From the NCBI RefSeq assembly GCF_001659685.2, contig NZ_LXYE02000038.1:124001-188000 (forward strand): DNA of 64,000 nt, given 5' to 3'. The notes beneath the pieces are model-generated. The model was not told the origin of the DNA, did no database searches, and saw only the letters and a list, made by a program, of their open reading frames with translations. The position numbers and the translations under genes are program-made. Position 1 is the stretch's first letter. The number at the start of each line of letters is the position of its first letter. Below, piece by piece: positions 1-64,000 of the stretch. This DNA is from Labilibacter marinus (GTDB lineage: Bacteria; Bacteroidota; Bacteroidia; Bacteroidales; Marinilabiliaceae).

Positions 1-1
1 T

Positions 2-751
2 CTGAAGAAAAAGACCATTGACCTGAAGGAAGAAGAAGCTTTATTTCGTTTTTCGGGTGGTGATGCGCGTAAATTACTAAACATACTTGAATTGGTGATA
101 AATGCCAACGAGGGTGAAAAGGTAACTATTACCAACGATAATGTAACCAAGTGTTTGCAATCAAACCCAGCTGCATACGATAAAAATGGAGAGATGCATT
201 ATGATATCATCTCGGCTTTTATTAAGTCTATTAGAGGCAGCGACCCCGATGCTGCTGTTTATTGGCTGGCTCGGATGGTGGAAGGTGGCGAAGATCCTAA
301 ATTTATAGCACGTAGACTAGTTATCTCTGCTTCTGAAGATATTGGTATGGCTAATCCTAACGCCTTATTATTGGCCAATCAGTGTTTTGAAGCGGTTAAA
401 ATGGTGGGTTGGCCCGAGGGTAGAATTATACTTTCGCAAACCACTATTTATTTAGCAACCAGCCCCAAAAGTAATGCTTCGTATATGGCTATTAAAAACG
501 CGCAGGCATTGGTAAAACAAACAGGTAACTTACCAGTGCCTTTACACCTTCGTAATGCTCCTACCAAGCTAATGAAAGAGTTGGGTTATGGCGAAGAATA
601 TAAGTACTCACACGATTACCCTGAGAACTTTGTAGAGCAAGAATTTATGCCCAAAGAGGTTAAGAACAAACGCTTATATACCCCACAAAATAATGCTCAG
701 GAAAATAAGATTTTGGAACGCTTAAAACGCCTTTGGAAAGGAAGGTATTAG
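2..751 (+). CDS. rarA: Replication-associated recombination protein A (RarA/MgsA), 5' truncated by the window edge
   Basis: The frame is open from base 2, so an apparent TTG start at 92 is internal and the true start lies outside the window. About 249 C-terminal residues are present, against some 420-450 for the family. The visible part begins in the end of the AAA+ module (SGGDARKLLNILE, the sensor-2 region) and continues through the MgsA C-terminal domain, with the typical stretches DPDAAVYWLARM, RLVISASEDIGMANP and a late HLRNAPTKLM. RarA is a cytoplasmic clamp-loader-like ATPase acting at stalled replication forks. The Walker motifs are off-window. The identification rests on strong family resemblance in the visible half. 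Confidence 0.93.
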   Translation: MKKKTIDLKEEEALFRFSGGDARKLLNILELVINANEGEKVTITNDNVTKCLQSNPAAYDKNGEMHYDIISAFIKSIRGSDPDAAVYWLARMVEGGEDPKFIARRLVISASEDIGMANPNALLLANQCFEAVKMVGWPEGRIILSQTTIYLATSPKSNASYMAIKNAQALVKQTGNLPVPLHLRNAPTKLMKELGYGEEYKYSHDYPENFVEQEFMPKEVKNKRLYTPQNNAQENKILERLKRLWKGRY

Positions 752-821
752 GAATTTCTTGGTTCTTGATATAATTTTTTGATTTTAACGACACAAAGCG
801 ATTTTAGGGCATTACAATCAA

Positions 822-947
822 AACCAGTCAACCCGTCATGCAAACCAAACAACCCGTCATGTAAACCATCTCACCCGCATATTAAACCAGACAACCCGTC
901 AGTTAAACCGAACTAATTGTCAGTTAAACCAACATACCCGTACATTA
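822..947. repeat. Six tandem degenerate 21-bp repeats in the rarA downstream gap
   Basis: Six units of exactly 21 bp follow each other without spacers, each beginning AACC and most carrying ACCCGTCA or ACCCGTAC in the second half. A truncated seventh unit starts at 948. Units 1, 2 and 4 are the most alike; unit 5 has decayed most. The rest of the 752-1107 gap shows no gene or clear terminator. The period is a multiple of three and one forward frame is open across the repeats, but it has no ATG or other convincing start. The sequence alone does not tell what it does. Confidence 0.8.
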
Positions 948-1107
948 AACCAACAAAATGCTTATATACTTTACTTCAGCGTTTATGCAAACAAGCTTTA
1001 AGCAAGTACAGGCATGGTTTTAAACCAGTTTCACCTATGGAATAAATCATAAAGCACTACTCCTATCTAATTAATGGCTTGTTAGAAGCGCCAATAAACG
1101 CATCCCA

Positions 1108-2346
1108 TTAATCGAAAGTTCGTTTTTTAAACCACGATTCTACCATCGACATACTGACGCTAATACCGTAGTAATTTTCTGTAATCAACGCATTGTTATT
1201 GGTTCCTCGACTACCATAATTAAAGCTCACGTTTAAGTACGAGCTTTGACCTCGCAAAGGTATTCCTACCCCAGCAGTGATGCCTCTATCCATAATGGTT
1301 TTTCCTTTTACTTGAATGTACGAATCCTCATAATATCCGCCTAAGCGCCATAAGTAGGGGTTTAACTTGCGACTTTTTCTTCTTCTATATTCCACTCCTC
1401 CATTGAATTTATGGCTGTCCTTATATTCGGCTATAGGGCTGCTATAATTTATATTACTCCAACTCTGATAGCGATAATCTAAAGCTATTTTAATGCCATG
1501 ATTATTCATCCAAGCTACGCCTCCTCCTAGGTTGGCGGGAATTTTATAATCATCCTCCTCCATTTCTTCAATAATACCAGCCCCACTGCTACTGGATGTT
1601 TGTACTTCGCGCTCGGTATTGAAATTTACAGCAGGGTTATATGTTGCCCCAAATAGCAAATTGCTCTTTTTAAGCGGAAGCTTATATTGGATACCAGCAC
1701 CAACAGTCATTTGCTGCAAAAAGTCGCCGTAATCTACCGTTAAATCACCACCAATGACCGATGAAGAATAGCTTTCTTGTTTATTTAATTTTCCGAATAC
1801 ATAGGATAACGTTAAACCCAAGGATAGATTGCTATTTACCGCGTAAGCATTGGACACCGACACCTCACTTAACCCACCGCTTCCTTCATAATTCTTATCT
1901 ATAAGCGTTGTAGAACCATCAATATAAGTCTCTGAGTTTATTTTATAAGCCAACGACGAAAACTGCGACACATTAAATGAGGTCACCCATTTTTCTCCTG
2001 GTTTAAAGGCCAAGGTTAAATTATTTAAACCTCCTGTAAAGGCACTTCCCGATTCGGTATCATGGGAATATTCGGTAAAGCTGGTTCGCAAACCTAAATC
2101 AAATATAATACCTTCCGATTTTAGCCCTGCCAATGAAGCTGGATTTAATGTATTAATGGAGTACTCCGATGGCAAAGCAATTCCTGTTCCGCCCATGGCC
2201 TCGTATTGAATGGTAGCCCCACTTTCTATTCGCCCCACACCAAACGATGTATATGCCGAAGCTGCTCCATTCTGAGCTTGTAGCCCTTCTATTATAAAAC
2301 TTAATAGACCAATTATAATGAGTGAATATCTAATTTTAAATTGCAT
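1108..2346 (-). CDS. Exported outer-membrane beta-barrel protein (OmpP1/FadL-like layout)
   Basis: This 412-residue protein has a signal peptide ending near LQAQ, then SAYTSFGVGRIESG and an NPASLAG stretch of the kind found near the N-terminus of FadL-like barrels in this phylum. The remainder alternates short amphipathic strands with glycine and asparagine turns and ends in strand-like sequence. It probably sits in the outer membrane. It lies 11 bp downstream of the DUF4270 lipoprotein gene on the same strand, so the two are probably co-transcribed. The substrate is unknown. The barrel assignment is inference from signal peptide, length and strand pattern, not from a catalytic or transport motif. 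Confidence 0.65.
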   Translation of the reverse strand: MQFKIRYSLIIIGLLSFIIEGLQAQNGAASAYTSFGVGRIESGATIQYEAMGGTGIALPSEYSINTLNPASLAGLKSEGIIFDLGLRTSFTEYSHDTESGSAFTGGLNNLTLAFKPGEKWVTSFNVSQFSSLAYKINSETYIDGSTTLIDKNYEGSGGLSEVSVSNAYAVNSNLSLGLTLSYVFGKLNKQESYSSSVIGGDLTVDYGDFLQQMTVGAGIQYKLPLKKSNLLFGATYNPAVNFNTEREVQTSSSSGAGIIEEMEEDDYKIPANLGGGVAWMNNHGIKIALDYRYQSWSNINYSSPIAEYKDSHKFNGGVEYRRRKSRKLNPYLWRLGGYYEDSYIQVKGKTIMDRGITAGVGIPLRGQSSYLNVSFNYGSRGTNNNALITENYYGISVSMSMVESWFKKRTFD

Positions 2347-2357
2347 GTAAGTACGGT

Positions 2358-3668
2358 TTAATAATAGTAAGTGTATATTTTTAACTTAGGCTGATAGGTG
2401 GTATTCTGCTCCCCACCAAACATGACCGTGGCTGCTGTGTTTTGAAGATATTCTGAAGGTAATCCAACTAAAATGGCATTATCAGGTTCAAAATATCCTG
2501 TCACTAGGTTGCTAATAATGTAAGATGTAATATCCATGGAATAATATGGATGACTCTCAAAATTATCAGATGCAGGGTACAGTAACAGTGGAATAGCATT
2601 GCCACTGCCATCATCAACAAGGTCATTTATTTTATTCACCTTATTCGATTCATAAGCCAGTAATTGAAGTGGTAAACTATTAATATCTTCGGCTTCTTGC
2701 GTGGGAACCAAAATGAGTTCAACCTTAATAATCTGGTCGAGTTTTACTAGCTGAAATACCTTAGCAAGCCCTGGAAATCGCACCTTGGTAAGCAAGCCAC
2801 TCATGCCTTGTAAAAGTGTAATATCATTGGTTTGAAGGGATGAAATATCCTCTTCCTGAATTACAAGCGGTGCAAACAAGGTTTGGCTTCTATCGTATTT
2901 AACCTGACTAAAATACTCGTACTCTCGGCGCATTTCAAACTCCGCCTTAAGCTCTTGTTTTTCACCATCCACACGATGGTAATACATATTCACACACAAC
3001 GAACTATCATTTAAACCCAGCCCCAATAAAGAATGACTGAGCTCATTTTGCAATACAATACCCTTAAAGTATTCGTTAAAAGCAGTGGCATTCGCAATTT
3101 CATCTTCTTCGTTTATAAACAAATCAAATATGCGTTGTCCAAAATCATCATTTAGGCGCATTTCTAGCAATTCCCTTCTAGTAGGTTTTGGATAAAAGCT
3201 TATCTGCCCTAGCGCTTCCTCTTTTGTTTTAACTCTAGTAGTATTATATAAATACGATTCAAAATCATCTAAATCAGTATCCAATTCCATTACATTTATC
3301 GTCTGTAATGATGTCGTATCACCTAATGTGTAGCCATTGTAATCAATACTTATGGTAATGGAATCAAACACATCTTCCTCCTCAAAATCGTATCTAAAAG
3401 GTACATCTAAACTATATACCGGTTCAACACCAATTTTGCCAAACACGGTATTATTATATTGTCCTATTACAAGTGAAGAACTGGCAGAAGTTGATATGGA
3501 ATCAATAAGCACCGTGCTTAATGCCAAAGAAAAAGTATCAATTAACAGAATACCCGATTCATCATCGATATACTCTTCTCCCATTTTTAATTCATCCAGA
3601 CTTTGATCGTTGCAAGCTTCATTAACCAGAGCCAGTGCTATTATTAGTATAATTATTACTCTTTGCAT
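2358..3668 (-). CDS. DUF4270 family surface lipoprotein
   Basis: The chosen ATG at 3668 puts a normal lipoprotein signal (MQRVIIILIIALALVNEAC) at the N-terminus; an in-frame start at 3731 would add 21 residues in front of it and is unlikely. The segment after the cysteine, with STVLIDSISTSAS, a VIGQYNNTVFG motif and later a beta-rich body, matches the DUF4270 family of Bacteroidota lipoproteins, whose function is unknown. It leads a two-gene unit with the barrel gene and is divergent from the Kelch/DUF4907 pair, with a 346-bp shared control region between them. A surface or periplasmic role is inferred. Confidence 0.8.
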   Translation of the reverse strand: MQRVIIILIIALALVNEACNDQSLDELKMGEEYIDDESGILLIDTFSLALSTVLIDSISTSASSSLVIGQYNNTVFGKIGVEPVYSLDVPFRYDFEEEDVFDSITISIDYNGYTLGDTTSLQTINVMELDTDLDDFESYLYNTTRVKTKEEALGQISFYPKPTRRELLEMRLNDDFGQRIFDLFINEEDEIANATAFNEYFKGIVLQNELSHSLLGLGLNDSSLCVNMYYHRVDGEKQELKAEFEMRREYEYFSQVKYDRSQTLFAPLVIQEEDISSLQTNDITLLQGMSGLLTKVRFPGLAKVFQLVKLDQIIKVELILVPTQEAEDINSLPLQLLAYESNKVNKINDLVDDGSGNAIPLLLYPASDNFESHPYYSMDITSYIISNLVTGYFEPDNAILVGLPSEYLQNTAATVMFGGEQNTTYQPKLKIYTYYY

Positions 3669-3740
3669 TTTATTATATTTTAATGCAAAAAAAGTAATGC
3701 TAGTAATATAAATAGCTATATCTAATTCCAATACAATTTA

Positions 3741-3919
3741 TTTATCGACGAAAAGCGTCTTTTCATCGACATCATTATTTAACGATGATCAATCCGATTA
3801 ATAAAACAATGCTAACATCTATACATCAACTACTTAATCAGAAAATCCACAATTCGTAACGCAGATAGAAAAACACTTATATCAGGTTGGTAGAAGAAAT
3901 ATTCCTATTCGTCGATAAA
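3741..3919. promoter_or_regulatory. Palindromic control region between the DUF4270 and Kelch genes
   Basis: The 346-bp gap 3669-4014 holds no gene. It contains an 11-bp inverted repeat with a 3-base centre (arms 3745-3755 and 3759-3769, one mismatch) and a perfect 12-bp inverted repeat of TTTATCGACGAA at 3741-3752 and 3908-3919, 155 bases apart. The shared core ATCGACGAA suggests binding sites for one regulator or a structured leader. No regulator gene for it can be named. Confidence 0.45.
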
Positions 3920-3966
3920 TATTTACCCGCTATCTAAGGCCTGCTTCGCAAGCCATGTTGATGACG

Positions 3967-3974
3967 TATGTTTG
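3967..3974 (+). promoter_or_regulatory. Possible -7 box (TATGTTTG) for the Kelch/DUF4907 unit
   Basis: The octamer fits the Bacteroidota -7 consensus TAnnTTTG and lies 40 bases before the Kelch start codon. No good TTG -33 element is seen at the usual spacing, so the call is tentative. Confidence 0.4.
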
Positions 3975-4014
3975 TATCGTAACAAAACAATAAACACAAA
4001 ATATTTGTAAGGAA

Positions 4015-5025
4015 ATGACAAAATATTCACTAATAATTACCCTCGCATTATTTATAACAAGTTTATCCTTTACCGGATGTAGCAGCGATGATGATGAAGA
4101 TTATTTAGGAAACTGGGTTAGAATGGCCGATTTTGATGGTATACCACGTACTGAAGGTGTTTGTTTTACCATAGATAATAAAGCCTATATAGGAACAGGT
4201 TACGATATTGATAACAAGGAGCGATTAACGGATTTTTGGGTATATGATGCCGAGAAGGATTTTTGGAAGCAGGTAGCCAGTCTTCCTGGATTAGGACGAA
4301 ACGGAGCCATAGCTTTTAGCTCGAGCACTAAGGGTTATGTAGGAACAGGCTACGATGGTGATAACAAACTGAAGGATATGTATGAATACGACCCTATAGA
4401 TAATGCCTGGATGCAGAAAAATGATTTTCCTGGCACGGCACGTTATAGCGCCACAGCCTTTTATGTAGATGGCAAAGGTTATATGGGAACGGGTTACGAC
4501 AATAACTATTTAAAGGACTTTTGGAGTTACGATGTTGATGCCGATAGCTGGACGCAAATAACAAGTATGGGCGGTTCTAAACGTAGAGATGCCATGAATT
4601 TTGTACTCAATGGAGAAGCCTATGTGTTAACTGGATTAAATAACGGTGCATATTTAGATGATATGTACAAATACGATACAGCAGAAGATAAATGGATCGA
4701 ATTAGGTCGCATTTCAGATTATGAAGATGATAGTTACGACGACGACTATACCATTGCCAGATACAAGGGAGTTACTTTTGTGATGGACGGAAAAGCCTAT
4801 GTAGCTACTGGCATTAATGGAGCCAATAACCAAGAAACCTGGGAGTACGAGCCAGCTACAGATAGATGGACACGCAAAACTGATTTTGAAGGAACTGCTC
4901 GCTCAGGGGCTGTTGGTTTTAGCCTAAACAACATAGGATACGTTGCTACGGGAGGAAATGGTAGCTACTCTTTTGATGATGTTTGGAAACTGAACCCTAG
5001 TGAAGAATATGAAAACAAAGATTAA
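4015..5025 (+). CDS. Kelch-repeat beta-propeller lipoprotein
   Basis: A signal peptide ends in a lipobox with Cys22 followed by SSDDDED, an acidic stretch like the surface lipoprotein export signals of Bacteroidota. Six Kelch repeats follow, marked by AYIGTGYD, GYVGTGYD, GYMGTGYD, AYVLTGLN, AYVATGIN and GYVATGGN, each with a downstream tyrosine/tryptophan pair, giving a six-bladed propeller. No catalytic residues of galactose oxidase or sialate mutarotase are evident, so ligand binding is more likely than catalysis. The 3' end overlaps the next gene by 17 bp, indicating translational coupling. It probably works at the cell surface with the DUF4907 partner and perhaps with the divergent DUF4270/barrel pair. 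Confidence 0.85.
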   Translation: MTKYSLIITLALFITSLSFTGCSSDDDEDYLGNWVRMADFDGIPRTEGVCFTIDNKAYIGTGYDIDNKERLTDFWVYDAEKDFWKQVASLPGLGRNGAIAFSSSTKGYVGTGYDGDNKLKDMYEYDPIDNAWMQKNDFPGTARYSATAFYVDGKGYMGTGYDNNYLKDFWSYDVDADSWTQITSMGGSKRRDAMNFVLNGEAYVLTGLNNGAYLDDMYKYDTAEDKWIELGRISDYEDDSYDDDYTIARYKGVTFVMDGKAYVATGINGANNQETWEYEPATDRWTRKTDFEGTARSGAVGFSLNNIGYVATGGNGSYSFDDVWKLNPSEEYENKD

Positions 5026-5323
5026 ACACCTTTCATATATCCTGTTGATAGCAGCTTGTTTTGCTTGTACGCATAACAGCCGTAAGAAAGTTTATATGCA
5101 AACCTTCTTTGAACAAGGATACTGGGGATACGATATTATTGTTAACGATAAAATATGCATACATCAGGATTATGTACCAGCCATTATTGGCAACCAACGT
5201 TTTGCCAACAAAAAAGAAGCTGAATTAGTAGGTAAAATGGTACTGAAAAAAATCTTGAATAAAGAAACCCCAACTGTGAATGCTGGGGAGTTAGAGCAGT
5301 TGGGCATTAAAGTTACTTCTTAA
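5009..5323 (+). CDS. DUF4907 family small lipoprotein
   Basis: The ATG at 5009 lies inside the end of the Kelch gene; a GTG at 5000 is in frame but less likely. The 104-residue product has a lipoprotein signal ending in AACFAC, then YWGYDIIVNDKICIHQDYVP, AIIGNQRF, a KKEAELVGKMVLKKI helix and a final ELEQLGI, which match DUF4907. This family has no established function and is commonly found near Kelch or DUF4270 genes in Bacteroidota, which supports one shared envelope module. An intrinsic terminator follows 20 bp downstream. Confidence 0.8.
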   Translation: MKTKIKHLSYILLIAACFACTHNSRKKVYMQTFFEQGYWGYDIIVNDKICIHQDYVPAIIGNQRFANKKEAELVGKMVLKKILNKETPTVNAGELEQLGIKVTS

Positions 5324-5344
5324 TAAAGAAGTGTGGGATATGAT

Positions 5345-5387
5345 GGGGGTCGGCACTTACAAGGTAAGTAGCACGACCCTTTTTTTT
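5345..5387 (+). terminator. Intrinsic terminator of the Kelch/DUF4907 unit
   Basis: GGGTCG (5347-5352) pairs with CGACCC (5374-5379), and CTTAC (5356-5360) pairs with GTAAG (5364-5368) inside it. A run of eight T residues follows directly. Confidence 0.9.
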
Positions 5388-5494
5388 ATGCCAAAAATGA
5401 AATTTCACAAGCGCACCATATGTATTATCGGATAACAAGCTCTATTAAACAATCAACAAATTAAACTACTTTTAACCTAAAGTGTTATTTGATT

Positions 5495-6373
5495 ATGCAT
5501 AACGAAATAGCTACATACGGACTTACTAATATCGAAGGTGAAAAAGTAGATTTTATTTTAAAAGATATTGGCGACTTGCACGATAAGTTTAACGGTATCA
5601 GTGATGCGCCGCATAGGCACGATTATTATACCATTGTTGTTTTTGAAAAAGCCAATGGTAGTCATGCCATCGATTTTAAGGAGTTTCCTATTGAAGATCA
5701 ATCTATACATTTTGTATATCCTGGTCAGGTGCATAAAGTAATAAACCCAAGCAGACCCATCGGTTGGGTGATGAATTTTACGCGTGAATTTTTACTTAAA
5801 AACAACATTCTTCAAGAACTTATTAATCAGGTTTATTTATACAATACTTATGGCGACTCTCCTCCTCTAAAATTAAGTATGGAAGAATATGATAGGTTTA
5901 AGAACATCATACAACAGTTTAGCTTTTATATAGAAAATGATACTGCTTATAAATATGAAGCTTTAGGTGCTATCTTAAAATTGTTTTTCATCAACATTAC
6001 CACTTTGTGTTCTCAGCCTAAATTAGAGTCGAACATGCACAGCTCGGGTATTAATAACCTGATTGTAAATTTTAAAAATTTAATTGAGCAACACTATAAA
6101 CAGCTGCATAAGGTGATTGATTACGCCAATAGTTTATCGGTTAGCAGCGACTATTTAAATAAGTACGTAAAATCACAAACCAATAAGTCTGCAAAGGAGT
6201 TTATTCAGGATAGACTAATGGTTGAAGCCAAGCGTATGCTTCTTTTTACCGAAGAAAGCAATAAAGAACTGGCCTATCATTTAGGCTTTGAAGAACCTGC
6301 TCATTTTAGTAACTTTTTTAAGAAACTAGCCGGACAAACCCCTGGTTCGTTTAGAACTGCCAGTAGAAAATAG
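5495..6373 (+). CDS. AraC family transcriptional regulator with N-terminal cupin sensor
   Basis: The ATG at 5495 is preferred to an in-frame TTG two codons upstream. Residues from about 30 to 100 form a cupin-like sensor (HRHDYYTIVVFE, then IHFVYPGQVHKV), typical of AraC-type arabinose-binding-like domains. The last 100 residues form two helix-turn-helix units: VIDYANSLSVSSDYLNKYVK and ELAYHLGFEEPAHFSNFFKK, the second carrying the F-x-x-x-F-K-K family signature and followed by GQTPGSFR. It precedes the pirin and YceI genes on the same strand by about 100 bp and may control them. The inducer cannot be told. Confidence 0.88.
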   Translation: MHNEIATYGLTNIEGEKVDFILKDIGDLHDKFNGISDAPHRHDYYTIVVFEKANGSHAIDFKEFPIEDQSIHFVYPGQVHKVINPSRPIGWVMNFTREFLLKNNILQELINQVYLYNTYGDSPPLKLSMEEYDRFKNIIQQFSFYIENDTAYKYEALGAILKLFFINITTLCSQPKLESNMHSSGINNLIVNFKNLIEQHYKQLHKVIDYANSLSVSSDYLNKYVKSQTNKSAKEFIQDRLMVEAKRMLLFTEESNKELAYHLGFEEPAHFSNFFKKLAGQTPGSFRTASRK

Positions 6374-6419
6374 CAATAAAATACCTTTAAGTCTGATTAT
6401 TGCAATTCATCAACTGATT

Positions 6420-6456
6420 TTTGCAATCCTTCCTCACCCAACATGCTGTATGTTTG
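6420..6456 (+). promoter_or_regulatory. Candidate promoter of the pirin/YceI genes
   Basis: TTTG at 6420-6423 and TATGTTTG at 6449-6456 are separated by 25 bases, slightly more than usual. The -7 box lies 21 bases before the ATG at 6478, inside an upstream in-frame extension, which supports the ATG as the true start. Confidence 0.5.
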
Positions 6457-6477
6457 TATCAAATAAAAACAACAGTT

Positions 6478-7191
6478 ATGAAAGTGCAATTATTTAAATC
6501 TGAAGATAGAGGTCATGCCAACCATGGTTGGTTAGATGCCCGACATTCGTTTAGTTTTGCCAACTATTACGACCCCAAGAAAGTAAATTTTGGTGCACTA
6601 CGCGTTTTAAATGATGATACCATTGCAGCTGGAGCTGGTTTTCCAGAGCATCCACACGATAATATGGAAATAATCACTATTCCTTTGTCAGGAATGATAG
6701 CCCACAAAGACAGTATGGGTAATCAATCTGTTATTAAGGCAGGAGAAATTCAAGTGATGAGTGCAGGAAGCGGTATTTTTCATAGTGAGTTTAACAACAG
6801 TAGCGACGAAGAACTAAAGCTTTTTCAAATATGGTTATTTCCTAAAGTAAAAAATGTTGAACCCAGGTATGACCAAATTAGCATAAGTACCCTAGAAAAA
6901 AAGAATGAGTTATTCCAGATTCTAAGTCCTAATAAAGATGATGATGGTGTATGGATTCATCAGGATGCTTGGTTTAACATGGGCAATTTTGAAGCTGGCA
7001 AAAATGCTACTTATAATCTGAATAATAAAACAAGCGGTGTATACTTAATGCTGATTGAAGGAGAAATAAAAGTGGCTGACCATACACTTACAACAAGAGA
7101 TGCCATAGGTATTACGGAAGCAGAAAGCATTGATATTGAAACTAAAAGTAGTGCTAAGTTGTTACTGATGGAGATACCCATGAATTATTAA
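6478..7191 (+). CDS. Pirin family bicupin protein (YhhW-like)
   Basis: The 237-residue protein matches the pirin family. The N-terminal cupin carries the metal ligands seen in YhhW-type pirins: His58 and His60 (EHPHDNMEII), His102 and Glu104 (GIFHSEFN). A second, less conserved cupin follows. Characterised members are cytoplasmic iron proteins, some with quercetin 2,3-dioxygenase activity; the physiological substrate in most bacteria is unknown. An in-frame TTG at 6421 would place translation upstream of the predicted promoter, so the ATG was chosen. The YceI gene follows after 31 bp and is probably co-transcribed. Confidence 0.88.
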   Translation: MKVQLFKSEDRGHANHGWLDARHSFSFANYYDPKKVNFGALRVLNDDTIAAGAGFPEHPHDNMEIITIPLSGMIAHKDSMGNQSVIKAGEIQVMSAGSGIFHSEFNNSSDEELKLFQIWLFPKVKNVEPRYDQISISTLEKKNELFQILSPNKDDDGVWIHQDAWFNMGNFEAGKNATYNLNNKTSGVYLMLIEGEIKVADHTLTTRDAIGITEAESIDIETKSSAKLLLMEIPMNY

Positions 7192-7222
7192 ATGAGGTTA
7201 GAAAAAGAATAATTAATATAAA

Positions 7223-7810
7223 ATGAATACACTAAAAATGATGAAAACAATTAAATTTTTATTCGCAGCAGTTGCATTATTGGTTGCAACATCCACTTTT
7301 GCACAATCGTATCAAGTAGATACTAAAACATCCAAAATTCATTGGGAAGGAAAGAAAATTGGCGGTGCTCATGATGGCCACATAAAATTTAAGGAAGGGT
7401 CATTTACCGTTAAAGATGATGTTATTAAAGAAGGTAACTTTGTTATTGATATGAACTCAATAACCAATGACGATATTGAAAGTGACGAATATAGAGCCAA
7501 GTTAATTGGTCACCTTAAATCAGATGATTTTTTTGGCGTTGATAAATATGCAACAGCTCATTTAAAAGTAACCAGTGCTGGTAAATTTGTTGAAGGTGTA
7601 GCCGTAGTTAAAGGTGACTTAACGATTAAAGGCACTTCGCACCCGATTGAATTTGAAGTTAAAAAAACAGGTAAAGTATACGAAACTGTATTAAAGGTAG
7701 ATCGCGCTAAGTATGATATTCGTTACGGTTCAAAGTCATTTTTTGATAACTTAGGAGATAAAGTAATTGATGACATTTTTACGTTAACCGTCAGCTTATC
7801 TGTTCAGTAA
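7223..7810 (+). CDS. YceI family periplasmic lipocalin-like protein
   Basis: A cleavable signal peptide (ending STFAQS) precedes a domain of about 170 residues with the YceI hallmarks: KTSKIHWEGKKIGGAHDGHI near the start, GNFVIDMNSI, HLKSDDFF and GDLTIKGTSHPIEFEV. The family binds isoprenoid-like or amphipathic ligands in a lipocalin fold in the periplasm. Translation probably starts at 7223; ATGs four or five codons later would give the same mature protein. YceI and pirin genes often travel together in Bacteroidota under an AraC or MarR regulator, as here. A strong terminator follows. Confidence 0.9.
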   Translation: MNTLKMMKTIKFLFAAVALLVATSTFAQSYQVDTKTSKIHWEGKKIGGAHDGHIKFKEGSFTVKDDVIKEGNFVIDMNSITNDDIESDEYRAKLIGHLKSDDFFGVDKYATAHLKVTSAGKFVEGVAVVKGDLTIKGTSHPIEFEVKKTGKVYETVLKVDRAKYDIRYGSKSFFDNLGDKVIDDIFTLTVSLSVQ

Positions 7811-7832
7811 TTTCACATTAAACCGAAATAGC

Positions 7833-7867
7833 AAAGCCACAGAATAGCATCTCTATTTTGTGGCTTT
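7833..7867. terminator. Intrinsic terminator between yceI-like and chemoreceptor genes
   Basis: A 15-bp stem pairs 7833-7847 with 7853-7867 around a 5-base loop, with one G-U pair in the plus-strand RNA. It lies between convergent genes and probably stops transcription from the plus strand; U-tracts are short on both sides. Confidence 0.75.
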
Positions 7868-7894
7868 ATTTATTCATTTAATGAGTATTGTATG

Positions 7895-9124
7895 TTATAC
7901 CAAGCTTCCTTCAGGGCTTGTCTGAACTTTTGAATTCCCTTCCTGCATAACAGGAGTTTTCTTTTGCTGCTTATTCTTTGCTTTTTTCATTCTTTCTTTG
8001 GTGCTAGTTTCATCCACCTTAAAAAAGTGTAAACTTTCTTTTAAACGGTTAGATAAATCTTTTAATTGCTCCGTAGTAAAAGCTATATCCTCAGAAATGG
8101 AGACATTATTGTCATTGATCTGATTCAATTCCTTCAATGAATAATTAACCTCTTCAACACTAACTTTTTGGTCTGAACTTGCATCGCAAATCTCAGCTAC
8201 CATATTAAAGTTATTCTCCATTTGTGGTAACATATCTTCAAATAATTCACCTGTTTTACCCACAAGCTTTTTACTATTTGCTGAAAGATCTGTGATTTGT
8301 TCTGCTGTTTCTTTACTTCGTTCAGCCAATTTACGAATCTCAGTGGCTACAACTGTAAAACCTTTTCCTGAGGCACCTGACTTTACTGCTTCAATGGCTG
8401 CATTTAAAGCTAATATATTCGTTCCCTTAGCAATATCATCAATCTCTATGGTTTTACTCGAAATCTCATCCACCATGATAATTAAATCCTTCGACAATGA
8501 GAATAATTCTTGTAATCTTCCCATATTTTTTTGAGACAACTCATTACTTTGAGAAGCATTATGGGCATTCTCTCCGACCCGATTAGCGATATCTCCCATA
8601 GTACTTTCCAGCTTTTTGCTAGAAGCAGCTTGTTTACTCGTATCATTAGCTAAACTGCGCGTATTATTGGCTAAAAGTACACTTGATTTTGATAATTTCT
8701 TAGAACTTTTATTAATCTCTTTAACCAGATGTTTTAATACTAATACCAGTTTTTGAATGTTTCCTGTCAGTAACCCCAACTCGTTATTTTGATGATCTAT
8801 ATCTTTTACATTGCCTATTTGTAAATCACCATCGGCTATTTTACCCAATTGATCTACCGTTTGTAATAGGGGTTGTTGTACCTTACTTTTAATTCTTAAA
8901 TAAAAACCACCTGTTATAGCACTCACTACAGGCAAACCCCAGAATAAGTGAATCAAACCAAAACTGCCTACAGCAAAATATATTAAGGAAGAAAAATAAA
9001 CTATGAGCAGATTAAGCCAAGAAAGCGAAAATATAATCGATTTTTTAAAAACAATCTTTAAGGCAAAGTAACCAACTGGTAACATCAAAGACATCACCAC
9101 AAAAAAAACAAGAAAATCCTCCAT
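7895..9124 (-). CDS. Methyl-accepting chemotaxis-type protein without periplasmic sensor domain
   Basis: Two or three hydrophobic segments occupy residues 1-75 with almost no periplasmic loop between them. A HAMP-like linker follows ([14 protein letters not shown]), then a long coiled-coil signalling domain with the hairpin tip [16 protein letters not shown] and EIRKLAERS. The tip is close to the canonical form, but the residues just after it read [10 protein letters not shown] where most receptors have RAGE and a glutamate. The C-terminus is lysine/glutamine-rich. Input is presumably cytoplasmic or from the membrane. No cheA, cheW or cheR gene is in the window, so whether it serves motility (for example gliding) or another output cannot be told. 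Confidence 0.85.
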
Positions 9125-9149
9125 AGACCCATGAGATAATATAATATCA

Positions 9150-9157
9150 CAAAAGTA
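9150..9157 (-). promoter_or_regulatory. Possible -7 box (TACTTTTG) of the chemoreceptor gene
   Basis: The octamer on the minus strand fits TAnnTTTG and lies 25 bases before the start codon at 9124. No clear -33 TTG is seen. Confidence 0.45.
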
Positions 9158-9339
9158 TAATTTTTAGTATCTTATTACATATGTAGAGATATACATTTAT
9201 CTATAAATTAAAGCGCTTAATCAAAAGCTCTACTTAATTACTAGGTTATTAAACTTATGTATCCTTATTTTATATATTGGGTATTCCTTATAAATTAGCT
9301 TTTATAGTCCTTTTATCTCAATAAATTGCATTTATGTAT

Positions 9340-9347
9340 TACTTTTG
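9340..9347 (+). promoter_or_regulatory. Possible -7 box (TACTTTTG) of the ankyrin lipoprotein gene
   Basis: The octamer fits TAnnTTTG and lies 36 bases before the start codon at 9384. A -33 element at normal spacing is not obvious. Confidence 0.45.
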
Positions 9348-9383
9348 AATTTCAATTAAAAAAAAGTTAAGAAAAACAACATC

Positions 9384-9998
9384 ATGAACAGACTTTATTA
9401 TTTTGCTGCCATCCTGTTAATCACATCGATAGTTAGCAGTTGCAATACTAAATCCAATAAAAAAGAAGCTACAGATACCGTTGTTGCCGATAAAACTGAA
9501 ATTAAAGCAGAGAAAGTATTTGATATTCCATTCATTATGGAATCTGCTTTAGAAGGTAATATCGCCACTATTAAAGGTGCTTTAGATAACGGTTACAATG
9601 CTAACTCTATTGATGAAAATAAACGTACAGCTATCATGTTGGCGGCTTATAATGGGCACACTTCTATTGTGGACTTACTAATAGAAAAAGGAGCTGACGT
9701 AAATCTTGTAGATAATATTAACCGAACTGCTTTAATGTATGCTTCAACGGGCGATTTTGTGCCTACGGTTTTAAGTTTATTAGAAGCAGGTGCAAATCCG
9801 AACATGGTTGACAATGAGGAAAGCTGGACAGCAGTTATGATGGCTGCTGCAGAAGGCCAACTTGAGGTGGTTAAAACTTTGGTAGCCCATGGTGCTGATT
9901 TAAGTATGGTTGATGTAGATGGAGAATCTTCTTTGGATTTTGCTAACTCAAAGGGACATAAAGCAGTGGCTGAATATATAAAGGCTCAAACTAAATAA
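9384..9998 (+). CDS. Ankyrin-repeat lipoprotein
   Basis: A lipoprotein signal ends in SIVSSC (Cys20) and is followed by a lysine/glutamate-rich linker. From about residue 50 there are four ankyrin repeats with the usual alternation (RTAIMLAAYNGHTSIVDLLI, GADVNLVD, RTALMYAS, GANPNMVD, TAVMMAAAEGQLEVVKTLVA, GADLSMVD), ending in a partial capping repeat. It probably acts as a protein-binding scaffold in the periplasm or at the outer membrane. It stands alone between a promoter-like box and a hairpin, converging on the helicase gene. No partner can be named. Confidence 0.88.
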   Translation: MNRLYYFAAILLITSIVSSCNTKSNKKEATDTVVADKTEIKAEKVFDIPFIMESALEGNIATIKGALDNGYNANSIDENKRTAIMLAAYNGHTSIVDLLIEKGADVNLVDNINRTALMYASTGDFVPTVLSLLEAGANPNMVDNEESWTAVMMAAAEGQLEVVKTLVAHGADLSMVDVDGESSLDFANSKGHKAVAEYIKAQTK

Positions 9999-10008
9999 TA
10001 AGCTGTAA

Positions 10009-10040
10009 TAGAAGATCAAACCAATTGCTTTGGTCTTCTA
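10009..10040 (+). terminator. Hairpin ending the ankyrin gene, overlapping the helicase 3' end
   Basis: Twelve-base arms 10009-10020 and 10029-10040 pair with one position that is U-G in the plus-strand RNA but A-C in the minus-strand RNA. The following T-tract is poor. The right arm includes the stop codon of the convergent helicase gene. Confidence 0.5.
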
Positions 10041-12053
10041 TTCATCTCCCTCCTCAAAACCTAAGTTCTCAGATATATTTCTATATCGCTCGGCTTCATC
10101 CTTCTCTCCCATTTTTTCGCAGACCTCTGATAAGTAATAATAAGCATCTGCATGATCATCTTTTAAGTGCGTAGCTTTTTTAAGATCGTTGTAGGCACCG
10201 TTATAATTACGCAATAAAATACGTGTTCTACCTCTATTATAATATACTTTAAAAGTACGCGGTTTTAATTTTCGAGCTAAGGAATAATCTTCATCAGCAC
10301 CTTCTAAATCTTGTGTTTCTACCTTTAAACCAGCCCTTTTAAAAATAGCATCAAAAAAATCGGGACTTAATAATATGGCTTTGTTTAAATTAGCGATGGC
10401 TGCTGTCCTATCCTTAGCTTTCACCAAACATTCATTAGCCATTAAAAAGTACTCTCGTGAAAAGTCTTTTAGCTGCTTATTTCTCTTTTTTTCTCTATTT
10501 TCTAGCTCTTTTACTTTATTGCGAAGCTTATGAATTACCTGAAGTTGCCTAGCCATAAACCGCAATACAACTGGTTTTGTAAGATCATTTCGTTTACTAA
10601 CCGCTTTACCCAACTCTTGCATCGATGTTCTAAAGTCATTCTTTTTAAACGCTTTTAAGGCACTTTTATAACTGTCATCTGCATGCGCAGAATCCAGGCT
10701 CTCCTTAATTTGCATTTTATTGTTTGACTTACGCGAAAAATCAACACATTCTCTTTTCACAATTACATCGCGAGGAGTTACTTGCGACTTCATGATAATA
10801 CCTTCCAATGATCGGCAACGACTCAATGCAACGTACAACTGCCCACCAGCAAAAGCACCTCCCGAGAAATCAATCATCACCTTATCAAAGGTTAAACCCT
10901 GACTTTTATGAACTGTAATAGCCCAAGCCAGTTTTAACGGGTATTGCTGATATGAACCTATTTCTTCCTCAATAATACGATTATTCTTCTCATCGTATTT
11001 ATATCGTACATTACGCCATACTTCCTTTTCAACCAGATGAATCTCATCATTCTCCAACCTAACGTAAATGCCCTCTTCGTTTATTTCATCAATTCTGCCT
11101 AGGCTGCCATTAAACCACTTTCTATCGGGAGAATCATTTTTAATAAACATTACCTGCGCATTCTCCTTTAAAATTAACTGACGCGGAGTTGGTAAAGCAG
11201 ATTCAGGAAACTCACCTGATATATATCCTTCAAAGGTAATTTCTTCTTCTTCGAGTTCAGCCAGTTTATGGTCGTTGATATAGTCAACTGTATCGCGTCT
11301 GGTCGCCAAGGTGATAAAAAGCTCATCGATGGGCGCATTATAAGTAGGGCTATAGCGCTGGTTGATGGTTCTAATATCATCCTGTTTAACGGCATTCACG
11401 CGCACTCTATCCAGCAAATTAACAAACTCAGGGTTGCTTTGGCGATAAACCTTTTTCAGCTCTATTTGAACCATGGGTAAGTTACGAAACACTCTGGCCG
11501 AGAAGAAAAACGGTGTTTGATAAAAACGCTTTAATATACCCCACTCCTCTCTTCGTACAACTGGTTCTAACTGAAAAACATCACCCACCATTAACAACTG
11601 TTTGCCTCCAAAAGGAAGCTGCATATTACCCGAAAAAACACGTAATACCCTATCTATAAAATCAAGTATATCCACGCGAAGCATAGAAACCTCGTCAATA
11701 ATCAACAACTCGAATTCACGTATTAACTTTTGGTGCTCTTTTCTGTATTTAAGAAAATCATATATACGACCATCCTTGGTACTCAAGTCTGGGTCATCAG
11801 GTAATATTGGTCTGAATGGGATTTTAAAGAAAGAATGCATGGTTTGCCCACCTGCATTAATAGCTGCTATTCCCGTAGGTGCAACCACTACATGTTTTTT
11901 ATGCGTTTGAGCACAAATGTATTTTAAAAAGGTGCTCTTTCCTGTTCCAGCCTTTCCTGTTAAAAAAACGGAGCGATTGGTATATTGCACCAGCTTTAGT
12001 GCATCCTGAAATTCGTTATTATCTGTATCAATATTTTCGAGCCATTCCTCCAT
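10038..12053 (-). CDS. PIF1/RecD-like superfamily 1 helicase with C-terminal TPR repeats
   Basis: The 671-residue protein has a Walker A motif at residues 33-41 (GKAGTGKST), motif Ia APTGIAA at 58-64, Walker B LLIIDEVSM with Asp120-Glu121, a GDVFQLEPV motif III, and a late UvrD/PIF1-type motif containing VHKSQGLTFDKV (His382) followed by YVALSRCRS. This is the superfamily 1B PIF1 order, so 5'-3' DNA unwinding is expected. Residues from about 455 to 671 form helical repeats including TPRs (AIANLNKAILLSPDFFDAIF, AYYYLSEVCEKMGEKDEA). The start codon directly abuts the stop codon of the exported TPR gene upstream, indicating translational coupling. The TPR tail may recruit a partner; which one is unknown. 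Confidence 0.88.
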   Translation of the reverse strand: MEEWLENIDTDNNEFQDALKLVQYTNRSVFLTGKAGTGKSTFLKYICAQTHKKHVVVAPTGIAAINAGGQTMHSFFKIPFRPILPDDPDLSTKDGRIYDFLKYRKEHQKLIREFELLIIDEVSMLRVDILDFIDRVLRVFSGNMQLPFGGKQLLMVGDVFQLEPVVRREEWGILKRFYQTPFFFSARVFRNLPMVQIELKKVYRQSNPEFVNLLDRVRVNAVKQDDIRTINQRYSPTYNAPIDELFITLATRRDTVDYINDHKLAELEEEEITFEGYISGEFPESALPTPRQLILKENAQVMFIKNDSPDRKWFNGSLGRIDEINEEGIYVRLENDEIHLVEKEVWRNVRYKYDEKNNRIIEEEIGSYQQYPLKLAWAITVHKSQGLTFDKVMIDFSGGAFAGGQLYVALSRCRSLEGIIMKSQVTPRDVIVKRECVDFSRKSNNKMQIKESLDSAHADDSYKSALKAFKKNDFRTSMQELGKAVSKRNDLTKPVVLRFMARQLQVIHKLRNKVKELENREKKRNKQLKDFSREYFLMANECLVKAKDRTAAIANLNKAILLSPDFFDAIFKRAGLKVETQDLEGADEDYSLARKLKPRTFKVYYNRGRTRILLRNYNGAYNDLKKATHLKDDHADAYYYLSEVCEKMGEKDEAERYRNISENLGFEEGDE

Positions 12054-14177
12054 TTATTCCTCTTTCTCCTCTTCCTTTTCCTCTTGCTCAGCAATACGTT
12101 GCATACCATAACGTTTGATAACGTTATAGGCTTTATATAAACCAAGCTCACCCGCTTTACTTAAATCTAGGGTTCCTTTTTCGTCCTCTTTCAAATAAAT
12201 TTGCGTTAAACCTCTATTAAAATAGGCTTCCGCAAAAAATGGATTTAATTCTATGGCTTTATTAAAATACTCAATTGCTCCTTCATAATCCTTTCGAATA
12301 CACTGAAGGATTCCCAAATTATAATAAGCAAACTCAAACTTAGGATCTATTTCTAGTACTTTTCGAAGGTCGCGTTCTATTAGATCGTAATCCAGCATTT
12401 GTTGAATTACCCCGTCACCCTTTTTAGTATCTTTTTTAGTTGTTGTAGATGATGATAATGGTTTTGCTAATAGATTGGCAGGCAATTCCTCCTCGGTAAA
12501 AGTTTGCATCATTTCAACCATCTTATAGCGTATATATGCGCGATTAAAATACGAGAATAAGCCAACGTTGCCTTTCGGATTGCTTTTAATCAAATCATCA
12601 TACTCATTAATAGCACTACTGTAATTTAATACAACACCATACAAAATAGCTCTGGTATAACGTAAATCTACACTTGTTGGCTCTTGTTTTAAATCTTCGC
12701 TTATTTCTTTAATGGTAGTAAAATATTCTAAAGCTTTTTCTCCATCATTCTCGGCTTCTCTGTTAGAGAATACAAGTGGTCGACCAAACTTTTTACGCTG
12801 ATTAAACTGAGTTACAGTAGGCTTAAAGTACCTTGTTCTGTTTACCAAAGAATCAACAGAAAAGAAGGTTAAGCCATAAACCGTTTCCAAATCAATAATT
12901 ATATTACGGTTTTGAATTTTACCACGTAGGTTATCAATTTCTTCAACTTCGGTTTCTTCAACACCAAAGTCGTCCAGCACCGCTATCTTATCGTGGTTAT
13001 TAATATCTTCATCCTTCTCACTTCTGGTCTTTTTAGGCTTACTTGAGCTACCACTCTTAGCTGCTTGTGCCGCCTTTTTACGTCCGTCTTGCTCCAGCTT
13101 ATAAGCCATATTATAATCTTTACCCGCAGCAGCCGTATTGTTTAGTCCATTGTGTGCTTGCGACCTAGCCATATAAGCATTGGGATAATCTGGGTAATGC
13201 TCAATGATAAGATTTAAGTCAGAAATAGCATCTCTATATTGACCAACTCGGATATAAAGCAAAGACCGATTAAACAGTGTTAGTAAATCATTAGGATTTA
13301 AAGCCAGCACCCTCGAAAAGTCGTCAATGGCATTATTTACATCTCCCACTTCCACTCTTAGAATACCACGATTAGCATAAGCCATTGTATTTTGCGGCTG
13401 CAACTCAATCACTTTATCAAAGTCCCCCATGGTTCCCATCAAATCATCCGTTTGATAACGAATAACACCTCTCATCATATAATATGATGCTTCATGCTGA
13501 TCTAAATTTATAGCTTCATCAATACGAGCTAAAGCTTTATCAAATTGATTTATTTCATAATAAATGGATGAACTAAAACGGTAAGCATCGGCCACTAATG
13601 GGTTTACTTCAATGGCTTCATCCATATCCGTAACAGCACCAATAGTATCTTTTAAATTAAGCTTCGCAATAGCTCTATTGATATATGCTCCATACTGTGC
13701 ATTATCTATTTTTAAAACGGAGGTAAAATCTTCAACACTCTTTTCGTATTCCTTAAGATTCATATAAACCAAGCCCCTATTAAAAAAAATACCTTCGTCT
13801 TGGGGACTAATCTCTAAGCCTTTTGCATAATCATCAATCGCATCATCATAATCACCAAACCTATTTCTTATGTCCGCTCTAAAGCGATAAAAACCAGCAT
13901 GAAACGGACTAATATCAATGGCTTTGGTCATATCATTTTCGGCACCTTTTAAATCATCTAAACTATACTTAGCATAAGCTCTAAAGTAATAAGGTTCTGC
14001 CAAATACGGTTTTACACGAATAACTTTATTAAAATATGATATAGCCAAAACGTAATCCTCATAATACAAAGCGTTTCTACCAATAATCAATACTCTATCG
14101 GTATCAATCTGGGCCTTTGTATTAGTACCAATACCTAATAAAAAGAGGATATATAAATAGCAAAAAAATTTTCTCAT
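12054..14177 (-). CDS. Exported TPR-repeat protein
   Basis: An N-terminal signal peptide (MRKFFCYLYILFLLGIGTNT, then KAQ) precedes about ten consecutive tetratricopeptide repeats in residues 30-360, with forms such as AISYFNKVIRVKPYLAEPYY and GIFFNRGLVYMNLKEYEKSV. A lysine/serine-rich linker (about 365-395), a less repetitive central region and three or more TPRs near the end follow; the C-terminus is a glutamate-rich tail. It probably works as a periplasmic or outer-membrane scaffold. The stop codon touches the helicase start codon, although the helicase must be cytoplasmic, so shared expression may reflect dosage rather than direct contact. Confidence 0.87.
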   Translation of the reverse strand: MRKFFCYLYILFLLGIGTNTKAQIDTDRVLIIGRNALYYEDYVLAISYFNKVIRVKPYLAEPYYFRAYAKYSLDDLKGAENDMTKAIDISPFHAGFYRFRADIRNRFGDYDDAIDDYAKGLEISPQDEGIFFNRGLVYMNLKEYEKSVEDFTSVLKIDNAQYGAYINRAIAKLNLKDTIGAVTDMDEAIEVNPLVADAYRFSSSIYYEINQFDKALARIDEAINLDQHEASYYMMRGVIRYQTDDLMGTMGDFDKVIELQPQNTMAYANRGILRVEVGDVNNAIDDFSRVLALNPNDLLTLFNRSLLYIRVGQYRDAISDLNLIIEHYPDYPNAYMARSQAHNGLNNTAAAGKDYNMAYKLEQDGRKKAAQAAKSGSSSKPKKTRSEKDEDINNHDKIAVLDDFGVEETEVEEIDNLRGKIQNRNIIIDLETVYGLTFFSVDSLVNRTRYFKPTVTQFNQRKKFGRPLVFSNREAENDGEKALEYFTTIKEISEDLKQEPTSVDLRYTRAILYGVVLNYSSAINEYDDLIKSNPKGNVGLFSYFNRAYIRYKMVEMMQTFTEEELPANLLAKPLSSSTTTKKDTKKGDGVIQQMLDYDLIERDLRKVLEIDPKFEFAYYNLGILQCIRKDYEGAIEYFNKAIELNPFFAEAYFNRGLTQIYLKEDEKGTLDLSKAGELGLYKAYNVIKRYGMQRIAEQEEKEEEKEE

Positions 14178-14226
14178 AAAATATTAACTCGGCACAATGA
14201 TTTTTCACCTACCATATTTAACCGAA

Positions 14227-14234
14227 CAAATATA
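14227..14234 (-). promoter_or_regulatory. Possible -7 box (TATATTTG) of the TPR/helicase unit
   Basis: The minus-strand octamer matches TAnnTTTG exactly and is 49 bases upstream of the TPR start codon at 14177. A -33 TTG at normal spacing is not clear. Confidence 0.45.
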
Positions 14235-14332
14235 ATAAGTTTAGCGGATTCAGCTAGAACCATAAGCCTCTTTCACTTTTTTTTAACTTAATAAATGGAT
14301 GAGAATTGAAGAATAATACAAATTCTACTATC

Positions 14333-15340
14333 CTATAGCTTTAATCTGGATAGTAAACTCTTCTTTAATTCATTGCCTGGATTAACAAAAATAAAGTTCT
14401 CTGTCTGCACCTCTTCCTCTCCTTTCCATCGATATGCCGCCAATGCACCTCCACTAGCAATACATGAATCGACACAACAAATATTATGGCGAGGAACCAT
14501 ATTTTCTTTTTTCATGCAATAATGACCAAAGAACACCAAAGGTTCCTTTTCTGTATATCGTCGATACGGAAATAAAAGTTCCTTAGGTATGGTGTAATCT
14601 GGCAATCTGAATTTATTACCATAACTGAGTTCAAAAAAGGTTTTATCTTCAGCTGACTCCCACCATTTAATTCTAAAATTATTACGCCTATTATTTTCAG
14701 AATCTTTAATAATCAAATCGTTCGGTAATTTTATTTCAATTCCCTTAGTTGATTTTTCTATTGCATTTCCAAGTGGGTGATTACAATCTGCCATTAAAGG
14801 CAGTATTTTTTTTCGGAATCTACCTTCCTCTCTGTACGATTCAATTACGGCAGCATACTCATCATTCCAATACGCATGAACCACCCTAAACTTTCCAAAA
14901 TCTAAATGAATAGGTAATGAACGCAGCCATTTTAAATAGGACTTGAAAAGCTTTTCTTCGCCCACAAATTCTCTTTTAACCTTCTCTGCCATCTTTTTGC
15001 CAGATTCAGATAGCTTTTTTATAGGTTTGCCGTCTTCTCCTTTTCTAAAGTGATAAAGGGCATTTAGCTCATGATTTCCTAATATGGCATATGCAAAACC
15101 ATAGCCCACCATATTACGAACAATCTCCAAAACTCTTTTAGAACTAGGGCCTCTATCAATAAAGTCGCCTGCAAAAACGGCTTTACGATGCTCATGACGC
15201 CAAACGCCATACATTTTTCTATAACCCAGCTTTAATAATAGCTCTTCTAGTTCGTTAGCGTTACCATGAACATCGCCTATAATATCGTAGAAACAATCTT
15301 CTTGAATTATATTTGTTTTTTCGCCTTTTACCTGCTCCAA
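14333..15340 (-). CDS. PPP-family metallophosphoesterase (bacterial Ser/Thr phosphatase-like)
   Basis: The three metal-binding motifs of the PPP family are intact: GDVHG at residues 22-26, GDFIDRG at 58-64 and GNHE at 88-91. Later motifs include FRVVHAYW and FFGHY. The product (335 residues) is close to PrpA/PrpE-type or symmetrical diadenosine tetraphosphatase-like enzymes but longer, so substrate choice between phosphoproteins and dinucleotides is open. It is cytoplasmic, with no signal sequence. The only in-frame start that fits is TTG at 15340, because a stop codon lies two codons upstream and no ATG occurs before the first motif. Confidence 0.85.
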   Translation of the reverse strand: MEQVKGEKTNIIQEDCFYDIIGDVHGNANELEELLLKLGYRKMYGVWRHEHRKAVFAGDFIDRGPSSKRVLEIVRNMVGYGFAYAILGNHELNALYHFRKGEDGKPIKKLSESGKKMAEKVKREFVGEEKLFKSYLKWLRSLPIHLDFGKFRVVHAYWNDEYAAVIESYREEGRFRKKILPLMADCNHPLGNAIEKSTKGIEIKLPNDLIIKDSENNRRNNFRIKWWESAEDKTFFELSYGNKFRLPDYTIPKELLFPYRRYTEKEPLVFFGHYCMKKENMVPRHNICCVDSCIASGGALAAYRWKGEEEVQTENFIFVNPGNELKKSLLSRLKL

Positions 15341-15351
15341 AATTCAATATC

Positions 15352-15387
15352 TTTGATAAATGATACCAGCCAAAATTATAACTTTTG
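15352..15387 (+). promoter_or_regulatory. Candidate promoter of the Gfo/Idh/MocA oxidoreductase gene
   Basis: TTTG at 15352-15355 is 23 bases from TAACTTTTG at 15379-15387, a -7 box with one extra T. It adjoins the -7 box of the divergent phosphatase promoter. Confidence 0.45.
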
Positions 15388-15404
15388 TATCTATAAAAAA
15401 ACAA
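15371..15404 (-). promoter_or_regulatory. Candidate promoter of the phosphatase gene
   Basis: On the minus strand TTG (15402-15404) is followed after 23 bases by TAATTTTG (15371-15378), an exact TAnnTTTG match. The spacing to the TTG start codon is 30 bases. Confidence 0.55.
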
Positions 15405-15411
15405 TATTCAA

Positions 15412-16383
15412 ATGATAAATACAATTAACTGGGGAATAATTGGTTGTGGTGATGTAACCGAGAAAAAGAGTGGCCCTGCATTTAACAAAGTTGAAAAATC
15501 GACCCTGATTGCGGTGATGCGAAGAGATTTAAATAAGGCGAAAGACTACGCTGAACGTCATCAGGTACCTTATTATTTTGATAAGGCGGAAAAATTAATC
15601 AATCATGAAATGGTGAATGCCATTTATGTAGCTACTCCTCCATCAACCCATGCGCAATACGCCATTGCAGCCATGCGTGCAGGCAAGCCTGTTTATGTTG
15701 AAAAACCGATGGCTACTTCCTATCAAGAATGTAAAGAAATGCTGAAAGTTTCGGAAGAAACAGGCGTACCGTTATATGTTGCCTATTATAGGAGAACGCT
15801 ACCGGGCTTTTTAAAGGTGAAAGAATTGTTAGATGAAAATATCATTGGGCAGGTTTTGACTTGTAATATTCGCTTATCGCGAGAAGCAAATGAAGCCGAA
15901 AAAAGTAATTCGTGGCGAGTAGATCCTAAAATTGCAGGAGGTGGTATATTTCATGATTTAGCATCGCATCAGCTTGACTATTTAGATTTTTTATTTGGTC
16001 CAATAACTGATTTTAAAGGTTTTGCTAACAACAATAACAGCTGGTACAATACTGAGGATACGGTTTGTGCATCGTTTAAATTTTCAAATGGTGTAGTAGG
16101 AAGTGGTATGTGGAGTTTTGTTACACACCGAGATGCAGCGCAAGACAGCATGGAAATTATTGGCACCAAAGGCTCCATATTATTTAGTGGATTTAACCAT
16201 CAGCCAATCAAACTCATCAAGGATAATGGAGTCATTGAATTCCCGTATTTAAACCCCGAGAATATTCAACATAATTTAATTAAACAAGTTACTGAAAGTA
16301 TATTAAATGGAACAAATTGTGTTAGTACAGGAGAATCTGCTGCTAGAACGAATAAAATAATAGAACAAATTGTTCAGCCATAA
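15412..16383 (+). CDS. Gfo/Idh/MocA family NAD(P)-dependent oxidoreductase
   Basis: The N-terminal Rossmann fold starts with WGIIGCGDVTEK, and the nucleotide domain carries VNAIYVATPPSTHAQYA followed by the family signature VYVEKPMATS, whose lysine is catalytic in relatives. The C-terminal domain has AGGGIFHDLASHQLDYLDFL, with the conserved Asp and His of the active site. At 323 residues it is standard length. Family members oxidise or reduce sugars, inositols and related compounds in the cytoplasm. The substrate cannot be told; no sugar operon adjoins it. It shares a 71-bp divergent promoter region with the phosphatase gene. Confidence 0.9.
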   Translation: MINTINWGIIGCGDVTEKKSGPAFNKVEKSTLIAVMRRDLNKAKDYAERHQVPYYFDKAEKLINHEMVNAIYVATPPSTHAQYAIAAMRAGKPVYVEKPMATSYQECKEMLKVSEETGVPLYVAYYRRTLPGFLKVKELLDENIIGQVLTCNIRLSREANEAEKSNSWRVDPKIAGGGIFHDLASHQLDYLDFLFGPITDFKGFANNNNSWYNTEDTVCASFKFSNGVVGSGMWSFVTHRDAAQDSMEIIGTKGSILFSGFNHQPIKLIKDNGVIEFPYLNPENIQHNLIKQVTESILNGTNCVSTGESAARTNKIIEQIVQP

Positions 16384-16496
16384 TAGCTTTCACTACTTAA
16401 ATCATACAATAAGCTATAAACTTTTAGTATCTTAGGCGCGAAATCATTGACCATAAATATGGTTAAACATATTGAGTTAGCATCCTGTATTTTATA

Positions 16497-19400
16497 ATGA
16501 AGTTGTATTTAAAATTTATCTGCGCTTTAGTTTTTTCTTTAGCACTTAACCATATTTCTATTGCCCAGAATATTCAATTACAAGGCTCTCCTTTTATTGA
16601 GAATTTTGATCCTAATGATAATCATGGCAGTAAATTTATTTGGTCAATAGCCCAGGACCAAAGAGGCATTATGTTTTTTGGCGATCGCCATGGCTTGCTC
16701 GAATTTGATGGCAATTCGTGGCGAATGCATCAGGTTCCAAACAAATCGGTTATTCGATCTATAGATACAGGGCCCAATGGTATTATATATGTTGGTGCTG
16801 TAAATGAATTTGGATTTTTTAAACCAGACTCCATTGGTTCGCTCAAATATAATTCTCTTCAACACTTATTGCCAGAAAATTTTTCTTATTACCAAAGCGT
16901 TTGGAAAACCTTTAACACGGCTAACGGGGTATACTTTTTTGCTAACAATTATATTTTCCGATATAAAGACAATAAGATTGATACCATCTCGGTTCAACTG
17001 CAATCTCCGAGTGCTTTTTATATAGACAATACCATTTATATTAAAGACAAAGAAAAAGGACTAGCGTACATTAACGACACTTCCATTATATCACTACCAG
17101 GCTGTGAGGCTGTTAATAAATTTAAACGAGGTAGCTTTTTCATCGTTCAAAACGAAAAAGATAAACTGCTATTATCTACTAGTAGTGATAAAAAAACATA
17201 TAAATACGACTTATTGCAAAACAAGCTTGTTTCTTATCAATTCCCCAAAGAAACGGAAGCATTTATAGATCAATTCTTTGGACATTCCATTACACCTATA
17301 GGTAAGCAACAGATGGCTATATCCACTTATTCTGGAGGAATAGCTTTAGTCGATAATGATGGTGTTATAATTAAAGTAATCAACGAAAGTAAAGGTTTAT
17401 CCTCCAATTGCGTGTATGCACTTTCTTTAGATAGAGAGGGTAACCTATGGGCGGCCACAAAAAGAGGAGTATCCAGAATTGATATTAGCTACCCCATATC
17501 TCATTACAGCAGAAAACAAGGTCTTTTTGGGGATGTGGTTAATTCTATATTTCATGATAAAAAACTATACATTGGAACGAGTATAAACACGTACTACCTT
17601 TCTGAGAATCCTTCAACTAAGAATCGTATTAATAAAGAAGTAAAACAGGTAAAAGGCATTCAAAAAAGTGAGGATTTTAATATTGTAAATGATCATCTAT
17701 TGGTATGCGATGTTAATGGTTTGTCGGAAATAATAAATGGTGTAAATCATAAGCTATTATCCAAATCCAGAGCTTTTTGCACTGCATATGATAAACGATA
17801 TAACAACAAGTTAGCAGTAGGACAAAATCAAGCTTTGGTTATTTGTACTTTTAAAGATAATTGTACCAACAAGAAATTAGAAATTAGTAAAACCTTTGAA
17901 ATTAAAAATAACATCAGTCAAATTAGGTCAATGACTTTTGATTCGAATGGTGACCTTTGGTTAGCTTCTTATAACGAAGGAATTAGTCTGATTAAGTTTG
18001 AAGACAAAAGTTTGGAGAAGTATAGTATTACACGTTTTTCAACTTCAGATGGATTACCTGCTGAAATTCAAGGTGCCTTTGTAACTAAATTTAATAACCA
18101 GATAAATATCTTTACACAAAAAGGAATTTATAAGCCCAATCAAGAAACTAAACTAACTTTTGACCACGATACATATTGGAATAGATTTATTAACGAAGAT
18201 TCCTTGTCTATCATAGGCATTGAGCAAATTAAAGAAAATCAATTCTTTGTACATGGCGACAAAACGGGTATCTACCATGCAAAAGGAGATTCATCTCAAC
18301 TCATTGAAAAACCTTTTAATATATTAAATGAAATATTCTCTGTATCTATTCGTGATCAGCGATATATAAATATTGGTGCCAGCGAATCTATTTTAATTTA
18401 CGATACTTTTAAAGAAAAAGATTATTCTAAGCCTTTTGATGTAGCTATTCGAAAAGTAGTAATACCAACAAATGATTCTCTTATTTTTAATGGAACATAC
18501 CTTGATGCAGATGAGAATAAGATTGTAAAAGATCAACCAAAACATTACATTCCTGAACTCAAGAAGAAATTCAATTCGCTTCAAATATATTTTAGCGCTA
18601 CATTTTTAGAAGCCGCACAACAAACGCAGTATAAATACAAAATTGAAGGTTTTGATAAGGCATGGAGCCCATGGACTAAAGTGCCGTCTGCCCTATATAG
18701 TGAACTACCTCGTGGTAAATACACTTTTAAAGTAAAGGCTAAAAACGTATTTGGCAACCTAAGCAGCACCGCCTCCTACACTTTTGTTATTAAACCTGCT
18801 TGGTACGAAACCAGAATAGCCTATATTGTTTATATAACCGCCATATTAATCTTTATCACACTCATTGTTAAGCTATATAACAGATCGCTTAGCAAGCAAA
18901 ACACAAAACTGGAAGGTCTGGTAAAAGTAAGAACAAGCGAGTTGAGCAAAGCCATTGATGTACTAGAAAATCAGAAAATTGAATTAAAGGACAAGCAAAA
19001 AGAAATACTTCTTCAAAACACCACCTTATCTGAACAAGGAGAAGAACTACAAAAAACCATCAACCAGTTAAAAGAAACCCAATCTACCTTAGTTCAGCAA
19101 GAGAAAATGGCTTCATTGGGAATTTTAACTGCCGGTGTTGCTCACGAAATCAACAATCCACTCAATTATATATTAGGTGGCTATACGGGTCTAGAATCTT
19201 ATTTTGATCAGCAAGGTGAAAAAAGTGAAGATATAGAAGTGCTAATGTACAGCATTAAAACGGGTGTTGATAGAGCTGCTGAAATTGTTTCGGGTTTAAA
19301 TCAGTTTAGCCGTACCAAAAATACTTTTGATGAGAACTGTGATATACACTCTATTTTAGACAATAGTATTTTAATGATAAAACACCTCACAAAGGGGCGA

Positions 19401-19772
19401 ATTGAATTAATTAGAGATTATGATGCAGCTTCATACAATGTGATGGGTAACGTTGGAAAAGTTCATCAAATATTTATAAATATACTAACCAATGCTTGTC
19501 AAGCAATAGAGGATAAAGGAACCATAAATGTAACTACCTTAAATAAGGACAATAACCTAATTATTAGCATACAAGATACGGGTGAAGGCATTGATATGGA
19601 TCATATGGATAAAATAACAGATCCATTCTTCACAACCAAAGAACCTGGTAAAGGATCTGGATTAGGTCTTTCTATCACTTATAAAATTATACAGGAACAC
19701 CAAGGAACATTAAAATTTGACTCAGAGCTTGGTGTTAGTACAACAGCAACCATAACCTTACCATTAATCTAA
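16497..19772 (+). CDS. Propeller-type sensor histidine kinase (Reg_prop/Y_Y_Y, HisKA, HATPase)
   Basis: After a signal peptide (about residues 1-23), two propeller domains with Reg_prop-like repeats (IWSIAQDQRGIMFFGDRHGL, NLWAATKRGVSRID) fill residues 30-690. A Y_Y_Y-like beta domain follows (YKYKIEGFDKAWSPW to YTFKVKAKNVFG), then one transmembrane helix at about 773-795, a coiled coil, a HisKA domain with phosphoacceptor His883 (GVAHEINNPLNYI), and an HATPase domain with N, G1 (IQDTGEGID) and G2 (GKGSGLGLS) boxes. The sensor is like hybrid two-component systems of Bacteroidota but lacks the fused receiver and AraC domains. A separate receiver gene follows after 6 bp. The signal is unknown. 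Confidence 0.92.
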   Translation: MKLYLKFICALVFSLALNHISIAQNIQLQGSPFIENFDPNDNHGSKFIWSIAQDQRGIMFFGDRHGLLEFDGNSWRMHQVPNKSVIRSIDTGPNGIIYVGAVNEFGFFKPDSIGSLKYNSLQHLLPENFSYYQSVWKTFNTANGVYFFANNYIFRYKDNKIDTISVQLQSPSAFYIDNTIYIKDKEKGLAYINDTSIISLPGCEAVNKFKRGSFFIVQNEKDKLLLSTSSDKKTYKYDLLQNKLVSYQFPKETEAFIDQFFGHSITPIGKQQMAISTYSGGIALVDNDGVIIKVINESKGLSSNCVYALSLDREGNLWAATKRGVSRIDISYPISHYSRKQGLFGDVVNSIFHDKKLYIGTSINTYYLSENPSTKNRINKEVKQVKGIQKSEDFNIVNDHLLVCDVNGLSEIINGVNHKLLSKSRAFCTAYDKRYNNKLAVGQNQALVICTFKDNCTNKKLEISKTFEIKNNISQIRSMTFDSNGDLWLASYNEGISLIKFEDKSLEKYSITRFSTSDGLPAEIQGAFVTKFNNQINIFTQKGIYKPNQETKLTFDHDTYWNRFINEDSLSIIGIEQIKENQFFVHGDKTGIYHAKGDSSQLIEKPFNILNEIFSVSIRDQRYINIGASESILIYDTFKEKDYSKPFDVAIRKVVIPTNDSLIFNGTYLDADENKIVKDQPKHYIPELKKKFNSLQIYFSATFLEAAQQTQYKYKIEGFDKAWSPWTKVPSALYSELPRGKYTFKVKAKNVFGNLSSTASYTFVIKPAWYETRIAYIVYITAILIFITLIVKLYNRSLSKQNTKLEGLVKVRTSELSKAIDVLENQKIELKDKQKEILLQNTTLSEQGEELQKTINQLKETQSTLVQQEKMASLGILTAGVAHEINNPLNYILGGYTGLESYFDQQGEKSEDIEVLMYSIKTGVDRAAEIVSGLNQFSRTKNTFDENCDIHSILDNSILMIKHLTKGRIELIRDYDAASYNVMGNVGKVHQIFINILTNACQAIEDKGTINVTTLNKDNNLIISIQDTGEGIDMDHMDKITDPFFTTKEPGKGSGLGLSITYKIIQEHQGTLKFDSELGVSTTATITLPLI

Positions 19773-19778
19773 ACTAAA

Positions 19779-20150
19779 ATGCCAAAAACCAAAATACTCT
19801 ATATAGATGATGAAGATATTAACCTAAGAATCTTCAAAATAAACCTCGGCACCAGGTTTGATGTTCTCACTTGCAATTCGGGCTCATGCGGACTTAAGTT
19901 ATTAGAACAACATACGGATATACCTGTGGTAGTAACTGATATGAGGATGCCCAACATGAATGGTTCTGATTTTATTAGAAGTGCTAAACTATTGCACCCT
20001 TCCATCGCTTTTTTCATTCTATCTGGTCATGATATTACGGATGAAATTAACCACCTGATTGAGTTAGGCATGGTAAAAAAGTACTTCCGTAAACCTTTTA
20101 ATTTAAAAGGCATAGGTAACGACATAGAAGCCACCATTTCAGAATCCTAA
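19779..20150 (+). CDS. Stand-alone response regulator receiver domain
   Basis: The 123-residue protein is only a CheY-like receiver: acidic pair Asp10/Asp11 (YIDDED), phosphoacceptor Asp54 (VVTDMRMPN), the Ser of LSGHD and the conserved Lys of FRKPF. There is no output domain. It follows the kinase gene by 6 bp and is closed by a terminator, so the pair forms one operon. Output must come through another protein, or the domain acts as a phosphate sink or relay. Confidence 0.93.
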   Translation: MPKTKILYIDDEDINLRIFKINLGTRFDVLTCNSGSCGLKLLEQHTDIPVVVTDMRMPNMNGSDFIRSAKLLHPSIAFFILSGHDITDEINHLIELGMVKKYFRKPFNLKGIGNDIEATISES

Positions 20151-20164
20151 ATCAAGACAAAAAA

Positions 20165-20195
20165 AAGACTCAAGCTTTATGCAAACTTGAGTCTT
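20165..20195. terminator. Bidirectional terminator between receiver and GH16 genes
   Basis: AAGACTCAAG (20165-20174) pairs with CTTGAGTCTT (20186-20195). An A-run precedes the stem, giving a U-tract for the minus-strand GH16 transcript. Confidence 0.8.
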
Positions 20196-20219
20196 CTATA
20201 TTTTCAATCTTTTTAGGAT

Positions 20220-21794
20220 TTATTCGTCTTCTAACTTCCAGGTTCTTACCCAGTCTACTTTCATTGTATTTATGGAGTTATCTGCTAAATCCGATTTTGG
20301 AGGAAGTCCACCCAACCAGCTAGCTTCATTGGTCCAAAGGTCAAAGATAATCTCTAACTCACGAGTAAATACTCTGTCAGAATATACTGTGCCATCTTGA
20401 TGATGACCAACTGTTACACTACCCGCTGGCTCTCCATTTAAATAGAACTGAATATGCTTCTCATCTTTCCACCAAACACCGTATGTATGATAATCTTCGT
20501 TCCACTTCACTCCTTTTAAAGGATTAGCATCCGACATTACCGATTGACTAGCATTACCCTTATTTCTAATTTCTACTGGGTCTTTTGAAGAATCGGCATG
20601 AAAATACTGCGAGTTCATCTGCGTTGGAAATTCTGGCTGACAACCACATGAAGGTTTTGAATTGTTTTCAATGATATCAATTTCATCCCTATTGCTAGAA
20701 TTACCATTATTTAACCAATAGGTATTATAAGCAGAAATATGCGCTGTTTTAATGCGTGCCTCCGTATACATTGGATAGCTTGTTTCAGCTTTGGAGTGAA
20801 TTCGAGCAGTTTGAAACCAACGTCCTTCCGAATTACTTTCATTTAAGGTAGCTTTTATCCAAAGATTTCCACCTCCTACTCCAGAGTTATCAGCCGATTG
20901 AGACATAAATACTGGTACGCCATAGTTCCAGGTTGATTTAAACCACTTATTAGAATCCCAAGTATCAAACTCATCTGACATACTTTCCTTTTTTACCCAT
21001 ACTTTGCCTTGGGGTGTTGTATTAAATATTGAAACAAACGAAGGTAAATTTGGATCAATATTATCAAAATCTCCAGCTGATGGTATAAACTTATTAACCG
21101 TAATATTTACAGTTGCATTATCCGTTTCTCCTTCAGCATCTGTAAGCGTATACGTAAAACTATCTTCTCCATAAAATTCTGTATTCGGTATATACTCAAA
21201 TACACCATCGGTTATTTCTGTAACGCTTCCGTTTGCGGCACCATTTAATAAGCTGTAATTATCATCGCTTCCACCATTACCACCAATATCATCTGTTAAA
21301 GAAACGTCAATCTGATTTTCTGTTCCTGCCTTACTGCCCTGTTCTACTGTCAAGTCATCATTTTCCGCCTTTGGCATAAATTTATTAACAGTCACATTTA
21401 CGGTTGCATTATCCGTTTCACCCGCAGCATCAGTAAGCGTATATTCAAAACTATCTGAACCATGAAATTTTGCAGTAGGTATATATTCAAATACACCGTC
21501 ACTTATTTCGCTTACGCTTCCGTTGGTAGCATCACTCAATAAACTATAATTATCATCACTCCCACCATTATCTCCAATATCATCAGTTAATGAAACATCA
21601 ATTTGATTAGCTGCTCCTGGTTGACTATCCTGCTCTACCGTCAGGTTATCATCTACGGCCGTTGGCTTATCATTTGGGGGTGCTGGATTCTCCTCCTCCT
21701 TTGAATCTCCTCCGCAAGCGCTTAATATGAATAGTAAAGATAGTACCCAAAACAGGCGCCCTTGTGTGTTTTTCCTCTCTCTTTTTCGCATCAT
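20220..21794 (-). CDS. GH16 family glycoside hydrolase lipoprotein with two cadherin-like modules
   Basis: The lipobox LFILSAC (Cys27) is followed by GGDSKEEEN, an acidic surface-export-like signal. Residues 43-140 and 141-238 are two nearly identical modules (VDVSLTDD-like and GVFEYIP, DSFEYTLTD / DSFTYTLTD), probably cadherin/VCBS-like spacers. The GH16 domain covers about 265-524 and has the catalytic E-x-D-x-x-E motif at Glu371, Asp373 and Glu376 (EIDIIEN), preceded by YPMYTEARIK. The enzyme should hydrolyse beta-linked galactans or glucans outside the cell. Resemblance to the second GH16 enzyme in the galactan locus and to agarase/porphyranase-like proteins suggests a red-algal galactan, but the subfamily is not proven. 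It lies alone, divergent from the redox operon. Confidence 0.85.
   Translation of the reverse strand: MMRKRERKNTQGRLFWVLSLLFILSACGGDSKEEENPAPPNDKPTAVDDNLTVEQDSQPGAANQIDVSLTDDIGDNGGSDDNYSLLSDATNGSVSEISDGVFEYIPTAKFHGSDSFEYTLTDAAGETDNATVNVTVNKFMPKAENDDLTVEQGSKAGTENQIDVSLTDDIGGNGGSDDNYSLLNGAANGSVTEITDGVFEYIPNTEFYGEDSFTYTLTDAEGETDNATVNITVNKFIPSAGDFDNIDPNLPSFVSIFNTTPQGKVWVKKESMSDEFDTWDSNKWFKSTWNYGVPVFMSQSADNSGVGGGNLWIKATLNESNSEGRWFQTARIHSKAETSYPMYTEARIKTAHISAYNTYWLNNGNSSNRDEIDIIENNSKPSCGCQPEFPTQMNSQYFHADSSKDPVEIRNKGNASQSVMSDANPLKGVKWNEDYHTYGVWWKDEKHIQFYLNGEPAGSVTVGHHQDGTVYSDRVFTRELEIIFDLWTNEASWLGGLPPKSDLADNSINTMKVDWVRTWKLEDE
21081..21668 (-). repeat. Two in-gene direct repeats of 294 bp
   Basis: The segments 21375-21668 and 21081-21374 encode the two 98-residue modules of the GH16 protein. 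The proteins agree at most positions, and DNA identity is high in several stretches, so the copy looks fairly recent. Confidence 0.7.
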
Positions 21795-21948
21795 CTATCT
21801 GTTTTTTGTATTTATTTAAAACTATACATACTTTTTTAATACTCCTTATTTTACAACTAGACTCCTACTAAACAATACTAAATACCAATGTTGATTTTAA
21901 ATATACCCCCTATGCCCAAATTAACGCGTAAGTTCTTGAAATTTCGAT

Positions 21949-21970
21949 GCGATGTTAACGCGATGTTAAA
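21949..21970. promoter_or_regulatory. Tandem 11-bp repeat upstream of the redox operon
   Basis: GCGATGTTAAC at 21949-21959 is followed directly by GCGATGTTAAA at 21960-21970, with related TTAACGCG and AACGTTAA sequences nearby. The site lies in the 293-bp gap between the divergent GH16 gene and the small-peptide/NosR-like operon and could be an operator. Confidence 0.35.
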
Positions 21971-22087
21971 CCCCACATATTACAATTATTTCCAACGTTA
22001 ATACTATAATATTACCATGCATTTGGGTTTACTTTGTTAGCACAAACGAGTACCTAGTTAAGTAAACAGTCATTTAAACTTTCAGTT

Positions 22088-22165
22088 ATGAAAAAACTAA
22101 GCATTAGTGATATTATTAACATTATTCTGGCAGCAGCCATTATAATATTGTTGTTGACTATATGA
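22088..22165 (+). CDS. 25-residue single-helix membrane peptide, coupled to the NosR-like gene
   Basis: An ATG at 22088 opens a 25-codon frame that begins MKKLSISDII and ends IILLLTI: a short basic head, then one hydrophobic helix. Its TGA overlaps the next ATG in the sequence ATGA (22162-22165), a classic translational coupling junction. The distance to the upstream operator-like repeats fits a leader position. Either the peptide is a small subunit of the membrane complex encoded downstream, or it is a leader ORF. No family is recognised. The call rests on the overlap and on the membrane-helix composition. Confidence 0.6.
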   Translation: MKKLSISDIINIILAAAIIILLLTI

Positions 22166-23340
22166 GCAAGGTAAAGATGAGTAAGCAAGTATTACAAAAA
22201 GCTTATGTAGTCATTATGATTACTTTATTGCTCGGGGTAGTTGCCATGCGAAACGAAAGTATTCTGGGAAACCGATTATTTGTAATCGATACGGGTGAAC
22301 CACAAATTACAGCATTTGCTTTAAGCGATATAAAAGAACTCTACCCCAGTGCCAATAAATATACGGTTGTACAAGATAGTATCCTTGTTTACGCTGATGA
22401 TAATAAACTAGGGTGGGCTTATAATACCAGTCCTGGTTCAGATTCTATTGTAGGATACACTACCTCTGTTCCTTTGCTATTAGGCTTTAATACTAACAAT
22501 AAAGTTATTGGAATTAGGCTACTGAAGAATTATGAATCGCCTGATTTTGTAGAGAAAATAGTAAAGTCGAGATTTTTGGATTCATGGGATAAAATAAGCT
22601 TAAACGATTTACCCCAAACTCATATTGATGCTTTTTCGGGAGCTACCTTGACCTCGTCTGCTATTATTAAAACCGTTCAGCATAGCACTGGCAAACTCTC
22701 CCAACAGAGTGTGTCCTTAAAAAGACCTACAGATATATTATATATTCTAAAGGTAATAGCAGGATATTTATTAATCCTTTTGGCTTTATTGCAGTTTTTT
22801 GCTCCCAAAAAACTAAGGAAAGTAAGAACCATATACTTAGTGTTAGTAGTTGCTATACTAGGCTTTTGGTTGGGAACTTTTCTCTCCTTGTTTTCCTTTA
22901 ACAATTGGATTATATACGGAATAGACCTTCCCTCTAAACTATTTGTGTTTACCATACTTGTTTTAAGCCTAACGCTACCGCTTATTACAAACAAGGCTTT
23001 TTATTGCAGCCACTTATGCCCTTTTGGTGCCTCACAAGATTTATTGGGCAAAATCAGAAAAAAGCGTTTTAATCTTTCCAATAATCTTAAGCAGTTTTTG
23101 GCTACACTCCGCGAAAAAGTATTTGCCTGCATAATGCTGTTGCTTTTTACAGGTGTAGCTTTCGACTTAACCAATATAGAACCATTCTCGGCCTTTTTAT
23201 TTAGATCTGCCTCCATACCTATAATGGTGTTAGCAGGCACATTTTTATTGCTCTCTATATTTATACCACGTCCTTGGTGCAACTATGTTTGTCCGACAGG
23301 ATATTTATTAGAAACAATTAGAAAACCCTTTAAAAAATAA
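22162..23340 (+). CDS. NosR/NapH-like membrane protein with FMN-binding and Fe-S motifs
   Basis: One N-terminal transmembrane helix is followed by an extracytoplasmic FMN-binding domain (about residues 45-175) containing DAFSGATLTS, the motif in which ApbE attaches FMN to a threonine (here Thr162). About five more helices follow, with two CX3CP motifs, Cys282/Cys286 (FYCSHLCPFG) and Cys373/Cys377 (WCNYVCPTG), as in NosR, NapH and related electron carriers. The soluble double ferredoxin domain of NosR is absent. The protein probably moves electrons across the cytoplasmic membrane to a periplasmic acceptor. The next gene, 6 bp on, is a membrane-anchored nitroreductase, a plausible acceptor. No apbE gene is in the window. 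Confidence 0.82.
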   Translation: MSKVKMSKQVLQKAYVVIMITLLLGVVAMRNESILGNRLFVIDTGEPQITAFALSDIKELYPSANKYTVVQDSILVYADDNKLGWAYNTSPGSDSIVGYTTSVPLLLGFNTNNKVIGIRLLKNYESPDFVEKIVKSRFLDSWDKISLNDLPQTHIDAFSGATLTSSAIIKTVQHSTGKLSQQSVSLKRPTDILYILKVIAGYLLILLALLQFFAPKKLRKVRTIYLVLVVAILGFWLGTFLSLFSFNNWIIYGIDLPSKLFVFTILVLSLTLPLITNKAFYCSHLCPFGASQDLLGKIRKKRFNLSNNLKQFLATLREKVFACIMLLLFTGVAFDLTNIEPFSAFLFRSASIPIMVLAGTFLLLSIFIPRPWCNYVCPTGYLLETIRKPFKK

Positions 23341-23346
23341 ACAATC

Positions 23347-23982
23347 ATGAATAAGAGTCATATATTATCCTTGTTATTAGCTATTGCTTTGTTTTTAAGC
23401 ATTTATAAACTGGCGGAAGTAAAAAATGAAATTAAAAATACTTCAGAATCTACATCAAGTAAAGAGGAAGCTATTTTATCCGTAATCCATAACCGCAAGA
23501 GTGTTCGGAATTATACCGATCAGCCAGTATCGGATGAAGATATTACTACTATACTAAAAGCAGGCATGGCTGCTCCAACAGGCTTTAATGCACAACCTTG
23601 GCAATTTATTGTTATTAAGGATAGAAACACCATGATGGAGCTTAGAAAAGAATTGGTGTATGCCCGTGGTTTAGATGGATCGCCAGCAGCAATTGTTGTA
23701 TGTGGGGATATGACTAAAGTACGAGAAGAGGCTCCTGAGTTTTGGATTACCGATACCTCAGCGGCCACGCAAAACATGCTATTAGCCATGGAAGGAATGG
23801 GTTTAGGTGGTGTGTGGAGTACCCTATATCCTGGTGTGGAACGTATGGCACATGCCCGCAAAGTACTTAACCTACCAGAACACATTATGCCAATGTGTGT
23901 TATACCTTTTGGGTACCCAACAGGTGTAGAAAAACCAAAGGTTAAATTTGATGCGAACAATATCCATTTCGAAAAATGGTAA
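23347..23982 (+). CDS. Membrane-anchored nitroreductase family flavoprotein, copy 1
   Basis: Residues 5-22 form a hydrophobic anchor ([18 protein letters not shown]) that normal cytoplasmic nitroreductases lack. The nitroreductase domain starts with [20 protein letters not shown] (the FMN-binding Arg-Ser-Val-Arg segment), then [39 protein letters not shown] and a late [13 protein letters not shown] binding is expected. If the anchor leaves the domain outside, NAD(P)H would not be available, and the NosR-like partner upstream could supply electrons. It lies between that gene and the DUF4437 cupin gene and has a close paralogue at 25146. The orientation in the membrane is inferred. Confidence 0.88.
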
Positions 23983-24034
23983 ATACAAGCAGTTATTCTA
24001 TTCATTTATATCAATAATCTTAACAACATATAAC

Positions 24035-24907
24035 ATGAAAAATTTAATGTATTTAGCCCTAATTAGCATATTAGCGGCTTGCAATACCACCCCTAATTCA
24101 TCTGAAAAGAAAGAAACTCCATTTAAACAAGATGCAAGCTACGAGGTAGTATTAAAATCGGAAGTAGATTGGACTTACCTGAACCCTAAAAGAGGAGACT
24201 TAGCCCCAATGGCTGGCACGCTTTGGGGAGACAGAAACGGAACCGAAGCTACAGGATTCTTACTTAAGCCAAGTGATGGTTTTTCCTCGCCTCCTCACAT
24301 CCACAATGTTTCTTACCGAGGTATTGTGATGAGTGGAATGATTCATAATGATGACCCCAATGCAGCGGATATGTGGATGCCTGCGGGTTCGTTTTGGACA
24401 CAGCCTAAAGGGCATGTACACATTACTGCAGCCAAGGGAACCAACACTTTTGCTTACATCGAAATTGATAAAGGACCTTATTTAGTGCTTCCTGCAGATG
24501 AACATTTTGATAGTGGCGAAAGACCGGTAAATGTGGATCATACCAACTTAGTCTGGCTGAATGCATCCGACATTAGATGGGTGAAACCTAGCAATGATTC
24601 TGCAAATGGAACTAAAGTTGCTTTTTTATGGGGTAATACCAAAGCTGGTGCACTGGGCGGAACCATGGTAAAGCTACCTGCCGGGTTTAATGGTGAATTA
24701 GTTAGCTATGATGCTGTATTGCGATCTGTAGTGGTGCAAGGAAATATTCAACATCAAGTTCCTGGCGAAGAAAAGATCAAAGACTTAGAAACTGGTAGTT
24801 ACTTTGGTTCGAAAGGAACGGGTATTCATAAATTGAGCAACCCAAATAACACAGAGGCTGTGATCTACATTCGCACCGATGGTAATTACGAAATTAAAAA
24901 CTCGTAA
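24035..24907 (+). CDS. DUF4437 family cupin lipoprotein
   Basis: The ATG at 24035 gives a lipoprotein signal ([11 protein letters not shown], Cys17); an in-frame ATG at 23948 lies inside the nitroreductase gene and would add 29 residues before the signal, so it is rejected. The body has two cupin-like halves. The first carries [18 protein letters not shown] and [17 protein letters not shown], with histidines that could bind a metal. DUF4437 proteins are related to anti-sigma ChrR-like cupins; no activity is established. The gene lies between two nitroreductase genes, so it may bind the flavoenzymes' product or act as a sensor in the envelope. Confidence 0.8.
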
Positions 24908-25030
24908 TTAGAATAGGATAAAACCCAGTTTGCAAAAAGGCTGCATATATAAGTTTTAAATCAATAACTAAGCTTATCTCTATCAAGTTATATTAAAATA
25001 AATCACCATCCCGTCAGCTTTAACGGTGTA

Positions 25031-25060
25031 CTTCCCTTTATCTTCATAGATAAAGGGAAG
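25031..25060. other. Perfect 13-bp hairpin between the cupin and second nitroreductase genes
   Basis: CTTCCCTTTATCT (25031-25043) pairs with AGATAAAGGGAAG (25048-25060) around a TCAT loop. No U-tract follows, so it is not a typical terminator. It could be an mRNA processing or stabilising element, or a protein-binding palindrome. Confidence 0.6.
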
Positions 25061-25145
25061 AGTCATTTACATTTAGTCTACCAATAGCAATTTGCTTTAA
25101 AACACTTACTATTAATATTTCATTGTTAAAACAAACAAAAACCTC

Positions 25146-25772
25146 ATGAGCAAAAGTCATTTACTCTCTTTATTACTCGGTATTGCATTACTGGTGAGTA
25201 CTTATAAATACGTACAACAAAAATATCAGGTAAAAGAGCTATCCAATAAAACTGTATCGCCGAAAGAAGCCATTCTTTCTGTCATTCATAATAGAAAGAG
25301 TGTTCGGAACTATCAGGACAAAGCGGTTTCAGAAGAAGACTTGATGACTATTATGAAAGCAGGTATGGCGGCTCCATCGGGCATTGATACCCGACCTTGG
25401 AAGTTTATTGCTATTACAGACAGTAGTATAATGCGAGAGATAAAACAAGCTGGGATTCCGGCTGCCATTGTAGTTTGTGCAGATATGAGTAAGCTTGACG
25501 AACGAGCACCTGAATTCTGGATTACCGACACTTCTGTAGCTACTCAAAATATGTTATTAGCCATTGAAGGTATGGGTTTAGGCGCAGTTTGGCGTTCCAT
25601 CTATCCATGGAAAGATTATATGGCTCATATAAAAGATGTGTTAAACCTTCCAGAGCACTTTACGCCTCTATGCGCCATCACCATTGGTTATCCAACGGGT
25701 ATTGAAAAACCAAAAGATAAATTCGATTCGGATAATATTAGATGGGAAAAATGGTCAAGTACCCCTGAATAA
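25146..25772 (+). CDS. Membrane-anchored nitroreductase family flavoprotein, copy 2
   Basis: This protein matches copy 1 through most of its length, including the hydrophobic anchor (HLLSLLLGIALLVSTYKY), [39 protein letters not shown] and [20 protein letters not shown]. It is shorter in the middle: the [14 protein letters not shown] loop of copy 1 is reduced to IKQAGIP, next to the flavin site, so substrate choice may differ. It follows the cupin gene by 238 bp across a strong hairpin and may belong to the same operon or have its own promoter. The pair looks like a tandem duplication with a gene inserted or retained between the copies. Confidence 0.87.
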   Translation: MSKSHLLSLLLGIALLVSTYKYVQQKYQVKELSNKTVSPKEAILSVIHNRKSVRNYQDKAVSEEDLMTIMKAGMAAPSGIDTRPWKFIAITDSSIMREIKQAGIPAAIVVCADMSKLDERAPEFWITDTSVATQNMLLAIEGMGLGAVWRSIYPWKDYMAHIKDVLNLPEHFTPLCAITIGYPTGIEKPKDKFDSDNIRWEKWSSTPE

Positions 25773-25802
25773 AAGTGGGTGCATGACTGCTAAATTGAGC
25801 CA

Positions 25803-26249
25803 TCATTCTTTTGGAATAGCCATGGTATGATTTGCTAACAACAAGTACTTTGCTCCTACCTTTACATAGGTGCGCATAAAATGATATTTGGTTGGCTTTG
25901 GTCCTCTATCCACCGTTGTATATCCCGTCACTATAGCCGTTTCTTGTAATACGATCACTTTTACATCGGAAGAAGTACGCGCTTTGGTATTATTGTTCTT
26001 GTTTTTTAAATGTCTTTTAGCTCTTTCAATAACTGCCTTCTTATTATCCACTGTGCCTGCATGGTTGTGTACCCAAATAAAATCCTCAGCTAATAAAGAC
26101 TCTAAGTACACAAAGTCCATTTCCAATTGCGCCTTTTCCCAAGAGGCATCTAAGGCCAGTAGTTTTTCAGTAGCTGAACTTGTTTTTTGAGCGCAAGCCG
26201 TAATGGTTGACAGTCCTATGAACAGGATAATAGTGCTAAGTAGTTTCAT
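25803..26249 (-). CDS. DUF4440/SnoaL-like (NTF2 fold) exported protein
   Basis: The signal sequence ends in STITAC, giving a possible lipoprotein Cys19. The mature part has the NTF2-like layout: LLALDASWEKAQLEMDFVYL, ESLLAEDFIWVHNHAGTVDN and VIVLQETAIVTGYTTV, with a final strand. DUF4440 members include small isomerase-like or ligand-binding proteins, mostly uncharacterised. It lies 8 bp downstream of the gene at 26258 on the same strand and is probably co-transcribed with it. It converges on the second nitroreductase gene; no link to the redox system is visible. Confidence 0.78.
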   Translation of the reverse strand: MKLLSTIILFIGLSTITACAQKTSSATEKLLALDASWEKAQLEMDFVYLESLLAEDFIWVHNHAGTVDNKKAVIERAKRHLKNKNNNTKARTSSDVKVIVLQETAIVTGYTTVDRGPKPTKYHFMRTYVKVGAKYLLLANHTMAIPKE

Positions 26250-26257
26250 ATTAAAGT

Positions 26258-26857
26258 TTACTTGATATAAATAGTATTCGCTTCTTTTATATTTTCTTTA
26301 GTTCTTGAGGTTAATTTTACCAGGTTCAGTTCTATATTCTGATTAGAAGTTTTAATCTGTTCAAACTCTATTTTTAAAATTTGATCTTCATTTACCATAT
26401 AACTGTTATAATCGGCTTCAATTACATTATTATCAAGCTGAAAAACAATTGGATTATCATTTAATTTTAAATACCTATCTATAACCTTCTTAAGTGTTAT
26501 GAACTTAGGTTTGTAACTACTATGTGTTTTTACAAGGATTTTCCCTTCGTATTCTATTCCACCTATATGAATAGGTTCCTTTTCTACCTTTATCTCTTCA
26601 ATTTTACGAGGGTTTAAGTTAAAATCTATATTTTTACCTTCCAGAAAAACACCATTAATAAAATAAGCTACATTCGAATGTTTTGATTGGGTAATTGTAA
26701 TACTATCTTTATTAATAACCTTAATTTTTGAGTCCTCTGAGTATACAGATTTATTCTTCACAGTTAAGCCAGGCACTTCAAGTTTTGATATTGACTTTGT
26801 TTGACTGCTTATAGATAATGAAATGGATAGTAGGACTATTATTAAAACTTCTTTCAT
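26258..26857 (-). CDS. Exported protein with TonB-plug-like repeats, function unknown
   Basis: A signal peptide (ending LSISSQ) is followed by about 180 residues. The segment AYFINGVFLEGKNIDF with LNPRKIEEIKVEKE resembles the plug sequence of TonB-dependent receptors (Y-x-x-x-NG ... LNPxDIExIxVLKD), and VFQLDNNVIEADYN with EDQILKIEFEQI looks like a second, degenerate copy. There is no barrel, so it would be a stand-alone plug-like protein. It precedes the DUF4440 gene by 8 bp. No family name can be given with confidence. It may interact with TonB-type proteins or only share the fold. Confidence 0.6.
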   Translation of the reverse strand: MKEVLIIVLLSISLSISSQTKSISKLEVPGLTVKNKSVYSEDSKIKVINKDSITITQSKHSNVAYFINGVFLEGKNIDFNLNPRKIEEIKVEKEPIHIGGIEYEGKILVKTHSSYKPKFITLKKVIDRYLKLNDNPIVFQLDNNVIEADYNSYMVNEDQILKIEFEQIKTSNQNIELNLVKLTSRTKENIKEANTIYIK

Positions 26858-27150
26858 TGTTTAGGTTTCTTTAAATGTAGTTAATCAGTTTCTTGCAAGG
26901 CTATCAATTAAACTTATTACATCAATATTGTTATCCTTATGTTATTTATAAAGCAATCTAGGGTAGCGTTTTCAACTTTATAGTTATATTTTTGTTGAGA
27001 ACACCCCAATATACCGCATATCACAATAGCTTCATAATTACATTCTTGCTTGAATAATTACATAAATAATATAAAATTCAAATGAAGAAAGCACTTCTAG
27101 TCAAAACGTAGCTAATAGCGATGATTATTAACTTCTGACTAGATTCTTAT

Positions 27151-29007
27151 TTATTCCAACACAGCCATTCTTCTTCCTGCATAACCATAAATATATGAGT
27201 TGGCTAACATGCAAATACTATAAGCATCCGTTACGTTTAATTCTTGTAAAACCTTACCTGTTTCTAAATCAATAATGGAAGGATTCTGATCATAGTAATT
27301 CTTGGTTCCTATGGCATACTTAAAATTTAGCGAGTATGAATCCAGTTGAAAAATATTAAAACTTAGCTGTTCATCTATTTGCATAGATTCTAAATCTAAA
27401 TAACGTACTTCCTTTTTCTTATTATATACAGCATTATTAAAAAACAATACAGTTTGCTCTTCTGGTAAAAAATGCCCTTCTCCCAACCCGTATACCAATG
27501 AACAAGTATTGCCTTCAATAGCGCATAAACCACTATTTAAGATGATGAACTTACCATCTGCAGACACTTCGCTGTCGCTTAAAGATAAGCCATAATTTTC
27601 CTCCATCGTTATTTGCGTCACCTCTTCTGAATGCTCATTGTATCTATACAAAGTATACCAACTTCTATAATCCGATATAATGATATAATAATTGCCTATT
27701 TCATCAGCAATTACTCTTTTAAAGTAATATCCATAACCTAAACCAGCCTTCTCTTTAAACTCTTGCAGAGAAATTATTCTTTCAGTTTCCAGTGCTTCAG
27801 GGTCTAACCTTAACACATAATCACTATTGACACCTACTATTTTTTTACCATTTTGAGACAAAGCCCATGGAGCCCCATAGAAATAAGAACGGGCATAATC
27901 ATTAATGTAAGCCTCTTTAACAACTCTGTTTGTGGATTCATCATATATTGCAAAGTTGTAATTAAAATATACTACAACTTGTCCTGTTTCCTTATTGTAA
28001 AACCTGTTTTTATTTATTACTTCAATAGGGGTCGTTTCTCCAACAGCTATATTGGTGACTTTAGAACCTTCCATGCCGTCCTCGTAATCAGCACCCGTCC
28101 CAATAAAATTAAGGTTAAATTCAAGGCTTCGACCAAAAGGAAGATCTTTAATAAAAAAGGAAGTATCATTTAAGTTCTCCGATTCAAACCAAACAGTGCT
28201 CGAATACATTCCGCCTACTACATACTTAATATCTGCTTTAGGAAATTTTGTTTTATTCCAATAAAATCGATAGCCACCATCTTCTTCTTCGTACCATAAC
28301 GGAGGTAATGGATATGTAGCGCGTCTCGTATAAGTACTTACCTCTCTTCCTCCTGCAAATACACTTAATTCGTAACCTTTATTGAGGCCCTCGTAATAAT
28401 TTTCATCATAATAATAAGTTTGGTTTTGATCTTTTATATGTGCTGTATACAGTATCTCATAATAATCAAAATCAATATACTCATAAGGCCTCCAGCTTAA
28501 CTTAAGTGCCCCATCTTCAATTGAAGTGCTTAAAGTATTAGCAATACTTGAATACATCGGAATTTTAAAAACCTTAAATTCATACACTTCAGATACGAAT
28601 TCTACTTCTGACAAATCAGCTATACTTTTAGTTCCTGAATTAAAAGCCAATTCTACCCGTATTGTATTAATCCCTTCATTCAGTTCATATAATTCCAATT
28701 CTACTCTCACAAAATCTTTATCAAGCTCCATCATACTACCTCCATTTACCGAATATCTCGCTCCCATTACCCTTCTGCCCTCTTCGGGACATGAGTAATA
28801 CATACGAAATTCATAAAAATGAACATATATTGTATCATTGATAAGCTTATTATAAAAACTAAATCCTTCTTCGGAATGAAGCGGAAGAGATGGGGATTCA
28901 ACCTGTTGTTCAAATACACCGTTAGGATCGTACTCACATGAATATAAAGTGCAAATTATTACGAAAAAGATAATGAATAAATATAATTGTTGACGAATCA
29001 TAGCCAT
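27151..29007 (-). CDS. Large lipoprotein with fibronectin-like and propeller-like regions, unknown role
   Basis: The ATG at 29007 gives a lipoprotein signal (LYLFIIFFVIICTLYSC); a TTG at 29028 would overlap the upstream gene. After a short linker, residues of about 60-300 carry beta-sandwich-like segments (LSWRPYEYIDFDYYEILYTA, typical of fibronectin type III). The C-terminal half (about 320-600) has repeated blade-like strands (SQNGKKIVGVNSDYVLRLDP, SADGKFIILNSG), suggesting a WD40-like propeller. It probably lies on the outer membrane facing in or out. It starts 13 bp after the stop of the barrel gene upstream, so the two should function together. The partner and substrate are unknown. Confidence 0.7.
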   Translation of the reverse strand: MAMIRQQLYLFIIFFVIICTLYSCEYDPNGVFEQQVESPSLPLHSEEGFSFYNKLINDTIYVHFYEFRMYYSCPEEGRRVMGARYSVNGGSMMELDKDFVRVELELYELNEGINTIRVELAFNSGTKSIADLSEVEFVSEVYEFKVFKIPMYSSIANTLSTSIEDGALKLSWRPYEYIDFDYYEILYTAHIKDQNQTYYYDENYYEGLNKGYELSVFAGGREVSTYTRRATYPLPPLWYEEEDGGYRFYWNKTKFPKADIKYVVGGMYSSTVWFESENLNDTSFFIKDLPFGRSLEFNLNFIGTGADYEDGMEGSKVTNIAVGETTPIEVINKNRFYNKETGQVVVYFNYNFAIYDESTNRVVKEAYINDYARSYFYGAPWALSQNGKKIVGVNSDYVLRLDPEALETERIISLQEFKEKAGLGYGYYFKRVIADEIGNYYIIISDYRSWYTLYRYNEHSEEVTQITMEENYGLSLSDSEVSADGKFIILNSGLCAIEGNTCSLVYGLGEGHFLPEEQTVLFFNNAVYNKKKEVRYLDLESMQIDEQLSFNIFQLDSYSLNFKYAIGTKNYYDQNPSIIDLETGKVLQELNVTDAYSICMLANSYIYGYAGRRMAVLE

Positions 29008-29020
29008 AGTATTAAATGTT

Positions 29021-29749
29021 TTATCCAATTATAAAAGCAATTACCGCATTTAATCTAACTCCACTAAAGTCTGCTCCAATGGACCTATCTTCTAATTGTA
29101 GCTCTAAATCTTTATCACTTTCTAAATGAAGTGGTGATGCTGAATCAAACATATATCCAGTCTGTACAGAAAACACAAATTTATGAAAGGGTACTGACAA
29201 CTTTAAACCAGGTTCGATATAAAAACCTGAAGAAGCCAGACTAGCCACATCGCTTGGCATATATTCTTGTCCAATCTCAAATTCTTCTACCAGTTTATAC
29301 GAAGTAGCCAAATAACCAACATTTGCATTGAATGCCAGTTGAAATATATAAAACTCCGATAATAAACCTTCATAAACTACTCCATACTGACTTGCCTTTA
29401 CTTTTTGATCTATATTGTACGAACCAGAATAGTCAGTTACGTTTGCTCTGCTACCTGTTGACATATTACCAAACGACAATCCAACCTTATGTTGTCCATT
29501 TTCTAAATGGTACATTAATCCAATACGGTAATTTACATACGAAGGAAAGTTATCTGTTATTTTAAGTGGAAAAGGAACCTGGCTTATGATGTCATCTTGA
29601 AATTTCTTTAAATCTTCCATTTTATAAGAACCGTACCCAAAAGAGAAGAAAGGCTCAAACTGCTGACTATAAAGTGAGCATGCTATGGTAGTATAAAAAA
29701 AACTAATCAGTAATAATTTTCGGTTTAGGCGTTTTGTAGTAATCATCAT
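29021..29749 (-). CDS. Small outer-membrane beta-barrel protein
   Basis: A signal peptide (ending SLYSQQ) precedes about 215 residues of alternating strand-like sequence with aromatic-rich ends (FEPFFSFGYGSY, YVNYRIGLMYHLENGQHKVG, FVFSVQTGYMF) and a terminal strand ending LNAVIAFIIG. Length and pattern fit an 8-10 stranded porin-like barrel common in Bacteroidota. It is followed by the lipoprotein gene at 29007. A perfect 19-bp inverted repeat lies 27 bp before its start. No transport substrate is evident. Confidence 0.65.
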   Translation of the reverse strand: MMITTKRLNRKLLLISFFYTTIACSLYSQQFEPFFSFGYGSYKMEDLKKFQDDIISQVPFPLKITDNFPSYVNYRIGLMYHLENGQHKVGLSFGNMSTGSRANVTDYSGSYNIDQKVKASQYGVVYEGLLSEFYIFQLAFNANVGYLATSYKLVEEFEIGQEYMPSDVASLASSGFYIEPGLKLSVPFHKFVFSVQTGYMFDSASPLHLESDKDLELQLEDRSIGADFSGVRLNAVIAFIIG

Positions 29750-30085
29750 GTAAGGTTAAATATATTAGGCAGCGCTAATATAAGCTAATTATCATTTAGA
29801 TGATAATTAGCTTATATTTTTTCAGTTTTCATCCATATTATTTCCTTCAAAGATGGTAATTTAGTTTCTCCTTTATTTTTGAATAAACAAAATGGATTAT
29901 TCCGTTATAAAAAAATACCAAAGTTAACTCTTAGTATCTAAAAATTAAAATATATAGATTTTCCACTAGTTTACATTCTGTAAATTATTAATCTAGAGCC
30001 ATTTAGGATCATTTAAAAACTTTTGACAATAGCAATCAGAGAACAGCAATTGATAAAAGGGTAAGACTACATTTAATTACGACAC
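29750..30085. other. 336-bp gap between the barrel and DUF3817 genes
   Basis: No gene is seen. The stretch holds the 19-bp inverted repeat at 29777-29818 and is otherwise A+T-rich without convincing ORFs, repeats or terminators for the DUF3817 transcript. Confidence 0.6.
29777..29818. repeat. Perfect 19-bp inverted repeat (hairpin)
   Basis: Arms 29777-29795 and 29800-29818 are exact reverse complements around TTAG. On the plus strand a short T-run follows, as in an intrinsic terminator, yet no plus-strand gene lies upstream. On the minus strand the structure sits in the leader of the barrel gene. It could end an unseen plus-strand RNA or act as a leader hairpin or operator. Confidence 0.7.
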
Positions 30086-30406
30086 CTAGTTAGTAGCGGC
30101 TAGTAATTCGTTCTCTTCTTCCTTTTTAAGAATTCTCTGATCTACAATGAAAGTAGCAAAGGGAAATAAAGATGCAACCAAGCAGATGAGTGTTTTTATA
30201 AAGTTCCACCTCTTTTTTATCGCATAAAATACTACCCAAACACAATATAAAATGAATAGAATACCGTGAATACCTCCAACAATTTTATTAGGCAGTCCCA
30301 TCTCAAAGCCATACTTAAGAATAACGGTTGGTATAAGCAGTAGGTAAGAAATTCCTTCAACGATTGCTAGTATTCGTAATTGACCAAGTACAGTGTTAAA
30401 TTTCAT
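30086..30406 (-). CDS. DUF3817 family integral membrane protein
   Basis: The 106-residue protein has three hydrophobic helices, with the family pattern LRILAIVEGISYLLLI at the start, a central GLPNKIVGGIHGILFILYC and a final ASLFPFATFIVDQR, which match DUF3817 (YdzA-like). It is an inner-membrane protein of unknown function, at usual length. It stands alone, and a 548-bp gene-free stretch separates it from the galactan locus. Confidence 0.88.
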   Translation of the reverse strand: MKFNTVLGQLRILAIVEGISYLLLIPTVILKYGFEMGLPNKIVGGIHGILFILYCVWVVFYAIKKRWNFIKTLICLVASLFPFATFIVDQRILKKEEENELLAATN

Positions 30407-30954
30407 ATTATATTAATTTGTTTAAACACAACAAAGTTCAACCCGCACAATGCATTAAAAAACTTATCGCCCATTTAAACCGCTCCAAAACAAGTCGCTT
30501 ATTTGCTTTACTTTAACTCACTAAAACGATGCTACGCCTTGTTTCAATAAAGCCTTATTTTTGGGCGTTTTCAATGTTCATAACGATGTTTTAATACATA
30601 ATCAGGGTTTAAAATCGTTTGTAAATATTTTCTTTTACAATTACCTCAAACCTCTTTGAAAGAACTTTGAGTAATCGTTCTTACAAAAAACATCCTCTCC
30701 ATGAAAAAGGTTCATAATATAAGCCCGGGTAATTGCGAATAATCGATTTATAACTTCATAGTATAAACGCAGAAAAGGCTGCCCCTATAAGAGACAGCCT
30801 TGCCATTTTAATCAATATATAATTTAGCAATCCGGATATTCCTTTACAGAACAATTACTAAACTCTTCAAATATTGCAATATACTTTGTGACAAATGCCC
30901 TTTTCATCACAAGTAGCAAAGCCACCAAGTAACTTGATGACCTTACTCCTTACA
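30407..30954. other. 548-bp gene-free boundary of the polysaccharide locus
   Basis: No ORF with a plausible start, tRNA or repeat family is seen here. The only clear element is the susCD-side terminator at 30775-30801. The remainder is A+T-rich and separates the DUF3817 gene from the SusD 3' end. Confidence 0.6.
30775..30801 (-). terminator. Probable terminator of the susCD transcript
   Basis: AAGGCTG (30775-30781) pairs with CAGCCTT (30795-30801). On the minus strand the stem runs into TTTTCT. It lies about 150 bases after the SusD stop codon. Confidence 0.6.
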
Positions 30955-32436
30955 TTACAAATTTGGATTTACCTGCGTTTCGGTAGCTGGTATTGGCATA
31001 AAATAATCGCTTTTATCCAATCCACCGATAGGCTGAAGATCATCGGGATCTTTAGTTGAATTAGCCTCTTCTACTTTCTCGGTACGTACTAAATCAAACC
31101 AACGAACCCACTCACCAGCATGCTCACGTGCTTTTTCGGTTAAAATTAAGTCTTGGGTTAATTGAGCAGCCGTATAATCATAAACACTTGCTGTATAAAG
31201 CGGTTGGTTATAAGCTCTGCGTACAATAATATTTAAAGCTTCCAAAGCTTCGTCTACATCACCACCTGACATAAGTTCTGCCTCAGCATAAATCAAGTAT
31301 ACTTCTGCAAATCTTTCTAAAGGCAGGGACTGACCTAGGTACCAATTATTTCTTTCTCCCTCAAATTTTTGAAAGAACGGACGTGCACTCTCAAAGTCCT
31401 GCCAAGGGATAGTGGTCATCACACCATCTATGTCTTTCTCTATTGACGTTTTATAAGTAAGATCTTTACGATACTGATCTGGATAATTATTGAAAAAGGT
31501 TATCTCTGCGCATATATCATTCCAACCACCTTCGTCAGCAGGTCTGTTTGCAGAACCGTATAATGCATTACCATTCCAGTTTTGAGAAGTTCCTAAAAAG
31601 GTAATTGCAAACACCTCTTCACTATTACCATCGTGCTCAGCTTGCCATAAATCGGCCCAGTCATCTACTAAGCCCAATCCATAAATAGCTCTATCATCTA
31701 TTAAATCTTTAGCTACAGCTGCAGCCTCGGCATATTTAGCTGTTTGCTTAAGGGGATATCCAGCCATATGTAGTAAAGCCTCTGCTTTTAAAGCCATCAC
31801 ACTACCTTTACTTGCTCTACCTGGTTGAACTCTAGTATCGCTTACCATAGTAGCTAAAGCTAAATCGCAATCTGCAATAATTTGATTGTAAAGAGCCAAC
31901 TGATCAGAAGGTTCCATAGTTAAATAATCAAAATCAAATGTTTGAGAATGCAAAAGAATAGGAGCTTCTTCCCACATACGAGCTACCCAAAAATAATTAT
32001 AAGCGCGTAAAAAATAAGCCTCGCCTGCATATTGCATGATATTATCTTGATCACCTGTAGCCTCTTCATAATTATCAATAATTAAGTTGGCTCCTTGAAT
32101 GGCCTTATATGCGCCATCCCAAATAAATTGCAAACGGTAATTAATATCATTTACATTAAACTGGTCGAACTCACGAAAATCGGCTTTATTACGTGCTTTG
32201 TGTGTTGTTAAAATATCATCACCACAACAAACACCTTGTGTATTGGAGTTACCCAAACCTGTATTCCATGTATATGACATAGGTTTATACGCCCCAATAA
32301 GTGCAGAAAACATTCCTGTTTCCGTTTTGATTGCCTCACTATCATCCGACATGATAGTTGATGTATCCTCTTCTAAAAAGTCGGAACAAGCAGAGAGGAA
32401 TGTTGCTATAAATAAGAATAATATTAATTTCTTCAT
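30955..32436 (-). CDS. susD: SusD/RagB family surface glycan-binding lipoprotein
   Basis: The ATG at 32436 gives a lipoprotein signal with LSAC (Cys17) followed by SDFLEED; an ATG six codons upstream is in frame but only 6 bp after susC. The protein has the SusD marks: GAYKPMSYTW, the helical AGEAYFLRAYNYFWVARMW, ASKGSVMALKAEALLHMAGY, and the C-terminal PLERFAEVYLIYAEAEL with EKAREHAGEWVRWFDLVRTE. SusD lies on the cell surface as a lid on the SusC transporter and captures oligosaccharides. The gene follows susC directly, as expected. The ligand is inferred from the neighbouring sulfatases and GH117/GH16 enzymes to be a sulfated galactan. Confidence 0.95.
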   Translation of the reverse strand: MKKLILFLFIATFLSACSDFLEEDTSTIMSDDSEAIKTETGMFSALIGAYKPMSYTWNTGLGNSNTQGVCCGDDILTTHKARNKADFREFDQFNVNDINYRLQFIWDGAYKAIQGANLIIDNYEEATGDQDNIMQYAGEAYFLRAYNYFWVARMWEEAPILLHSQTFDFDYLTMEPSDQLALYNQIIADCDLALATMVSDTRVQPGRASKGSVMALKAEALLHMAGYPLKQTAKYAEAAAVAKDLIDDRAIYGLGLVDDWADLWQAEHDGNSEEVFAITFLGTSQNWNGNALYGSANRPADEGGWNDICAEITFFNNYPDQYRKDLTYKTSIEKDIDGVMTTIPWQDFESARPFFQKFEGERNNWYLGQSLPLERFAEVYLIYAEAELMSGGDVDEALEALNIIVRRAYNQPLYTASVYDYTAAQLTQDLILTEKAREHAGEWVRWFDLVRTEKVEEANSTKDPDDLQPIGGLDKSDYFMPIPATETQVNPNL

Positions 32437-32460
32437 TTCTTCAAATTTTACCATGACTTA

Positions 32461-35400
32461 TTAAAAGTTAATAGTTGCACTTAACGAATACATTCTTGAA
32501 TTAGGGTATGATCCCATATCCAATCCTTGAAGTGAATCGTCGTTATCCTGATTTGAGTATGCCTCTGGATCTAAACCTTTGTATTTAGTAAATGTAAGTA
32601 GGTTTGTTCCTGCCAACATTAACGAAAGATTCTTTCCTTCACCTAAAGCAATATCATACCCCACACTTAAATTCTTTAAACGTAAGAAACTAGCATCCAT
32701 TACAAAACGAGATGTTTGAATATCAGTTGCAGCAGTTGAACTAAAGTGAGGAATGTCACTATTAGGATTTGTATTTGCATCCCAACGGTCTTGAATATCA
32801 ACATGTGTTGGAAAAACTCCACCGTAACCAGGTGTTACTGCAAGTGCATAAGTTTGAGCATATCTATCAACACCTGTCATAGCTTGGAAGAACACATTTA
32901 CGGTAAATTTCTTATACTTCATGGTATTGTTCCAACCATATGTAGCATTAGGTATTCCGTTTCCGATGATTCCTTTATCCTTAGAGTCGATAACGCCATA
33001 ACCATCTTCACCTTCTTTTTGTAAATCTAAAAATCTTGGATCACCAGGAACGGCATCATACATTGCTGCTTCTGCTGCTTGATTCTGTTTCCATGTTCCT
33101 AAATAAGTTAAACCATAAAAGGATGATACGCCATAACCTTCTTTAACCATGAACGAATAACCTTCGGTAGTTTCGTTTCCGACACCAAATTCATCTTGAC
33201 CTAGAGACAATACTTCGTTGTTTAAAAAAGTAGCATTAAAGTTGGTTGTCCAAGAAAAAGCTCCATTATCAATTACATCAGCATTTATAGAGAACTCAAA
33301 GCCTTTGTTTTCAACTTCTCCAACATTTTGATACATACCTCCTCCACCAGAATACTTTGGTAGCGGTACATAAAGTAACAGGTCGTAGGTGTTTTTCTTA
33401 AAATAATCCGCCGTAAAAGTTACACGGTTAAAAAGTGCTAAATCAACACCTATATTTATTTGTTCCGTTGTTTCCCATTTTAAATCTTTATTACCAGGAT
33501 CATCCATCACTACACCAGGAACGCTCTCTCCATTTTCAAAAGAAGTAGATATTTCTTTTGGTGGACTGGTTTTAATCTGTCCTCTTGTGCCATATACTCC
33601 AACAGCCTGATTTCCGGTTTTACCCCAGGAAGCTCTTAACTTCAATTGATCGATTGCATCAACATCCATGAAGTCCTCTTCAGAAATAGTCCAACCAGCA
33701 CTTAAAGAAGGAAAGTTAGCCCATTTATTATCGCCTTGAAATACACTTGAACCATCACGGCGCATAGAAGCAGTAAAGTAGTACTTATGATCAAATACAT
33801 AATTCACACGACCTACATACGAACGTATTTTTCTTTCGCCCAAATATGCATCACCTGTTAAACCTCCACCTTCGCTAAGCAACGACAAGTTGTTGTAACC
33901 AAATGATGGGAAAAGTAGGCCTTGAGCATCCACATTAAAGTCGTCGTCAATTTCTCTGGTCTGCTCATTAACAGCAGTTACTGTAAGGTCATGACCTCCA
34001 TCAAATGACTTTCTATAGGTTAATACATTTGTATTAGCATAATAGATATCTTCACTCGCTTTACGTGTTGCTGAGGCTGCATCATCTGAGGTTAAACCCA
34101 TTAACAATGCCTGATTAAAAATTCTCTCCGAACTATTTCTATATCTAACCCCTAAACCAATATCTAATGTTAATCCTGGTATGATATCATATATTAGGTT
34201 ACCATTGGCGGTAAAAGTATTAGCCGTTTTTAAATTTTCGTCGGTTGCAAGCTCTAAAGGGCCTTCAAAGGTACTACCCACATTATCAACAGGGTTTATA
34301 CTACCATCCTCTAAGTACGCTGGCGTAGTTGGTGCCCAACTTAACATTTGGTTCATTGAAGTACGGAATCCCCAACTTCCTCCAGCATTATTTAAGGCTT
34401 CACTGTGGGTAAAATTAGTTCTAACATTAGCCTTTAACTTGTCTGAAAATTTAGTGCTGATATTAGCTCTCAAGCCATATCTTTTATAGTCTGAGTTAAT
34501 AACAATACCTTCCATATCGGTTAAATTACCAGATACATAATAGGTAGTTGTTTCGTTACCTCCCGAAAAACTCAGCTGATAATCCTGACCTTTAGCCGTC
34601 CTTAAAAGTAAATCTTGCCAATCAGAACCTCCATTTTTATAGAAGCCTTGCACATCTTGGTCTGTAAATGGAGGTGTATTACCTAAAGCCGTATAATAGT
34701 CATTAGCTACATCGGCATATTCTCCGGCTCCTAATAAATCCCACTCGTCAATTACATTAGATAAAGAATATGTAGCTCTAAACGAAATTTTGTTTTCGCC
34801 AGCTCTACCACCTTTAGTTGTTATAATAACCACACCGTTAGCACCTCTACTACCATACACAGCTGTTGCCGAAGCATCTTTTAATATCTGCATATCCTCA
34901 ATATCATTCGGATTCAGACTATTAAAGTCGCCTCCTACTAAACCATCAATTACATACAATGGATCATTATTACCTGTAATGGAATTGGATCCCCTTACGC
35001 GAATACGCGCTGTACCACCAGGTGCACCCGAAGCTTTTATTACAGAAACCCCAGCCGAACGTCCTTGAAGTACTTGACTCACCTCTGTGATAGGCTGATT
35101 TTGAAAATCCTCGTTTGTCACCGAACCAACAGCACTTGTTAAATCCTTTTTACGCGCTGTACCATATCCAATGGCTACAATCTCATCCAGGGAAACGGCA
35201 TCAGGCTTTAAGGTAATATCAATTGCAGTTTGATCTCCTACAAGCACTTCTGTAGCACGCATCCCTATAAAAGAAAAAATAAGTATATCGCTTTCTTTAA
35301 CATTCGAAAGAGAATATTTACCATCTACATCAGTTATAGTACCTGTAGTAGAACCATTTATAATAACCGTAACACCAGGTAAAGCTTCACCAGAATCATC

Positions 35401-35823
35401 AACTACTTTTCCTGTAATTGTTTTGGATATAGCTTGTACATAGCTGGCATCTATACTCTCTGGCGAAATAATTATCTGCCTATCCATAACAGAAAATTGA
35501 ACTTGCTGCCCTTCGAAAATATGATTTAGGGCATCCGAAATAGGTTCCTGTTTAATCTCAACGTCAACCTTACGTTCAACATCTACCAATTCATTATTAT
35601 ATAAAAAGAAAAATTCACTCGTATTTTCAATCTCTAATAGAACTTCTTTTATTGATGTGTCATCCATTTTTAATGATACTCTGGCTTCTTGAGAGTAGGT
35701 AGAGGATGCCATAAGTTCGAATACTGCTAGAAAAGTGATAAATGCAGATAATTTCATAACAAGCAGAAATTTAGGCGGAAGAAATCCATTGAGGAAATTC
35801 CTCCTATTTACAATCTTTTTCAT
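32461..35823 (-). CDS. susC: SusC/RagA family TonB-dependent transporter with STN signalling domain
   Basis: After a long signal region ending near SSTYSQ, residues of about 47-115 form a secretin/TonB N-terminal (STN) domain (ARVSLKMDDTSIKEVLLEIE), the part that talks to an anti-sigma factor. A carboxypeptidase-D-like domain (ITGKVVDDSGEALPGVTVII), a SusC linker (AIGYGTARKKDLTSAVGSV), the plug (LYVIDGLVGGDFNSLNPNDI, ILKDASATAVYGSRGANGVV) and a large barrel follow, ending SLSATINF. At 1120 residues it is typical. It imports oligosaccharides with SusD. The STN domain fits the FecR/ECF-sigma pair upstream. Its 5' leader overlaps a predicted antisense RNA. Confidence 0.96.
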   Translation of the reverse strand: MKKIVNRRNFLNGFLPPKFLLVMKLSAFITFLAVFELMASSTYSQEARVSLKMDDTSIKEVLLEIENTSEFFFLYNNELVDVERKVDVEIKQEPISDALNHIFEGQQVQFSVMDRQIIISPESIDASYVQAISKTITGKVVDDSGEALPGVTVIINGSTTGTITDVDGKYSLSNVKESDILIFSFIGMRATEVLVGDQTAIDITLKPDAVSLDEIVAIGYGTARKKDLTSAVGSVTNEDFQNQPITEVSQVLQGRSAGVSVIKASGAPGGTARIRVRGSNSITGNNDPLYVIDGLVGGDFNSLNPNDIEDMQILKDASATAVYGSRGANGVVIITTKGGRAGENKISFRATYSLSNVIDEWDLLGAGEYADVANDYYTALGNTPPFTDQDVQGFYKNGGSDWQDLLLRTAKGQDYQLSFSGGNETTTYYVSGNLTDMEGIVINSDYKRYGLRANISTKFSDKLKANVRTNFTHSEALNNAGGSWGFRTSMNQMLSWAPTTPAYLEDGSINPVDNVGSTFEGPLELATDENLKTANTFTANGNLIYDIIPGLTLDIGLGVRYRNSSERIFNQALLMGLTSDDAASATRKASEDIYYANTNVLTYRKSFDGGHDLTVTAVNEQTREIDDDFNVDAQGLLFPSFGYNNLSLLSEGGGLTGDAYLGERKIRSYVGRVNYVFDHKYYFTASMRRDGSSVFQGDNKWANFPSLSAGWTISEEDFMDVDAIDQLKLRASWGKTGNQAVGVYGTRGQIKTSPPKEISTSFENGESVPGVVMDDPGNKDLKWETTEQINIGVDLALFNRVTFTADYFKKNTYDLLLYVPLPKYSGGGGMYQNVGEVENKGFEFSINADVIDNGAFSWTTNFNATFLNNEVLSLGQDEFGVGNETTEGYSFMVKEGYGVSSFYGLTYLGTWKQNQAAEAAMYDAVPGDPRFLDLQKEGEDGYGVIDSKDKGIIGNGIPNATYGWNNTMKYKKFTVNVFFQAMTGVDRYAQTYALAVTPGYGGVFPTHVDIQDRWDANTNPNSDIPHFSSTAATDIQTSRFVMDASFLRLKNLSVGYDIALGEGKNLSLMLAGTNLLTFTKYKGLDPEAYSNQDNDDSLQGLDMGSYPNSRMYSLSATINF

Positions 35824-35830
35824 AAATTTG
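35823..35830 (+). promoter_or_regulatory. Plus-strand -7 box (TAAATTTG) opposite the susC start
   Basis: The octamer matches TAnnTTTG exactly, on the strand opposite susC and overlapping its start codon. A -33 element at normal spacing is weak. A plus-strand terminator lies 80 bases downstream. Confidence 0.45.
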
Positions 35831-35836
35831 TTAAGT

Positions 35837-35918
35837 ATTTAATTAGTACAAAATTTTACCTGAGCTATCATTCAGGTAGAGTAATTTAAGAAGGTGCGCC
35901 AACACCTTCTTTTTTTTT
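35837..35918 (+). ncRNA. Candidate cis-antisense small RNA opposite the susC leader
   Basis: No plus-strand gene lies here, yet a -7 box (35823-35830) and a strong intrinsic terminator bracket about 80 bases in the fecR-susC gap. The RNA would form two hairpins: ACCTGA/TCAGGT (35858-35863 with 35872-35877), and the terminator. Antisense RNAs in exactly this position repress susC homologues in Bacteroides polysaccharide loci (the DonS type). The 5' end is an estimate from the promoter box; only the terminator is directly visible. Confidence 0.5.
35888..35918 (+). terminator. Strong plus-strand intrinsic terminator in the fecR-susC gap
   Basis: AAGAAGGTG (35888-35896) pairs perfectly with CACCTTCTT (35903-35911), followed by an unbroken T-run to 35918. 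On the minus strand no U-tract follows the stem, so it is directional. Confidence 0.8.
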
Positions 35919-35969
35919 AGATTTTTCTTTTACTTCATAAGCACATAGATTTTTAATTTTTCATAGATT

Positions 35970-37013
35970 TTACTTCTTGACTTTTAAGGTTATTTTTCTC
36001 TTACTAAAAGAGTTGTCATCTTGTTTTCTTGCTGATGTTATTTTATAGTCCATCGAAGAAGATAGACTTAGTAGATTTAATACTTGTTCTAATGATTCAT
36101 CAATAAATGTAGCTGTAAAACGATATTTATTTAGCTCTTTATCCGCCACATCAATATCTACATTATACCATTTTTCTAATCGACGAACTACAACCCATAT
36201 TGGATCGCCATAAAATATAATTTGTCCATCTTTCCAAGCTGTGTGCTTCTCAATATATGAATCCTTTTTACAATCAAGTTTTCCACTTTTGTTATTAAAA
36301 ACAGCCACTTGTTCTGGTTCCATTACAACAAGTTCTTCATCTTTCAAACTTCCGTCCTTTATTAAACTAACCTTCCCCTCTGTTAAGGCAACCGTCATAT
36401 TTCTATAACTATTGTAGGCCGAAACATTAAACGAAGTACCATATACTTTTACATCTAACTTGGAGGTATTAACAATAAAAGGTCTTAAAGAATCTGTATG
36501 AACCTCAAAGAAGGCCTCTCCATCTAACAACACTTCACGTTTCTTTCCTTGCTTAAAAGCGGTTGGGAATTTTAATGTACTTCCAGAATTTAACCAAACC
36601 TGTGTACCATCTGATAATAATAGTTTACTACGAGTTCCGTATGAAGCGGTAATTTCTTGATATATGGTTTTCTCGTTAATCGCAATCTTAGAATCGATAG
36701 GACGATTTTGATATAGATAACTGATCAATAATGAAAGTAATAAAACAGCTGCTGCCTGACGGGCATATACCAGCCACCTTTTCGGAGTTTTAAAGCCTAT
36801 TTGTTTTTTAGTCTTTTTAAGCGAGACTTCTACGTCAATTTCATCCGACAGTACTAGTTTTTTAGACTTGTTCCATATTTTACGGTAAGCCTGATAATCC
36901 TTTATATTCTTATCAGATTCTGCAAGCCACTTATCTAAAACCTCTTGTTCATTAGCTTCAAGCCCTTCCAAAATTTGCTTAGTAATGATATTTTCGATGT
37001 ATGTATTGTCCAC
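35970..37013 (-). CDS. FecR family anti-sigma factor
   Basis: The N-terminal cytoplasmic anti-sigma region covers residues 1-80 (VLDKWLAESDKNIKDYQAYR), followed by one transmembrane helix at about 84-101, then the periplasmic FecR domain with TIYQEITASYGTRSKLLLSD, GTQVWLNSGSTLKFPTAF, REVLLDGEAFFEVHTD and a DUF4974-like C-terminus (FYGDPIWVVVRRLEKWYNVD). It should hold the sigma factor until SusC's STN domain signals substrate binding. It lies 192 bp downstream of the sigma gene and 146 bp upstream of susC, the standard order. The gap after it holds the antisense RNA candidate. Confidence 0.95.
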   Translation of the reverse strand: MDNTYIENIITKQILEGLEANEQEVLDKWLAESDKNIKDYQAYRKIWNKSKKLVLSDEIDVEVSLKKTKKQIGFKTPKRWLVYARQAAAVLLLSLLISYLYQNRPIDSKIAINEKTIYQEITASYGTRSKLLLSDGTQVWLNSGSTLKFPTAFKQGKKREVLLDGEAFFEVHTDSLRPFIVNTSKLDVKVYGTSFNVSAYNSYRNMTVALTEGKVSLIKDGSLKDEELVVMEPEQVAVFNNKSGKLDCKKDSYIEKHTAWKDGQIIFYGDPIWVVVRRLEKWYNVDIDVADKELNKYRFTATFIDESLEQVLNLLSLSSSMDYKITSARKQDDNSFSKRKITLKVKK

Positions 37014-37205
37014 AATTTATGCCTTTGTTTCTTATAAGACGAACCAAGACTACACATACCCTATGTCATTTTTACAAAAAATTACATTTTTATTTACTTT
37101 TTCATAAATAACACAGTATACATCTTCCTATAACTAGAGCATACTTACTGGTTATGTGAATATTACGAAACACGAAAAGATGTTGAGAAAAAAATAAATG
37201 AACTG

Positions 37206-37787
37206 TTATAAAATTTCACCCATGTTAAAAATGGTAGCTATAATTGGTAAATAGTCTTTTAGCTCAGCTCTTAAAATTTTTAAAGAGCGGCCTAATAGCG
37301 CTTCTACGGCTTTTACAGAGATATCCATTTTAGCCGCAATTTCCTTATAACTTAAACCATCAAAGCGACTATATTCAAAGGCTTGTCGACTTCTTTCAGG
37401 TAACATAGCTAAGGCCACAACCAGTTTTTCTTCAAATTCGCCTAGCTCTAAAAGCTGCTCCGAATTATTTTCTGGTTCATTTAACGCGATATTGGTTTTA
37501 ACACGATCAAAAGTTTTAACAGATCGTAAATAGTCGATACAATTATTCCGAACCATAAAAGACAGATAGGAAGACAGATTATTTATACTCTCTGCTTTTT
37601 GTCGGTTCTCCCAAAGTTTTACAAAACACTCCTGCACTAAACTCTGAGATTTATCTAAATCGTGTACATATAAGTTAGCTTGAGCGCAAAGTGACTTGAA
37701 GTATTTACGAAAAACAAAATCAAACGCACCTTCTTTGCCTTGGCGGAATTCAGCCAGTAAATATTGATCTTGATCTTGTTTTTCCAT
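37206..37787 (-). CDS. ECF RNA polymerase sigma factor (sigma-70 family, Bacteroidetes FecI-type)
   Basis: At 193 residues it has region 2 (GAFDFVFRKYFKSLCAQANL, SQSLVQECFVKLWENR) and region 4 with an HTH (LPERSRQAFEYSRFDGLSYK, EIAAKMDISVKAVEALLG), the layout of Bacteroidetes-type ECF sigma factors paired with FecR. It should direct transcription of susCD when the anti-sigma factor releases it. A good housekeeping promoter lies just upstream, so basal expression does not depend on the sulfatase gene before it. Confidence 0.94.
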   Translation of the reverse strand: MEKQDQDQYLLAEFRQGKEGAFDFVFRKYFKSLCAQANLYVHDLDKSQSLVQECFVKLWENRQKAESINNLSSYLSFMVRNNCIDYLRSVKTFDRVKTNIALNEPENNSEQLLELGEFEEKLVVALAMLPERSRQAFEYSRFDGLSYKEIAAKMDISVKAVEALLGRSLKILRAELKDYLPIIATIFNMGEIL

Positions 37788-37813
37788 AGGTGTTTTAAGT
37801 CGTACTCAAACAC

Positions 37814-37842
37814 CAAATATAGAAAAAATTAGTAATCTGCAA
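37814..37842 (-). promoter_or_regulatory. Promoter of the sigma factor gene
   Basis: On the minus strand TTG (37840-37842) is followed after 18 bases by TATATTTG (37814-37821), an exact -7 match. The start codon is 26 bases further on. Confidence 0.65.
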
Positions 37843-37973
37843 TATGACAGAATATTTCAACAGGGTAGAATATAAATTAAAGCATAGCGCTTTAATCCTC
37901 AAAAGTTAGAATTAAATTCAAGGAAGGCAACTGGTTACCAACACAGTATACCTCCCCAATATTTACTTTGAAT

Positions 37974-39599
37974 TTATTTTACGGTTAAAGCCTCCACAGG
38001 ACCTAAACGTTTTGGCAAATCATGTTCATCATCATGAAGGTCGAATTCAGGTAGAATAGATTGTAACATTTGGTAATCCTTTACATCTTGTTTTGAATAA
38101 GATGACCAATCTTTAACCTCTGGAAAACTGATTAAGTCTGCAGGGTACTCCGAAACGTCATACATATTATTATTCCCATCAATCAATACATTTTTACTTC
38201 GTATCAATTGCTTCTCCATATGATAAGCATAAATCCATTTTCTATGCTCTTGCTTATCTGTTGTTAAAAATGGTATTAAACTTTCTCCATTTATCTCGTA
38301 GCTATCTGGTATTTTAACACCCGCAATTTCTGCAATAGTAGGAACTAAATCGGCTATATTCATCAATACATCCTGCTCGCCCTGCTTGGTCATATTTAAA
38401 CAAGGTGCGTAAATTATCATGGGTACGTGTACCCCTTTTTGCGAAACAGGACTTGATTTTCCGTATCCACTAGTTCCATTATCGGCACAAAAAATAAATA
38501 TGGTATTATCATCAATACCTAGTTCCTTGAGCTTATTTATATATTGCCAAACCTGATAATCGATATAATTAATATGCGCGTGAATTCCCGGCTCACTGAC
38601 TGTTCCATGTGTATTATAAACACCTTTATCTCCCGTAATCTTTGGTTCTGTTCTATGGTATTTACCTTTTTTCCATTCAATCTTTGGTGTGCAGGGCCAT
38701 TTTTGCCTGGTATTTTTGTTGATATCACTACTGAAGAAATCCCATCCATCATGACCTAAATGCGAAGTGTGGTAAACAAAAAATGGTTTGCCTTCTTTTT
38801 GTTTTCGCTGCATAAAATCAAAAACATATTCCAACTCAACATCTGGTCCGTAAGTATGCAAGCCATACGATTGTTTTGCCCGTAAGGAGTTGGGCCAAAT
38901 TTCAAATTTTGTTTTAGAATCTGGATGATTCATTAACTCAACATGAGGTTGCCAGTACCAACCAAACTGCTGATAGTAATCTACTTCTGCCCCAGTATCT
39001 TCATTAATCAATACTCTTTTTCCATTCTTCTTTTTCGTAACAACTTTAAAATCTGTGTGAGTATTTTCCTTATCGTGCACGCCTGGCGTAAAAACCCCTT
39101 CGTCAAAACCAAACTGATCTACGCCCGACATTTGCGTTTTACCAGCCCAAATACTCGCATACCCTCCTGCTTTTGCCACAAATGCATTGGTATGCGGTGA
39201 AGCAGCATAAATAGGAACCGATTCTTTCTTGCCCTTCTCATTCACCCAAGTTCCCTTGTCTTTATTATGCCACCACTTATGGCGATGCGCATAACGCCCA
39301 GTCATCATCATAGCACGACTTGGCATACAAACGGTTGCTGCCCATGCTGTTTTAATCCAAAGGCCTTCGTTAGCTAACTGATCTAACACAGGCGTTTTGG
39401 CTCTATATTTAGCATCTGATGTATCTCCACCCTGCGGCGGCTTGCTCCACTTTGAAGAACCGTAGATAGGCAATTCTCTTGCACTAATATCATCTGCAAA
39501 ATAGATAATGATATTGGGCTTCTTTTTAGCTTCTGCCGAAACACTTAATAACAACACTACAGCCAAAAGTTGAATTGTTCTTGTAAAAATTGAATTCAT
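37974..39599 (-). CDS. S1-type sulfatase, copy A
   Basis: A signal peptide (ending SAEA) precedes the alkaline-phosphatase-like sulfatase fold. The metal-binding start is NIIIYFADDISA, and the active-site motif is Cys91-M-P-S-R followed by MMMTGRY, whose cysteine is converted to formylglycine. Later come VYHTSHLGHDGWDFF and IFIFCADNGTSGYGKSSP, the second metal-binding site. At 541 residues it is typical. It should remove sulfate esters from an oligosaccharide in the periplasm or at the surface. No maturase gene is in the window. It lies 186 bp before the sigma factor gene and 277 bp after the GH117-type gene, with a terminator between. Confidence 0.93.
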   Translation of the reverse strand: MNSIFTRTIQLLAVVLLLSVSAEAKKKPNIIIYFADDISARELPIYGSSKWSKPPQGGDTSDAKYRAKTPVLDQLANEGLWIKTAWAATVCMPSRAMMMTGRYAHRHKWWHNKDKGTWVNEKGKKESVPIYAASPHTNAFVAKAGGYASIWAGKTQMSGVDQFGFDEGVFTPGVHDKENTHTDFKVVTKKKNGKRVLINEDTGAEVDYYQQFGWYWQPHVELMNHPDSKTKFEIWPNSLRAKQSYGLHTYGPDVELEYVFDFMQRKQKEGKPFFVYHTSHLGHDGWDFFSSDINKNTRQKWPCTPKIEWKKGKYHRTEPKITGDKGVYNTHGTVSEPGIHAHINYIDYQVWQYINKLKELGIDDNTIFIFCADNGTSGYGKSSPVSQKGVHVPMIIYAPCLNMTKQGEQDVLMNIADLVPTIAEIAGVKIPDSYEINGESLIPFLTTDKQEHRKWIYAYHMEKQLIRSKNVLIDGNNNMYDVSEYPADLISFPEVKDWSSYSKQDVKDYQMLQSILPEFDLHDDEHDLPKRLGPVEALTVK

Positions 39600-39814
39600 A
39601 ATGTCTTCTTATAATATTTAATGAAGGCTAATCTCTTATTAGGAAACTAAATAAACAAAATCCAAGATAACGGACGTCCAATAATAAATGGTTTAAACGG
39701 GTAATAAACAGCTTGACATGAAATATCTTAATCTATTTGAATTTGTATAGTGTAAGATTAAATGATAAAACCAGAATTATACTAAAAAAGTCATTTGCAA
39801 GATACTCAAAGACA

Positions 39815-39848
39815 AAAAGGCAAGAAGTATATATACAACTTGCCTTTT
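39815..39848 (-). terminator. Terminator of the GH117-type gene
   Basis: AAAAGGCAAG (39815-39824) pairs with CTTGCCTTTT (39839-39848). On the minus strand the stem ends in TTTTTGTC. Confidence 0.8.
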
Positions 39849-39876
39849 CAGTTTTTGTAACTATACACTAAATATG

Positions 39877-42207
39877 CTACTTACTCATCTCTGTATTTTG
39901 TTTTTTAATTCTAGCTTTTTGTTTTTCACTAAGGCCATATTTAAAATATTCTTCAGGCTTACGCAGGTAATTATGATGTTTCATCTCTGGGTCATGAACA
40001 TCTCTACTCAAATCACAATCAAAGCGATATAATTCAGAATGCCATCTATCCGCGCCTTCGGATTTAAAATTAATAAAGTGACCTATACCCCACGTTATTC
40101 CTCGGCCATCTCCATTATCTGCAAAAGCATCAGGAATATAGGCATTGGGACCAACAGGCATCATCTCTGTAATGGACATCACATCAAAATTAACCCAGTC
40201 TTTGGCATATTGAATGGTAAAGTGTTCTGAACCATCTCTTATTGTCAACGAAGCGACACCTTCTTTCCAAGGAAAAAAGCATATTTCGTGACCTGAATTT
40301 TGAACTGGATTTAAAGGATGCTTTTTAAAAGGTCCCAAGGGATTATCGGCAATCGCCAAACCAATTCCGCTCCAAACCGTTCCTGGCCTATTAAAAGCCG
40401 CCTTATAATAAACATATATTTTACCATCATGTACCAATGGTGTTGGTGCCTGAATGGCAAATTGGTCCCACTCCCCTTTGGCTCCGGTTGGAATCACCAC
40501 ATCATTCACGTGCGTCCATGGTCCATCGGGCGAATCGGCATAGGCTACACCCACTGGGCAATAATCTCCTCGTACGCCACTAGGCTCCGTAAAGGCTTGA
40601 TAATAGATATAGAATTTTTCTTTAAATTTTAAGATATCTGGTGTTGCAACTGCCCTCCAACCAGGTATTGGAGCTTGAGGACGCGTTACAGCTACACCTT
40701 GCTCTTCCCAATGAAACCCATCCTTACTCGTAGCATACCACACTTCGGCTAAGTCCCAATCGGTAGTGGGTATCGTATCATTCCAAACCACCTGGTCACC
40801 AACCACCTCCATTACTTTGTAATCTTTAGAAAATCTACCTACTGGCGGAATTGAGGTGTGGCGCTTAGTGTACCACACATAGTATTTTCCATTTTCGAAA
40901 AGGATTTTTGAAGGATCGCGACGAGTAATAGTTGCATCTCCATCATTATAATCGAAACCTGTGAGTTTAGTATACTTAAACTGACTATACAACTCATTTT
41001 CGGCATTTACATGCGATGGATACTGATTAAAACTCCTATCCAAAGCAGCGCTTAGTTTATAATCAACAGAATATTCCGTTACTTGATAAGGAAAAGCTTT
41101 TGTTCCTGGCTTAGGCGTTTTTAAAGGAATCACCAGCGAATATGAAATTTCACTACCCTTTGGCAGGATGGCAATAATTAAAGCTTTTGGCACTCCTTTT
41201 TCCATGTAAAACTTAGGCATATCAGCCGTTCGTGCTGTTTTTGTTATGGTACCATCTGTCCACTTAATTTCTCCAGCTTTTAATACTAAAAAGTTTTTGG
41301 CAGGCTTCCAGTTCAGTCCCATATCATCGCCTTCAAACAACATGGTTGATCCATCCGGGTAATCGCTCCAAGCCCCGCGCGAATCTTTTGCAATGCAATA
41401 ATAATTACCATTAAAAACCCATTCTACATGATCATCAATAGCAAAAGAAGCTGTTGGGTGCGTTATAAAAGGAATGCCGGTGTCTTCAAAAGGCCCCATA
41501 GGCGATCTGGATGTTGCTGTAACATGAACCACCTTTCCATTTTTAAACTTAGGGTGTGGCTCAACATATTTATAGGCCAACAGAAACTTTCCATCATTTC
41601 GCCTTGATATAGTAGGCGTTGAAGTCATCATTCTATTTCCTGTAACATCAATTAAAGGTTCATCAAAACGCTTCCATTCTCCATTTAAATCATCAGCCAC
41701 CGCTACGCCTACGCGTTGATTGTTACGGTTTACCCACCACTCTTTATCTTTATATAAAGGCATTCTATCATCAGGTGTTTCATCCCAATAACCACTTCCT
41801 CGGTTTCCCATATGATATAAATAATACTTTCCATCATACTCCATTACATGTGGGTTATGGGTACAATCTCCATCCCAGTATTGCTTACCTCGGGCTGGTA
41901 GTACCACATTTTTAAACGTATAAGGACCTGTTAAATGATCGGATACAGCGTGAGCAATCTCAGAATGTGTTACCCATCCATGATGGCCACGACTCTTAAG
42001 CCAACGCGAATATATGGCATGGTACTTACCATCTTTTCCTTTAAGAATATTAGTACCCCAAACATTATAGTCCTCTTCTTCAATAATATTGGCTTTATCA
42101 AACTTATCGGGAAGCAGATCGGCAAAGTTAAATTCTTCTTGTGCAAATACTTGAATTGACACCAACATCAAGCAAATCCATACCACACTAATCAATTTCT
42201 TATTCAT
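39877..42207 (-). CDS. Two-propeller glycoside hydrolase: GH43-like N-domain fused to GH117 C-domain
   Basis: A signal peptide (ending VFAQ) is followed by two five-bladed propellers. Residues of about 30-370 look GH43-like (HNPHVMEYDGKYYLYHMGNR, TSTPTISRRNDGKFLLAY). Residues of about 390-750 match GH117, the exo-acting 3,6-anhydro-alpha-galactosidases: TRRDPSKILFENGKYYVWYT (Asp431), WYATSKDGFHWEEQGVAV, VATPDILKFKEKFYIYYQ (Asp524) and NSGHEICFFP (His640, Glu641), which align with the catalytic segments of that family. Such enzymes release 3,6-anhydrogalactose from agar-type oligosaccharide ends. The usual GH117 is about 400 residues, so this is a fusion, and the N-domain's activity is unknown. 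Flanking sulfatases support a sulfated galactan. Confidence 0.82.
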   Translation of the reverse strand: MNKKLISVVWICLMLVSIQVFAQEEFNFADLLPDKFDKANIIEEEDYNVWGTNILKGKDGKYHAIYSRWLKSRGHHGWVTHSEIAHAVSDHLTGPYTFKNVVLPARGKQYWDGDCTHNPHVMEYDGKYYLYHMGNRGSGYWDETPDDRMPLYKDKEWWVNRNNQRVGVAVADDLNGEWKRFDEPLIDVTGNRMMTSTPTISRRNDGKFLLAYKYVEPHPKFKNGKVVHVTATSRSPMGPFEDTGIPFITHPTASFAIDDHVEWVFNGNYYCIAKDSRGAWSDYPDGSTMLFEGDDMGLNWKPAKNFLVLKAGEIKWTDGTITKTARTADMPKFYMEKGVPKALIIAILPKGSEISYSLVIPLKTPKPGTKAFPYQVTEYSVDYKLSAALDRSFNQYPSHVNAENELYSQFKYTKLTGFDYNDGDATITRRDPSKILFENGKYYVWYTKRHTSIPPVGRFSKDYKVMEVVGDQVVWNDTIPTTDWDLAEVWYATSKDGFHWEEQGVAVTRPQAPIPGWRAVATPDILKFKEKFYIYYQAFTEPSGVRGDYCPVGVAYADSPDGPWTHVNDVVIPTGAKGEWDQFAIQAPTPLVHDGKIYVYYKAAFNRPGTVWSGIGLAIADNPLGPFKKHPLNPVQNSGHEICFFPWKEGVASLTIRDGSEHFTIQYAKDWVNFDVMSITEMMPVGPNAYIPDAFADNGDGRGITWGIGHFINFKSEGADRWHSELYRFDCDLSRDVHDPEMKHHNYLRKPEEYFKYGLSEKQKARIKKQNTEMSK

Positions 42208-42285
42208 GTGTTTGTTTTAATGGTTATTAGTTAACGAAAATATACTTCATATTTAAATATCTTATTCATATTTGTAACTAAAGCT

Positions 42286-42334
42286 AAAAAAAGACTATTA
42301 TTTTTACGGAAACGTTTTCGCAAAAACAATAGTC
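42286..42334 (-). terminator. Minus-strand terminator after sulfatase B
   Basis: Sixteen-base arms 42293-42308 and 42319-42334 pair. Two positions are G-U in the minus-strand RNA but A-C mismatches in plus-strand RNA, and a seven-base U-tract (A-run 42286-42292) follows on the minus strand, so the direction is clear. Confidence 0.85.
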
Positions 42335-42349
42335 CTAGATCCTTTTAAA

Positions 42350-44206
42350 TTACAACTGAGGAATAATTTCTTTAGGAATATCTAACTTTTTATTATCAGC
42401 TCCTCCAGCAAAATTACTAATGGCGTAGCTATTGGGCTTTGTCCAATCACACTCAACACGCCTATCTCCTAAAACTATATTTCCTAGTTTATTTCTAAAC
42501 CAATCGGCAAGTTTTATATAGTCTTTATCATTAGCCAAATTATTCATCTCCAAAGGATCGTTACGCAAATCATATAACGCCATATCGGCCTTTGGTCTTT
42601 CGCAAGTGAGCGCCCACATGATATCCTTATTTACATTTTCTGAAGTTGCCACATCCCACCTATCGCGGGTTCTCATGCTGAATGCAAAATCCTTTCCTCT
42701 AATATACGCCCTATGTCCGCAAACTACATTAACCTCGCCTACGGCATATTCTCGATTATTCTTTGTTGGATTTGAGATAACTTCCTGCAAGTCGTATCCA
42801 TCCAAATACGCATACTTATCTTGTTGTATATTAATTCCAGCTGCTGCTAACATTGTTGGTGTAAAATCGACAAATTCAATGATATCATCTACAACTTTTC
42901 CTGTAGGAATCTTGGCTTTATCAGATGAAACTACAATAGCAGCATCCTGAACGGATTGCTTCCATGGCCCAAACTTTGCCATAATACCTTGTTCTCCAAG
43001 ATGCCAACCATGATCGCCTACCGTAAATATGATTAGGTATTCTTGATTGTTTGTAGAACAATATTCCTTAAACGCCTTAACAGACTCTCCAATCAACGCA
43101 TCTCCATATGCACAAAACGCATAGTAATCTTGAATCGCTTGCAGTTTTTCTTTATCCGTTAGCTGATCGGCTTTACATTCATTATAAAGAGTTACCAGTT
43201 GCGGTGGAAAGTTAGACAGTTCATCTGTACTAAACTCCGGAATATTATATTTCTTCTTTTTAAACTGATCTCTGAATTCCTTTGGAGGAAGAACAGGCGT
43301 ATGTGGCCATGTAAAGCCAATATTCACCATCAAAGGTTGACCAGACTTAGCACCTTCGGCATTTTTTCCTGCTAATGTTTTAAATGCCTTATCCTGATTT
43401 TTTAGATAGTTTTTAAATTCAGTTACCACATGACTATCTAAAGTTTTTCCCATTGGGTGCGGATTAACTCCTCCTAATATTAAGCCTTGATTAGGTCTGG
43501 TGTATGCTCTTAAAATATCAAAGTCCTCTTCTACTTTAGCTTTTAGCTGTTGATCTTTCAAGGGAATTTCTCCATCACGTTGTTGTTTTCGGTAACTTAC
43601 TTTTTCTCCATTGGGATAAATAACTGTTTCATCAGAATAAATAACTTCAAATATTCCATCTGGGAATTCATACTTTCCACCACTCGTAAAAATATCTCCT
43701 AATCCTGCGTGGTTTATATCTCTGCCAAAACTTATGGTATAGTCGTAAAAGGAAAGATCCCCTTTATCTCCTTTAATTCCCCATCCCGTTTTACCAAAAA
43801 CTGCAGTTCCGTATCCATATTCCCGTAAGGATTGAGAAACCGTTGGTTTAACATGATCTGCCTTTTGATGAGATTTAAACTTATAATGCCCACTGCGAAA
43901 AGGATACCTGCCTGATTGCATAGAACTACGAGATGGGGTGCACATAGGCGAATTACAGTAAGCATGTGTAAATAACACACCTTCTGCTGCTAACCTATCT
44001 ATATTAGGTGATGATACATACCCTAAATTACTTTCACTCTTACCTGTTGTGGCTTGGTTATAACACTCTAAGGCATCAGCTCTATGATCATCTGTTATTA
44101 TCCAAAGTATATTGGGTTGATTTGATTGAGCATTTAGCTTAATAAAGTATACTAACATTATAAGAAATGACAATATAAAAGCACGTTTGAATCTAGCTAT
44201 ATACAT
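42350..44206 (-). CDS. S1-type sulfatase, copy B
   Basis: The 618-residue protein has a signal peptide (ending LNAQ), the metal site NILWIITDDHRADAL and the active-site Cys89-T-P-S-R (MCTPSRSSMQSGR). A GWHLGEQGIMAKFGPWK segment with the metal-binding Asp of TVGDHGWHLGEQ marks it as iduronate/choline-sulfatase-like in general shape. The N-terminal half has insertions compared with copy A, consistent with a different subfamily and sulfate position. It lies upstream of the GH117-type gene on the same strand across a terminator, and divergent from a membrane-anchored regulator, which may control it. Confidence 0.93.
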   Translation of the reverse strand: MYIARFKRAFILSFLIMLVYFIKLNAQSNQPNILWIITDDHRADALECYNQATTGKSESNLGYVSSPNIDRLAAEGVLFTHAYCNSPMCTPSRSSMQSGRYPFRSGHYKFKSHQKADHVKPTVSQSLREYGYGTAVFGKTGWGIKGDKGDLSFYDYTISFGRDINHAGLGDIFTSGGKYEFPDGIFEVIYSDETVIYPNGEKVSYRKQQRDGEIPLKDQQLKAKVEEDFDILRAYTRPNQGLILGGVNPHPMGKTLDSHVVTEFKNYLKNQDKAFKTLAGKNAEGAKSGQPLMVNIGFTWPHTPVLPPKEFRDQFKKKKYNIPEFSTDELSNFPPQLVTLYNECKADQLTDKEKLQAIQDYYAFCAYGDALIGESVKAFKEYCSTNNQEYLIIFTVGDHGWHLGEQGIMAKFGPWKQSVQDAAIVVSSDKAKIPTGKVVDDIIEFVDFTPTMLAAAGINIQQDKYAYLDGYDLQEVISNPTKNNREYAVGEVNVVCGHRAYIRGKDFAFSMRTRDRWDVATSENVNKDIMWALTCERPKADMALYDLRNDPLEMNNLANDKDYIKLADWFRNKLGNIVLGDRRVECDWTKPNSYAISNFAGGADNKKLDIPKEIIPQL

Positions 44207-44372
44207 ATTGTATAGTTTTCGTTTAAAATCTATTTCAAAAATACTCTAAATCAATTCGGTTTATTATAAATTACCATATACAAATACTATACACTCTACT
44301 ATAAATCCATATAATTAATTTCTACAATATTTTTTTTAAGTACTTTTATCACCTCTAACTAAATAAAAGATT

Positions 44373-45998
44373 ATGAACCTATTTATCAAGAACTTAAAAC
44401 CCAAACCATCCTTTATAATCATATCTATATTTTTTATTAGCACTTCAATTATTGCATCTAATTCTATATACAGAGCTAAAGACAGTTATACAGATGAATT
44501 AAAAAAGAGCATTACAGATTCAGTTGAGACAAACTCAAAAAAAAATAATAGAACCGCAATACTACCTTCCAAAAAAGATACCTTAGAAAGAATAGCTGAG
44601 CTGATTATTGAAGCTAAGCAAAATCAAAATATCGGTAAGTACAGTACATCATTTAATGATTTATGGGAAGGCCTTTATTTAGCAAATTCTTCCAACAATA
44701 ATCAATCAGTCATTAAAATTCATACCATGCTATCAAAGCTCTATGTGAGTTTTAATTTGAACGATGCAGCGTTAATTCATCTTCAGCAAGGCTTGAACAT
44801 AGCGAAGAAAATTCCTGAAGACGACCCAAATTTCGCCTCCAATTTAATTGCTACTTACATGAATTTAGGCATACGCCAGCGTAGCATGGGTAATTACCAA
44901 ATGGCCTTAAATTATCTTGACACCTGCTTAATGATTGAAAACCAATTTGAAGAAAAAGAAATTTCTTTACCTTTTTTTGATGCTGAAATTGGTTACGTAC
45001 ATATGAAAACAGACAAGTTGGAAAGTGCTTATAAATTCTTGACCAGAGCTTACCAAGGGGTTTATGAAAAAAAGGTAAATTATAAACCTAACTTATACCT
45101 ATATCTGGGTGAGTACCATTTAAAAACCAATAATAGAGATAGTGCCGTTTATTATTTTAATAAATCGATTGATTACATTAAGAAAAACAAAGGTGACCTA
45201 GCTTTGCTGCCAGAAGCATATTTGTTATTATCCAACATTTATAAAGAACAAAAAAAATATCACAAGGCGCTTATATATTTAAATCATCATAAGGAAATAA
45301 AGGACAGCCTAATTGAATTTCAGTTGAATGCAAACAGTGATTTATTTGAAGTTAAAAACTCTTATTTAAAGTCTATTAAAGAAAAAGATAACTATATAAT
45401 AAGTCAGCAACAGGAGTTAGATTACCAAAAGCAAATTCAATCTCGATTAAAAATAATATCTATATTAATAATACTGTTAGGCATTGCCGCCTTTGCTGTT
45501 GTACGTATCCGATTAAAGCTAAAGAAAACCTTACTGGAAAAAAACACTTCTGAGTTAGAGGCTAAACTAAGCGAGAAAAAGATAAAAGGAGAAGTTGAAC
45601 TAAAGAGCAAAGAGTTGACTTCCTACGCACTACAGATGATAGATAAGGACACAGCTATTGATGAATTACTTGATATATTAAAAAAGGAAGCTCCTTCGAG
45701 TTATAAGCCTTTACAAATAAAATATAAAAAGGGCGCAAAAGACTTATGGGATCAGTTTAACCTGCGCTTTACAGAAGTAAATACCGTATTCTATAATAAA
45801 TTAAATACAAAACACCCAGACCTAAGCCCAACGGAGAGGAAACATTGTGCTTTGATAAAACTAAATTTTGGCACTAAAGAAATGGCCCGCATACTAAATA
45901 TTGCACCTCACAGTGTGCACATTACACGCTCTAGGATGAGAAAAAAGATGGGTCTTGATCGATCTGAAAGTCTGGAAAAATATATAGCAAACCTGTAA
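44373..45998 (+). CDS. Membrane-anchored TPR/LuxR-type HTH regulator (SusR-like layout), copy 1
   Basis: The N-terminal signal/anchor covers residues 12-30. TPR repeats fill about 65-320 (FASNLIATYMNLGIRQRSMG, YLYLGEYHLKTNNRDSAVYY, ALLPEAYLLLSNIYKEQKKY). A transmembrane helix (IISILIILLGIAAFAVV, about 363-380), a cytoplasmic coiled coil and a C-terminal HTH (LSPTERKHCALIKLNFGTKE, MARILNIAPHSVHITRSRMR) follow. The sensor is thus periplasmic and the DNA-binding part cytoplasmic, as in SusR-type regulators. It lies divergent from sulfatase B and convergent with the GH16 gene. A paralogue at 48836 controls, by position, the other end of the locus. The ligand is presumably an oligosaccharide; this is inference. 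Confidence 0.88.
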   Translation: MNLFIKNLKPKPSFIIISIFFISTSIIASNSIYRAKDSYTDELKKSITDSVETNSKKNNRTAILPSKKDTLERIAELIIEAKQNQNIGKYSTSFNDLWEGLYLANSSNNNQSVIKIHTMLSKLYVSFNLNDAALIHLQQGLNIAKKIPEDDPNFASNLIATYMNLGIRQRSMGNYQMALNYLDTCLMIENQFEEKEISLPFFDAEIGYVHMKTDKLESAYKFLTRAYQGVYEKKVNYKPNLYLYLGEYHLKTNNRDSAVYYFNKSIDYIKKNKGDLALLPEAYLLLSNIYKEQKKYHKALIYLNHHKEIKDSLIEFQLNANSDLFEVKNSYLKSIKEKDNYIISQQQELDYQKQIQSRLKIISILIILLGIAAFAVVRIRLKLKKTLLEKNTSELEAKLSEKKIKGEVELKSKELTSYALQMIDKDTAIDELLDILKKEAPSSYKPLQIKYKKGAKDLWDQFNLRFTEVNTVFYNKLNTKHPDLSPTERKHCALIKLNFGTKEMARILNIAPHSVHITRSRMRKKMGLDRSESLEKYIANL

Positions 45999-46020
45999 AA
46001 CAATTGGTGGTTATACAAAA

Positions 46021-46058
46021 AACGCAAGGAAATCATCTATGTCCTTGCGTTTTTTTTC
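46021..46058. terminator. Bidirectional terminator between regulator 1 and GH16 enzyme
   Basis: AACGCAAGGA (46021-46030) pairs with TCCTTGCGTT (46042-46051), with T-runs on both strands at the ends of the stem. Confidence 0.92.
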
Positions 46059-46077
46059 GTTTATAATTTGTATCAAA

Positions 46078-46950
46078 CTATTTCTTATCCTTAACCAACT
46101 CATAAGTATGTATCCAATCTACATACATGGTGTTTATATTATCGTTAGATAAATCTTTTTTATCAGCTATACCTCCTGTCCAAGTATCTTTACTGGTCCA
46201 CAGATCCCAAATAATATTTTGCTTACGAGTAAATACCTGCTTCGACTGGACACTTCCTGCTTCTTCTCCATTAATATAAAACTGAATATTGTGCTCATCT
46301 TTCCACCAACATCCTAAAACTTGGTAATCTTCATTCCACTTTTTTCCTTTAGCAGGGTTATCATCCGACAACTTACGATTATCAAAGTTTCCATGATGCC
46401 TTTCGGTATCTCCGTCTTTCACAACAAAATATTGCGAATACATGGTATACGGCCTATCCTTCTGGTCAATAAAAGATGGTTTTGAATTATGCTCACAAAT
46501 ATCTATTTCATCTCTATTATTACTATTGCCATTGTTTAACCAATATGTACTAAAGGCTGAAATATCAGATGTCTTCATTCTACATTCAGTGTACATCGGA
46601 AATCTTATTTGTTTTTTAGACATTACCCTAGAAGTCTCAAACCAACGACCATCCTTATCTTGCGATACCGATTTATCTAATGTGGCTTTTATCCATAAAT
46701 TACCTTCTGCTACTCCAGAATTTTCTGCTTTCATTTGAACAGGAACACCATAATTCCAAAGAGACTTACCCCATTTAGAAGAATCCCAAAAATCAAATTC
46801 ATCACTTAACTCAGGTACAACTTTCCACACCTTACCTTCTGGAGCAGATGGCTGAGCCATCAAATTATGGTTTATAAAAAGAACTAATACCATAATGCCT
46901 ATAAAGAATCTCTCTTTTCCAGAAATAAGGTTATTTCTTACATGTTTCAT
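46078..46950 (-). CDS. GH16 family glycoside hydrolase, single-domain secreted form
   Basis: A signal peptide (ending NLMAQ) leads directly into a GH16 domain of about 255 residues. The catalytic E-x-D-x-x-E is at Glu148, Asp150 and Glu153 (EIDICE), preceded by FPMYTECRMK and STYWLNNGNSNNRD. The sequence is close to the GH16 domain of the protein at 20220 (shared LWNYGVPVQMKAENSGV-like and VDWIHTYEL segments), so the two are paralogues, this one without extra modules. It probably cuts internal beta bonds of a red-algal galactan. A 13-bp inverted repeat lies upstream. It is next to sulfatase C, which precedes it on the same strand. Confidence 0.87.
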   Translation of the reverse strand: MKHVRNNLISGKERFFIGIMVLVLFINHNLMAQPSAPEGKVWKVVPELSDEFDFWDSSKWGKSLWNYGVPVQMKAENSGVAEGNLWIKATLDKSVSQDKDGRWFETSRVMSKKQIRFPMYTECRMKTSDISAFSTYWLNNGNSNNRDEIDICEHNSKPSFIDQKDRPYTMYSQYFVVKDGDTERHHGNFDNRKLSDDNPAKGKKWNEDYQVLGCWWKDEHNIQFYINGEEAGSVQSKQVFTRKQNIIWDLWTSKDTWTGGIADKKDLSNDNINTMYVDWIHTYELVKDKK

Positions 46951-46960
46951 ATTAATCAGT

Positions 46961-47037
46961 TTTGTATGGTTTTAAATTACTTAGCAATAAACCATAATAA
47001 TTTATGATTGTGGGGTTGTAAAAGAAAACCATACAAA
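46961..47037. promoter_or_regulatory. 13-bp inverted repeat upstream of the GH16 gene
   Basis: TTTGTATGGTTTT (46961-46973) and AAAACCATACAAA (47025-47037) are exact reverse complements 51 bases apart, and a related AACCATAATAA lies between. It is a candidate operator for one of the two SusR-like regulators. The left copy starts 11 bases before the start codon. Confidence 0.5.
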
Positions 47038-47139
47038 GGAGTTTTTAATTGTCTAGTTTAAATTCATGTTTACTTTCTAAAATATTAAGTTTTTAAAAAC
47101 TCATTATTTATTGATTTGGCAAAGGCTATATTTCTAATT

Positions 47140-48570
47140 TTATTTATTCAACTCATCTAACACAGGAGTTCTTTTTACATCCATTCTCTCCATGGCATTT
47201 ACTTCATACAGGCGCTTCAATTGCCATAGTGGTCGCTCCAGCTCACCTTCCCATTCCCACAATAATTTAAACATTTCTCTTACTTTTTCAGGATGCTTAT
47301 GTGCTAAGTTGTTACTCTCCGAAATATCTTTAGTAATATTATATAACTCTGCTGGTCTGTCTGGATAGCGTAACATTTTCCAATCACCTTGACGTACAAC
47401 ACCTCTGTTTTCTTTTTTCCAAAATAATAATTCATGAGGATCCGACTTATTTTCACCAGTTACATATGGAATTAAATCAACCCCATCGATATCTTTAATC
47501 TTTTTTGCATCACCTCCAGCTACATTTACAAAAGTAGGAAGCATATCTAACATACTTACAGAAGGATTATACTGAGTTCCTGGCTTTATCACATTGGGTA
47601 ATTTCATGATACAAGGAACTCGAATTCCTCCTTCCAGGTGATTGGATTTACATCCACTTAATGGATAGTTACAAGTCTTTGATCCATCTGGGCCTCCATT
47701 ATCGTTTGAAAAGATTACCAAGGTATTCTCTTCTAAACCAAGCTCTTTTAGTTTTGCCAAAATATTACCACAGGCTCTATCTAAAGCTACATTCATGGCG
47801 GCCAACGTTTTACGGCGACCAGTTAGGCCTAATCCTTCAACCTGTGCTAAATCCTCCTTAGTGGCTTGCATTGGTGTATGAACGGCATTAAACGAAACAT
47901 ACATAAAAAATGGTTTCTTTTGATTTCTTTCCATAAAATCGCAAGCTTCATCAGCAATTGCATCCGTCAGATACTTCTCAGGTTCTTCATACACACCAAT
48001 ACCTCTTTCCATCCTATCTTCAGGTTTATCTGCTGCCTGCTTTTGTGTTAAAGGGAAAAACGATCTGGCTCCACCCCTAAAACCGTAAAACTCATCAAAT
48101 CCTCGATGCAATGGATGATACCTATCTGCATTTCCAAGATGCCATTTTCCTAAGATAATAGAAGTATAACCTAATGGATCTAGATAATCGGCAATCGTTT
48201 TCTCATTTAAAGGCATTCCCATTTCATCACCCATCAATTTAGAAGAATGACTCATGTACCCAGGCACATTATTTTCTTCGATACCAAAGCGTTGCTGATA
48301 TTTTCCTGTTATTAATCCTGCACGAGAAGGACCACAAACCGCTGCTGTTGTATAGGCCTGTTTAAAAACTACGCCTTCTGAAGCTAACTTGTCTAAATGC
48401 GGTGTTTTAAATGTTTTACTTCCTTGAAAACCAAAATCGTGATATCCTGCGTCATCCGAAAATAGAAAAACAATATTTGTTTCCTGAGCATTAATATTAG
48501 ATGTTATTGTACATACTACTATCAAGCAAACCCCAAACAGCTTACTTATAACTTTAGTCTTTTTTTCCAT
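47140..48570 (-). CDS. S1-type sulfatase, copy C
   Basis: This 476-residue arylsulfatase-A-like protein has a signal peptide (ending NINAQ), the metal site NIVFLFSDDAGYHDFGFQG and the active-site Cys79-G-P-S-R (AVCGPSRAGLITGKYQQRFG). The conserved LGKWHLG and FFMYVSFNAVHTPMQA segments, and VIFSNDNGGPDGSK, complete the active site. It differs from copies A and B in motif (CGPSR) and length, so the three enzymes probably act on different sulfate positions. It lies 189 bp upstream of the GH16 gene on the same strand and divergent from regulator 2. Confidence 0.94.
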   Translation of the reverse strand: MEKKTKVISKLFGVCLIVVCTITSNINAQETNIVFLFSDDAGYHDFGFQGSKTFKTPHLDKLASEGVVFKQAYTTAAVCGPSRAGLITGKYQQRFGIEENNVPGYMSHSSKLMGDEMGMPLNEKTIADYLDPLGYTSIILGKWHLGNADRYHPLHRGFDEFYGFRGGARSFFPLTQKQAADKPEDRMERGIGVYEEPEKYLTDAIADEACDFMERNQKKPFFMYVSFNAVHTPMQATKEDLAQVEGLGLTGRRKTLAAMNVALDRACGNILAKLKELGLEENTLVIFSNDNGGPDGSKTCNYPLSGCKSNHLEGGIRVPCIMKLPNVIKPGTQYNPSVSMLDMLPTFVNVAGGDAKKIKDIDGVDLIPYVTGENKSDPHELLFWKKENRGVVRQGDWKMLRYPDRPAELYNITKDISESNNLAHKHPEKVREMFKLLWEWEGELERPLWQLKRLYEVNAMERMDVKRTPVLDELNK

Positions 48571-48768
48571 TCTAAATATATTATTAATAGGTTATAATTA
48601 CATCTGCAATCAGGTAGCATTTCACTACCGATACTTACTACATAAATCCACCTCCTAAAGTATCAACTTATAAAAACTTTCATAATAGAATTGCACGAAC
48701 ACTTCATAGACACAATGTTAAAAACAATAGACTCTCAATAGACATACAACATTAACAATCAACACATA

Positions 48769-48800
48769 TTGCTGATATTTAATATTTAGCATATCTTTGC
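48769..48800 (+). promoter_or_regulatory. Promoter of regulator 2
   Basis: TTG (48769-48771) is followed after 20 bases by TATCTTTGC (48792-48800), a full match to the Bacteroidota consensus with Y at the end. The predicted RNA start near 48806 means an in-frame TTG at 48797 cannot be the start codon. Confidence 0.75.
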
Positions 48801-48835
48801 TTGAGTACCAATATATAAACATAGCAATATTCAAC

Positions 48836-50482
48836 ATGTACAGAAGTCTATTTTCTCATGCACTTTTTTTATTCCTTTGTAAATACTTCTTACTAAATTT
48901 ACTTTTCAGTTTCATTACAGTAGATGTTACTTCTCAAAACTCATTAAGTATAACGAATGCCATTTCTAGTTTATATCAACATAAAACTACCTACCATGAT
49001 AGCTTACTGATAGAATTACCTAAGATAACTAAGCAACATCTATTAAATGGCGATACAATAAATGCCATACAATACTTAATCAAAACCTCCAGATTGAATT
49101 CTACAGGAGGCAACTACACCAAGGCTTATGATGGATATTGGGAAGCCTTAATTTATTCTGAAAGTATAAATGACTCTTCCTATGTAAGTGATATATATAG
49201 AGGCTTAGGTATTCTTTATGGTTTATACGGCAGAGTAAATGAAGCCGAAAGTTATTTTAATAAGTCAATAGAGCTGCAAAGAAGTCTGATCAATATCCAA
49301 CACCTAAAGCGTTCTGTTTTAATCGATGATTTTTATGTAATTGCTAGTTTTCATAGAGAACTGGGTAACTATAACATAGCTCAATCCTATTTAGATAGTT
49401 GCTGGAATATAAAAGCTGAATACAATACCGCTGCAAAACTTCCATTTTTAATAGCTGAACAAGGGAGGATATACTACTATAATAAAGAAACTAAAAAAGC
49501 GGAGGAGTTTTTACTTGAAGCTGAAGATATACTCATTGCTAATGAAAAACCATATTTGGTTATTCTGTATTTATATTTAGCAGACTTATATTTTGAACAA
49601 AGGGATTATACGAAAAGTGAATACTATTACTTAAAATCAATTGATATATCTGATACATATAACGCCCATAAAAACATGTTAACTCAGGTATATCAAAACA
49701 TTGCAGAATTGTATGTGCAGATGGGAAAGTTAAAGCTGGCCTACGATTACCAATCAAAATCAAGAGAACTAACAGAACAACTTTTTGATGCACGGGGCAA
49801 GAGTAATAGCACCATATTAGAAATTAAAGATGAATACCGTCGAGAGCTTGATGAAAAAGCCAAGCTATTAGAATTAAATAAGCTAAACGAGCTTGAACAG
49901 GAGAAAAAAATACTGTTTTTAAAAAATAGTGTTCTTTCTATTTCGGTAGTTTCACTATTATTATTGGCAGCAGCTTTTTATTGGTACTTACAACACAAAC
50001 GTAAAACAGATAAACTATTCTTTGCCAAAGAGCAAAAAATAAGCTCAGAGAAGAACAAAGAGATTGTAGAAATTAAAAACAAAGAACTTACTTCCTCTGC
50101 TCTGCAGTTAATTCATAAAGATGAACTACTTCTCGAGATAAAAGAGATTATAGCAGAATTAACTTCATCAATGAGTAATAAAAAACTCGATGATATATTA
50201 AATAAGATTAGAATAAACAGCAAACAAGATTGGAATGAGTTTGATATTAGATTTACCTCCATTAATCAAGAATTCTACAAGTCCCTATCCAACCAACATC
50301 CGCAACTCACTTCTAAAGATCATAAACTATGCGCTCTAATTAAGTTAAATTTCTCAAGTAAGGAGATATCACAACTTTTGGGTATTTCTATGGAAAGTGT
50401 CAATACATCTAGGTATAGACTAAGAAAAAAAATGGGATTAAGTAAATCAGTTCATCTAGTTGAATATATTAATAGGATATAA
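48836..50482 (+). CDS. Membrane-anchored TPR/LuxR-type HTH regulator (SusR-like layout), copy 2
   Basis: The ATG at 48836 is placed by the promoter just upstream. The order matches copy 1: hydrophobic N-terminus (about 1-35), TPR repeats (about 65-310: YVSDIYRGLGILYGLYGRVN, YLYLADLYFEQRDYTKSEYY), transmembrane helix (about 366-386), coiled coil, and a C-terminal HTH (LTSKDHKLCALIKLNFSSKE, ISQLLGISMESVNTSRYRLR). The HTH recognition helices of the two copies differ at many positions, so they may bind different sites. It is divergent from sulfatase C with a 265-bp gap between. The sensor is presumed periplasmic and the ligand unknown. Confidence 0.88.
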   Translation: MYRSLFSHALFLFLCKYFLLNLLFSFITVDVTSQNSLSITNAISSLYQHKTTYHDSLLIELPKITKQHLLNGDTINAIQYLIKTSRLNSTGGNYTKAYDGYWEALIYSESINDSSYVSDIYRGLGILYGLYGRVNEAESYFNKSIELQRSLINIQHLKRSVLIDDFYVIASFHRELGNYNIAQSYLDSCWNIKAEYNTAAKLPFLIAEQGRIYYYNKETKKAEEFLLEAEDILIANEKPYLVILYLYLADLYFEQRDYTKSEYYYLKSIDISDTYNAHKNMLTQVYQNIAELYVQMGKLKLAYDYQSKSRELTEQLFDARGKSNSTILEIKDEYRRELDEKAKLLELNKLNELEQEKKILFLKNSVLSISVVSLLLLAAAFYWYLQHKRKTDKLFFAKEQKISSEKNKEIVEIKNKELTSSALQLIHKDELLLEIKEIIAELTSSMSNKKLDDILNKIRINSKQDWNEFDIRFTSINQEFYKSLSNQHPQLTSKDHKLCALIKLNFSSKEISQLLGISMESVNTSRYRLRKKMGLSKSVHLVEYINRI

Positions 50483-50544
50483 GTTTTGATTCAAACAATG
50501 AATAGATTCAACTGCTCACTGCTCCATTAACCGTTATTTTTCCA

Positions 50545-50552
50545 TACTTTTG
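50545..50552 (+). promoter_or_regulatory. Possible -7 box (TACTTTTG) of the prmA operon
   Basis: The octamer fits TAnnTTTG and is 32 bases before the prmA start codon. No clear -33 TTG is seen. Confidence 0.4.
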
Positions 50553-50584
50553 GGCTAAATTCATATACGGTCAATAATTGAAAA

Positions 50585-51427
50585 ATGGAATACACTAAAG
50601 TAAGTTTCACCATATCGCCGCTTAACGACTTTATTAGAGACATATTAACTGCCGAATTAGCACAGTTTGAGTTTGACAGCTTTGAAGAAACGGACAATGG
50701 AATAAATGCATATATCCCAACCCAACATTATAATGAGGATAACATCAAAAGCATTCAGCTACTTAGCAATGAGGAATATTTTATTTCATTTAAATATGAA
50801 AATATAGCTGATCAGAACTGGAATGAAACTTGGGAAAAGCACTTCTTTAATCCCATTATTATTGGCGACCAATGCGTTATTCATAGCCCTACCCATACTG
50901 ATATTCCTAAAGCAGAATACCACATATTAATTGAACCAAAAATGGCTTTTGGTTCTGGTCACCACGAAACTACAGGTTTAATGGTAAAGCATATTTTAAA
51001 TATCGACTTTAACAATAAATCGGTATTAGATATGGGTTGCGGCACAGGTATACTTGGTATATTAGCATCACAAAGAGGTGCACAAAAGGTAATGGGTATT
51101 GATATTGAAGAATGGGCCTACAATAATGCTATAGAAAATGTAAAAATGAATCATATCACAAACATGGAAATTGCTTGTGGAGATGCGTCTTTATTCGGAG
51201 ATGAGATTTATGATGTAATTTTTGCCAATATAAATCGTAATATTTTGTTGCAAGATATTAGTAAGTACACTAAAGTTCTAAAGCCTGGAGGCACCCTACT
51301 TTTAAGTGGTTTTTACCAAAGCGACATCGAAAAAATTGATAAAGTATGCAATGTTAATAACTTGGTAAAAAAACACCTTAAGGAAGATAACAATTGGGTG
51401 GCCATTGCGTATACATTGACTAATTAA
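50585..51427 (+). CDS. prmA: Ribosomal protein L11 methyltransferase
   Basis: The 280-residue protein has the PrmA order: an N-terminal L11-recognition domain, the hinge IEPKMAFGSGHHETT, then a class I methyltransferase domain with motif I VLDMGCGTGILGILASQ, motif II GIDIE, and IFANINRNILL in the place of motif IV. PrmA methylates ribosomal protein L11 with S-adenosylmethionine in the cytoplasm. It heads a long same-strand cluster; the next gene starts 10 bp after its stop. Function there is probably housekeeping rather than linked to the downstream exported proteins. Confidence 0.95.
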   Translation: MEYTKVSFTISPLNDFIRDILTAELAQFEFDSFEETDNGINAYIPTQHYNEDNIKSIQLLSNEEYFISFKYENIADQNWNETWEKHFFNPIIIGDQCVIHSPTHTDIPKAEYHILIEPKMAFGSGHHETTGLMVKHILNIDFNNKSVLDMGCGTGILGILASQRGAQKVMGIDIEEWAYNNAIENVKMNHITNMEIACGDASLFGDEIYDVIFANINRNILLQDISKYTKVLKPGGTLLLSGFYQSDIEKIDKVCNVNNLVKKHLKEDNNWVAIAYTLTN

Positions 51428-51437
51428 AACGCAAGCA

Positions 51438-54400
51438 ATGAGAATAACTTTTACTCTATTTATTTTATACTTTATAAATATCAGTGCTTTTTCTCAAAGC
51501 CCATCTCAAGTATTTACAGACAACACAGAAGAGTTCATCCCAAAAATGGAAGAACTCTTTAAATCTATTGCAGATAAAAAACATGCTAAAAGCTACATTG
51601 AAGAATTAAGCACATTTTGGTATTCTGCTGACAATACAGAGGAAGATAAGCTATTGATTATCACAAATTGTAATCATCTGGCCAAAAAGAAAGCCCGTCC
51701 AATTCCAGACTACGAAACCTACCTTAACTGTGCAAGGACTTATTTAACTGCTGATATTGCTAAACCATCGTTTGAAGCATGGAATAACTCAGTAGTTGAT
51801 TTAGCAACTAAACCTAGGTATCAACTCCGAAAATTAAACTCCTATTTAAAAATAACCACTAATTTAATTACGGATAAAATAATATACTCTACCCCTTCCA
51901 ACAAATGGAAATCAGACAATAGTAACTGGACCTTAAAATACATCAACAAGGAATTGATAGCAACGTTTCCTTCTTTAAAACTAACTTGCTATTCTAAAAA
52001 CGATAGTATTCAAATTTTTGATTCGAAAGGAACCTTTAATTACGCCACCAACATTTGGGAGGGTGATAAAGGTAAAATCACTTGGGAAAGGTCTGGCTTT
52101 GATCCTGCTCAAGTAAACGCAACATTTGGAGCTTATAGGTTACCGCTTAAACAATCATATATCGAAATTGACTCTGTTCAGTTTTATAACACTATCTATT
52201 TTGATCATCCATTAAAAGGTAAGTTAAGGCACAAAGTAATGAATATTAAATCGCCCGAAAGTTCTACTTATCCACAATTTTTATCTGTAGAACAACGCTT
52301 TAAATTAGACAATATTCATCCTGATATAAATTACGAAGGAGGCTTTTCTCAAAATGGAGCTAAGTTCTTAGGATCTGGAACGCACGAAAACCCAGCTACT
52401 ATAACCATCTTTCGTAACGACACCGCCTTTTTAACAGCGAAATCACTTTATTTTGCTTTACGTAAAGATCAGATACTTAGTAGTGATACTGAAGTGAAAT
52501 TTAGAATGGATCAGGACTATATTTACCACCCAGGTCTTATTTTTAAATTAATGGTAGATGAAAACGAACTTCATCTAATTAGAAATGGCGAAGGATTAGC
52601 TTTAAGTCCTTATTTTAACACCTACCATAATGTTAGTATGGACATCGAGCTATTAACCTGGAAACTAAACAGTTTGTTGATGGACTTAAAAATGGTTTCT
52701 GGTGCTGCTGAAAACCATGGTGAGTTTGAATCATTAAGTTATTTCAGAGAAAGCTTTTATAACCAACTGCAAGGAATGGATGCCATCCACCCACTTCAAG
52801 GTTTAAGAAACTGCTCTAAATATTTTCACGGGAGACCATTCAGTGCTAAAGAATATGCAGGTATGATGGGCTTGCCAGAAAATCAGATACGTCAACAAGT
52901 CATACAACTGTCTTTTTATGGGTTTGTGAATTACAATGTAAACACAGATATGATTCAAATAACGGACAGGCTTAATGACTACTTGTCCTTTAGATTAGGT
53001 AAAAAGGATTATGATGTTATTAGATTCGTATCTCATACTCCTGGTGGATTAGCCAATGCACAAATTGACTTATTAAACTACGATATTGATATAAACGGTG
53101 TACAACAGATATCTATTTCTGATAATCAAAATGTAGTTTTCTTCCCTCGCAATGAGCATCTATTATTAAAGAAAAATAGAAACTTTGTTTTTGATGGCGC
53201 CATTAATGCTGGTATGCTTAATTTATATGGCGATGGTTTTAAATTTAACTACGAAAACTTTCTGATCGATATGAAAAATATCGATTCGGTTAGAATGAAG
53301 GTGCAAACCGGTGAGCTAGATTATTTTGGCCAACCTAAACTCACTTATGTAAATAATGCCATTGAAAATTTATCTGGTAGCTTAAAAATTGATCAGCCAG
53401 ATAACAAATCTGGTAAAGATTTTTATAGTGAATACCCTATCTTACATAGTTCTAAGGAGTCATTTGTGTATTACGACAAACCCGAAGTACAGGGAGGACA
53501 GTACGCCCGCGAAAAATTCTATTTTAAACTAGATACGTTTAGTATGGATAGCATTAGTAAATTAACGGCTAAAAACTTCGACTTTTCGGGAACATTCGTA
53601 TCTAATATCTTTCCAACGTTTGAAGAGAACTTAACGGTAAGAAAAGACTACTCTCTTGGTTTTAAAAGGAAAACACCAGAAACTGGATATGATATTTATG
53701 ATCACAGAGCAAAATTCACCAACGATATTGATTTAAGCAATAAAGGTCTTAGAGGTTCTGGTACATTAAACTACCTTTCTTCAACTTCTAAATCCGAAAA
53801 CTTATTATTTTTACCTGAAGAGACTAGAGGGCAGGCTCATGAGTTCACTGTTCAAAAAAGCGAAGAAGGAACAGAATATCCAGATGCACAAGGCAAATAT
53901 AATCATATCTCCTACCTACCATATAGTGATAAGTTGATTTCAAATTCTCAGGAAGAATCTTTCACGATGTATAACAGTGAGGCTCAGCTAGAAGGTCAGA
54001 TTGTAATAGGCCCATACGGGGCAACTGGAAAAGGAACTTTTTATATGGAAAAAGCCAATATAAAATCACCTGACATGACTTTTGGTGGCCATATCTTGTT
54101 AGCTGATTCATCTGACTTTAATTTGGTAAGTGCAGATATGGAAGATGCTGTATCCTTCAATACAACCAACCTGGTTTCTCAAATTGACTTTGAAGAGCGC
54201 CAAGGTAAGTTCCGCTCTAAAACTGGAGGTAGTGAGGTTAACTTTACCGATAATAGATATGTTTCGTACATTAGTGAATTCTCATGGGATATGGATAAAA
54301 ATGACATCTTTATGGGAGCTCGTGGTTCGGAAGGTAACCGATTTGTTTCAACACATAAAAGACAAGATTCTCTAGAGTTTAGAGTACCACTAGCCCGTTA

Positions 54401-55922
54401 CGATGTAGAAAACAAAGTTATCTATGCAGAAGAAGTAAAGGAGATTAAAGTAGCTGATGCGAATATTATACTTAGCAATGGAAATGTAATCATTCGCGAA
54501 GATGCAGATATGGCACCACTGGACAGTGCTGTTATAGTTTTAACAGCTGATACAAGTTTATCTCACACTATCTATAATTCCCATTTAAAAATAGCAGGTA
54601 AATTTGATTATTCGGGTTATGGAGAGTATGATTATATCAATGGTAACGGTAAAAAATTCACCATCCAGTTTAATGATATTGGTTTAAATGATGACGTTAA
54701 AACCACGGCAGAAGGAACAATAATTGGTGAAGATTTATTTACGTTTGATAAAAACTTTACATTTAAGGGGAAAGCAAAACTTACCTCTACCGAAAAACAT
54801 TTAAACTTTGATGGAGGTGCACAAATGCTTCACCAATGTTCAGGTGGACCTCAGACTTTTACTTATTTTAATGCAACGATCGATCCTCATAAAGTTAGGA
54901 TTCCTATTGGAGTAGAACCAGTTAATTACGAACGAAAAAAGATATATAGAGACTTTTATATCACAAAAGATTCATCCCACCTGTATTCGACCTTCTTGAC
55001 TAGCAGAAAGGATTACAGCGATATACCAATGATTACTGCTGGAGAATATCTATACTTCAACGATAAACAGAATGCCTTTGAAATAACTGATCTTCATAGA
55101 ATTGAAAACCCAGATACAACAGGGGTGCTATTTAGGTATTCTAATACAAACTGTACTGTTCTTGCTGAAGGTAAAATGGATATGGGAATGGATCTTGGTC
55201 AGGTTAAACTTCTAAACTCAGGCACAATTATCGATGATCCTAAAAAAGAAAAAATAACCCTTACTTCAATGTTAGGAATTGATTTCTTTTTTAATGAAGT
55301 AGCTACTGAGCAAATGACCAGTGCTATTTTAGCATCTTCTGCTAGAGAAAGTAATGTATCCAATGAATTATTCCAAAAACGCGCGGCAGAACTAGTCGGC
55401 CTTAAAGAATCTAAAAAGCTTACTAAAGAGTGTCAATCAATACAATTAATTGAGGAACTAAATGAAACCATGAATAATATGTTTTTATTTAGTAATATCG
55501 ATTTTATTTTTGATGGAAAGTACCATATGTATATTGCTGATGGTACGGCTGACCTATCTATGGTTAATAATCAAGTACTCAACAAAAAAGTAGATATCAA
55601 AGCTGAAATTGTTAAGAAACGAAGTGGTAACTCTATCGACTTATTTTTAAGTTTTGATAAATCAACTTGGTTCTACTTTAGCTATAAATCAAAAATGATG
55701 TATACTTTATCTTCAATAGAAGCGTACAATTCAACGGTATTAAATTTAAAATCGGATGAACGAAAAGCTAAGTCAGGAGGTTTTACTTTTATACAAGCAC
55801 CAGCGAGCCGTTTAAATCGTTTTATTAAGAAATTTGGCTTAGCTCCTATTAAAACAAGCTCTGGCGCTAGTGGACAACAAATTAATACTGAAAAAACTAA
55901 AGATGATAATCCAACAAACTAG
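51438..55922 (+). CDS. Very large exported protein of unknown function, with a winged-helix-like segment
   Basis: The 1494-residue protein has a signal peptide (ending ISAFSQ) and no later transmembrane helices. An N-terminal helical part (about 25-130) is followed by long stretches of beta strands with FSGTF, GSGTLNYL and GKGTFYMEKANI-like repeats, suggesting a solenoid or OstA/LptA-like fold. Residues of about 465-515 (FSAKEYAGMMGLPENQIRQQ, VIQLSFYGFVNYN) read like a winged helix, unusual in an exported protein. No catalytic motif is recognised. It lies 10 bp after prmA and 109 bp before a DUF4097-like gene. A structural or outer-membrane biogenesis role is only a guess. Confidence 0.7.
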   Translation: MRITFTLFILYFINISAFSQSPSQVFTDNTEEFIPKMEELFKSIADKKHAKSYIEELSTFWYSADNTEEDKLLIITNCNHLAKKKARPIPDYETYLNCARTYLTADIAKPSFEAWNNSVVDLATKPRYQLRKLNSYLKITTNLITDKIIYSTPSNKWKSDNSNWTLKYINKELIATFPSLKLTCYSKNDSIQIFDSKGTFNYATNIWEGDKGKITWERSGFDPAQVNATFGAYRLPLKQSYIEIDSVQFYNTIYFDHPLKGKLRHKVMNIKSPESSTYPQFLSVEQRFKLDNIHPDINYEGGFSQNGAKFLGSGTHENPATITIFRNDTAFLTAKSLYFALRKDQILSSDTEVKFRMDQDYIYHPGLIFKLMVDENELHLIRNGEGLALSPYFNTYHNVSMDIELLTWKLNSLLMDLKMVSGAAENHGEFESLSYFRESFYNQLQGMDAIHPLQGLRNCSKYFHGRPFSAKEYAGMMGLPENQIRQQVIQLSFYGFVNYNVNTDMIQITDRLNDYLSFRLGKKDYDVIRFVSHTPGGLANAQIDLLNYDIDINGVQQISISDNQNVVFFPRNEHLLLKKNRNFVFDGAINAGMLNLYGDGFKFNYENFLIDMKNIDSVRMKVQTGELDYFGQPKLTYVNNAIENLSGSLKIDQPDNKSGKDFYSEYPILHSSKESFVYYDKPEVQGGQYAREKFYFKLDTFSMDSISKLTAKNFDFSGTFVSNIFPTFEENLTVRKDYSLGFKRKTPETGYDIYDHRAKFTNDIDLSNKGLRGSGTLNYLSSTSKSENLLFLPEETRGQAHEFTVQKSEEGTEYPDAQGKYNHISYLPYSDKLISNSQEESFTMYNSEAQLEGQIVIGPYGATGKGTFYMEKANIKSPDMTFGGHILLADSSDFNLVSADMEDAVSFNTTNLVSQIDFEERQGKFRSKTGGSEVNFTDNRYVSYISEFSWDMDKNDIFMGARGSEGNRFVSTHKRQDSLEFRVPLARYDVENKVIYAEEVKEIKVADANIILSNGNVIIREDADMAPLDSAVIVLTADTSLSHTIYNSHLKIAGKFDYSGYGEYDYINGNGKKFTIQFNDIGLNDDVKTTAEGTIIGEDLFTFDKNFTFKGKAKLTSTEKHLNFDGGAQMLHQCSGGPQTFTYFNATIDPHKVRIPIGVEPVNYERKKIYRDFYITKDSSHLYSTFLTSRKDYSDIPMITAGEYLYFNDKQNAFEITDLHRIENPDTTGVLFRYSNTNCTVLAEGKMDMGMDLGQVKLLNSGTIIDDPKKEKITLTSMLGIDFFFNEVATEQMTSAILASSARESNVSNELFQKRAAELVGLKESKKLTKECQSIQLIEELNETMNNMFLFSNIDFIFDGKYHMYIADGTADLSMVNNQVLNKKVDIKAEIVKKRSGNSIDLFLSFDKSTWFYFSYKSKMMYTLSSIEAYNSTVLNLKSDERKAKSGGFTFIQAPASRLNRFIKKFGLAPIKTSSGASGQQINTEKTKDDNPTN

Positions 55923-55975
55923 ATAAAATATTAAAGTAGATATAATTTATTTTACTTTTTATTGAGGGACTAAAA

Positions 55976-56007
55976 TTTTTCGAAACTCCACATTTTATCT
56001 ATTTTTG
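55976..56007 (+). promoter_or_regulatory. Possible internal promoter before the DUF4097-like gene
   Basis: TATTTTTG (56000-56007) matches TAnnTTTG and a T-run at 55976-55980 lies 19 bases upstream in place of a clean TTG. The 109-bp gap after the giant gene fits a separate promoter. Confidence 0.4.
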
Positions 56008-56031
56008 GTGCATTCATAACACAAATAACAA

Positions 56032-57084
56032 ATGCTTAAATCAATTATATTAACAATCATTTTAATGTATTCAGTTTTACCAATTTCTGGGCAAACTCGA
56101 TTAACAACTGATTTTAAAGATTATACTTTCGAAGTATTTCCGTTAGGAGATATAAAAAGGTTAGATATTAGAGCAAAACATGCTCAAATAAATCTGTTAA
56201 ACTGGGATAAAGATTCCATCAGTGTAGAAACAAGCATTGAAATAATATCTACCAAACCCAACATTTCTAAAGAGATGCTTGAAGAGGTTTATGTTAAGAA
56301 AGTTAGATACGGGAATACCCTACAGGTAAAAACTACTTTTATAAAAGAATTCAACAGAACGATTCCTTATAAAATCAGCTACAATATCTTTTACCCCAAA
56401 AAACTGGCTCTAAGAATTGACAATGAACACGGGGATGTTAATATTGGAGAAGTAGAAGGTGGTGTTGATGCAAATATTGGATATTGTAACTTAAACATTA
56501 AAAATATCAATCAAATAAATGATTCTATCCCTAACCAATTAAAAATTATACATTGTAAAGGAAAAATTAATCATTTAGGAACGGCAAACTTAAATATTAG
56601 TAATTCTAATATAGATATTATAAAAGGTAAGTATATTTCTGCAATAACTGAATATAGCCTATTAAATTTCAATACCATATATCATTATCAAGGAGAGTCT
56701 ATGGTAGATAATCTTGAAATTAATAAGCTGGATAGTATTAAACTTAAGTCTGACAATAGCATTATTAAACTTCACTATTTCTCCACTAAAGGATTTTTTG
56801 AATGTAAAAATGGAAGTTTAAATATTCAGGATTCGGATGCATATTTTAGTGAACTGGTTGTAAATAATAACCAAACATTAACAGAAATTCATTTGAACTC
56901 AGCTTCTTCATACTCTATTAATGGGGAAGTTATAAACGGTTCATTTACACATCCTAAATCAGAAAACATTCAAATTATTAAAGATCTGGAAAACGTTTCA
57001 ATTTCAGGAGAAGTTGGTAATGATGCTAGTTCCAAAACAAAAGTTATTATCTTTAACCGTAACGAGTCTATTGAATTTAAATAA
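56032..57084 (+). CDS. DUF4097-like beta-solenoid exported protein
   Basis: The 350-residue protein has a signal peptide (ending LPISGQ), then a strand-rich body with short repeated turns and the pattern IDNEHGDVNIGEVEGGVDAN typical of DUF4097/adhesin-like right-handed solenoids, with many asparagines. It probably lies in the periplasm or on the surface. Such proteins are widespread in Bacteroidota and uncharacterised. It lies 17 bp before the aminopeptidase gene, so it leads the second part of the cluster. Confidence 0.65.
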   Translation: MLKSIILTIILMYSVLPISGQTRLTTDFKDYTFEVFPLGDIKRLDIRAKHAQINLLNWDKDSISVETSIEIISTKPNISKEMLEEVYVKKVRYGNTLQVKTTFIKEFNRTIPYKISYNIFYPKKLALRIDNEHGDVNIGEVEGGVDANIGYCNLNIKNINQINDSIPNQLKIIHCKGKINHLGTANLNISNSNIDIIKGKYISAITEYSLLNFNTIYHYQGESMVDNLEINKLDSIKLKSDNSIIKLHYFSTKGFFECKNGSLNIQDSDAYFSELVVNNNQTLTEIHLNSASSYSINGEVINGSFTHPKSENIQIIKDLENVSISGEVGNDASSKTKVIIFNRNESIEFK

Positions 57085-57101
57085 TCCCAAAACTCAACAA
57101 T

Positions 57102-58880
57102 ATGTCAACTGCAGATAAAGTATTTTTACTTCGTACCAAAATGCTCTCATTGGGCATTGATGCTTTTATAATTCCAGGTAGTGATCCTCATATGAGTGAA
57201 TACACTGCGGCTCATTGGAAAAAAAGAGAGTTTATTTCTGGTTTTACTGGATCGGCAGGAACTGTAGTTGTACTTGCTGAAGAAGCAGGTTTATGGACGG
57301 ATAGTAGATATTATTTGCAAGCCGAAGAAGAATTAACTGGTAGTGATATTGAGTTGTTTAAAGCTTCCGAACCTGAAACCCCAGATTACGCTGATTGGAT
57401 TGCAGAAAGGTTAAACCCAGGAAGTACAATAGCTTTTGAAGGAGAGGTTTTCTCAATTGATGACGCTAGAAAGCTTTCAAAAAAATATAAACATTATGGT
57501 ATTACCATTGATCCAAACCAGACTTTATTGGATGAGATATGGGAAGGTAGACCGCCAATTCCTGACAACAGTATATTTGTTCATGAAACAAAATATGCCG
57601 GATTAAGCCGTAATGAGAAAGTAGAAAGTATTCGAAAAAGAATGCGCGATCTTGATGCATCGCATTATATTATAACTGCATTAGATGAAATTGCCTGGAC
57701 CTTAAATTTAAGAGGCAATGATGTGGCATATAACCCAGTTTTTCACGCTTACTTAATCATATCACTTGATGCCGTTTATTTATTTATAGACACTCATAAA
57801 ATAACAGCTAACATTGGTAAAGAATTGGCTAAAGATGATATTTCAATACATCTGTATTCAGATATTTTTAAATGGGTAAAAGACATGCCTGTTGAATCTG
57901 GTTTAGTTTTTGACTCATCCACAACCAATGCCAAGATATTTTCATTAATACCAAGAGAAATTATTAAAATTGAGGAAGATAGCATTGTTCGTGAATTAAA
58001 AGGCATAAAAAACCCAACGGAACAAGAAGGTTTTAGAACAGCCATGGTAAAAGATGGTGTAGCTATGGTTAAGTTTTTACATTGGCTCGAAGTAAATGTA
58101 TCTGAAGGAAATGTTAGTGAATTATCAGCATCAAAAAAACTAAAAAAGTTTAGATCTGAAGGTGATAATTTTGTAGGTGAATCATTCGGAACTATTTCTG
58201 GATTTGCTGAGCACGGTGCTATTGTTCACTATACGGTGAATAAAGAAACTGACGTTAAATTAACTCCTGACAACTTTTACCTTGTTGATTCAGGAGGTCA
58301 ATATTTAGAAGGTACCACGGATATTACACGTACTATTCATTTAGGTAATCCTACAGAACAACAGAAAGTAGACTTCACGATGGTATTAAAAGGTAATATT
58401 GCCTTGGATACAACTTATTTTCCGGTGGGTACCAGAGGAGTTCACTTAGACATATTGGCTAGAAAACCACTATGGTCTAAAGGCTTAAATTATGGCCATG
58501 GTACAGGACATGGAGTTGGCTGTTTTTTAAATGTGCACGAAGGTCCTCAAAGTATAAGACCTGATGATAATGGAGTACTATTTAAAAATGGTATGATAAC
58601 ATCCAATGAACCTGGGTTGTATAGAACAGGTGAGTATGGTATTAGAATCGAGAATTTAATTCTAACAACCGAAGCAGACACAACACAATTCGGTGATTTC
58701 CTAAAGTTTGAAACTTTAACCCTCTGCCCTATTGATATAGATTCTATTGAGGTTTCTTTATTAAATCATGAAGAAAAAGATTGGTTAAATAGTTATCACA
58801 AGATGGTTTTTGACAAGCTTTCTCCTTTGCTTAATGAAGAGTTGAAAAATTGGTTAGAGGAAAAGACTAAAGCAATTTAA
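57102..58880 (+). CDS. pepP: M24B aminopeptidase P (Xaa-Pro aminopeptidase)
   Basis: At 592 residues it has two creatinase-like N-terminal domains, then the pita-bread domain. The five metal ligands are all present: Asp396 (DSGGQYLEGTTD), Asp407, His470 (GHGTGHGVG), Glu503 (SNEPGLY) and Glu517 (GIRIEN). The three-domain, roughly 600-residue form is like the eukaryotic cytosolic XPNPEP1 type, widespread in Bacteroidota. It removes N-terminal residues before proline in the cytoplasm; no signal peptide is present. The gene is 17 bp from both neighbours, so it belongs to the cluster. Confidence 0.95.
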   Translation: MSTADKVFLLRTKMLSLGIDAFIIPGSDPHMSEYTAAHWKKREFISGFTGSAGTVVVLAEEAGLWTDSRYYLQAEEELTGSDIELFKASEPETPDYADWIAERLNPGSTIAFEGEVFSIDDARKLSKKYKHYGITIDPNQTLLDEIWEGRPPIPDNSIFVHETKYAGLSRNEKVESIRKRMRDLDASHYIITALDEIAWTLNLRGNDVAYNPVFHAYLIISLDAVYLFIDTHKITANIGKELAKDDISIHLYSDIFKWVKDMPVESGLVFDSSTTNAKIFSLIPREIIKIEEDSIVRELKGIKNPTEQEGFRTAMVKDGVAMVKFLHWLEVNVSEGNVSELSASKKLKKFRSEGDNFVGESFGTISGFAEHGAIVHYTVNKETDVKLTPDNFYLVDSGGQYLEGTTDITRTIHLGNPTEQQKVDFTMVLKGNIALDTTYFPVGTRGVHLDILARKPLWSKGLNYGHGTGHGVGCFLNVHEGPQSIRPDDNGVLFKNGMITSNEPGLYRTGEYGIRIENLILTTEADTTQFGDFLKFETLTLCPIDIDSIEVSLLNHEEKDWLNSYHKMVFDKLSPLLNEELKNWLEEKTKAI

Positions 58881-58897
58881 TACAATATTATTCTAAC

Positions 58898-59797
58898 ATG
58901 TTATCCATTTGCATTCCTGTTTATAATTACGATGTTACAACTTTAGTTGGCAAATTATGCGCACAACTAAAAGACATCTCTCAAAAAGCGGAAATAATAG
59001 TGATGGATGATGGCTCTAGTAATGATTATAAGCTAATAAATAAAACCATTAAAAACGATTACAAGGTTAACTATATCGAATTAAAAGAAAACGTTGGGAG
59101 GTCAGCAATTAGAAACCTTTTGGCTAAGCGAAGTATATTTAATTACATCCTTTTTTTAGACTGTGATTCTGATATTAAACCTAATTTTGTAAAAACTTAC
59201 ATGAATAATATCGATAAAGGTAGCGAGGTTATTTGTGGAGGCACTCTACATCCCAACATATGTCCATCTCCAAATAAAACTTTAAGATGGAAATCAGGAA
59301 CCATGAGAGAAGACCGCTCTGTTTCAGTGAGAGAAAGGAATAAATATACATCCTTTACTTCCAATAACTTTGTTGTGAAAACTGAAGTATTTTATCAATA
59401 TTCCTTTAATGAAAATATAACGAAATATGGTCATGAAGATACTCTTTTTGGCATCGAATTAGATATCAACAGTGTTAAAATTAAACACATTGACAATCCT
59501 GCTATTCACATTGGCATTGACTCAAATATTGAATATTTAAATAAAACTGAACAAGCTATTGAAAACTTGGTTCAGATTTTGCTTGATAATAAATATTCCA
59601 ACGCCTTATATGATAAAATTAAACTCCTTCGGTATGCTAAAATGATTCAACAATACGGACTAAAAGGTATTGTCATTAAGCTGTACTTAAAATTTAGACT
59701 GAAAATAATTAATAACCTTTGTAGTAACAATCCAAACCTTTTATTATTTGATTTATATAAAATTGGTTACTACTTTAATATAAAGGATAAAAAGTAA
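58898..59797 (+). CDS. Family 2 glycosyltransferase
   Basis: The GT-A fold starts at once with SICIPVYNYDVTTLVGKL, then EIIVMDDGSSNDY (nucleotide-binding DDGSS), NVGRSAIRNLLAK and YILFLDCDSDIKPNF with the D-x-D-type metal site. YGHEDTLFGIEL further on carries the ED motif that often holds the catalytic base. At 299 residues without membrane helices it is a cytoplasmic or peripheral enzyme. The acceptor is unknown; no polysaccharide synthesis cluster is nearby. It follows the aminopeptidase gene by 17 bp and precedes the TlpA gene by 12 bp. Confidence 0.92.
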   Translation: MLSICIPVYNYDVTTLVGKLCAQLKDISQKAEIIVMDDGSSNDYKLINKTIKNDYKVNYIELKENVGRSAIRNLLAKRSIFNYILFLDCDSDIKPNFVKTYMNNIDKGSEVICGGTLHPNICPSPNKTLRWKSGTMREDRSVSVRERNKYTSFTSNNFVVKTEVFYQYSFNENITKYGHEDTLFGIELDINSVKIKHIDNPAIHIGIDSNIEYLNKTEQAIENLVQILLDNKYSNALYDKIKLLRYAKMIQQYGLKGIVIKLYLKFRLKIINNLCSNNPNLLLFDLYKIGYYFNIKDKK

Positions 59798-59809
59798 TCC
59801 GCAAATACG

Positions 59810-61240
59810 ATGAACCATAAGATACTAAGCTTAATAATAACACTCCTACTATCCTTTATTACTTTTAATGGATATAGCCAGAATAAGGGTTACGCTATAG
59901 ACGTAACTGTAAATGGTTGGCAAGACACCACTTTAATTCTAGGGCATTACTTCAACAAAAAAATGTTGGTTAATGATACTATATACCTTAATGGCGATGG
60001 TCAGGGAAAGTTCGAGGGTGATAACAAACTGGCGGGAGGTGTTTATATTATTTACATGCCAGATCAGAAGTACTTTGATGTAATTATTGACGATGAGCAA
60101 CACTTTTCATTATCTGTTGATAAAAGTGATCCTGTTCAGACACTTCAAGTAAATGGTAATAAACAAGAAAAGGCATTCAATAACTATCAAAAGTTTATTT
60201 TCGAAAGGCAATCAAAAGCTACAGCTATAAACAACAATATTAAAGATAAGAGTAAAACAGAACCTGACTCTGTAGATATATGGAAGAAGCAACTATCTGA
60301 ATTATCGACTGAGGTCAATAGTTATTGGGATAATATTTTGAAAGAGCATGAAGGAACATTTTTATCTTCCTTTGTAAATGCAATGCGAGAAGTTACTGTA
60401 CCTAATTTTTATGAAATTAACGAATCGGACTCATTAAAACAGATTAGGAAATATCAATATTATAAACTTCATTATTTTGATAATATTGATATGAAAGATG
60501 ATCGACTTTTACGCACTCCATTCTTTACTAGCAAACTAGAAAACTTCTTCTCAAAATTGGTGGTGCAAATGCCAGATAGCGTTGTAAAGGAATCTATTAG
60601 GGTAATAGATATGGCCGAAGGAAATAAAGAAATGGAAAAGTATCTTATTCAATACACATTCAACAAAGCTAACGAGAGCAAGTTGATGGGTATGGATGCT
60701 GCGATGGTTGCCTTAGGGGAAAAGTATTATTTATCTGGCTATGCCGATTGGGTAGATGAAGAATTTATTACAAAACTAGAAGATCGTATTACTAAACTAA
60801 AACCAAACCTGATTGGCAATACTGCACCTGACCTGCTCATGATGTCTCCCAATAGTCAACACTTTAAACTTAGCGAGGTATATGCTCCCGTTACGGTACT
60901 TGTTTTTTGGGAGCCAGATTGTGGTCACTGTAAAAAGGAAATTCCTAAACTTAAAGAGGTTGTGTGGGATAAATACCAAGATCAAGGCGTTAAGATATTT
61001 GCAGTATTCACCCAACACGAAACGGAAAAATGGACTGAATTTATTACGGATAATCAGTTAGAGGAATGGATGAATGTGTATGATCCATATAATCAAACTA
61101 ATTTCCGAAATTTATACGATATATACAGTACACCCGTAATTTATGTTTTAGATGAGAATAAAAAAATAATTGGAAAAAGAATTGGAGCAGAACAAGTTCC
61201 AGGCTTTATTGATCATCACCTTAAGTTAAATCAGCAATAA
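59810..61240 (+). CDS. TlpA-family thiol-disulfide oxidoreductase with DUF4369/DUF5106-like N-terminus
   Basis: A signal peptide (ending NGYSQ) precedes an N-terminal beta domain (about 25-110, DUF4369-like), a helical middle (about 115-330, DUF5106-like) and a thioredoxin domain (about 335-476) with redox-active Cys371-G-H-Cys374 (WEPDCGHCKKEIP) and the cis-proline segment STPVIYVLD. It should act in the periplasm or outer membrane to reduce or oxidise disulfides. This three-part layout is common in Bacteroidota. It lies between the glycosyltransferase and DUF4465 genes in the cluster. Confidence 0.92.
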   Translation: MNHKILSLIITLLLSFITFNGYSQNKGYAIDVTVNGWQDTTLILGHYFNKKMLVNDTIYLNGDGQGKFEGDNKLAGGVYIIYMPDQKYFDVIIDDEQHFSLSVDKSDPVQTLQVNGNKQEKAFNNYQKFIFERQSKATAINNNIKDKSKTEPDSVDIWKKQLSELSTEVNSYWDNILKEHEGTFLSSFVNAMREVTVPNFYEINESDSLKQIRKYQYYKLHYFDNIDMKDDRLLRTPFFTSKLENFFSKLVVQMPDSVVKESIRVIDMAEGNKEMEKYLIQYTFNKANESKLMGMDAAMVALGEKYYLSGYADWVDEEFITKLEDRITKLKPNLIGNTAPDLLMMSPNSQHFKLSEVYAPVTVLVFWEPDCGHCKKEIPKLKEVVWDKYQDQGVKIFAVFTQHETEKWTEFITDNQLEEWMNVYDPYNQTNFRNLYDIYSTPVIYVLDENKKIIGKRIGAEQVPGFIDHHLKLNQQ

Positions 61241-61265
61241 TTTTGTAATTACAGAAGTGCATCAA

Positions 61266-62258
61266 ATGAATAAATTCAAATATATAATATTATCTTTTCT
61301 TACATTCTTAATTGTATGTACTTCTTGCGAAGAGTACGTTAAGGACATTCCACCTTCTGAGATCTTTTTAAACATGCCCGAAGGAGGTTATGAAATAAAT
61401 GTTAATGACACTATTGTTATAATTCCAAGAATAACCTACGACTTTAATTCTACTTACGCATGGGTGCTTAATGAAGAAATTATATGGGATGAAAAGGATT
61501 ATCAATTAATCCCCAATGAGCTAAACAAATACACTTATCATTTTAGTATAAATAACGATAGAGGTAGTGATGACACTACTATTGTTGTACAGTCGATGTA
61601 TAAAACGGATTTTGAGGAATTTGAACTTGAAAAAGATACATTTTGGCTTAATACAGAAACTAATAATTCGTTAATATCAGATCAAATAGAATTTGATATT
61701 AGCGGCTCTTATAATAATCAACCTTGGTATGGATTTACTTATTCAAACTTAACTGGAAGTGATAAATACGAGGACAATGAGAAGTACAGTTGTCACAAAG
61801 CCTCCAGTGATTTTGAATCAACCATTTTTGGGATCATGTTGTTGGATAAAAATCCTCAAAATGCAATAACTCTTAATACAAAAGATGGTAGTAATCATCT
61901 TTTCAAAAGCATCTCCGTCAATAACTCTTATTACTTATATGATGCTGTTAATACTGGGGCACATGGTTCTAAAAAGTTTGGCGGCGAAGATGGAACTGAT
62001 TTAGACTGGCTTAAACTTATTATTGTTGGAATAGATAACAATGATACTAAACAAGGTACTATTGAGTTTATGCTTGCTGATTTTACATTTGGTACTAATA
62101 GGGATAATTATATCGTTGAAGATTGGACTACTATAGATTTAACTACTTTGGGGCACGTTAATACAATCAAATTTTACTTATCTTCTTCAGATACTGTTGA
62201 TGGAGTAACCAATTCTCCAGGCTTTGTTTGTTTTGATGAAATTAAAATTATAGAATAA
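61266..62258 (+). CDS. DUF4465 family lipoprotein
   Basis: The ATG at 61266 gives a lipoprotein signal (ILSFLTFLIVCTSC); a GTG three codons upstream is unlikely. Residues 20-115 form an Ig-like domain. Residues of about 120-330 match DUF4465 (YGFTYSNLTGSDKYEDN, SVNNSYYLYDAVNTGAHGSK, GFVCFDEIKI), a beta-sandwich with cell-surface context, often next to cobalamin or glycan uptake genes. The gene ends the plus-strand cluster, 25 bp after the TlpA gene, and a terminator follows. The ligand is not evident here. Confidence 0.82.
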   Translation: MNKFKYIILSFLTFLIVCTSCEEYVKDIPPSEIFLNMPEGGYEINVNDTIVIIPRITYDFNSTYAWVLNEEIIWDEKDYQLIPNELNKYTYHFSINNDRGSDDTTIVVQSMYKTDFEEFELEKDTFWLNTETNNSLISDQIEFDISGSYNNQPWYGFTYSNLTGSDKYEDNEKYSCHKASSDFESTIFGIMLLDKNPQNAITLNTKDGSNHLFKSISVNNSYYLYDAVNTGAHGSKKFGGEDGTDLDWLKLIIVGIDNNDTKQGTIEFMLADFTFGTNRDNYIVEDWTTIDLTTLGHVNTIKFYLSSSDTVDGVTNSPGFVCFDEIKIIE

Positions 62259-62269
62259 TCGTAATTTAA

Positions 62270-62315
62270 AAATGGCATTTACCTTTGTTCTCTTGAGCAA
62301 AAGTAAATGCCATTT
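62270..62315. terminator. Terminator between the DUF4465 gene and the protease gene
   Basis: AAATGGCATTTAC (62270-62282) pairs exactly with GTAAATGCCATTT (62303-62315). It lies between convergent genes and can serve both. Confidence 0.78.
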
Positions 62316-62336
62316 CATTTTCCTTCGTAAAAGGAA

Positions 62337-64000
62337 TTACTGAACTACAAATGACTTGACCTGCTCCTCTCCTTCTAAATATACCTTTAATACATAAAAA
62401 CCAACAGGTATATCTCCAACTTCTATTGGTATTTCCGATCCTATTAAATTAACCATATTTCCAGTTATCCTTCTTCCAATATAGTCATAGACCTCATAGC
62501 GATCAACAAACTTACCATTACTATTCAAAAATAAGGTATGGCCTTTAAGTGGTACAGGATAAATATAAACACTGCCTGCTTTATTTTCTGGGACTTGCGT
62601 ATCCTCATACACTACCATATCTGCTAAAACATCTAGCCATAGACTGTAGTTATTATATTCGTAAATTTCAGATGCATACGACCATCCATCCACATTATCA
62701 TACACTAACATTGAATTATGTTTATTATTATTACGAACAGAATAATAAACCGCTAAAGTATCTACAGGTGTGTCTTCATAGTTGATTTCATAACCCACAA
62801 AAAAGTTTCCTTCAACATTAATTGGTGTATCAAATTCGAAATAATGCACTTCCGAACTATCTTTATCACTATTACCTAACTCAGAAAATTGAATTCCTAC
62901 CTTTTTACTAATCAACACTTCAGGCTCTATATCTCCTTGCCACACACCTAAATTAAATGTTTGATTAGAACCCCACTTTACTTCACTCGGCGCAAAATAT
63001 ACTCCTTTTATTCTAGCCGATTTAATATCTGTAAACCGTTCGGCATAAATAGTGTTTTGAGAAGCATTATGTCCACTCAAGAATCCGCCTTCGGCAATTT
63101 CCGTACTAGTTGGCGTATCACCAAATTCAATATTGGATAGACGTTTAAATTTATTGCTTTCATATGGATCAACACCTTGTAAACTTTGATCTCCTGAATT
63201 AATAGGGTCTAACCACTCTTTAAAATGTTGATCCCATGATTTATAGAATTGCGTATAATAGTCATTAACTGGGTTGGTACAAATAGCTGCTCCGCCAGAT
63301 AAAGTACCCACAAACATATCATTGCCATCAAACAATGGCCCTCCTGAAGACCCTGGCTCCGTGGTAGAGGTAGTCCATTCTGAAACCTTCCAATGAACAT
63401 TATCTACCTGTGTATAAGGATAATTAGCTGGAATATTAAACGAAGAAGCTTCTATATCTCCATCGAAGGTGGCAATTTTTTTCACATCTCCCCATGGGTG
63501 ATGAATGGCTTTAAAAGGAGAAGGAGGAGCTGTACTTAAGGTCCAACCTGCTAAATAAGGTCTGTAATAGGAAGGTGGAGTATTATTCATTTCTAATAAA
63601 GCGATATCTAAATCATCTTCTAACACCCTTGGCACTCCTCCCGAAAGACTATGTCCATAATATCCTTCAATAATCTGAGCACATTGCGGAGTTTCATAAT
63701 TAAAGTGAACCAACGCCGTACTTCCTGTTTTATCCGGCCTAAAACAATGTGCTGCTGTTATTATATACTGCTTTTTTTCTGAGCCAGTGTTATTAATAAG
63801 AGTACCCGTACATAAGTCTGTACCGTTCATGATAACTCTAACTACAGCCCTCTTTATATTCATTTCCGTTCCTTCTTCATAGCAACTTATATCAACATCA
63901 CATTCCTGATCTGCCTCACCAAAATAATCACTTATTTTTAAATCATATATATTTAAATAATCATGATTAACAGCACCTATTAGTATTTCCGTTTCGCCTT
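62337..64000 (-). CDS. Trypsin-like (S1, lysyl-endopeptidase-type) secreted protease with T9SS sorting domain, 5' truncated
   Basis: The frame stays open past an internal ATG at 63863 to the window edge, so the N-terminal signal and pro-region are missing. Upstream codons read CDVDISCYEEGTEMN, the start of a mature lysyl-endopeptidase-like domain. Counting from that ATG, the triad is His39 (TAAHC), Asp86 (DDLDIALL) and Ser173 (GSSGGP, with Ser in place of the usual Asp before it). After the protease domain comes a beta-sandwich and a C-terminal type IX sorting domain (VYIYPVPLKGHTLFLNSNGK, YEVYDYIGRRI, FYVLKVY). It should be secreted or surface-attached. It converges on the DUF4465 gene across a terminator. 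Confidence 0.9.
   Translation of the reverse strand, partial: GETEILIGAVNHDYLNIYDLKISDYFGEADQECDVDISCYEEGTEMNIKRAVVRVIMNGTDLCTGTLINNTGSEKKQYIITAAHCFRPDKTGSTALVHFNYETPQCAQIIEGYYGHSLSGGVPRVLEDDLDIALLEMNNTPPSYYRPYLAGWTLSTAPPSPFKAIHHPWGDVKKIATFDGDIEASSFNIPANYPYTQVDNVHWKVSEWTTSTTEPGSSGGPLFDGNDMFVGTLSGGAAICTNPVNDYYTQFYKSWDQHFKEWLDPINSGDQSLQGVDPYESNKFKRLSNIEFGDTPTSTEIAEGGFLSGHNASQNTIYAERFTDIKSARIKGVYFAPSEVKWGSNQTFNLGVWQGDIEPEVLISKKVGIQFSELGNSDKDSSEVHYFEFDTPINVEGNFFVGYEINYEDTPVDTLAVYYSVRNNNKHNSMLVYDNVDGWSYASEIYEYNNYSLWLDVLADMVVYEDTQVPENKAGSVYIYPVPLKGHTLFLNSNGKFVDRYEVYDYIGRRITGNMVNLIGSEIPIEVGDIPVGFYVLKVYLEGEEQVKSFVVQ

Follow-up and report, generated by a model that had tools for sequence, protein, structure and literature searches.

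A probable DonS-type cis-antisense RNA gene opposite the start of a susC homologue in Labilibacter marinus

The window analysed here, by which we mean the whole stretch of 64,000 nucleotides (contig NZ_LXYE02000038.1, positions 124,001 to 188,000) taken from the 6.03-Mb genome of Labilibacter marinus, carries on its minus strand genes whose Pfam domains identify an ECF sigma factor (37206-37787; Sigma70_r2, Sigma70_r4_2, Sigma70_ECF), a FecR anti-sigma factor (35970-37013; FecR, FecR_C), a SusC homologue (32461-35823; STN, CarbopepD_reg_2, Plug, TonB barrel) and, 3' of susC, a SusD homologue (30955-32454; SusD_RagB, SusD-like_3). The gap between fecR and susC measures 146 bases. Two sulfatases and one GH43-family protein (Pfam) are also encoded near the gap, which would be compatible with a sulfated glycan as substrate, without naming that glycan. 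After removal of overlapping frames, the list of open reading frames holds none of at least 100 aa on the plus strand between 25772 and 44373, in line with an earlier sequence-only reading of this DNA, according to which no plus-strand gene lies nearby. Elsewhere in the window, two large predicted proteins, one of 1494 aa (51438-55922, plus strand) and one of 618 aa (27151-29007, minus strand), gave no Pfam match at E<=0.001, and an A/T-rich stem of 19 pairs, followed by T on the plus strand, lies between two minus-strand genes at 29777-29818.

On the plus strand, opposite the start of susC, lie the elements of a putative short antisense RNA gene, namely a promoter box, a two-hairpin body and a terminator, which together with their position and conservation are established here by the sequence and by its comparison with relatives. 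The predicted -7 promoter box, TAAATTTG at 35823-35830, matches TAnnTTTG, and its first base faces the A that opens the susC start codon, so that the overlap amounts to one base. Since TAnnTTTG is located at -12 to -5 in Flavobacterium psychrophilum (PMC9723704), the RNA is predicted to start at 35835 and, with its end set by the T-run, to be about 84 nt long (35835-35918, plus strand); its 5' end would thus fall 12 bases before the susC start codon, leaving the codon itself uncovered. By eye, no -33 TTTG element was apparent upstream of the box in the window copy, and such an element was likewise not found in Flavobacterium johnsoniae, according to the accessible text of PMC7366714. At the predicted 5' end (35835-35849), as in the same place of related RNAs, the sequence often resembles an inverted repeat, GTTTTA-N4-TTAAAC or similar, and this stretch could represent the RNA 5' end, a site for a regulator or a portion of a sense promoter.

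Hairpin 1 of the predicted RNA spans 35853-35882, on which MFE and centroid structures agree, while hairpin 2, with the loop region TGCGCCAACA, forms together with the T-run a putative intrinsic terminator (35888-35918, plus strand) that is indicated by the sequence, by terminator scans and by stem covariation in relatives. The arms of its stem, AAGAAGGTG and CACCTTCTT, form nine perfect pairs around a 6-base loop (35888-35911), and the T-run follows directly 3' at 35912-35918. The segment 35836-35918 adopts the two-hairpin fold with an energy of -24.8 kcal/mol (z -5.70), which 0 of 200 shuffles equalled, and the body of the RNA remains structured when the terminator is removed (z -4.78). In dinucleotide shuffles of the 146-base gap (n=5000), a plus-strand terminator of -7 kcal/mol or lower arose in 0.22% and one of -11.1 or lower, the strength of the window's own terminator, in none. 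As the surrounding 19-kb region holds an ordinary number of terminator-like sites (9 found versus 10.1 expected), what is unusual about the terminator is its strength, strand and position, not the local density of sites. The minus-strand stretch 35970-35758, hairpins included, has a z of -2.86, and folding of the sense RNA yields the hairpin as well. The sequence-only reading had described a perfect 9-bp stem with a T-run on the plus strand only, a TAnnTTTG box at 35823-35830 and an RNA of about 80 bases with two hairpins; all of these hold up, our own detector finding the terminator on the plus strand only, with the addition that a looser scan picked up a weaker site on the minus strand as well (35878-35857).

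Direct alignment of the gap with orthologues proved impossible, as the best match of the window's FecR in 60 other genomes is 40% identical, with none above 42% among the matches listed; the closest SusC, that is, the best-scoring one among the fetched proteins, is 36% identical. For want of a close orthologue in these 60 genomes, the architecture was tested on populations of fecR-susC gaps. Eighty stretches around FecR matches from the same genus, family and order, together with the window, yielded 73 adjacent fecR-susC pairs, a non-random sample because the loci were drawn from matches to the window's FecR; nine of these 81 sources lacked an adjacent same-strand pair and were left out of the counts. 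Under a fixed rule, which required a dG of -7 or lower and 6 or more T among 8 bases, a terminator antisense to both genes was present in 46 of the 73 gaps, and an antisense terminator in 10 of the 242 remaining co-directional gaps of these stretches (Fisher p 1.9e-26), whereas a sense terminator was present in 1/73 and 31/242, respectively. The motif CAAANNTATG, which is the complement of TAnnTTTG and shares one base with the start codon, coincided exactly with the predicted start in 44 of 73 fecR-linked susC genes versus 2 of 327 other genes (p 1.7e-36), and within the same stretches with that of 0/82 fecR, 0/76 ECF and 2/7 other susC genes; when 60 bases on either side of the susC start are admitted, the box occurs in 48/73. 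Conservation of the stem and T-run in relatives, set beforehand by the sequence-only reading as a test of its proposal, is therefore seen in the terminator counts and accompanied by that of the box.

Box and terminator occur together in 36 of the 73 gaps, and the distance between them gives predicted RNAs of 58-110 nt. In 25 of these 36 the body without the terminator is more structured than shuffles (p<=0.05), compared with 8 of 60 control segments. The signature is not universal, since 15/73 gaps have neither feature. Five further genomes of the order showed an antisense terminator in 16/33 gaps (controls 1/49) and both features in 9/33, and in other orders of the class the corresponding counts were 10/38 (controls 2/77) and 1/38. 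In the window's own genome, 4 of the best 30 of 34 susC genes at the family cut-off carry CAAANNTATG and 26 lack it, and three of the four carriers, the window's gene among them, also have the antisense terminator. Two of the five fecR-susC pairs examined there bear the signature and three do not, and it is also found at one susC on contig 14 that has no adjacent fecR.

In an alignment of 32 such RNAs, 94.1% of the cells in the terminator stem are paired and 92 cells are changed on both sides, such changes being seen at all ten stem pairs; the covariation of 0.798, versus 0.282 in shuffles, is in part a product of the selection of aligned sequences that have a terminator, a fault that does not affect the counts of 46/73 and 44/73. 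One of the 32 rows of this alignment (A3, the basis of model R2), a Saprospiraceae sequence (L332), proved not to be at susC and was kept in the covariation counts. The loop TGTTNNNGCA or its reverse complement, a motif chosen after the sequences had been looked at, is present in 25 of 72 antisense terminators versus 0 of 74 ordinary terminators of the same stretches, and, with 17 of the 72 showing one orientation and 8 the other, this loop is no directional DNA element. A loop string of at least 5 bases is common to hairpins 1 and 2 in 7 of 51 RNAs (2000 re-pairings: mean 2.3, maximum 8; reverse-complement control 4/51), and the mean length of the shared strings lies above that of the re-pairings (p 0.001). 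Such twin loops, common to both hairpins of one RNA yet different between RNAs, are clear in a few RNAs (L050, L060, L048), though not in the window; both hairpins carry identical or almost identical loops in L050, L060, L048, L038 and L186 and, by eye, in L184, L294 and L314.

Model R1, built from 30 sequences and run on 61 genomes at E<=0.01, gave 49 matches in 21 genomes. All 30 matches that were fetched as loci, of which 11 are non-training sequences by comparison of their places with the training list, are antisense at a susC start, a few of them, such as L284 and L274, at an ATG inside the predicted frame. The upstream gene was labelled fecR in 26 of the 30; in two (L283, L285) it is a FecR-sized frame that was automatically labelled susC, and two (L284, L286) have none. 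Of the latter, L286 (own genome, contig 14, 64223-64315) is a susC with the RNA signature and only minus-strand frames upstream, and L284 (G011 contig 2, 160233-160309) is likewise a susC with the signature, with another open frame upstream. The window RNA matches R1 (E 6.9e-5) and R2 (E 0.00145), but is a training sequence of both. Run on eight genomes from the pattern search described below, R2 gave 26 matches, at least 6 of them training sequences; 25 of the 26 lie no more than 60 bases from a susC start, and the remaining one (L421) does not.

Public genomes were searched with a DNA pattern made of the promoter, the complement of the start codon and the loop. The pattern occurs at no fewer than 120 loci and, among the 120 matches listed, 115 lie at a susC start, a proportion to be read with the bias of the pattern in mind, which is towards gene starts of that kind, not susC in particular, because it includes the complement of ATGAAAAA. 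Directly upstream of these 115 susC genes, fecR is found in 108, and in five no gene lies upstream inside the available stretch; the first 80 loci listed comprise 78 at a susC start, 71 with fecR upstream. The 120 loci listed hold 113 distinct RNA stretches, and the matches fall in Bacteroidales, Marinilabiliales, flavobacteria, Pedobacter and Belliella. Names were available for 80 of the 120; those at a susC start include gut-type relatives with the same architecture, namely an uncultured Bacteroides sp. (L307), Caecibacteroides (L312), Parabacteroides (L353) and Butyricimonas (L294), together with many Marinilabiliales (for example Carboxylicivirga and Prolixibacter), many flavobacteria (for example Arenibacter, Flavivirga and Salegentibacter), two Pedobacter and Belliella. 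Five of the 120 (L332, L342, L382, L388, L400) are not at a recognised susC; in L332, L382 and L400 the antisense promoter and loop pattern stands at the start of genes unrecognised as susC, and L332 is not susC-like by eye.

Taken as a whole, the sequence evidence makes it very probable that a gene for a DonS-type PUL-associated cis-antisense RNA lies in the window, and we consider it likely that this is a real gene whose product acts on susC, by whichever route. The route is where the most serious alternative lies, in which the gene is accepted and the RNA is made, as a mere by-product of a transcription device: polymerase at the opposing promoter would collide with or block susC transcription. 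The locking of the -7 box to the susC start codon suits a role of promoter position itself, and the mechanism of DonS is described as unknown in the accessible text of PMC11697453, yet collision alone would need neither the structured body seen in 25 of 36 RNAs nor the loop shared by 25/72 antisense and 0/74 ordinary terminators (a motif defined after viewing the sequences), and we regard this route as rather unlikely. We think it improbable that the hairpin is only an insulator, keeping stray antisense transcription that comes from susC out of fecR and ecf, with the TAnnTTTG match reflecting translation-start context. Such an element would explain why the terminators sit before fecR, and a box that overlaps the start codon could be a translation-signal site; however, CAAANNTATG is nearly missing at other gene starts (2/327) and missing at 26 of the best 30 susC genes of the same genome, where three of four carriers also have the terminator, and the distance from box to terminator gives RNAs of 58-110 nt in all 36 with both features.

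The hairpin might, finally, belong to the sense strand, as a structured susC leader or as an ECF-sigma promoter with a palindromic core, given that it forms in the sense RNA as well and that, of the gapped motifs, GGA-N16-TCC shows the highest enrichment in the gaps. Against this stand the T-run on the antisense side (46/73 versus 1/73), a stem that changes by paired substitutions, which an asymmetric sigma site does not predict, and a loop found in either orientation (17 and 8 of 72), and we hold a sense-strand role to be very improbable. A search for the sense promoter itself, by gapped motifs in 196 non-redundant upstream regions, recognised no ECF promoter for susC, the top 40 motifs reading as the hairpin plus an A-run. 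As such, the susC "leader" is an assumption, and pairing, interference and ribosome hindrance are not separable, since neither a susC transcript start nor an ECF promoter was recognised in the gaps.

For the antisense RNA gene, which is the reading we prefer, we propose from the anatomy of the locus an off-state device. The housekeeping sigma factor would start the RNA from the -7 box, which has one base in common with the susC start codon, and the RNA would run for about 84 nt away from susC and across its leader until the intrinsic terminator stops it before fecR. It would most likely lower uninduced susC by pairing with the leader of susC-bound transcripts, which it covers up to 12 bases from the start codon, near or inside the ribosome footprint. 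After release of the ECF sigma factor, strong transcription of susC through the antisense promoter would turn that promoter off and thereby create a threshold, such that susC would be on only when ECF-driven transcription overwhelms the antisense RNA and overruns its promoter. Transcription of the window copy, repression of susC, pairing as the means and occlusion of the promoter on induction are steps that we infer. Repression in particular is not to be assumed, since in B. thetaiotaomicron some PUL antisense RNAs are anti-correlated and others positively correlated with their PUL (PMC10994844).

More tentatively, we speculate that a single ancient RNA family may exist in several orders of Bacteroidota, built into susC genes in that its promoter shares a base of the start codon, with the hairpin loops as recognition element, and that it may serve PULs in general as an off-state device, including at susC genes that have no sigma/anti-sigma partners; in this ancient-family proposal, the loops might be recognised by a common RNA-binding protein or by loop-loop pairing with the sense leader. 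Genes for PUL-associated antisense RNAs can now be recognised in Bacteroidota genomes from sequence, without the need for RNA data, and a poorly understood mechanism of gut bacteria thereby becomes recognisable and testable. The promoter box, which can be altered inside the susC leader, and the terminator loop, which is common to several orders, offer handles for this, and susC genes with and without the signature provide a natural contrast within one genome.

No match at the gathering score was found in Rfam for any part of the 64-kb window. The best weak match to the region, BTnc231 (RF04180; plus strand, 35811-35912, 20.4 bits, E 0.049), falls far below the gathering score of 80.4, so that the window RNA is not a member. 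Among 16 related loci, three gathering matches were obtained, a tRNA in L185 and two Acido-Lenti-1 elements in L184, and none for the antisense RNA. The L184 locus, from a genome of the same order, holds a strong Acido-Lenti-1 (RF01687) pair in opposite orientation, 114 bases apart (6624-6669, minus strand; 6784-6829, plus strand), and its antisense RNA (3817-3925) is clear of both. The titles, abstract openings and passages covered by our literature search gave no account of this copy, nor of the promoter placement or the loop outside Bacteroides, though the 2016 DonS paper (Cao et al.) may already report the promoter placement.

PUL-associated antisense RNAs were reported from RNA-seq of gut Bacteroides, and PMC10994844 calls for functional work on the class. 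That DonS-type RNAs occupy this position in Bacteroides, as the sequence-only reading had stated, is documented: the annotation of B. thetaiotaomicron at first listed ten DonS-like RNAs, of which Northern blots confirmed five, and later 32 (PMC7366714, PMC10994844). According to the accessible text of these two papers, repression has been demonstrated for one DonS-type RNA, in B. fragilis, where DonS represses its PUL by a mechanism called unknown (PMC11697453). The FopS and GibS RNAs of B. thetaiotaomicron resemble the window RNA as small RNAs that act on glycan-use mRNAs, FopS-10 repressing susC BT_3983 at translation start, but differ in reaching several targets on separate mRNAs via a seed near the start codon, and encoding opposite susC is not described for them in the accessible text of PMC11697453. 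The closer parallel is with DonS and the other PUL-associated cis-antisense RNAs of Bacteroides, like which the predicted RNA lies opposite the 5' end of a susC homologue and is divergent to the PUL operon. Its predicted length of about 84 nt falls within the 78-128 nt of the known family (PMC7366714), some relatives being predicted down to 58 nt, and its predicted promoter has the -7 box TAnnTTTG of the housekeeping (sigma-ABfr) type, positionally conserved, with the -33 element not apparent by eye; a promoter of this type is typical of the B. thetaiotaomicron cis-antisense candidates, where it occurs in 52%, and not strictly defining (PMC7366714). Unlike DonS of Bacteroides, the window RNA would belong to a member of the Marinilabiliaceae and to a PUL with sulfatases, and the likeness to DonS drawn here is one of description. 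The kind of RNA is thus already known, and what the present study adds is a definition in sequence that is valid in several orders, namely a promoter locked to the susC start codon and a shared terminator loop.
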